DNA from: an uncultured Bacteroidales bacterium
GTDB taxonomy: Bacteria; Bacteroidota; Bacteroidia; Bacteroidales; VadinHA17
DNA length: 33,270 nt
Assembly: GCA_937871625.1 (NCBI GenBank)
Contig: CALMRD010000041.1
Span: 1-33,270, forward strand
Reading direction: 5' to 3'
In this document: piece by piece, positions 1 to 33,270 of the stretch
Layout of the letters: each line of letters starts with the position of its first letter
Numbering within the stretch: position 1 is the stretch's first letter
Made by a program: the position numbers and the translations under genes
Notes under the pieces: generated by a model
What the model saw: only the letters and a program-made list of their open reading frames with translations
What the model was told of the DNA's origin: nothing
Database searches by the model: none

Positions 1-2
1 AA

Positions 3-71
3 TATGCCTTTACAGACTCTGATAACGGGTTGAGGCAGGAGGTGAAGGGGCAGGTCCGGGTTGTGTTTTAG
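3..71 (+). CDS. C-terminal end of a truncated CDS (…YAFTDSDNGLRQEVKGQVRVVF*), product unknown
   Basis: Frame 3 is open from the window edge to TAG at 69-71; the terminal aromatic residue is compatible with an outer-membrane or secreted protein, but the fragment is very short. Confidence 0.4.
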   Translation, partial: YAFTDSDNGLRQEVKGQVRVVF

Positions 72-99
72 TCAGCAGTCGGCAGTTGGCAGTCGGCAG
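71..99. repeat. Left flanking short-word repeat (GTCAGCAGTCGGCAGTTGGCAGTCGGCAG)
   Basis: Repeated CAGTCGGCAG/CAGTTGGCAG words; reverse complement resembles the array at 499-560. Confidence 0.7.
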
Positions 100-116
100 C
101 AAAAAAGTTATGAAAT

Positions 117-491
117 ATGAATGACAGGAAAAGTGGATTTAGGAACCTTATAGTATATCAGAAAGCATTTTGCCTGGCTATGGATCTTTATAAAGTCAGT
201 AAACAATTCCCCACTGATGAACTATATTCCTTGACTTCCCAGATTAGGAGATCCTCAAGATCAGTATGTTCAAATATTGGAGAAGGATATCGCAAGCGGC
301 TGTATGAGGCACATTTTGTAAGTAAAATGTCGGATGCAGATATGGAAAATTCGGAAACTCAGGTCTGGTTGGACTTTGCATTTGAATGCAAATATATTAC
401 CGAAGAGATTTATCTTGACTACCAAACCCGATCTCAGGAGGTTGGCCGGTTACTTAATAGTATGATGCAGAATCCAACAAAGTTCAAGTAG
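117..491 (+). CDS. Four helix bundle protein (23S rRNA intervening-sequence/S23 family)
   Basis: ORF of 124 aa with family features: FRNLIVYQKA, FPTDELYSLTSQIRRSSRSVCSNIGEGY, 'SEVQ/SETQ' C-terminal helices. Confidence 0.85.
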   Translation: MNDRKSGFRNLIVYQKAFCLAMDLYKVSKQFPTDELYSLTSQIRRSSRSVCSNIGEGYRKRLYEAHFVSKMSDADMENSETQVWLDFAFECKYITEEIYLDYQTRSQEVGRLLNSMMQNPTKFK

Positions 492-498
492 TCGGAGA

Positions 499-560
499 GT
501 CGACTGCCGCCTGCCACCTGCAATTGCCGCCTGCCAACTGCTTACTGTAGACTGCCGACT
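499..560. repeat. Right flanking short-word repeat (CGACTGCCGCCTGCCACCTGC…CTGCCAACTGC…GACTGCCGACT)
   Basis: Multiple CTGCCNNCTGC words in inverted orientation relative to the repeat at 71-99. Confidence 0.7.
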
Positions 561-1066
561 TAATTGGTCCTGTACCTGTATTTCACTGCCCCCAGCTCCT
601 CATTGGCCTTCACTATCTTCTGCTTCAGGCTCTCCTTGTAGGCTATCAGCTTATCCATGACGGCCGGATCGCCGGTGGCGATCATCTGTGCTGCCAGGAT
701 GCCGGCATTCAGGGCTCCGTCGATGGCTACAGTGGCAACAGGAATGCCAGGAGGCATCTGTACGATGGCCAGCAGGGCATCAAGGCCGTCAAGGGAGGCC
801 CTGACCGGTACCCCGATGACCGGCACCGGGGTCATCGCCGCTATCACACCCGGAAGATGAGCTGCCATGCCTGCACCGGCGATGATGACCTTTATTCCCC
901 TGCCCGCTGCTCCATGCGCAAACTTCTCCACCTCGTCAGGGGTACGGTGCGCCGACAGGGCGTTGATCTCAAAAGGTATCCCCAGGCCGTCGAGAAACTC
1001 CGCAGCCTTCTCCATGACCTTCAGGTCGGAGACGCTGCCCATGATAATACTTACTGCCGGATCCAT
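560..1066 (-). CDS. purE: 5-(carboxyamino)imidazole ribonucleotide mutase
   Basis: 168 aa; [42 protein letters not shown] and [25 protein letters not shown] are PurE hallmarks. Confidence 0.96.
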
Positions 1067-1148
1067 ATGCTCTTTTTTGATGTTAAACCATTGCCGGGGT
1101 AAAAATAAGCTTTAAATTTATAATTTTGCGGCATCAACAACCTGAACC

Positions 1149-1685
1149 ATGAATGAGATAACATTACTTGACAGGGAGTTTTCTGTCTACCTGACAGAAG
1201 ATGAAATCCAGAGCCGGGTTACGGCACTGGCAGAAAAGATCAGTGAAGACCTGAAAGGTCAGGATGTGCTCTTCTTCGGTATCCTGAACGGCGTATTCCT
1301 CTTCGCAGCTGACATAATAAGGCAGATATCGCTTAACGCGCATATCTCCTTCATAAAACTGGCTTCCTACGATGGCACCTCCAGCACAGGCAAGATCAAG
1401 GAGCTGATAGGGTGGAATGAGGATATCACAGGTAAAACGGTTGTAGTACTGGAGGATATTGTTGACACCGGCAGCACCCTCGAGAGGGTGATAGGTGAGC
1501 TTAAGCTGAGAAAAGCAGCCGACATCAAGATATGCACACTGCTCTTCAAGCCGGAAGCCTATACCAAAGATATTCCGATTGACTATATAGGATTTGAAAT
1601 ACCCAACAGCTTTGTTGTCGGATATGGCCTTGACTATGACGGGTATGGCCGTAATCTTAAGGCGATTTACAAACTAACAAAATAA
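1149..1685 (+). CDS. hpt: Hypoxanthine phosphoribosyltransferase
   Basis: 178 aa; PRPP loop VVVLEDIVDTGSTL, FFGILNGVFLFAADI. Confidence 0.95.
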   Translation: MNEITLLDREFSVYLTEDEIQSRVTALAEKISEDLKGQDVLFFGILNGVFLFAADIIRQISLNAHISFIKLASYDGTSSTGKIKELIGWNEDITGKTVVVLEDIVDTGSTLERVIGELKLRKAADIKICTLLFKPEAYTKDIPIDYIGFEIPNSFVVGYGLDYDGYGRNLKAIYKLTK

Positions 1686-1692
1686 CTCCGTA

Positions 1693-2268
1693 ATGATTAA
1701 TGTTCTTATGTTCGGCCCTCCCGGATCAGGGAAGGGAACGCAGTCGGTGACCCTTGCTGAGAAATACAACCTCCTTCATCTCTCTACAGGAGACATGCTC
1801 AGGGCTGAGATCACTGCCGGCACTGAACTGGGGCGGAAGATGGAAGCCATCATGGCTTCCGGCGAGCTGGTGCCTGATGAGGTGGTGATAGAGATGATAG
1901 CCAACAGGATTGACGCCACCACCGGTAAGAGAGGCTTCATCTTTGACGGCTTCCCGCGAACGGTGGCCCAGGCTGAAGAGCTGCAGACGATGCTTCGGGA
2001 GCGTGATATGAAGATAGACCTTATGCTGGTGCTTGAGGTCAATGATGCCGAACTGATGTCGCGCATGAAGAACAGGGCCCTGGTATCAGGCAGAGCCGAC
2101 GATGCTGACGAATCCATCATAAACAACAGGATTGCCGTCTACCGCTCCAAGACAGAACCTGTTCTGGAGTTCGGGCATAAGGCCGGCGTGGTGAGCATCG
2201 TCGACGGTGTGGGATCGATTGATGATATCTTCGACAGGCTATGCACCCAAATTGAAACGGTTATCTGA
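1693..2268 (+). CDS. adk: Adenylate kinase
   Basis: 191 aa; MFGPPGSGKGTQS, HLSTGDMLRAEI, FDGFPRTVAQAE. Confidence 0.97.
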   Translation: MINVLMFGPPGSGKGTQSVTLAEKYNLLHLSTGDMLRAEITAGTELGRKMEAIMASGELVPDEVVIEMIANRIDATTGKRGFIFDGFPRTVAQAEELQTMLRERDMKIDLMLVLEVNDAELMSRMKNRALVSGRADDADESIINNRIAVYRSKTEPVLEFGHKAGVVSIVDGVGSIDDIFDRLCTQIETVI

Positions 2269-2271
2269 CCA

Positions 2272-3264
2272 ATGGGTGACACCAACTTCGTTGACTATGT
2301 AAAGATCTTCGGACGCTCTGGCAAGGGCGGCGCAGGCTCGTCACACCTCAGGCGCGAAAAACTGAATCCCAGGGGAGGTCCGGACGGCGGAGACGGCGGC
2401 CGCGGTGGCGATGTCATTCTCAGGGGCAATCCGCAGCTCTGGACACTCCTGCATCTCAAATTCAAAAAGCACACCTTCGCAGGTCACGGTGGTGCCGGGT
2501 CTGCAAACCAGAGGACCGGCGCTGCCGGAGAAGATGCCATCATCGAGGTGCCTCTCGGTACCGTGGCCAGGGATGCGGAGACCAATGAGATCCTGTTCGA
2601 GATCACTCATGATGGCGAACAAAAGGTACTGGTAAAAGGCGGCCGGGGAGGACTGGGAAACACGCACTTCAAGTCGGCCACCTTTCAGACACCCCGCTTT
2701 GCACAACCGGGAGAGCCCTACGAGGAGGGATGGTTCATCCTCGAGCTTAAGGTGCTGGCCGACGTGGGACTGGTAGGCTTTCCCAATGCCGGCAAGTCGA
2801 CACTGCTGTCCGTCGTCAGTGCCGCCAGGCCAAAGATAGACAGTTACCCCTTCACGACCCTCACACCCAATCTTGGCATCGTCAGCTACCGTGATGACAA
2901 GTCGTTTGTGATGGCAGACATCCCTGGTATCATTGAAGGGGCTGCCGAAGGCAAGGGGCTGGGCCACAGGTTTCTGAGGCATATTGAACGCAACGCCGTA
3001 CTCCTTTTCATGATCCCAGCTGATACCGGCGATGTTGCATTGGAGTATAATATCCTCCTGGAAGAGCTCAGGAAATATAACCCTGAACTACTGGACAAAC
3101 GCCGGGTGATGGCCATATCGAAATGCGACCTTCTGGATGAGGAGCTCACTGAAGGGATGAGGCCTTCACTGCCAGACGACCTGCCTGTTGTTTTCATCTC
3201 CTCGGTTAACGGTACGGGTTTAACAGCACTCAGGGACCTGCTATGGCGGGCGTTAAACAGCTGA
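2272..3264 (+). CDS. obgE: GTPase Obg/CgtA
   Basis: 330 aa; glycine-rich Obg fold ([17 protein letters not shown]…[12 protein letters not shown]), GTPase motifs [21 protein letters not shown]. Confidence 0.97.
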
Positions 3265-3266
3265 CC

Positions 3267-3815
3267 ATGGAAGAGCTCGACCGTACAATATTCCTCTTTC
3301 TCAATTCGCACCACTCACCGTTTTTTGATACGGTGATGTGGATAGTGAGCCTGAAGACGGTGTGGATACCTCTGTACCTGGCCATCATCTGGATGATCAT
3401 CAGCAGGTACGGCAGACGTGCATGGATACCCCTCATGCTGGTGCCGGTGCTGATTCTTATTGACGACCAGGGCTCTACGCTGTTGAAGAACCTGGTCGGA
3501 CGGCCAAGACCCTGTCACGAGCCTGCCCTCGAAGGCATGGTGCATACAGTCAACGGTTACTGTGCAGGGATGTACGGGTTTGTCTCGGGCCATGCAGCCA
3601 ACAGCTTCGGGATAGCTGCCTTTGCCTCCCTGCTGCTGAAGAGGAGCTGGCTCTCCTGGTCTCTCTTCACATGGGCAGCGGTGGTATCCTATTCAAGAAT
3701 ATACCTGGGTGTGCACTACCCCGGGGACATCATCGGCGGAGCCCTGCTGGGCATCATCGCAGGCAGCACTCTGGCATGGGCTGCAGTAAAAATCAACAAA
3801 AGCATAAGACAATGA
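3267..3815 (+). CDS. Phosphatase PAP2 family membrane protein
   Basis: PAP2 motifs KNLVGRPRP, SGHAANSFG, SRIYLGVHYPGDIIGG. The ORF track starts at 3243 (overlapping obgE); ATG at 3267 just after the obgE stop is the more likely start. Confidence 0.92.
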   Translation: MEELDRTIFLFLNSHHSPFFDTVMWIVSLKTVWIPLYLAIIWMIISRYGRRAWIPLMLVPVLILIDDQGSTLLKNLVGRPRPCHEPALEGMVHTVNGYCAGMYGFVSGHAANSFGIAAFASLLLKRSWLSWSLFTWAAVVSYSRIYLGVHYPGDIIGGALLGIIAGSTLAWAAVKINKSIRQ

Positions 3816-4552
3816 ATGTCATAAAATCCGTATGGGTCTGGTTGTCAAGCATCGTGTTTATCGTGCTGGCCTTTCCCGTTGCTCTGTTTCTCTGGCTTAT
3901 CTCACTGCTATTCGATGACCGGAGACTGATGAACAACCGCTGGATGGTGATCCAGGGTATTGTGCTTACAAAGATGAGCCCCTTCTGGAAGGTTATTGCG
4001 GAAGGCCGTGAAAAGATTGACCAGAACCAGGCTTATGTCATCATCCCCAACCACCAGTCCCTCCTTGACATTGTCTTTTTCAACATGTTGCGCCATCGGC
4101 TCAGGTGGGTCTCCAAAGTTGAGATCTTCAAGGTGCCACTTGTAGGGTGGGAGATGAGGATGGTCAAGTATATTGAGCTTGTAAGAGGTAACAAGAGCAG
4201 TGTGATAAAGATGATGGAGGAGTGCGTTAAGTCGCTCAAAGATGGCATCTCCATTGTCATCTTTCCCGAAGGGACCAGGTCACTTACCGGCGCGATAGGC
4301 AAGTTCAAGACCGGAGCCTTTCAGATTGCTGTCAGGACTGACAAGCCCCTGCTGCCGGTGCTTATCGACGGCACCGGCGAGATCATGCCCAAGAAGGGAG
4401 GGATTATCTTCAGGAACAGAAGGGTGGTAAGGATCAGGGTGCTCGATCCCATCTTCCCCGGCCAGTTCGGGACAGGTAATCCTGAAGAACTGGCAGCACG
4501 GGTACAGACTCTGATGGTTGCCGCCATGGAGCAGCTCCGCAGCGAGAAGTGA
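3812..4552 (+). CDS. 1-acyl-sn-glycerol-3-phosphate acyltransferase (PlsC-like lysophospholipid acyltransferase)
   Basis: NHQSLLDIV (HX4D-type), FPEGTRS. ATG at 3812 overlaps the PAP2 stop as ATGA; the ORF-track start at 3671 is an upstream extension. Confidence 0.93.
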   Translation: MNVIKSVWVWLSSIVFIVLAFPVALFLWLISLLFDDRRLMNNRWMVIQGIVLTKMSPFWKVIAEGREKIDQNQAYVIIPNHQSLLDIVFFNMLRHRLRWVSKVEIFKVPLVGWEMRMVKYIELVRGNKSSVIKMMEECVKSLKDGISIVIFPEGTRSLTGAIGKFKTGAFQIAVRTDKPLLPVLIDGTGEIMPKKGGIIFRNRRVVRIRVLDPIFPGQFGTGNPEELAARVQTLMVAAMEQLRSEK

Positions 4553-4677
4553 GCCACATCCAACCGGCAAATCTGAAATTATTCAACCCTGAAGGGGAAT
4601 CATTGTCACTACTGCCTGCTGAGCATAATTCACCGGCGTTGTTGATAAATCGGAAGCATTCGCCTCGGGTAATTCTT

Positions 4678-4685
4678 TATATTTG
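4678..4685 (+). promoter_or_regulatory. Possible Bacteroidetes -7 box (TATATTTG) upstream of parE
   Basis: Matches TAnnTTTG; no convincing TTTG -33 at the right spacing was seen. Confidence 0.35.
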
Positions 4686-4699
4686 CCCCAAAATTCGGG

Positions 4700-6550
4700 A
4701 TGATGGACGGGAACTATTCTGAAGAGAACATCAGAACCCTTGAGTGGAAGGAGCATATCAGGCTGCGTCCCGGTATGTACATCGGTAAGCTGGGTGACGG
4801 CTCGTCTCTTGATGACGGAATATACGTCATGCTGAAGGAGGTGATGGATAACGCGGTGGATGAGTATATGATGGGCTTCGGCCGAAAGATAGATGTGACC
4901 ATCAGCGGCAGGGAGGTGAGGGTGCGCGACTACGGCAGGGGCATACCACTTGGGAAGGTGCTCGACGTATCATCGCGCATGAATACAGGTGCCAAGTATG
5001 ACTCCAAGGCTTTCAAGAAATCAGTGGGGCTTAACGGTGTCGGTATCAAGGCTGTCAATGCCCTCTCATCATCATTCATACTGCGCTCGTACCGTGACGG
5101 CCAGCTTAAGGAGATTGAATTCGGGGCAGGAGAGACGGTCAGGGATGAGGCTCTGATGCCCTCGAAAGAGGACAACGGCACTGAGGTGATATTTGTCCCC
5201 GACGAGGCTATGTTCGGCAACTACCACTACATCTCCGAATATGTTGAGAGCATGTTGAAGAACTACTCATACCTCAATGCAGGTATGGTCATCAACTTCA
5301 ACGGCAACAAGATAGTCTCACGCAACGGGCTGGTGGACCTCCTCAATGACAACATGACCCGTGAGGGTCTCTATCCCATCATACATCTCAAGGGTGATGA
5401 CATAGAGGTGGCCATGACCCACAGCATGCAATATGGTGAAGATTACTACAGTTTTGTCAACGGACAGCACACATCGCAGGGAGGCACTCATCTCATAGCG
5501 TTCCGTGAGGCACTGACCAGAACTGTCAAGGAGTTCTATAAGAAGGATTTCGATGCTTCCGATATACGCTCGTCAATTATTGCCGCCATATCGGTGAAGA
5601 TTGAGGAGCCCATCTTTGAATCCCAGACAAAGACCAAGCTGGGGTCAAAGGATATGGGTCCCGGCGGCCCCTCCGTGCGAAACTTTATCGTTGATTTCGT
5701 ACGCAAGCATCTCGACGATTACCTTCACAAGAACGGGGAGACAGCCCGAATCCTGTTGAAGAAGATACAGGAGTCGGAGAAGGAGCGCAAGGCTATCAGC
5801 TCTATACAGAAGCTGGCGCGCGAGAGGGCAAAGAAGGTGAGTCTCCACAACCGCAAGCTGCGTGACTGCCGCATACATTACAACACCAATGATGAGAGGA
5901 GGCTCGACTCCACTCTCTTTATCACTGAGGGCGATTCGGCCAGCGGCTCAATAACCAAGTCGCGCAATGTTGAGACCCAGGCAGTCTTCAGCCTCAGGGG
6001 CAAACCGCTCAACTGCTACGGCCTGACCAAGAAGGTTGTCTATGAGAATGAGGAGTTCAACCTGCTGCAGGCCGCACTAAACATTGAAGAGACCCTGGAC
6101 GACCTCCGCTACAACAATGTTGTCATTGCCACCGATGCCGACGTGGATGGCATGCACATCAGGCTGCTGCTGCTTACATTCTTCCTTCAGTTCTTCCCCG
6201 ATCTGGTCCGCAAGGGGCATGTCTATATCCTTCAGACACCCCTCTTCAGGGTCAGGAACAAGAAGGAGACCCGCTACTGTTACAGCGATGAAGAGAGGCA
6301 GCAGGCCATTAAGGACCTTGGTCCCGAGCCTGAGATTACACGTTTCAAGGGTCTGGGCGAGATTTCTCCTGATGAGTTTGTGCATTTCATTGGCAAGGAT
6401 ATGCGACTTGAGCCGGTCATCATGAAGAGGTCGGACCCATATACGCAGTTTCTTGAGTTCTTTATGGGAAAGAACACCCCGGAGCGGCAGGATTTTATTA
6501 TTGACAACCTGAGAGTAGAGGAGGAGATACCCGAAGCTGCCCAGGCATGA
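4700..6550 (+). CDS. parE: DNA topoisomerase IV subunit B (GyrB/ParE family)
   Basis: 616 aa; [59 protein letters not shown]. Confidence 0.93.
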
Positions 6551-6557
6551 GAGGAGG

Positions 6558-9215
6558 TTGTTGAAAGCAATGAAAGAGAGTGATGCATTTGAACTGGTTC
6601 CCGACAGTGAGGAGGAGGGGACGGAAAACGCGATAAACGGTAATATTCCTGAAGCACTGCATACTGTCACGGCACTGTCGGGCATGTACCAGGACTGGTT
6701 TCTGGATTATGCATCGTATGTCATCCTGGAGCGTGCCGTACCTCATATAGCTGACGGCCTCAAGCCGGTGCAGCGCAGGATCCTCTACTCCATGAAGAGG
6801 ATGGATGACGGACGCTTCAATAAGGTGGCCAACATCATAGGTCACACCATGCAGTTCCATCCTCACGGCGATGCCTCCATTGGTGATGCGCTGGTGCAGC
6901 TCGGACAGAAGGAGCTGCTGGTGGAGTCGCAGGGTAACTGGGGGAACATACTCACCGGCGACGGCGCCGCTGCACCCCGATATATAGAGGCAAGACTGTC
7001 AAAATTTGCCCTGGATGTTGCCTTCAACAGCAAGACTACCGAGTGGATGAGCTCTTACGACGGACGCAACAAAGAGCCGGTGACGCTGCCGGTAAAGTTC
7101 CCGCTGTTGCTCGCCATGGGGGTTGAAGGCATCGCCGTCGGCCTTGCGTCAAAGATACTGCCTCATAACTTCAATGAGCTGGCTGATGCTTCAATAAGCT
7201 ATCTGCAGGGTAAACCCTTTGTTCTCTATCCCGACTTCCCGACAGGAGGGATGATAGACGTCTCCAGGTACAATGACGGGGCCCGGGGAGGAGCTGTCAA
7301 GGTAAGAGCCAGGATAGAGAAGGCAGACAGGAGGGGACTGGTAATCACCGAGGTGCCGTTCGGCAAGACAACCTCTTCACTCATTGAGTCTATCGTTAAG
7401 GCCAATGACCGTGGAAAGATCAAGATCAAAAAGATCGACGACAATACGGCAGGTGGAGTGGAGATAGTGATACAACTGCAGGCAGGCGTCTCACCCGATA
7501 AGACCATTGACGCACTCTATGCGTTCACTGACTGTGAGCTCTCCATCTCACCCAATGCCTGCGTTATCACCGGTGAGAACAAACCTTCATTTCTGGGTGT
7601 GAGCGATATCCTGAGACACTCGGCTGACAGGACCGTTCAGTTGCTTACCAGCGAGCTGGAGATACGTAAGGCAGAGCTTGAGGAGGAGTGGCATTTCTCC
7701 TCTCTTGAAAAGATCTTCATCGAAAAGAGGATTTACCGTGACATCGAGGAGTGTGAGACATGGGAGGCAGTCGTTGAGGCTATTGACGCAGGACTGAAAC
7801 CTTATAAAAAGCTTTTCCGCCGCGAGATAACACGTGATGACATCATCAGGCTGACGGAGATAAAGATCAAACGGATCTCAAAATATGACTCTTCTCGTGC
7901 TGACGAGCATATAAAGGGCATTGAAGCCGGGCTGGAAGAGGTATCGAACCATCTGGCCAACATAATTCCCTATACAATAAATTATTACCGCCAGATAAAA
8001 AAGAAGTACGGCAAGAAGATTGAGCGCCGTACAGAGATACGGAGCTTTGAGACTATTGAGGCTACCAAGGTGGTGGCTGCCAATGCCAAGCTCTACGTCA
8101 ACCGCCAGGAGGGGTTCATGGGAACCGGATTGAAGAAAGACGAATATGTATGCGACTGCTCTGATATCGATGACATTATCGTGATAAGGAAAGATGGAAC
8201 ATACCTCATCACCAGGGTGACGGAGAAGCAGTTTGTAGGCAAGGATGTCATTCACGCCCAGGTTTTCCTGCGAAATGATACACGCACAATCTACAATGTG
8301 GTGTACCAGGATGGACGTGACGGCCCCTGTTACGTGAAACGATGTTCACTCACCGGCCTCACGCGCGACAAGGAGTACACGCTGGGCCGTGGCACCGGCG
8401 GTACCCGCATCCTCTACCTGAGTGCCAATCCCAATGGTGAGGCCGAGGTGATCAGGGTGCATCACAAGCCCCGCGCCAGGCTGAAGAAACTCACCTTCGA
8501 CTTCGATTTCGGAGAGCTGGCCATCAAGGGCCGCGGTTCGATGGGCAACATTCTGACCAGGAATCCGGTACACAAGGTGACCCTGAAGGAGAAGGGACTC
8601 TCCACCCTGGGTGGCCGCAAACTGTGGCTCGATGAATCAGTGATGAGACTAAATGCTGACGGACGGGGAAGGTTCCTCGGGGAATTCGTGTCGGAAGACC
8701 TGCTTCTTATAATCACCAAGGGAGGCCTCTTCCGCACTGCAGTGCCTGACCTGTCACTACATTTCGAAGAGAACATCCTGCTGCTTGAAAAATACAGGGC
8801 CTCAAAGATATTTTCTGCCGTCTACTGGGATCAGGAGCAGGGTTACTATTATGTCAAGCGGTTTGTCTTTGATGAGTCAGACCGGCTGCAGTGCTTCATT
8901 GATGAGAGTGAGGGATCAAAGCTCATAAGCCTGACGGAGGTCGAGTACCCCCGTCTCGAGATAAGGTTCGGAGGCAAGAATGAGGGCAGGAAGCATGAGA
9001 TAATTGAAGTGGCAGAGTTCATTGGCGTGAAAAGCTACCGCGCAAAGGGCAAGAGACTTTCGAACTACAGCGTCACTGACATACGGGAGCTTGAGCCTGT
9101 GGTGAAGAGCGAAGCAGCGCCTCTGCCGTCAGAGCCGGAAGAGACAACGCCAGCCTCTCCTGATCCACACGTCTCTCTGCCCGACGATCCCGCACAGATG
9201 AAACTGGATCTATAG
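6558..9215 (+). CDS. parC: DNA topoisomerase IV subunit A (GyrA/ParC family)
   Basis: 885 aa; DYASYVILERAVPHIADGLKPVQRRILYSM, HPHGDASIGDALVQLGQ, APRYIEARLS. Confidence 0.93.
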   Translation: MLKAMKESDAFELVPDSEEEGTENAINGNIPEALHTVTALSGMYQDWFLDYASYVILERAVPHIADGLKPVQRRILYSMKRMDDGRFNKVANIIGHTMQFHPHGDASIGDALVQLGQKELLVESQGNWGNILTGDGAAAPRYIEARLSKFALDVAFNSKTTEWMSSYDGRNKEPVTLPVKFPLLLAMGVEGIAVGLASKILPHNFNELADASISYLQGKPFVLYPDFPTGGMIDVSRYNDGARGGAVKVRARIEKADRRGLVITEVPFGKTTSSLIESIVKANDRGKIKIKKIDDNTAGGVEIVIQLQAGVSPDKTIDALYAFTDCELSISPNACVITGENKPSFLGVSDILRHSADRTVQLLTSELEIRKAELEEEWHFSSLEKIFIEKRIYRDIEECETWEAVVEAIDAGLKPYKKLFRREITRDDIIRLTEIKIKRISKYDSSRADEHIKGIEAGLEEVSNHLANIIPYTINYYRQIKKKYGKKIERRTEIRSFETIEATKVVAANAKLYVNRQEGFMGTGLKKDEYVCDCSDIDDIIVIRKDGTYLITRVTEKQFVGKDVIHAQVFLRNDTRTIYNVVYQDGRDGPCYVKRCSLTGLTRDKEYTLGRGTGGTRILYLSANPNGEAEVIRVHHKPRARLKKLTFDFDFGELAIKGRGSMGNILTRNPVHKVTLKEKGLSTLGGRKLWLDESVMRLNADGRGRFLGEFVSEDLLLIITKGGLFRTAVPDLSLHFEENILLLEKYRASKIFSAVYWDQEQGYYYVKRFVFDESDRLQCFIDESEGSKLISLTEVEYPRLEIRFGGKNEGRKHEIIEVAEFIGVKSYRAKGKRLSNYSVTDIRELEPVVKSEAAPLPSEPEETTPASPDPHVSLPDDPAQMKLDL

Positions 9216-9221
9216 CACACC

Positions 9222-9749
9222 TTGAATATTTACCTGATCGGATTCATGGGCAGTGGCAAGAGCACTGCCGGCAAGAGGATAGCCTCCTCTCTGCGGTGGA
9301 GCTTTGCCGATATCGACAGGCTGGTAGAGGAGAGTGAGGGCGAATCCGTGTCAGTGATTTTTACACGCAGGGGTGAGCGCTACTTCAGGGAGGCAGAGAG
9401 TGCGGCATTGCGTGCCGTTTCAGAACGGTCCCGGACAGTGATAGCATGCGGAGGGGGCACACCCTGCTCACAGGAAAACCTGCAGGTCATGGCTTCAACC
9501 GGCGTGACAGTCTGGCTGCGGTTGCCGGTGAAGGAGATAACAGAGAGACTCAGGAGATCACATAACATACGCCCTCTCCTGGCTGACACCATGGACAGCG
9601 AACTGGATACCACGGTGACAAGGCTGCTTGAGAGCAGGGAGTGCTGGTATGAAAAGGCAGACCTGGTAATTGATGGGGTGAATGACACAATTGAAGATAT
9701 CACGGTTAAGGTTGCTGCCCTGGTAAGAGAGCGGGGAGGCTATCTCTAG
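9222..9749 (+). CDS. aroK: Shikimate kinase
   Basis: 175 aa, TTG start; IYLIGFMGSGKSTAGKRIA, FADIDRLVE, FREAESAALR, ACGGGTP. Confidence 0.93.
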   Translation: MNIYLIGFMGSGKSTAGKRIASSLRWSFADIDRLVEESEGESVSVIFTRRGERYFREAESAALRAVSERSRTVIACGGGTPCSQENLQVMASTGVTVWLRLPVKEITERLRRSHNIRPLLADTMDSELDTTVTRLLESRECWYEKADLVIDGVNDTIEDITVKVAALVRERGGYL

Positions 9750-9802
9750 GTTTATGAAAATATTTGTATCTTGTATAAGTGAGTCTGTAACTATTCCGGG
9801 AT

Positions 9803-12253
9803 ATGTCAAAACCTTACGGGCAAGGTTATAATTGGATTTTCTGGACTGATATGGCGCTGACGGTGATCACAGCCGCCGTACTGCTGACTGTGATTACCGG
9901 ACTGCCTCTGTTCAGGGTGACTCCTGTGCTCTATTCAGCTTCACTGGTGATCGCGGCTGCAGGCCTGTTACTTATGGCGAGAGACCGATCCATGATCAGG
10001 CTCCTGAGAAAACTGGGATTACAGGGCAGACTTCTTGCTGCCCCGGTGATGCTCCTGCTGCTTTCAGTGCCTGCTGCTATTATTTATTTAAGCTATGATC
10101 TGAACGGAGAGGAAGCACTGAAGCTGCTGGCAGCTCTGTTAACCTCGCTGGCAGCCCTGATCTTTCTGACCCTGCTGATCTCCGTCTCCCTGCCCTCGAT
10201 GGGGGCTCTGCTCCACCTTTACACATCACAAACGGGAGAGGGTAAGAATACCAACAGCCTTCAATGGAAGGCCCTTGCAGCAACAGCTCTGCTCTTTGCC
10301 ATACTCTTCTTCTGGCAGATGTTATCTGACAGTGACCCGGCCCGCATGACGGTCATGCTTCCACTGCTCTCCCTGTTTCTGATAATCCTTGACATCATAC
10401 TGGCAACCGGGTTCAGAAATTCATTGGCGGCGGGCTTCAGAGGGAAGCTGCCCTCTTCAGAACGTGCCGGAGATGACACATTCATTGCGCATCACTCACC
10501 TGGTGACCCCGCTGCATCGCCGGGGGCTGGGGATGATACCTTCGTTAAGCGACAGTCAGCGGGCGATACTGCTGCAAGATTGCGATCTGATGGTGACGCA
10601 ACTGTCATACCACAGTCAGATGGCTTCAGAAGTGTACTGCTCTTTTCCGGTCATTATATTGACATCATCTGCGGAAGACTCGATTACCTTGTTGGCAGGG
10701 CAGATGACACCTATGCCTCTGAGGCTGTAAGAATCGCAGGCAAAACCTTTAACCCGGGATTACTGCCAGCCCTGAGGGCCATTGCCTCCGCTGACCGGTT
10801 CGGAGAGAAGGTGAGACGCGAGGCAAAGGCTGTCGCCACAGGCATCGAAAAATACTATTCAGACCCGGCCAGGAACACCGATATGCTGAGGCTGCCAGGC
10901 CTCACCGCCAGGATCATGACTGCCAGGGGGATAATGTTAAGTCCAAGAAAGCCTGCTGTCTCTGAGATTATTAAGCTGCTAAGTGAGACAGATCCTGAGA
11001 TAAGACGCACCGGACTCATTGCGGCCGGAAAATTTGGTTTTACCGAGTTGAAGGAGGAGGTGCTTCAGGCCCTCTGCACCCCTGAAACTGAAAGGGAGGC
11101 ATTCCGTGTACTGCAGCTCTTCGGACCTGAAGTCTATGGCGGCATAATCGGACAGGCGCTGAGGCCCTCCAACAGTGAAAGGGAGAACCTGATGATCATA
11201 AGGCTGCTCAGAATGATGCCTCTTACGGAGGTTGCTTCATTCATGATTAACCTCATCACCGGAGGAAATGTCTCAGTAAGGCTGAAGGCAGCTTTGTATC
11301 TGGGGGAACAGGAATATGCGCCCCCGGTACAGCAGAAGCAGAGGATAGAAGAGATTATCAGTGAGACGATTCACGCCGTGGCAAAAATCCTTACACTGCA
11401 ACAGGAAGCTGTTAAGAGAAAATACTTTGTCCTGGCACAGGCTTTGGGATATGAAAGAGGTATGAATATTGCCTTCCTGCACGCTCTTTTAGCTCTCCTG
11501 ACGGGGCGGGAGGCCGCCACCATGATCAGGCGCCATTCAGGTGACGGCAGTGTCCGGGCGGCAGAGACAGCTGCAGAGGCGGTGAGGGCAGCCGTGACAG
11601 GCCCTCTGCAGAAGCCGCTGCAGGCTCTGTTGGGCAATCATAATGACAGGAGTCGGCTAAATGAGATCTCGCTCTATTATCCTCTGAGGTCGGTTGCCGG
11701 CCACTCCCTCGTTTCATCATTGCTCTCCACGGAACAGAATATCACCGGGGTCTGGTCCAAAGCCTGCGCACTTCATAAGGTGGCAGCTGAGGGAGGCGGC
11801 ATTGACAGGGAGCTGGCAGTCTCATATCTCTTCAGTAACAACCTGATTCTCCAGGAAGAGAGTGCCCGGGCAATACGAGCCATAAACCGCGAATGGTACA
11901 GTGATGCGGAGAGCAGGCTGCCCGGACACGCCCGTACCAGAATCGAAGCTGTCATCGATGGTACGGCCCCGGAGATGGCGATGATATTTGAGAAGACGAG
12001 ATTCCTGAGCCTCTGTTTCAGCAGCATACCGGAGGAGAGAATGATAATGCTTGCAACGGCCGTGAGATACTCAGAGACCTACGATGCGGAGACGCTCCCC
12101 GGGCAGATATCATGGATCGTGCCTTCACAGGAGGGGAAAAGTGGTTTGTATTCACTTCCCGTGAGCGATATAACCGCTTTTGTCTTTCACTATTCCGAAT
12201 ACACTGATATATTTGTAGATTATATGAATAACCAGGGAAGAATCACTGCCTGA
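9803..12253 (+). CDS. Membrane protein: about 6 N-terminal TM segments, repeat-bearing linker, HEAT-like helical repeats, degenerate C-terminal domain; function unknown
   Basis: 816 aa; six hydrophobic segments in the first ~210 aa, HEAT-like helices (SETDPEIRRTGLIAAGKFGFTELKEEVLQAL etc.); no catalytic motif recognised. Confidence 0.8.
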   Translation: MSKPYGQGYNWIFWTDMALTVITAAVLLTVITGLPLFRVTPVLYSASLVIAAAGLLLMARDRSMIRLLRKLGLQGRLLAAPVMLLLLSVPAAIIYLSYDLNGEEALKLLAALLTSLAALIFLTLLISVSLPSMGALLHLYTSQTGEGKNTNSLQWKALAATALLFAILFFWQMLSDSDPARMTVMLPLLSLFLIILDIILATGFRNSLAAGFRGKLPSSERAGDDTFIAHHSPGDPAASPGAGDDTFVKRQSAGDTAARLRSDGDATVIPQSDGFRSVLLFSGHYIDIICGRLDYLVGRADDTYASEAVRIAGKTFNPGLLPALRAIASADRFGEKVRREAKAVATGIEKYYSDPARNTDMLRLPGLTARIMTARGIMLSPRKPAVSEIIKLLSETDPEIRRTGLIAAGKFGFTELKEEVLQALCTPETEREAFRVLQLFGPEVYGGIIGQALRPSNSERENLMIIRLLRMMPLTEVASFMINLITGGNVSVRLKAALYLGEQEYAPPVQQKQRIEEIISETIHAVAKILTLQQEAVKRKYFVLAQALGYERGMNIAFLHALLALLTGREAATMIRRHSGDGSVRAAETAAEAVRAAVTGPLQKPLQALLGNHNDRSRLNEISLYYPLRSVAGHSLVSSLLSTEQNITGVWSKACALHKVAAEGGGIDRELAVSYLFSNNLILQEESARAIRAINREWYSDAESRLPGHARTRIEAVIDGTAPEMAMIFEKTRFLSLCFSSIPEERMIMLATAVRYSETYDAETLPGQISWIVPSQEGKSGLYSLPVSDITAFVFHYSEYTDIFVDYMNNQGRITA
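10469..10626 (+). repeat. Three degenerate ~20-aa repeats in the linker of the 9803-12253 protein (GDDTFIAHHSPGDPAASPGA / GDDTFVKRQSAGDTAARLRS / DGDATVIPQSDG)
   Basis: Visible by eye in the translation; in frame with the CDS. Confidence 0.65.
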
Positions 12254-12267
12254 AATAGTAGTTATGT

Positions 12268-15200
12268 ATGGCTGACATGAATATCATTATACGGCCTAAT
12301 CCGTTCCCCGGCCTGAGGGCCTTCAGGCCTGATGAAGGACATCTGTTCTTCGGGCGCATGGAGAGCACAATCAAGGTTACTGCCAGGCTGAAAGAGACCG
12401 GATTTGTTGCCGTGCTCGGTGCTTCTGGCAGCGGTAAGTCCTCCCTGGTGCTCTCAGGAATCATACCGGCTCTCCTGAAGGAGAATGCTGAAGCAAAAAA
12501 GGCGTGGTCATATCTTGTATTCAGACCTGACCACAATCCGGTTGACCGCCTGGCAGCCGAACTGTCAGCCCTGTCTGCGGGCGCAGGATTCACCCAGTTA
12601 CCGGTCGCATCCGTTGCCGCATCACTGCACAACAGGTCGGAGGGACTGACTGACGTGGTCAACAAAATGAGGAAAAACCTGAGGCAGCAAATCGTGATTG
12701 TCATCGACCAGTTCGAGGAGCTCTTCAGATACAGCTCTCCATCAGGAAGAGAGGAGCCTGCAGATGATGTCACCGACTTCATTGATCTGCTGGTGAACGC
12801 AGCCCACAGGACTGATGAGGGACTCTATATCATTATGACCATCAGGTCGGAGTATGTGTCCGAATGTTCGCGTTTCCACAGCCTGACCAACCTGATGAAC
12901 AGCAGCAGCTATCTTCTCCCTCAGATATCGCTCGATGCCCTTACCTCAGTGATTGAAGATCCGGTAAGAGTGTCAGGTGCTTCCATTGACCGTTCACTTG
13001 TGAAGGTGATACTCTCTGACCTTACGGAAAGGCCCGGACAGCTGCCCGTATTGCAGCATCTGCTCATGCGCCTGTGGAACCAGTGGAGCAGAAGCGGTGA
13101 TATGAACCGGCCTCTGAGCATTGCTGACTATGAGGCTGTCGGTCAGCTGAAAGGAGCCATCTCTCAGCATGCCGGCCAGGCTCTCGAATCGCTTGATGAG
13201 CGGCACAGATATGTGGCCTCACGGATCTTCCGTACCATAACTGCAAGGACGGACGACGGCAGGGAGCTGCGAAAACCTGAGCGCATCATCTCCATCTCCA
13301 GGCAGACAGGCTGCACCATAGAAGAGATAATACAGGTGGCTGAAGTTTTCAGGAGCCCGGAATACTCCTTCATTACCCCTTCCAAGGAGGTTGCCCTGAC
13401 CACTGACAGCGTGCTTGACCTCACGCATGAAAGCATCATTCGACTCTGGAGCATGCTCCGCAAGTGGATTGATGATGAGGAGGCCTCCCGCAAACTGTAT
13501 TTGCAGCTTGCCAGGGCAGCCGAACATTACCAGGAGGGCACCGGCAAGCTGTGGAGTGCCCCCGATCTTCTGCTGGCTGTCAGGTGGAGGGAGGAGAACA
13601 ACCCGACACTGGCCTGGGCCGAAAAGATAGACCCCGCCTTCGAGAGGACAATGCTCTTCCTGAGAAACTCCGAGGAAGAGTATGCAGTCAGGGAGGAGTA
13701 CCGCCGCAAGACGGGCACTGAAAGTATAAGACGGTCGCGGCTTATAGCAGGGATCCTTGGACTGATGGCCCTGATAACGCTCATTGCCCTTGGCACTGTC
13801 TTTTCACTCCGCAACAAGGCAGAGAAACAGAAGTCGGTGGCACTGCAGATCAAAGATGAGGCACTGGCATTCAGCGACCTGCTGAGCGACAGCCTGAACA
13901 CGCTTCAGGACACACTGAAGACGGCATCGATGCAGTTTGAACTTGAAAGAGAGAATACTCTCACTGCTGTAACCAGGGCTGCCGAGGCAGAAAAGAAAGC
14001 AGCTGAGGCAGTGCGGACTGCCAGGGAATCGGTCTCGGAGAAGGCCGCTGCCGTGGCTGCAGCACTGGAGGAGAGCAGGCGCAAGATGCTCGCCGTGGCT
14101 ACCTCACTGTCAGTAAGGTCATTGAATTATTCCGGAGAGAAGGAGCTGCAGATATTGCTTGCCAGACAGGCCTATATCTTTAATGACCGCTACTCGGGAA
14201 CAGAGAATGACCCCGATCTCTTCCTGGCACTGTATGATGTAGGTAAAAGATACGGCAACAGGTACTACTCGCGATTCCTCGCTGATGGTTCAATGATGAC
14301 GGCAATGGTGGAAGATCCTGCCGGAGACTGTGTCTATACTGCTGACAGCGAAGGAAAGGTGTTGCGCTGGCAGAGCAACCAGGCTGCATGGAGCCGGAGA
14401 ATGATATGGTCTGGAGACAAGATCATCAGGGCCATGACCATCAGTCCCGATGCGTCCTGGCTGGCCTGCGGCACTGAGACCTCAGAGATAGTCATGATAC
14501 CCCTCGCTGATGACTCTATAGGTTATACCATGACCGGATCCGGCGGTGGTGTTACAGCCCTGATCTTCTCATCCGGCAATAACCTACTGTGGTCATCCCG
14601 TACCAACGGCACGGTAAGTGAGTGGGATCTTGTTTCTCACCGTGAGCGCGTGGTGGATCAGTACCCGGAAGGGATAGCTGCACTGGATCTGTCGGCAGAC
14701 CACTCCATGATGGCCGCACTGACACAGGAGGGAAAGGTGCTGCTCTGGAATCTGGCCGCACCCGGTGAGAAGTACACAATCGAAAACAGCAACAGCAGGT
14801 TTACTGCACACCGGTTTCTGGCCCGGGGCAATATGCTGGCCACCGGAGACAGTGAAGGCGCATTGCAGATATGGAATGCATCAGGAAGAAATGTGGAGAC
14901 GACTGCCGAGGGCCATCAAAGTGCTGTAAGATGCATAGCATACAACCACCACGATGAACAAATTGCCACAGCAGATGATTCGGGAGAGATAAGACTCTGG
15001 TCATTGAGCGATATGAGCCAGCCCCCGGTGGTGATATCAGACAGCGAGAAGGAGATTGTTTCGATTACTTTCACCGATCAGGGCAACGCTTTCCTTACTG
15101 CTGCCGGCAGCTCTGTTACACGTCGGCCGGCGCATGTGAGATGCATGACCGGGGAGCTCTGTGACAAGGTGACCCGTAACCTCACGGAGAAGGAGTGGAG

Positions 15201-15291
15201 CGCATTTGTGGGGCGTGACATTGAGTATGAACCCACCTGCCCCGATAAGGCATTCCGTATCCGGGTGAGGGAGATCATCGGAGCCAGGTAA
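12268..15291 (+). CDS. nSTAND1-type P-loop NTPase with single TM helix, coiled coil and C-terminal WD40 propeller
   Basis: 1007 aa; NPFPGLRAFRPDEGHLFFGR nSTAND1 entry, Walker A LGASGSGKSS, Walker B IVIVIDQFEELF, TM LIAGILGLMALITLIALGTVF, WD-type repeats (DGTVSEWDL, EGKVLLWNL, EGALQIWN, SGEIRLWSL), terminal CxxVTRNLTEKEWSAFVG…YEPTCP. Confidence 0.9.
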   Translation: MADMNIIIRPNPFPGLRAFRPDEGHLFFGRMESTIKVTARLKETGFVAVLGASGSGKSSLVLSGIIPALLKENAEAKKAWSYLVFRPDHNPVDRLAAELSALSAGAGFTQLPVASVAASLHNRSEGLTDVVNKMRKNLRQQIVIVIDQFEELFRYSSPSGREEPADDVTDFIDLLVNAAHRTDEGLYIIMTIRSEYVSECSRFHSLTNLMNSSSYLLPQISLDALTSVIEDPVRVSGASIDRSLVKVILSDLTERPGQLPVLQHLLMRLWNQWSRSGDMNRPLSIADYEAVGQLKGAISQHAGQALESLDERHRYVASRIFRTITARTDDGRELRKPERIISISRQTGCTIEEIIQVAEVFRSPEYSFITPSKEVALTTDSVLDLTHESIIRLWSMLRKWIDDEEASRKLYLQLARAAEHYQEGTGKLWSAPDLLLAVRWREENNPTLAWAEKIDPAFERTMLFLRNSEEEYAVREEYRRKTGTESIRRSRLIAGILGLMALITLIALGTVFSLRNKAEKQKSVALQIKDEALAFSDLLSDSLNTLQDTLKTASMQFELERENTLTAVTRAAEAEKKAAEAVRTARESVSEKAAAVAAALEESRRKMLAVATSLSVRSLNYSGEKELQILLARQAYIFNDRYSGTENDPDLFLALYDVGKRYGNRYYSRFLADGSMMTAMVEDPAGDCVYTADSEGKVLRWQSNQAAWSRRMIWSGDKIIRAMTISPDASWLACGTETSEIVMIPLADDSIGYTMTGSGGGVTALIFSSGNNLLWSSRTNGTVSEWDLVSHRERVVDQYPEGIAALDLSADHSMMAALTQEGKVLLWNLAAPGEKYTIENSNSRFTAHRFLARGNMLATGDSEGALQIWNASGRNVETTAEGHQSAVRCIAYNHHDEQIATADDSGEIRLWSLSDMSQPPVVISDSEKEIVSITFTDQGNAFLTAAGSSVTRRPAHVRCMTGELCDKVTRNLTEKEWSAFVGRDIEYEPTCPDKAFRIRVREIIGAR

Positions 15292-15352
15292 AAACATTTC
15301 GTTGCTTCCCGTGTTAATCCTCAAGGCCGGTCACCCTTCCGGATGAAATGGC

Positions 15353-15360
15353 TATTTTTG
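15353..15360 (+). promoter_or_regulatory. Possible Bacteroidetes -7 box (TATTTTTG) upstream of gpmI
   Basis: Matches TAnnTTTG about 32 nt before the start codon; -33 not convincing. Confidence 0.35.
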
Positions 15361-15391
15361 CATACTGATCAAACAAACATAAAGGCATTTG

Positions 15392-16918
15392 ATGAAAGAC
15401 AAAAGAGTACTGCTGATGATCCTGGACGGCTGGGGTATAGGAGACGGAACAACGAGTGATGTTATCAGCACAACGGGTACGCCCAACATTGACCTGATAA
15501 AGAAAACATATGCTTCATCACGGCTGCTCACCTCCGGTGAGGATGTGGGACTCCCGGAAGGTCAGATGGGCAATTCGGAGGTTGGTCATCTCAACATCGG
15601 GGCAGGGAGAATTGTGTACCAGGATCTGGTTAAGATCAACAAGGCATGCCGATCAGGGGAGATACGCTCCAACAAAACGCTCTCAGATGCCTTTTCCTAT
15701 GCGCGCGACAAGGGGGTAAAGGTTCATTTTATGGGACTGCTCTCCGACGGAGGGGTTCACTCTCTTGACACCCACCTCTATGCCCTGTGCGATATGACCA
15801 TGGACTACGGACTCAGGGAGGTCTTCGTTCATGGCTTCGGTGACGGCCGCGATACCGACCCGCGAAGCGGAAAGGGATATATGGCCAGTCTTCTGAAGCA
15901 TCTGGAAAAGAGCAATGGCAGGGTAGCCTCTTTCGTGGGCAGATACTATGCCATGGACCGCGATAAGCGATGGGAAAGGATCAGGGAGGCTTATGACATG
16001 CTTGTGCACGGTATTGGAAGACCCGCCACTGACATCCTCAGTGCTATGCAGGAGTCATATGACCAGGGGGTGACCGATGAGTTCATGAAGCCGATTGTAG
16101 TCACGGATGAGGCTGGCAGGCCGCTGACAACGGTCTCTGAGGGAGATGTGGTAGTCTTTATCAACTTCAGGAACGACAGGGCACGCGAGCTGACAATGGT
16201 ACTGACACAGAAGGATATGCATGAGGAAGGGATGAAGACAGTTCCCCTCCGTTATCTTACCATGACCCCCTATGACGACAAGTTCGAGGGGCTTCACGTC
16301 ATCTTCCCGAAGGACAATGTAGAGAGGACCCTCGGAGAGATACTCGGTGAACTGGGCAAAAAGCAACTCAGGATTGCCGAGACGGAGAAATATGCACATG
16401 TGACCTTCTTCTTTTCGGGAGGCCGGGAAAAAGAGTTTCCCGGAGAGGAGAGAATACTTATTCCTTCACCCCGTGTGGCCACCTATGACCTGCAGCCTGA
16501 GATGAGCGCCTATAAGGTCAGGGATGCGGTTATCGCAGAGATCGCTAAACAGAAGTATGATTTTATTTGCCTCAATTTTGCCAATGGAGACATGGTTGGC
16601 CATACCGGAATCTATGAGGCTATACAGACGGCTGTCAGGGCCGTTGATGAATGTGCCGGTGACGTCATCAGGGCCGCAACCGCCAACGGTTATGAGGTGC
16701 TGGTCATCGCCGATCACGGTAACGCCGACTATGCCCTGAACCCTGACGGATCACCCAACACGGCCCATTCACTCAACCCTGTGCCGCTTTACCTGGTCAG
16801 CAACCGGTTCAGTGAGGTCGGGGAAGGGATCCTTGCCGATGTGGCACCTACCATACTTACCCTCATGGGTCTTCCCATACCTGAAGAGATGACCGGTAAA
16901 CCACTTGTACAGGATTAG
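15392..16918 (+). CDS. gpmI: 2,3-bisphosphoglycerate-independent phosphoglycerate mutase
   Basis: [60 protein letters not shown] at 15392; the ORF track begins at the TTG three nt upstream. Confidence 0.96.
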
Positions 16919-17491
16919 ATGCTTCAGATTGACGACACCATTGTATCACTTGCACTCATTGAGAAGGATTTTTCGTGTGACCTGAAGGCATGCAAAGGCA
17001 GCTGTTGCAGATACGGTGATACGGGTGCACCCCTGACGCCTGCTGAAGCGGCCATCCTCGGGAGGATCTGGCCTGAACTCCGGCCATACCTGAGGCAGGA
17101 GGGGATAAGGGCCATAGAGGAGATGGGCACCAGCATCAGGGATATTGAGGGAGAGGATGTGACTCCCCTCATAAACAATGAAGAGTGTGCCTATACAATA
17201 ATGGAAAAGGGTATCTTCAAATGCGGAATTGAGATGGCATTCAATGCAGGAGCCGTAGATTTCAGGAAACCACTCTCCTGCCACCTCTTCCCGGTCAGGG
17301 TGAAGCAGTATCGCGATTTCAGGGCCGTGAACTACGAAGAGTGGTCTATCTGCCGTCCGGGTGCTGCCGCAGGCGCAAGAGAGGGAAGAAAACTCTATGC
17401 CTTCCTCAGGGAGCCCCTTATAAGGGCTTTCGGGGAGGAGTGGTATGACAGGCTACAGTGGTCAGCAAACGAATTTGCCAAAAACAAATAA
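16919..17491 (+). CDS. DUF3109 family cysteine-rich protein
   Basis: 190 aa; FSCDLKACKGSCCRYGDTGAPL, CAYTIMEKGIFKCGIEMAFNAG, KPLSCHLFPVRV: conserved Cys clusters of this family. Confidence 0.88.
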   Translation: MLQIDDTIVSLALIEKDFSCDLKACKGSCCRYGDTGAPLTPAEAAILGRIWPELRPYLRQEGIRAIEEMGTSIRDIEGEDVTPLINNEECAYTIMEKGIFKCGIEMAFNAGAVDFRKPLSCHLFPVRVKQYRDFRAVNYEEWSICRPGAAAGAREGRKLYAFLREPLIRAFGEEWYDRLQWSANEFAKNK

Positions 17492-17493
17492 TC

Positions 17494-18873
17494 ATGGAAG
17501 TAATCAAAAGTTACATTGAAACAAACAGGGAGAGATTCCTTGAAGAGCTTTTCGGGCTCATACGTATCCCATCCATCAGCGCATCAGAAGCCAACAAACC
17601 TGAGATGATGAAGGCAGCGGAATATATCCGCGACCTGCTCCTCGGTAACGGGGCTGACCGCGCGGAGGTCTATCCCACACCGGGGAACCCTATCGTATAC
17701 GGTGAGAAGACCATAGACCCGTCACTGCCTACCATACTGGTCTACGGCCACTATGATGTTATGCCTGCAGAACCGGTCGACAAATGGCTGTCGCCACCCT
17801 TTGAGCCGGAGATACGAGACGGCAAGATATGGGCCCGCGGTGCCGATGACGACAAGGGACAACTGTTTATGCACCTGAAGGCGTTTGAGATGATGACCGC
17901 CACAGGCACACTGCCGTGCAATGTCAAGTTCATGATAGAGGGCGAGGAGGAGGCCGGATCAGTAAGCATCGCCGGATTCTGTTCTGAATATAAGGAGATG
18001 CTTCGTTCAGACGTAATACTGGTCTCTGACACTACCATAATATCTACCGATATGCCTTCAGTCACATCCGGACTCAGAGGGCTCTCCTATATCCAGATAG
18101 AGGTTACGGGTCCTAACCGCGACCTGCACTCGGGAATCTACGGCGGGGCGGTAGTGAATCCCTGCAATGTCATCTGCGATATCATCTCGCAGCTGAAGGA
18201 TAGTAACGGGAAGGTAACCATCCCGGGATTCTATGATAAGGTGTCAGTCCCCACCGACACCGAGAGGGAAAAGATGGCCGAAAGACCCTTTAACCCGGAG
18301 AAATACAAGAAGGCAATAGGGGTTGAAGCACTGGCCTCGGAGAAAGGATTTACGACACTCGAAAGCACAGGCATCAGACCCACACTTGATGTGAACGGGA
18401 TATGGGGCGGTTATATCGGCGAAGGTGCAAAGACCATTCTCCCCTCAAAAGCTTCTGCCAAGATCTCAATGAGGCTTGTGCCTTACCAGAAGGCCGAAGA
18501 GATAGCTGAAATGGCAATTAACCATATAAAAGCCATTGCTCCGGCCGGCGTAAAGGTAACCGCAGAATATCTCCACGGTGGCGAAGCTTATGTCAGTCCC
18601 ATTGACACTCCCGAATACCTTGCTGCTGAACGGGCCTACGAGGATATCTTCGGCAAGAAACCGATCCCCGTGCGCAGCGGTGGCAGCATACCAATCATCT
18701 CTACATTTGAAAAGATACTGGGAGTCAAGTCGATACTCATGGGTTTTGGCCTGGAGGATGATGCCATACACTCGCCCAATGAGAACTATCCTCTTGAAAA
18801 CCTCTTTGCGGGGATGAGAGCGATACCCCTCTATTTTAAATACTATACGGAAATGAAGAGGGCAGCGAAATAA
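17494..18873 (+). CDS. M20 family dipeptidase/metallopeptidase
   Basis: LVYGHYDVMPAEP, WARGADDDKGQL, MIEGEEEAGS, PNRDLHSGIYGG. ATG at 17494 preferred over the ORF-track start at 17458. Confidence 0.93.
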   Translation: MEVIKSYIETNRERFLEELFGLIRIPSISASEANKPEMMKAAEYIRDLLLGNGADRAEVYPTPGNPIVYGEKTIDPSLPTILVYGHYDVMPAEPVDKWLSPPFEPEIRDGKIWARGADDDKGQLFMHLKAFEMMTATGTLPCNVKFMIEGEEEAGSVSIAGFCSEYKEMLRSDVILVSDTTIISTDMPSVTSGLRGLSYIQIEVTGPNRDLHSGIYGGAVVNPCNVICDIISQLKDSNGKVTIPGFYDKVSVPTDTEREKMAERPFNPEKYKKAIGVEALASEKGFTTLESTGIRPTLDVNGIWGGYIGEGAKTILPSKASAKISMRLVPYQKAEEIAEMAINHIKAIAPAGVKVTAEYLHGGEAYVSPIDTPEYLAAERAYEDIFGKKPIPVRSGGSIPIISTFEKILGVKSILMGFGLEDDAIHSPNENYPLENLFAGMRAIPLYFKYYTEMKRAAK

Positions 18874-19015
18874 TTATCACTGCTGCGCTGGCCACATAAC
18901 CCTGCCGATGCGTGTCTGCAGTCAGGCCGGTTACAAAAAGTCAAATAGAATCTACTGTCGGGTGGCTGGAACAGGGCCGGATTTGCGCTGTCGGATACCG
19001 GTTGCGGCTGTGCTG

Positions 19016-20278
19016 CTAATCAATTTTCAGCTTAAGCAGCTCAACCCGTGTGGGGGTGCTCCGCAGTACTGTGAAGAGGTTAGTCCCCACACGTATGTGC
19101 TCCTGCTGCCGCGGGATGTTCCCGTGAACATAAAGGATAAGTCCTGCGAGAGTGGTATATTCATCACTCTCAGGCAGATTCAGGTCCAGTTCCTCATTGA
19201 GGTAGTCGATGTCCAGCCTGCCGGAGAGGACATACTCCTTCTCGTTTATCTTTTTTTCCACCAGGTCACTGGTGTCATGCTCGTCTTCAATGTCACCCAC
19301 TATCTCCTCGAGGACATCCTCAATGGTGACCACACCGGATGTGCCTCCGAACTCGTCAACGACCAGTGCAATACTTTTCTTGGCATCGGAGAGCATCCTT
19401 AGCACCTTGTTGGCGGTCATGGTCTCCGGCACCACGACCAGTTTTCTCATGCCTGATTCCAGATCCCCGGGTTCATTAAGAATATCCTTGAGTTCGTAAT
19501 AACCGACCATATTGTCAATGTTGTCGCGGTAGAGCAGTATCTTTGAATGGCCTGACTCAATGAACTGCTGCTTGAGTTCGTCGGGGCTTGACTCCAGGGG
19601 GAGGGCGACGATCTCCGTGCGGGGTACCATGCACTCACGGGCCTTCACTGATGAAAAGTCAAGCACATTCTGGAATATCCGCAGGCTGCTGCTCTCCTCG
19701 TCCTTCTCATCCTCAGTCTCCACCAGGTCATTGACGAAGTGATCGAGATCAATGCGGGTAAAGATCCGGTTCTCCTGCTCATTGCGCTCCGTACGGATGC
19801 CAAAGAAGAGCCTCATGAGGATGTTGGCAAGCCAAAGGGTGAATTTGCTGACGGGATAAAACAGATAATAGAAGAGGGCAGTGGGAATTGCAAACAGGTT
19901 CAGAAAGAAGTTGGGACTCAGTCTTATAACGGATTTGGGCAGGAAATCTCCGAGTACAAGTATTATGACTGCCGTAATGATAGTCTGGATCAGAAATATA
20001 ACAACTTCGGAGGGAATGATGTTCAACAGCCAGCGCTCGATCATGTCAGCAGCCAGCATGCTGAATACCACGGTGGCAATATTGACCCCGATGAGCATCG
20101 TGGAGATGTACTGGCCGGGATTGCGGGCAAAGACTGAGATAATACCTGATCCGAACTGCCCGTGCTTGCGGTCAAGCTCTATGCGCAGCTTGTTTGAGGC
20201 GACAAAAGCCAGCTCCATGGCCGAGAAGAAAGCGGCCAGCAGTATGGCAAAAGAGATGATCACCAGCGGGTTCATCAC
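19016..20278 (-). CDS. Hemolysin/CNNM family membrane protein (DUF21 + CBS pair + CorC_HlyC)
   Basis: 420 aa; N-terminal TM DUF21, ARECMVPRTEIVALP, CBS, VVDEFGGTSGVVTIEDVLEEIVGDIEDEHD. Confidence 0.92.
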   Translation of the reverse strand: MMNPLVIISFAILLAAFFSAMELAFVASNKLRIELDRKHGQFGSGIISVFARNPGQYISTMLIGVNIATVVFSMLAADMIERWLLNIIPSEVVIFLIQTIITAVIILVLGDFLPKSVIRLSPNFFLNLFAIPTALFYYLFYPVSKFTLWLANILMRLFFGIRTERNEQENRIFTRIDLDHFVNDLVETEDEKDEESSSLRIFQNVLDFSSVKARECMVPRTEIVALPLESSPDELKQQFIESGHSKILLYRDNIDNMVGYYELKDILNEPGDLESGMRKLVVVPETMTANKVLRMLSDAKKSIALVVDEFGGTSGVVTIEDVLEEIVGDIEDEHDTSDLVEKKINEKEYVLSGRLDIDYLNEELDLNLPESDEYTTLAGLILYVHGNIPRQQEHIRVGTNLFTVLRSTPTRVELLKLKID

Positions 20279-20284
20279 CCAAAG

Positions 20285-20467
20285 TTACATTTTTTTTCGC
20301 TGAGAGTCACGCAAGGCGGCAAGACCAAAAGCTCCCGCTGACATTACAATCCAGAGCCATGCGCCACGCAGGCCGTTATGGCTGATCTCGCGTATGGCAA
20401 TGCCAAGGCATGCCAGCCCGAGGATAGCCCATACTATCTCAATCAACAGAAGTGACTTTTTGCTCAT
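20285..20467 (-). CDS. Small two-TM hypothetical membrane protein
   Basis: 60 aa with two hydrophobic segments and charged ends; lies between lptC and the CNNM gene on the same strand, overlapping lptC by 29 nt. Confidence 0.6.
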   Translation of the reverse strand: MSKKSLLLIEIVWAILGLACLGIAIREISHNGLRGAWLWIVMSAGAFGLAALRDSQRKKM

Positions 20468-21017
20468 TCTCTACGTATATGGTAGCACTTACGTTCTTGA
20501 TCTTCCACTTGGAAAGCCGCGGGTCCGACTCGAATCCCGTCCCCATGATTATCTGATCCTTACCGGTGATACGGACGAACCTGTCAGACCAGACGCTCTC
20601 CCTGGGTTCGCTCCAGAAGAGCAGCTCAGTCTCAAGGATGTCACCATCGGTATTGACTGCCACCACGCTGTCACGCAGTTCCCACAGTTCATCCTTTTCG
20701 GTATACCGTGCATATTGCGCACGGATACTGGCCTGAGGCTCTGTTTTCTTGTCGTAGAAAAGCACCGTCAGTCCCTCGGGAAAGAGAGTGTAGGGCTGCT
20801 CATCGCCGGAAAACTGCTGTATCAGTGGTGTACGCACCAGCAGTGTAACCTTGCCGGAGTCGGAATACATGGTCTCGACGTCGCGGGCTGACAATGAGGG
20901 TAACTCCCTGATCTGAAGCTCCCTGACGGGCAGCTCTCTCTTCTCGCAGGAAGAAAGCAAAGCAGTCCCGGTAATCAGGACTGCTCCGACAAGTGAATAT
21001 GTTTTGCCTGCAGGCAT
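20439..21017 (-). CDS. lptC: LPS export ABC transporter periplasmic protein LptC (lipoprotein)
   Basis: 192 aa; lipobox-like LLSSC, repeated LptC-like TxxxxWxxR/DSVVAVNTDGDILETELLFWSE segments. Confidence 0.85.
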   Translation of the reverse strand: MPAGKTYSLVGAVLITGTALLSSCEKRELPVRELQIRELPSLSARDVETMYSDSGKVTLLVRTPLIQQFSGDEQPYTLFPEGLTVLFYDKKTEPQASIRAQYARYTEKDELWELRDSVVAVNTDGDILETELLFWSEPRESVWSDRFVRITGKDQIIMGTGFESDPRLSKWKIKNVSATIYVENEQKVTSVD

Positions 21018-21023
21018 GGGTGG

Positions 21024-22352
21024 TTACTCCCTCTTAAACCTTACTGTGGTCGACTCATTTATCCAGCCGCCCACCTGGTATGGAGCGCCCTCCTCCACGA
21101 GGCTCCTGAAGAATGCCTCCTCCTTTGTGGGGAAGAGTCTTGAATAGATGGCTATCCTCTCGTCTACCTGCTCCTTCAGTCCCGGATCAGTGTTCTTTGC
21201 ACGCGCAAGATAGTCGACCACAACCCAGTATACAGTCTGGTTTTCAAAGGTCTCGCCTATACGTGCTCCGGCATAAGCTTCCGCAATTATGAAGAGAGCA
21301 TAGCCATTGGTCGGGTCAAGCGAGTAGGCTGCCCTGGCAAAATCGCGTGCAGCCTGCTTACTGTCTGACGTCAGTTCGAGAGTGGCCAGCTTTGTCAGCA
21401 GACCTGATTTTACAATAAGGTCTGTCTCCAGCTCTACGGCTTCGGTATAATATTTTTCGGCCTCATTGTATTTTTTGCGGGCCACATTCATCTCCGCAAG
21501 CTGCGCTGCCGATGCTGCATTGGGCTCGCAGCGGTAGAGGTTGGTGGCTGCCTTGAAGTAGAGTTCGGAATCCCTGCATCCTGTCTCGGTAAGCAGTGAC
21601 AGCACCTTCTTCAGCATCGCCGTGTCAGATGGATTCTTTTCAACACCTTCAGCGAAGAGCGCCTCGATGCTTGAGCAGGTGGCGGCTCCGCTCGACCTGA
21701 AGACGGCATCTATGTTCTTCTTGGCGTCCAGATAACGACGGTCATCTGCTTTTCGCGCCAGCTGGCTGTCAACAACCTTCATCGCCTCCGAGTAGGCCTT
21801 GATGACAGCAGGAGAGTCGATGAGATCAAGCACAAAACACTTGGCAGTGATGGCCATATAAAGACTCGAATAGGTGTAGTCAAAGCTCTGAGGGGATGTC
21901 GCCATCACCCCGCTTATGATGTCATAACAATTCTTGGCGTATTCAGGGTCATTGCCGCCGAACTCATACAGTGCAAATGCCTTTCGCAGGTTATTGGACT
22001 CTCCCTCGTTGAAGTATTCCGTACGCTGGTCAAGTATCATCATCACAGTGTCAATATAGGCCTTGTCACCCGACTTGCGGAAGAAATCCTTGTACATCGT
22101 CTCACCCTTGATATAGGTATTCTTTGATGATCCGGGACAGTCGTTGTAGACCGGTCTCCAGAACTGGACAGCCATGTTGTAATCTTTGTTCTCGTAATAG
22201 GTTGAGTAAAGCGATGTGTTGCGCAGACACATTACGCTGTCCTCACCACTGCCGAAAGGAGTGCCTGTGTCAACACCCTTTTGCGCCTGAGAGGTAACTG
22301 AGATTGCTGCCAGAAGAGCTGCAGCAAGAGTCGCGATCAATGTTCTTTTCAT
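21024..22352 (-). CDS. Secreted tetratricopeptide-repeat protein
   Basis: 442 aa; signal peptide, TPR-like segments (NEAEKYYTEAVELETDLIVKSGLLTKLATLELTSDSKQAARDFARAAYSLDPTNGYALF). Confidence 0.82.
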   Translation of the reverse strand: MKRTLIATLAAALLAAISVTSQAQKGVDTGTPFGSGEDSVMCLRNTSLYSTYYENKDYNMAVQFWRPVYNDCPGSSKNTYIKGETMYKDFFRKSGDKAYIDTVMMILDQRTEYFNEGESNNLRKAFALYEFGGNDPEYAKNCYDIISGVMATSPQSFDYTYSSLYMAITAKCFVLDLIDSPAVIKAYSEAMKVVDSQLARKADDRRYLDAKKNIDAVFRSSGAATCSSIEALFAEGVEKNPSDTAMLKKVLSLLTETGCRDSELYFKAATNLYRCEPNAASAAQLAEMNVARKKYNEAEKYYTEAVELETDLIVKSGLLTKLATLELTSDSKQAARDFARAAYSLDPTNGYALFIIAEAYAGARIGETFENQTVYWVVVDYLARAKNTDPGLKEQVDERIAIYSRLFPTKEEAFFRSLVEEGAPYQVGGWINESTTVRFKRE

Positions 22353-22367
22353 CTCTTTCTAAAATTG

Positions 22368-23651
22368 TTATTCATATTTCGCTTTCAGGAACCAGTAGTC
22401 AAACAGGTTGAGACTGGCCCCGACCGTTATCATTGTCTCCCTGACCATGCTGTCATCGATGTTGCCCCTGGATGACATGTCCACGAAGAGGGAAATCCTG
22501 GATCTCGATCTTCTCATCGGTATGCCAGCTCCAAAAGTTATGCCGTATTCGTTGAGCCTGTCATCTTCAAACAGAGTATAACTCTCACCGTAACGGCAGC
22601 CTATGCGATATTCAAGCCGATCAAAAAAATTGTAGATGGAGTATTTGTCAGGGATATACTCAGCCCCTGCATGCAGAGAGATGGCATCCCTGTATGTTCC
22701 GTAGGTGTCGGGAAGGGATGCCTCCGTCCACTTCGAGTATACAATGTCAGCACCTGCAGTGAACTTGTCAGTTTTTCCGACTGCTATCCCTGCCCTTATT
22801 GTTGCAGGCAGCCGGCTGGTGGTGGTGCCGCTGGCCTGGTAAAGAGTGTCGGAGGAGAGAAGCGAGGTCTGGTAACTGGAATACCTGAAGATGATATCAT
22901 CGGTGCTGGTCTTAAGACTGAATGAGGGGGTAAAGTTGAAGCCGCCATTCACATACCATTTGTCGGGCAACGGCACCATCACCTGCATTGAGGCTTCAAG
23001 ACCTATCCCGTTCATGGTAATACTGCTCTGCTTCCTTGTATTAAAATAGTTGTTGTCAGAGGTGAATATGAAGTCGTTAAGCCGCATGACATCACCGAAT
23101 ATCAGGAACATGTTCACCCCGGCGGAGAGATACCTGAGAGGGGAGTATCCGGCCCCGAGCAATACCTTTTGATACCCGCCGGTACCCATATGGTGTTCAT
23201 ACAGATCGCCGGCAACACCGCCGGTTGAAGTCTCTCCCCCGATGTTGTAGAAAGCGTTGGAATAGGGCACAATGGCAGCCGCAACTCCCAGTCCCTTCGT
23301 CACCGGGAATCCCAGCATCAGGTGGGAGAAGCTGAGGTCCTGGGAATAGTATGTCAGATCATCCTCATCCAGCTTCACCACACCGTAATCGAGACCGAAG
23401 TCAAAGAGGAATGATGCGGTGTCTATGCTGCTGTATGACGCCGGTGTGAGGTAGTTGAGCGTGAGATTATCCCTGAGGCCGCTGCTGATGCCTCCCATGG
23501 CACGGCTCCTGAATGTTCCCTGCTGTTCCATGTTGCCGATGCCGTACCTGGCAAAGGGAGAATATACTTTTTTCTGGGCTGCCGCTCCTGAGGTCAGGAG
23601 AGCTAAAAGGCATATCAGGATAAATCTTCCGGTTCTATACATTAGTGTCAA
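22368..23651 (-). CDS. Outer-membrane beta-barrel protein (FadL/PorV-like architecture)
   Basis: 427 aa; signal peptide, 'SPFARYGIGN…GTFRSRAMGGISSGLRD' start, amphipathic strands to the C-terminus. Confidence 0.8.
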   Translation of the reverse strand: MTLMYRTGRFILICLLALLTSGAAAQKKVYSPFARYGIGNMEQQGTFRSRAMGGISSGLRDNLTLNYLTPASYSSIDTASFLFDFGLDYGVVKLDEDDLTYYSQDLSFSHLMLGFPVTKGLGVAAAIVPYSNAFYNIGGETSTGGVAGDLYEHHMGTGGYQKVLLGAGYSPLRYLSAGVNMFLIFGDVMRLNDFIFTSDNNYFNTRKQSSITMNGIGLEASMQVMVPLPDKWYVNGGFNFTPSFSLKTSTDDIIFRYSSYQTSLLSSDTLYQASGTTTSRLPATIRAGIAVGKTDKFTAGADIVYSKWTEASLPDTYGTYRDAISLHAGAEYIPDKYSIYNFFDRLEYRIGCRYGESYTLFEDDRLNEYGITFGAGIPMRRSRSRISLFVDMSSRGNIDDSMVRETMITVGASLNLFDYWFLKAKYE

Positions 23652-24354
23652 GTAAAAAGTTCAATCCCTCAGCCACAAGATCCGGGTACAAAAACATCTT
23701 TTTGCCGCTCCGTGACATGAGCATCATGCCATCGCCTCCCGTGATCACAGTGACGAGCCTGGGGTGCTTTTCTTCGAATGTGCGAATATACTCATTTATT
23801 TCATATACGATCCCCGTGAGGACGCCACCGGCTATGGCATCTTCCGTTGTCCTGCCCGGGAATGAGAACCCGCTGCGATAACTTACCAGTGGCAGGCGGC
23901 CGGTGAACTCATGCAGGGCCCTGAACCTCATGGCCAGTCCGGGAGAGATGCTGCCGCCACGGTACGCCCCTCCGCTTACAAGATCGAGGGTCAGGGCACT
24001 GCCGGCATCAATGACCAATATGTCAGACCCCGGGTGATGTGCCAGAGCACCTGCAGCAGCAGCAGGACGGTCGACACCCAGCGATGCAGGAGTGTCATAG
24101 TCTATCACAAAGGGGTAGTGCGACTGCCATGTGAGGTGATGGACCCTGCTGATGTTTCTGCCGAGATAGGCGAGCAGCTCAGATGGGTCGTCACGTACGC
24201 TTGAGACGATGGCACCGTCAATCAGCGTGCTGCCGGCAAACATGGCGACAGCCTCCGGGTTATCTGACAGAAGTCGCTCTTTCCTGACAAGCATGTTGCC
24301 ATCAAAGAGAGTCGCCTTGGTGCCTGTATTGCCGATGTCGATTACAAGATTCAC
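23635..24354 (-). CDS. coaX: Type III pantothenate kinase
   Basis: 239 aa; NLVIDIGNTGTKATLF, VDRPAAAAGA, LVIDAGSALTLDLV, GGSISPGLAMRFRAL. Confidence 0.95.
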   Translation of the reverse strand: MNLVIDIGNTGTKATLFDGNMLVRKERLLSDNPEAVAMFAGSTLIDGAIVSSVRDDPSELLAYLGRNISRVHHLTWQSHYPFVIDYDTPASLGVDRPAAAAGALAHHPGSDILVIDAGSALTLDLVSGGAYRGGSISPGLAMRFRALHEFTGRLPLVSYRSGFSFPGRTTEDAIAGGVLTGIVYEINEYIRTFEEKHPRLVTVITGGDGMMLMSRSGKKMFLYPDLVAEGLNFLLDTNV

Positions 24355-27300
24355 TGACCTTCCTCCTGTTTTATTGTTGATGTGTGCCAGGAGAGGATCT
24401 TGCCAAAGAGCGCTATCGCCTGCGAGACGGAAGTCACACCCCTGACGGTGAGGCTGAGCTTGCCATTGCCCTGCTTCACGGTCATGCTGCCCTGTTTCCT
24501 GTTGACATAGTTCATTACCGAGATGAAGAGAGGATCATTATAAAACTGTGACGTCCGGTCTGTCACAAAGTTAGCAATCATTGTGCCGTTTTTCAATATT
24601 ACTCTCTCAATGCCGATACCTGATGAGATCCACTTGAGCCTTACAATATCCAGCAGTGCCAGTGCAGGAGAGGGAGGAGGTCCGAACCTGTCGGTAAGAT
24701 GTGCTTCAAAGGCTGCCAGCGCGGTCTCGTCCCTGATATCGTTAAGCTCCTTGTAAAGCCTGATGCGCTCCGGTATGTTTGACACATATTCATCAGGGAA
24801 CATTATCTCGAGGTCGGTATCAACCGTCACGTCAGCCACGAACTGCCTGGTGCCGATGCCCTTCTCCGGCTCACGTTTGTCAGCCGCAGCAGGGAAGAGA
24901 TCACCGAACTCTTCGTCCTTCAGCTCTCTTACAGCCTCCTCCAGGATCTTCTGATAGGTTTCGTATCCCACCTCGGCAATGAAGCCGCTCTGCTCTCCGC
25001 CAAGCAGGTTACCGGCCCCGCGTATGTCAAGGTCCTGGAGGGCAATGTTAAATCCGCTGCCCAGCTCGTAGTTCTCCTCGATGGCCCTTAGTCTCTTCCT
25101 GGCTTCACCGGTGAGCATGGAGAGGGGAGGCGTGAGGAGATAGCAGAAAGCCTTCTTATTGGAACGGCCAACCCTGCCGCGCAGCTGGTGCAGCTCAGAG
25201 AGTCCGAACTTATGGGCGTCATTTATGAAAATGGTATTCGCGTTGGGGATGTCGAGGCCCGATTCTATGATAGTGGTTGCCAGGAGTACATCATAGTCGC
25301 CCCTGACGAAGTCAAACATCACGTTTTCTATCTCCTGCCCCTCCATGCGCCCGTGCACTACCGCTGTCTTTACCTCCGGGCATATACGGTTGATGGTGGC
25401 CTTTACCTCCATGATGTTCTCTATCCTGTTGTTGATAAAGAATACCTGGCCGTTGCGGCTCACCTCGTAGACGATTCCCTCACGGATGATATCATCATTG
25501 AAGCCGTGCAGCTCGGTGATGATCGGCATCCTGTTCGGAGGCGGTGTCGTTATTATTGAGAGATCACGCGCGCCCATGAGAGAGAACTGCAGGGTGCGGG
25601 GGATGGGGGTGGCGGTCATGGTCAGGGTGTCAACGCCTGCCCTCAGGCTCTTCAGCCTCTCCTTCACTGCCACACCGAAACGCTGCTCCTCATCAATAAT
25701 CAGCAGACCCAGATCCCTGAACCTGACCTCCTTGCCTGTAAGCTTGTGTGTTCCTACGATGATGTCTATCTCACCGTCAGCCAGCTGTTTCAATATCTGC
25801 TTCTGCTCGGCAGGCTTACGATGCCTGCTGATGTAATCAACACGTACCGGGAAGTTCTCGAAGCGTGAGGTGAAGGTCCTGTAATGCTGAAGAGCAAGTA
25901 TTGTCGTCGGAACAAGCAGGGCTGTCTGCTTGCCGTCGGTGGCAGCCTTGAAGGCGGCCCTGACGGCCACCTCCGTCTTGCCGAACCCCACGTCGCCGCA
26001 CACCAGCCGGTCCATGGGCACCGGTGCCTCCATATCCTCCTTGACGGCAACGGTGCTGGCAAGCTGGTCTGGAGTATCTTCCCAGATGAACGAAGCCTCA
26101 AGCTCCCTCTGGAGATAAGAGTCAGGGGAGAAGGCAAAGCCGCCGGAAGCCTTCCTTTTGGCGTAGAGTTTGATGAGGTCACGGGCTATATCCTTGACCT
26201 TCTTCTTTGTCGCCTGCTTCATCTTCTGCCAGGTGCCGGTGCCCAGCTTGTTGATGCGTGGCGGAGTGTCATCCCTGCCCTTGTACTTCGAGATACGATG
26301 CAGTGCATGGATGCCCACAAACAGTATGTCATTGTCGCGGAAGACCAGCTTGATGGCTTCCTGTAAACGCCCGTTGACCTCTATCTTCTCCAGTCCCCCG
26401 AAACGTCCGATACCATGATCGGAATGAACAACATAATCCCCCGGATTGAGATCGGTGAGCTCCCTGATGGTCATGCTGTCACGTCGGGTGAAGAACCCTT
26501 TTATACGGAACTTGTGATAGCGGTCAAATATCTGATGATCAGTGTATACAGCTATCCTGAGATCGTGATCGGTAAAACCATTGTGAAGGTTGAGGAGCAG
26601 TGGAGTAAACTCAGCTGACGGGTCCGTCTCCGCAAAGATATCCTTCAGCCTCTGTTCCTGAATCTCACTCTCCGAGATGATATAGTTGCGGTAGCCCTCC
26701 TGCACGTTTGAGACCAGCTTTGAGGTCAGCAGCTGGAAGTTCTTATTGAAAGAGGGTTGCGGCTCAGTGTGAAATATGACTGTGGCCGCTTCTCCGGAAG
26801 GCCTTCCCCTGCCGAAAAATATCTGCCTGTGCTGTGAACAGAGCTCTTCAAGATGACGCCCGGTGATGATGATGTCTCTCCGGTCGCTTATCTCCCCCTT
26901 ACTGCTGCGGGTGTGTGCCTGCGACCAGATGGCATCGGTCTTTTCAATGATGAAATCGAAATTGTCACTCCAGATAATGGATGACGGAGCTATGAAATCG
27001 ATGAAGCTGTCGTTGCTCTCGGTAAAGGCCAGCTCCCGGATATCGGGAATGACCTGTATCTCATCATGGATCTGAAGAGAGAGCTGGTCATCAGGATTGA
27101 ACGACCGGACAGAGTCGACCTCCTCACCGAAGAAGTCGATACGGAAAGGCTTGTCTGCTGCATATGAGAAGAGGTCAATGATACTTCCCCTGACGGAATA
27201 GTGCCCCGGTTCATAGACGAATTCGGTCCTGGTGAAACCGTACTCCCGAAGCACCTCCTCGAGGAACTCAGTGGAGAGCCTGGCTCCCTTTTTAATTGAG

Positions 27301-27731
27301 AAGGTGTTTTTTCTGAGGTTGCTCCTGCTGACGACCTTCTCCATTACCGACTCGGGATAGGTAACGATGATGCATTTCCTCTTACCGGAGCTGAGGAAGT
27401 TAAGAACCTCGGTCCTGAGAATGATGTTTGCCGGCTCCGTCTGGTCATACATCACAGACCTTTTATATGAGCCCGGGAAGAAGAAGATATTGTCATCACC
27501 CAGAAGTGCGGTGAGGTCGTTGTAGAAGTAGGCAGCATCCTCTTTCTCGGGAAGCAGCACCACGTGGGTGGTGGGCTGCTGCGACAGGGCGCCGGCCATA
27601 ACCACTGCCCTCGATGAACCGGTGAGACCGTTGATCATCACCGGCTCATTGCTGTCACCGGCGAGCAACTCCTTCAGCTTTCTGAAGGAGGGGTGCTGAC
27701 TGTATATTTCTCTGAAGACGGTGCTGGCCAT
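24351..27731 (-). CDS. mfd: Transcription-repair coupling factor
   Basis: UvrB-like N-terminus, CarD/RID (GDYVVHSDHGIGRFGG), helicase motifs GDVGFGKTEVAVRAAF, DEEQRFGV, TMTATPIPRTL. ATG at 27731 (MASTVFREIY) preferred because a promoter lies inside the longer ORF-track start (27779). Confidence 0.96.
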   Translation of the reverse strand: MASTVFREIYSQHPSFRKLKELLAGDSNEPVMINGLTGSSRAVVMAGALSQQPTTHVVLLPEKEDAAYFYNDLTALLGDDNIFFFPGSYKRSVMYDQTEPANIILRTEVLNFLSSGKRKCIIVTYPESVMEKVVSRSNLRKNTFSIKKGARLSTEFLEEVLREYGFTRTEFVYEPGHYSVRGSIIDLFSYAADKPFRIDFFGEEVDSVRSFNPDDQLSLQIHDEIQVIPDIRELAFTESNDSFIDFIAPSSIIWSDNFDFIIEKTDAIWSQAHTRSSKGEISDRRDIIITGRHLEELCSQHRQIFFGRGRPSGEAATVIFHTEPQPSFNKNFQLLTSKLVSNVQEGYRNYIISESEIQEQRLKDIFAETDPSAEFTPLLLNLHNGFTDHDLRIAVYTDHQIFDRYHKFRIKGFFTRRDSMTIRELTDLNPGDYVVHSDHGIGRFGGLEKIEVNGRLQEAIKLVFRDNDILFVGIHALHRISKYKGRDDTPPRINKLGTGTWQKMKQATKKKVKDIARDLIKLYAKRKASGGFAFSPDSYLQRELEASFIWEDTPDQLASTVAVKEDMEAPVPMDRLVCGDVGFGKTEVAVRAAFKAATDGKQTALLVPTTILALQHYRTFTSRFENFPVRVDYISRHRKPAEQKQILKQLADGEIDIIVGTHKLTGKEVRFRDLGLLIIDEEQRFGVAVKERLKSLRAGVDTLTMTATPIPRTLQFSLMGARDLSIITTPPPNRMPIITELHGFNDDIIREGIVYEVSRNGQVFFINNRIENIMEVKATINRICPEVKTAVVHGRMEGQEIENVMFDFVRGDYDVLLATTIIESGLDIPNANTIFINDAHKFGLSELHQLRGRVGRSNKKAFCYLLTPPLSMLTGEARKRLRAIEENYELGSGFNIALQDLDIRGAGNLLGGEQSGFIAEVGYETYQKILEEAVRELKDEEFGDLFPAAADKREPEKGIGTRQFVADVTVDTDLEIMFPDEYVSNIPERIRLYKELNDIRDETALAAFEAHLTDRFGPPPSPALALLDIVRLKWISSGIGIERVILKNGTMIANFVTDRTSQFYNDPLFISVMNYVNRKQGSMTVKQGNGKLSLTVRGVTSVSQAIALFGKILSWHTSTIKQEEGQ

Positions 27732-27749
27732 TGAATCTGTTTGCGGCAA

Positions 27750-27780
27750 CAAAATTAGCAAACAGAGCGGTCTCCGCAAA
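27750..27780 (-). promoter_or_regulatory. Bacteroidetes sigma-A-type promoter for mfd: TTTG-N19-TAATTTTG
   Basis: On the minus strand TTTG (27780-27777), 19-nt spacer, TAATTTTG (27757-27750); fits TTTG-N19-21-TAnnTTTG. Confidence 0.75.
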
Positions 27781-27813
27781 GGAAAAGATTCGCACGTACC
27801 ATGGGGCTGATCC

Positions 27814-28818
27814 TTAGCAGCACAATCCGATGAGCTGCTTCACCATCTCCGTGGATCCGCAGTAGAAGGGAGAGCGCTGGTGGAGCGACTCCGGCGGGAT
27901 GGCCATAATCCTCCTCATGCCGTCAGTTGCCAGTCCTCCTGCCTGCTCGATGATGAATGAGACAGGATTGCATTCGTAGACCAGCCTCAACTTCCCGGAG
28001 GGATAGCTGATCGATGGGGGATAGAGGAAGATGCCTCCGGTGAGCAGGTTACGGTGGACATCCGATACCAGTGAGCCGATGTACCTGGAGATATAGGGAC
28101 GCCCTGAAGCAGGGTCATTCTCCTGGCAGTATTTGATGTATCTCTTAACCCCGTCAGGAAATTTGATATAGTTACCCTCGTTGACTGAATATATTCTGCC
28201 TGCCAGTGGAGTCCTGATATTCGGATGTGAGAGACAGAACTCCCCGATGGTCGGATCCAGGGTGAAGCCGTTGACGCCGTTGCCGGTAGTGTATACCAGC
28301 ATGGTTGAGGAGCCGTAGATGACATATCCGGCTGCCACCTGCCGTATGCCTTCCTGCAGGAAGTCCTCCAGGCCTGCCTCAGCCTCGCGCTCGCTTACAC
28401 GCCTGTAAATAGAGAAGATAGAGCCGACGGATACATTAACGTCTATATTTGATGAGCCGTCAAGCGGATCCATGCAGACAACATACTTCCCCCGTCGTGA
28501 CAGCTCCTCCGTGAAGATAACCTCATTCTGATTCTCCTCGGAGGCCACACCGCAGCACTCCCCGGAGGCTTTCAGGGCATCAATGAATACCTCATCGGCA
28601 TAGCGGTCCAGCTTCTGCTGCTCCTCACCCTGGGGATTCTCGCCGCCTGAGCGCCCGAGGATCTCTACCAGCCCCGCCTTACGGATCTTCGCGTTGACCA
28701 TCTTTGCTGCCGTGCCGATGTGATGAAGCAGGCTGGAGAGCTCACCGCGCGCATAGGGGAAATCCTTCTGTCTCCGGATGATGAAGTCATTCAGGCTGAT
28801 GATGTCATAGCTTGGCAT
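27814..28818 (-). CDS. fbp: Class 1 fructose-1,6-bisphosphatase
   Basis: 334 aa; [30 protein letters not shown]-like [34 protein letters not shown]. Confidence 0.96.
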
Positions 28819-28844
28819 GGCAGATTGTATTATTATGCGGATGG

Positions 28845-29381
28845 TCAGTTGAGGTCAGCCCTGAAGGCTGCCCGGTAGGCGTATACCTTTCCGAGGTTGT
28901 TGTAAAGCTCATAGCCGAAGGTAACTGATTTGGCTCTCTTATGCAAACTGTTTGCAGAAGGAAAGTAGTACCAGTCTTCAGTAAATGAGAGTTTGCCGAT
29001 CAGAGACCTGTCACCGCCGAAATCATGCTCTATCTCCCTTACGTCGTCAGCGGATAGCACCTCTCCGTTGTGATAGTCATAAGCCGTTAGCGTGCCGTCA
29101 TATATTAGTTCGAAGATCCTGTCTACAAAATCTGCCCCCTGGTAACCGGCAACTTTCTCCATCTCCCAGGGATCACCTTCGGGATCAGGTTTTATTATCA
29201 CCTCGGTGACGATGTCACTGGCTATCAGGATGGCACCGGCGGGTAACGAGTCACTGCCGGCAATTGATGTGACAGATGTGCCTGCAGGTCCCGATGCAGC
29301 TTCCCTCTTCGACTCCCGTCCGCCCTCATTGCATGAAATCGTGAGCAGTATCATCAAAAGTGATGCGACGGTTGTTCTCAT
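28845..29381 (-). CDS. Hypothetical lipoprotein
   Basis: 178 aa; signal peptide with lipobox-like LTISC; no family recognised. Confidence 0.65.
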
Positions 29382-29392
29382 GCTGGTTGTTT

Positions 29393-30736
29393 TTATCGGT
29401 TAAATGATAATCTTTCTGCGGCTCTCCTGCCTGTGAGCCTGCCTTCAGCAAAGACTGTGATGCCGTTGACGATTGTGGTCATGACCCTGCTGTGGAAGGT
29501 GGTGCCCTCTAGAGGCGACCAACCGCATTTACTGAGTATGTTATTGCCGGTCACAATCCATGGGGCATCCGGGTTTACCAGTACTATATCAGCCTTGTAC
29601 CCTTTTCTCAGGAAGCCTCTCCCTGCCACACTGAATACGACTGCAGGGTTATGGCACATCTTTTCAACCACTGTTTCGGGTGTCAGCTCTCCGCGGTGGC
29701 ACAGTTCGAGCATCAGGGTGAGGGAGTGCTGTATCATCGGTCCCCCGGAGGGTGCCTGGAAATATGGGGCCATCTTCTCCGGAAGAGTGTGGGGAGCATG
29801 GTCAGTGGCAATGATGTCTATTCTCCCTTCGCGTATGGCCTGTAGCAGCGCCTGCCTGTCCGATTCCCTCTTTATTGCCGGATTCCATTTTATGAGAGTG
29901 CCCTTCTCCTGGTAGCAGGAATCATTGAACCAGAGATGATGAACGCACACCTCCCCGATTATCTTTTTTTCTGAGGGGTCTTTCCCGGCAGTGAGCAGGG
30001 TAGTCTCCTCGGCAGTGGAGAGATGAAGCAGGTGCAGCCTGGTGCCTCTGCTGACGGCACGCTCAACGGCAGCTGAGGAAGAGGCAAAGCAGGCTTCACG
30101 ACTGCGGATCAGCGGATGGAAGGAGGGATCGATAGCATCACCGTACTCTTCATGGTAGGCTGCGCTGTTGGCCCTGATCATCTGTTCGTCCTCACAGTGA
30201 CAGGCTATGGGGATGCTGCCGATCCTGAAGATGGCGTCAAGGGCCTCTTCATCACTGACAAGCATATTGCCGGTGGAGGCTCCAAGGAAGAGTTTTATTG
30301 CAGGGACAGTGCATGGGTCGGCCGCCTGCAGCTCGCCGATGTTGCTGTCGGTTGCACCGAGGTAGAAGGAGTAGTTCACCACGGATTTCTCTGCAGCGAG
30401 GGTGTTCTTATGCTCCCACTCAGAGAGGCTCACCGTCGGGGGCCTGGTGTTGGGCATCTCCATGAAGGATGTCACCCCGCCGGCCGCAGCCGCCGCGCTC
30501 TCTGATGTAATGTCTCCCTTGTGGGTGAGCCCAGGCTCACGGAAATGAACGTGATCATCTATCACACCGGGAAGGACCCACAGGCCTGTGGCGTCGATGA
30601 TCTCAGTGTCGCTGCCGGCGGGGCACTCTCCGGGAGGGCAGATGCGCTCTATGCGGTCGCCGCTGATAAGCAGGTCGGCACTGATCTTTTCGCCCTCATT
30701 GATAAGTAAGCCGTTTCTGATCAGGATGTGATTCAT
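29393..30736 (-). CDS. pyrC: Dihydroorotase (amidohydrolase family)
   Basis: 447 aa; DDHVHFREPGLTHKGD metal-binding motif, LHLLHLSTAEE, IIATDHAPHTLPEK. Confidence 0.93.
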   Translation of the reverse strand: MNHILIRNGLLINEGEKISADLLISGDRIERICPPGECPAGSDTEIIDATGLWVLPGVIDDHVHFREPGLTHKGDITSESAAAAAGGVTSFMEMPNTRPPTVSLSEWEHKNTLAAEKSVVNYSFYLGATDSNIGELQAADPCTVPAIKLFLGASTGNMLVSDEEALDAIFRIGSIPIACHCEDEQMIRANSAAYHEEYGDAIDPSFHPLIRSREACFASSSAAVERAVSRGTRLHLLHLSTAEETTLLTAGKDPSEKKIIGEVCVHHLWFNDSCYQEKGTLIKWNPAIKRESDRQALLQAIREGRIDIIATDHAPHTLPEKMAPYFQAPSGGPMIQHSLTLMLELCHRGELTPETVVEKMCHNPAVVFSVAGRGFLRKGYKADIVLVNPDAPWIVTGNNILSKCGWSPLEGTTFHSRVMTTIVNGITVFAEGRLTGRRAAERLSFNR

Positions 30737-30767
30737 AGCAAGAGTATTAATTCAAAGCGGATTGTGC

Positions 30768-31502
30768 TCAGCCGTCTGCCCTGCGCGGCTTGCGGAAGAG
30801 ACTGACGATCCTCATGCGCAGCACCCCCCACATTGCTTCACTGAAGATGCCTCCCGACATCTTTGAGGTGCCGGCCCTGCGGTCAGTGAAGATGATCGGT
30901 ATCTCAACGATGTTGTAACCCAGCAGCCATGCGGTAAATTTCATCTCAATCTGAAACCCGTACCCTACTGACCTGATATGGCCGGGGTCTATGTTCTTCA
31001 GCACCTCGCGCCGGTAGCACTTGAAGCCGGCGGTGGTGTCCTTGATCTTCATGCCTGTGATAAGCCTGACATACATGGAGGCTATGTAGGACATGAGCAC
31101 CCTTCCTATAGGCCAGTTGACAACGTTGACGCCTGATATATAGCGTGATCCGATGGCCAGGTCGACCCCGTTGCGGGCGCATGCCTCCCATAGCCTGACA
31201 AGATCGTCGGGGTTGTGGGAGAAGTCGGCGTCCATCTCGCAGATATACTCATAGTCTCTCTGCAGCGCCCAGTCGAACCCCGCTATGTAAGCCCTGCCCA
31301 GGCCTGCCTTTTCGGGTCTCTCAAGCAGGTGCAGGTTGGGGTATATACGCATCAGGTCTTTCGCGATGGTGCCGGTGCCGTCGGGTGAGTTATCGTCAAT
31401 GATCAGTATGTCAAACGGCACGCTGAGCGAGGAGATGGCATGGACCAGCCCGTGGATGTTCTCCGCCTCGTTGTATGTTGGTATCAGAACCAGGTTTGAC
31501 AT
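30768..31502 (-). CDS. Polyprenol monophosphomannose synthase-like GT2 glycosyltransferase (Dpm1-like)
   Basis: 244 aa; LVLIPTYNEAENI, ILIIDDNSPDGTG, MDADFSHNPDDL, GSRYISG. Confidence 0.93.
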   Translation of the reverse strand: MSNLVLIPTYNEAENIHGLVHAISSLSVPFDILIIDDNSPDGTGTIAKDLMRIYPNLHLLERPEKAGLGRAYIAGFDWALQRDYEYICEMDADFSHNPDDLVRLWEACARNGVDLAIGSRYISGVNVVNWPIGRVLMSYIASMYVRLITGMKIKDTTAGFKCYRREVLKNIDPGHIRSVGYGFQIEMKFTAWLLGYNIVEIPIIFTDRRAGTSKMSGGIFSEAMWGVLRMRIVSLFRKPRRADG

Positions 31503-31649
31503 GGGGTCCGCTCAAAGTGCGAATTTAACGATATTTTGTTACGCCGGACTCTTTTTTGGTCTCTGCCACAGTCTTTGCCGCTCTTTTTGGTTTTGCAGCC
31601 GGAGCGGCGCAAATTCCTGCGGGCGAGCGCAAAATATTTGAGAAAATAT

Positions 31650-31680
31650 TTTGCTTGTTTGCACGGAAGCGTTACTTTTG
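31650..31680 (+). promoter_or_regulatory. Promoter of the tRNA-Ile/Ala unit: TTTG-N19-TACTTTTG
   Basis: TTTG 31650-31653, 19-nt spacer, TACTTTTG 31673-31680. Confidence 0.75.
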
Positions 31681-31732
31681 TCACCCCAAATGATGCAAAA
31701 TCATGGGGTGTTCTTTAAAGAGTACGCTTTAC

Positions 31733-31806
31733 AGTCCCATAGCTCAGTTGGTTAGAGCGCTACACTGATAATGTAGAGGTCCCCAGTTCAACTCTGGGTG
31801 GGACTA
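31733..31806 (+). tRNA. tRNA-Ile(GAT)
   Basis: AGTCCCA…TGGGACT acceptor pairing, D-arm TAGCTCAGTTGGTTAGAGC, anticodon arm CTACA-CTGATAA-TGTAG, T-arm CCCAG-TTCAACT-CTGGG; 74 nt, no encoded CCA. Confidence 0.95.
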
Positions 31807-31810
31807 CGGG

Positions 31811-31867
31811 ATTTTCGATTTCCGATTGTCGATTTTCGATTGAAAAATCAAATCGCAAATCGATAAT
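31811..31867. repeat. ATTTTCGATT-word direct/inverted repeat spacer
   Basis: ATTTTCGATT at 31811-31820 and 31832-31841, followed by inverted AATCAAATCGCAAATCGATAAT. Confidence 0.6.
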
Positions 31868-31873
31868 GTAATT

Positions 31874-31931
31874 GGGGATTTAGCTCAGTTGGTCAGAGCA
31901 TCCCGACACTTGTGTCGGGAGGGTCAAGGGG
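31874..31931 (+). pseudogene. Broken tRNA-Ala copy 1: intact D-arm, anticodon arm replaced by palindrome TCCCGACACTTGTGTCGGGA, truncated in T-arm
   Basis: GGGGATTTAGCTCAGTTGGTCAGAGCA and GGGTCAAGGG identical to the functional tRNA-Ala at 31956; palindrome at 31901-31920 stands where CCTGCCTTGCACGCAGG should be. Confidence 0.85.
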
Positions 31932-31955
31932 TTGAATTCAGTTCTTTACAACAAT

Positions 31956-32029
31956 GGGGATTTAGCTCAGTTGGTCAGAGCACCTGCCTTGCACGCAGGG
32001 GGTCAAGGGTTCGACTCCCTTAATCTCCA
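31956..32029 (+). tRNA. tRNA-Ala(TGC)
   Basis: GGGGATT…AATCTCC acceptor, anticodon arm CCTGC-CTTGCAC-GCAGG, T-arm AAGGG-TTCGACT-CCCTT; 74 nt. Confidence 0.95.
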
Positions 32030-32033
32030 CAGG

Positions 32034-32069
32034 TACCCGGTATATGAAGAGTATGCCGGGTATTTTTTT
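32034..32069 (+). terminator. Rho-independent terminator after tRNA-Ala
   Basis: TACCCGGTATA-TGAAGAG-TATGCCGGGTA (11 bp with one G:U) followed by T7. Confidence 0.88.
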
Positions 32070-32120
32070 ACCGGGAAGTTGGTCAGAGCATCCCGACACT
32101 TGTGTCAGGAGGGTCAAGGG

Positions 32121-32150
32121 CCCTGACGTTCCGCGCAGCGGAAGTCAGGG
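32121..32150. repeat. REP-like hairpin CCCTGACgTTCCGC-GCA-GCGGAAGTCAGGG
   Basis: 13 paired bases with one bulge, inside tRNA-Ala copy 2. Confidence 0.8.
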
Positions 32151-32171
32151 TGCTGACCGCAAGCGTCAGCA
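32151..32171. repeat. REP-like hairpin TGCTGAC-CGCAAGC-GTCAGCA
   Basis: 7-bp outer stem plus GC/GC inner pairing, immediately adjacent to the previous hairpin. Confidence 0.75.
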
Positions 32172-32330
32172 TTCGACTCCCTTAATCTCCACAAAGAGTC
32201 TTCAGAGATGAGGGCTTTTCTTTTGTTATACCTCTCACTCCGATCTTCCGTCCGTCAAAAAAAATGATGTTGGGTTGAATAAAATGCAACAAATTTTACT
32301 GATTGCAGTTATATAAAATACCCTAAATAG

Positions 32331-32427
32331 AAAAGGTGGTCCCCCGGATTGGATGTTAGTCAAATATTACATTCGTCAAAATCTATCGACCCCGGAGGGG
32401 TCAGCGAGGAGGGGGACCACCCATTTT
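32331..32427. repeat. ~97-bp inverted-repeat element (AAAAGGTGGTCCCCC … GGGGGACCACCCATTTT) enclosing palindrome GACCCCGGAGGGGTC
   Basis: Perfect 11-bp arms 32335-32345/32411-32421, flanked by AAAA/TTTT; inner palindrome 32388-32402. Confidence 0.75.
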
Positions 32428-32537
32428 CAAAATTAGTAAATATTTATACCCCTCCTATTTTTTTTATCCCCAAAGCCATTTTATTTTTTAACAAAGTTTT
32501 GTCGGGGTCTGTTGACCGGGCTTTGAGTATCAGATAA

Positions 32538-32596
32538 CCGGGAGGGTAATCGGCGTCCGGGGAGATTGCGGATTGTTGCCCCGGCAATTACCCGGC
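32538..32596. repeat. Nested inverted repeat (GGGTAAT…CCGGGG…CCCCGG…ATTACCC)
   Basis: GGGTAAT 32544-32550 with ATTACCC 32587-32593, and CCGGGG 32557-32562 with CCCCGG 32579-32584. Confidence 0.6.
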
Positions 32597-32882
32597 CTGG
32601 GGAGCTGGGGGAGGTTTTTCCCGGAAGAATTTTCCCGCAAAGTCCGGATTGTTGAAATGGTATCTGCCTTTCCGGAGGCAGGATTGAAGTAGGTTCTATG
32701 AAATGCCGGCGGGGGGGTGACCAAAAACTCTATCTCTTTCTGGTCGGGTAGTGTGGCGGTGATTACGGAGATCTATGATGGCTTATTTATACCTATATAT
32801 TATATAGGCCTCGGCCCTGCATCTTTTCTTCCGGTTATTTCAGGGCGGGAGGAAAAAATAATTCAAAAAAAAGGCATCATAA

Positions 32883-32913
32883 TTTGTTTTATAATAAACT
32901 ATCCATATCTTTG
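32883..32913 (+). promoter_or_regulatory. rRNA operon promoter P1: TTTG-N19-TATCTTTG
   Basis: TTTG 32883-32886 and TATCTTTG 32906-32913 with 19-nt spacer. Confidence 0.8.
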
Positions 32914-33024
32914 CACCCGCTTTTGAAGAAAAGCATGTTCCCTGAAAGAGAGGTTTGACAGATTGGACTCGCGGATTTTGCCCTGAGAGGGGCAGAAAAA
33001 AAGTGAAAAAACTTTCATGAAAAG

Positions 33025-33056
33025 TTTGGTGAGGAGAAAAGAGTTCTGTATCTTTG
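33025..33056 (+). promoter_or_regulatory. rRNA operon promoter P2: TTTG-N20-TATCTTTG
   Basis: TTTG 33025-33028 and TATCTTTG 33049-33056 with 20-nt spacer; ~165 nt before 16S. Confidence 0.8.
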
Positions 33057-33219
33057 TCGTCCCTTGCCTCAAAAAATGAGGAGGGAATGAGTTCTTTGAT
33101 TTAATGATGAAGTAGTAGCACACAGGCGAGAGAGATCTCGCCAAAAACCTAGCGATTTTGTTTGAGTTTTTGAAGAGACCGGATTGATCTTCAAAAGATA
33201 TTTAAAGTACAAATATTAC

Positions 33220-33270
33220 AATGAAGAGTTTGATCCTGGCTCAGGATGAACGCTAGCGGGAGGCTTAACA
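33220..33270 (+). rRNA. rrs: 16S rRNA, 5' end (partial, runs off the window)
   Basis: AATGAAGAGTTTGATCCTGGCTCAGGATGAACGCTAGCGGGAGGCTTAACA is the canonical 16S 5' end, of Bacteroidetes type. Confidence 0.98.

Follow-up and report, generated by a model that had tools for sequence, protein, structure and literature searches.

Hairpin-marked tRNA-Ala copies of a Bacteroidales bacterium as probable remnants of tRNA-gene elements carrying a small GIY-YIG endonuclease

In the genome of an uncultured Bacteroidales bacterium, an intact tRNA-Ala(TGC) gene stands between two broken copies in which hairpins replace or interrupt arms of the tRNA. We asked how such an array could have arisen. The stretch of DNA analysed, hereafter the window, is 33,270 nt long and stops at a contig end of the 411-contig assembly G000 (G numbers denote genomes, L numbers loci and C numbers contigs).

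The tRNA-Ala array and its relatives

The features of the array are listed in Table 1. According to the initial annotation, the anticodon arm of both broken copies had been exchanged for a hairpin, and the sequence and the repeat analysis agree with this to the base. Copy 1 is composed of GGGGATTTAGCTCAGTTGGTCAGAGCA, TCCCGACACTTGTGTCGGGA (31901-31920) and GGGTCAAGGG and diverges from tRNA-Ala right after the last of these, at the CAAGGG border where a loss of homology had been claimed. Copy 2, read from 32077, consists of AGTTGGTCAGAGCA, TCCCGACACTTGTGTCAGGA, GGGTCAAGGG, CCCTGACGTTCCGCGCAGCGGAAGTCAGGG, TGCTGACCGCAAGCGTCAGCA and TTCGACTCCCTTAATCTCCAC; it starts in the D-loop, at about 32077, and lacks the 5′ strand of the acceptor stem and the 5′ half of the D-arm. 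The hairpin that replaces the 17-nt anticodon arm in both copies, H1, measures 20 nt (TCCCGACACTTGTGTC(G/A)GGA) and is flanked by GAGCA and GGGTC. The single substitution reported for its second copy is present, as are the two further hairpins of copy 2, hp2 and hp3, placed between CAAGGG and TTCGACT, the T-stem/T-loop border. The block common to both copies spans 44 nt with 98 % identity, which excludes chance resemblance.

Table 1. Features of the tRNA-Ala array and its surroundings, in positions of the window.
Feature	Coordinates	Strand	Remarks
Intact tRNA-Ile(GAT)	31733..31807	+	ARAGORN; Rfam RF00005; neighbour of the array
Broken copy 1 (5′ copy), upstream of intact tRNA-Ala	31874..31930	+	tRNA-Ala 5′ part to T-stem; H1 replaces the anticodon arm
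Hairpin H1, first copy	31901..31920	+	Stands for the 17-nt anticodon arm; arrangement common to many genomes
Spacer between copy 1 and intact tRNA-Ala	31931..31955	+	Contains GTTCTTTACA, boxA-like by resemblance only
Intact tRNA-Ala(TGC)	31956..32030	+	ARAGORN and Rfam
Terminator-like hairpin and T-run 3′ of intact tRNA-Ala	32034..32069	+	Common to G020; similar one in G005
Broken copy 2 (3′ copy), downstream of intact tRNA-Ala	32077..32193	+	D-loop to 3′ end; H1 and two further hairpins
Hairpin H1, second copy (TCCCGACACTTGTGTCAGGA)	32091..32110	+	One substitution vs first copy
Hairpin hp2 of the T-loop-type double hairpin (CCCTGACGTTCCGCGCAGCGGAAGTCAGGG)	32121..32150	+	
Hairpin hp3 of the T-loop-type double hairpin (TGCTGACCGCAAGCGTCAGCA)	32151..32171	+	
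T-loop and acceptor 3′ end kept in copy 2	32172..32193	+	100 % identical to intact tRNA-Ala (repeat family D3)
Native terminator of the tRNA-Ala locus, standing 3′ of copy 2	32193..32224	+	Closely similar sequence behind the intact gene in relatives without copy 2

Around the array, ARAGORN and Rfam called tRNA-Ile and the intact tRNA-Ala only; neither broken copy was called as a tRNA by either tool, and neither has the full cloverleaf with acceptor stem and anticodon. A full tRNA fold is impossible for either of them, the 3′ part being missing from copy 1 and the 5′ end from copy 2. Beyond tRNA and rRNA, Rfam returned sub-threshold matches only. The type of spacer that follows copy 1 recurs in G010, G012, G017 and G018, either separating tandem copies or preceding the intact gene. 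The stretch between tRNA-Ile and copy 1 (31808-31873) consists of consecutive repeats of the GATTTTCGATT/AATCGAAAATC type, which are also intergenic at C246 and C283. At the end of the window (32980-33270) a 16S rRNA gene begins at 33218; the tRNA-Ile/tRNA-Ala pair lies upstream of it, and the contig ends at an rRNA operon.

Within G000, neither hp2 nor hp3 has a second copy, and H1 itself is found at the array only; H1-like palindromes with 2-3 mismatches occur at five other places outside tRNA genes. The array recurs among 80 related genomes. At the tRNA-Ala locus, genomes of the same genus have zero, one, two or three upstream copies, with downstream copies present or absent, and broken copies of tRNA-Val, tRNA-Lys and tRNA-Leu adjoin the matching intact genes in these genomes. 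A gapped pattern for the H1-substituted anticodon arm matched 20 of the 80 relatives (reversed control, 0), and its relaxed version 16 of the 22 same-genus genomes. GTDB genomes yielded at least 120 stretches with H1-substituted arms, isolates included, nearly all from Bacteroidota and neighbouring phyla. Searches with the exact H1 junction in viral contigs, and with the exact junction plus the tRNA left flank in genome contigs, gave no hits because flank and loop vary, and it was the gapped pattern that succeeded. The search of plasmids returned ordinary tRNA and rRNA-region matches only.

The double hairpin was found in eight of the 80 relatives, including members of other families of the order. 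In tRNA-Ala, tRNA-Lys, tRNA-Leu, tRNA-Thr and tRNA-Gly copies it occupies the T-stem/T-loop border, and in a single tRNA-Val copy the D-loop. Copies combining H1 with a T-loop palindrome, as in copy 2 of the window, recur as well (L125, L200 and L289). The palindromes are not unique to this locus, a finding that would have refuted the initial reading had it been otherwise; they sit at exactly these tRNA arms in many genomes and in several tRNA genes, and they therefore behave as mobile sequences that target stem-loop sites. The three hairpins were initially regarded as one family. We distinguish two kinds, H1 accompanying anticodon-arm elements and the double hairpin accompanying T-loop elements, and the differing insertion sites together with the differing endonuclease subfamilies (see below) rule out a single family.

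Some of the loci display further variation. In six loci from genus members (L020, L024, L025, L026, L027 and L033), the H1 loop holds a further palindrome, ATCCGCCAGCCGGCGGAT or a close variant, so that palindromes seem to be nested. Hairpin pairs of unrelated sequence occupy the T-loop region of hp2 and hp3 in L275 (G328:C7), L277 and L278, with the architecture kept and the sequence not. A 42.6 kb contig classed as viral (L270, IMGVR_UViG_3300048038_000024) contains four H1-type copies around tRNA-Lys(ttt) and the apparent 3′ end of a GIY-YIG gene; it could be a vehicle, or host flank.

Small GIY-YIG genes lie near many hairpin-marked copies

Many downstream broken copies are located about 290-350 bp behind the intact tRNA, and the gap is filled by a small ORF matching the Pfam GIY-YIG domain (PF01541, E 3e-12 to 4e-16 in seven examples). 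No GIY-YIG ORF or recognisable endonuclease fragment was found around the array in the window, and the link to the endonuclease runs through its relatives. We quantified this link in both directions. The forward set comprised 120 loci (of the at least 120; 797 kb) chosen by the H1 pattern alone. There, 76 of 77 GIY-YIG domain matches are within 600 bp of H1, a density 391 times that of the rest of the same loci, and all 106 pairings of H1 with GIY-YIG are on the same strand. About half of these loci have no nearby GIY-YIG match, and many of those end at contig ends. The reverse set consisted of 54 distinct small GIY-YIG ORFs selected by protein similarity, with duplicates removed; for 43 of them a tRNA gene on the same strand is less than 500 bp away, and for none (0/54) is a tRNA gene on the opposite strand that close, against a background of 23 among 1102 random positions.

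The C-termini or stop codons of the endonucleases are often located within the broken tRNA and its hairpin, with the proteins ending in ..GSEHPD, ..SSVG or ..GPDE..LSGC. The last of these ends belongs to a second endonuclease subfamily and is encoded by the double hairpin, in intact elements elsewhere by the stretch corresponding to hp2 (L100 and L274). As the C-termini are encoded in the hairpin-marked copies, H1 and the double hairpin represent the ends of two kinds of element, and copy 2 bears both. An upstream anticodon-arm form that still has the nuclease ORF exists at tRNA-Gly in two other genomes (L119 and L133) and is likely the parent form of copy 1.

G000 itself has small GIY-YIG genes adjoining broken tRNA copies on two other contigs. 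On C399, two broken copies with an H1-like anticodon-arm hairpin adjoin the nuclease gene, and C338 carries a D-loop-type element with a nuclease gene at tRNA-Pro (L261, reverse strand). In the latter, a cluster of nested palindromes in the D-loop of the partial tRNA-Pro copy is followed by the GIY-YIG gene, and the 5′ end of the intact tRNA-Pro supplies the codons for the C-terminus of the protein (..RGIAQSG, then the stop). A different arrangement is seen in L283 (G074:C31), where tandem ORF-less copies of the tRNA-Pro(ggg) 3′ end with a T-loop hairpin surround two identical GIY-YIG genes; this looks like a non-autonomous form amplifying.

The endonuclease is nearly a bare GIY-YIG domain with a median length of 83 residues. 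The active-site residues R, H and K are present in all 104 sequences and E in 103 of the 104. The dN/dS values of close pairs range from 0.06 to 0.35 and the protein is under purifying selection. The fold is predicted with confidence (pLDDT 92). By sequence profile, the closest solved relatives are UPF0213 proteins (1zg2, 1ywl), followed by SLX1 (profile E 6.6e-6). Foldseek matched UPF0213 (top), Slx1 (E 0.07) and the I-TevI catalytic domain, all of them weakly by E-value.

Insertion sites are precise and have empty counterparts

The length of the tRNA 3′ end retained in 50 broken 3′ copies beside an intact gene is bimodal, either 30-32 nt or 14-21 nt, with scarcely any values between. The longer class begins just behind the anticodon arm and the shorter one in the T-loop. 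Empty and occupied sites could be paired for G020/G000 (copy 1), G001/G011 and G014/G012, all of them concerning ORF-less copies within the genus. G020 lacks copy 1, and the leader before its intact tRNA-Ala is nearly the same as the leader before copy 1 in the window.

The terminators tell of the downstream side. Genus members that lack copy 2 have the terminator native to tRNA-Ala (agagtcttcag.aatgagggct) behind the intact gene. In G000 and G020 it stands behind broken copy 2, and the intact genes are followed by another terminator; the one at 32034..32069 differs from that native to the locus in most relatives. This shift would be expected if the element brought its own tRNA 3′ half together with a terminator.

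The H1 loops vary in sequence, but their pairing is kept and the stems covary. Across 136 distinct sequences, the first inner pair of H1 is paired in 124 (shuffles: mean 87, maximum 98) and the second in 111 (shuffles: mean 57, maximum 75). On a tree of the protein-defined endonuclease set, weakly resolved and built on short proteins, the arm occupied changes 4 times against 10.3 in shuffles, and the tRNA isotype changes 12 times. The arm thus tends to be kept while the isotype changes; one supported clade, found in tRNA-Gly, Met, Asp and Thr genes, has the T-loop as its site.

On these results, we take the array to be the probable remains of parasites of tRNA genes, namely of mobile elements, widespread in Bacteroidota, with a gene for a small GIY-YIG endonuclease. 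A complete element, as seen elsewhere in the phylum, measures about 300-400 bp and comprises the gene of a GIY-YIG endonuclease of about 83 residues and a duplicate of one tRNA part, with a palindrome at the junction that replaces one tRNA arm or lies inside it. The element sits exactly at a tRNA stem-loop and supplies its own tRNA half; in this way one intact tRNA gene is restored, and next to it remains a broken copy marked by a hairpin. H1 is the mark of the anticodon-arm subfamily and the double hairpin that of the T-loop subfamily. Copy 1 would then be an endonuclease-less upstream form of the anticodon-arm kind, and copy 2 an endonuclease-less downstream remnant bearing the marks of both kinds.

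As to the mechanism, intronless homing by break repair appears the likeliest, judging from the architecture and the precedent of T4 SegB. The nuclease would cut one arm of an element-free tRNA gene, or a hairpin or cruciform formed by the gene, and repair of the break from an element-bearing locus would copy in the element with the missing tRNA half. A point against this explanation is that occupied loci keep, in their intact tRNA, the arm that should be the target of the nuclease, and self-cutting must therefore somehow be limited. As a guess, the palindrome might shield the broken copy against renewed cutting.

We weighed several other explanations. A serious rival, though rather unlikely, is that the elements spread by hairpin-directed transposition, in which a structure-specific GIY-YIG nuclease would recognise stem-loops at the target (tRNA arms extruded as hairpins) as well as at the end of the element (H1 or the double hairpin), following the logic of REP or IS200/IS605 with another enzyme. 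The protein, scarcely more than a catalytic domain (median 83 aa) and without a separate DNA-binding domain, would suit such a role, as would SLX1, a branched-DNA nuclease, being among the nearest solved relatives after UPF0213. The preservation of palindrome structure despite sequence change and the nesting of palindromes in palindromes point the same way. However, we saw no sign of excision or of free element forms, and the ORF is flanked by direct repeats of tRNA segments, for which break repair accounts without special ends. A bolder version, which we likewise hold to be doubtful, has one small GIY-YIG protein recognising DNA stem-loops; its targets would be tRNA arms, and the element's own substitute hairpin would serve as its end. 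This would make the elements a new class of minimal bacterial mobile element, spreading via the tRNA genes of a whole phylum along a route that depends on hairpins and differs from both classical homing and known transposition.

Retention of the broken copies as functional tRNA-like RNAs, for instance as decoys or as leaders controlling the tRNA operon, is improbable. The upstream copies do lie between the promoter region and the intact tRNA, often in tandem, and their stems covary, but covariation fits the role of an element end as well. Moreover, presence, number, tRNA identity and truncation of the copies vary among close relatives, and the copies lack one tRNA end.

Still less credible is the reading of the initial annotation, in which REP-like palindromes are spread by a RAYT/Y1 transposase. 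The palindromes are indeed short, recurrent and precisely inserted at stem-loops, and this part of the reading stands, since they recur at exactly these tRNA arms in several tRNA genes. The link to REP/RAYT found no support: the RAYT/IS200-like TnpA proposed as partner (Y1_Tnp, PF01797) had 0 matches in G000 with control genomes positive, and the gene linked to H1 encodes a small GIY-YIG endonuclease.

The anticodon loop and the T-loop are known crossover places of integrases, and an intact tRNA with its 3′ end repeated downstream resembles the scar of an integrative element whose tyrosine integrase took the tRNA for its attachment site. We regard this origin as very improbable, as 5′ copies are present besides 3′ copies, neither the repeated palindrome nor the GIY-YIG link belongs to integrase biology, the intervals are merely about 45-400 bp, and the density of GIY-YIG matches around H1 and their proximity to tRNA genes speak against it. 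An assembly artefact, or random tandem duplication with decay, would suit the fragmented assembly and the contig end at the rRNA operon, but can be practically dismissed given the same architecture in many independent genomes, isolates included, with conserved junctions and empty-site pairs.

If the reading as tRNA-gene elements is true, many of the small GIY-YIG genes in Bacteroidota parasitise tRNA genes, and there is an explanation for a kind of pseudo-tRNA that is common yet apparently undescribed. It would also account for tandem tRNA remnants and for odd protein tails encoded by tRNA sequence. Selfish DNA would here attack essential genes and yet stay nearly harmless by rebuilding them, and the elements would offer a system to ask whether hairpins of tRNA genes in DNA are targeted by nucleases. 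We found no published description of these elements in the open-access literature, and their novelty is provisional, as the search covered open papers only.

Comparison with known systems

Among homing endonucleases, the elements resemble SegB of phage T4 and other free-standing GIY-YIG enzymes in that a nuclease gene stands amid tRNA genes. Within such genes, SegB cuts at the motif RAWTSGAAC (PMC13096335), the complement of which is the T-loop consensus GTTCSAWTY; this T-loop-like cut motif is that of SegB. It also promotes tandem amplification of a tRNA region (PMC2988022, PMC13096335). In the extracts of these papers, SegB lies between phage tRNA genes and no splitting or rebuilding of a tRNA and no hairpin-substituted copy is described. 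Unlike SegB, the present nuclease is nearly a bare domain and resides in bacterial chromosomes. With respect to the features that define the class of homing endonucleases, the elements have an intact GIY-YIG active site and are inserted precisely relative to empty sites; the array in the window holds remnants only, with no endonuclease gene at the locus.

As to the closest solved relatives of the nuclease, our searches turned up no tRNA link of the solved UPF0213 proteins (1zg2, 1ywl), and SLX1, unlike the present nuclease, has an extra zinc finger and a partner, SLX4. The elements share with REP/BIME sequences and their RAYTs the recurrence of short palindromes at defined sites, but no RAYT gene was found here, and the palindrome goes with a GIY-YIG gene and with tRNA arms. 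In the double-hairpin elements of fungal mitochondria, two adjacent hairpins behave as an insertion unit. The likeness to them is one of architecture; in the present elements, when intact, the double hairpin is coding sequence for the C-terminal end of the endonuclease.

For the supply of a replacement gene end, the nearest analogue is found in the mobile endonuclease ORFs (mORFs) of fungal mitochondria, known from atp6 in Allomyces and from atp6, atp9, cox2 and nad3 in Glomus (PMC3630166). As excerpted from that paper, an mORF element inserts in a gene and supplies it with a substitute end, and the original end is left stranded downstream of the endonuclease ORF. A new gene end with the native one stranded is also what we found here, both in the terminators of the window and in the repeats of tRNA 3′ end and terminator around the ORFs. 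The mORFs differ in having protein-coding targets and LAGLIDADG or GIY-YIG ORFs, and the same excerpts describe for them neither a palindrome at the junction nor a specificity for tRNA arms (PMC3630166).
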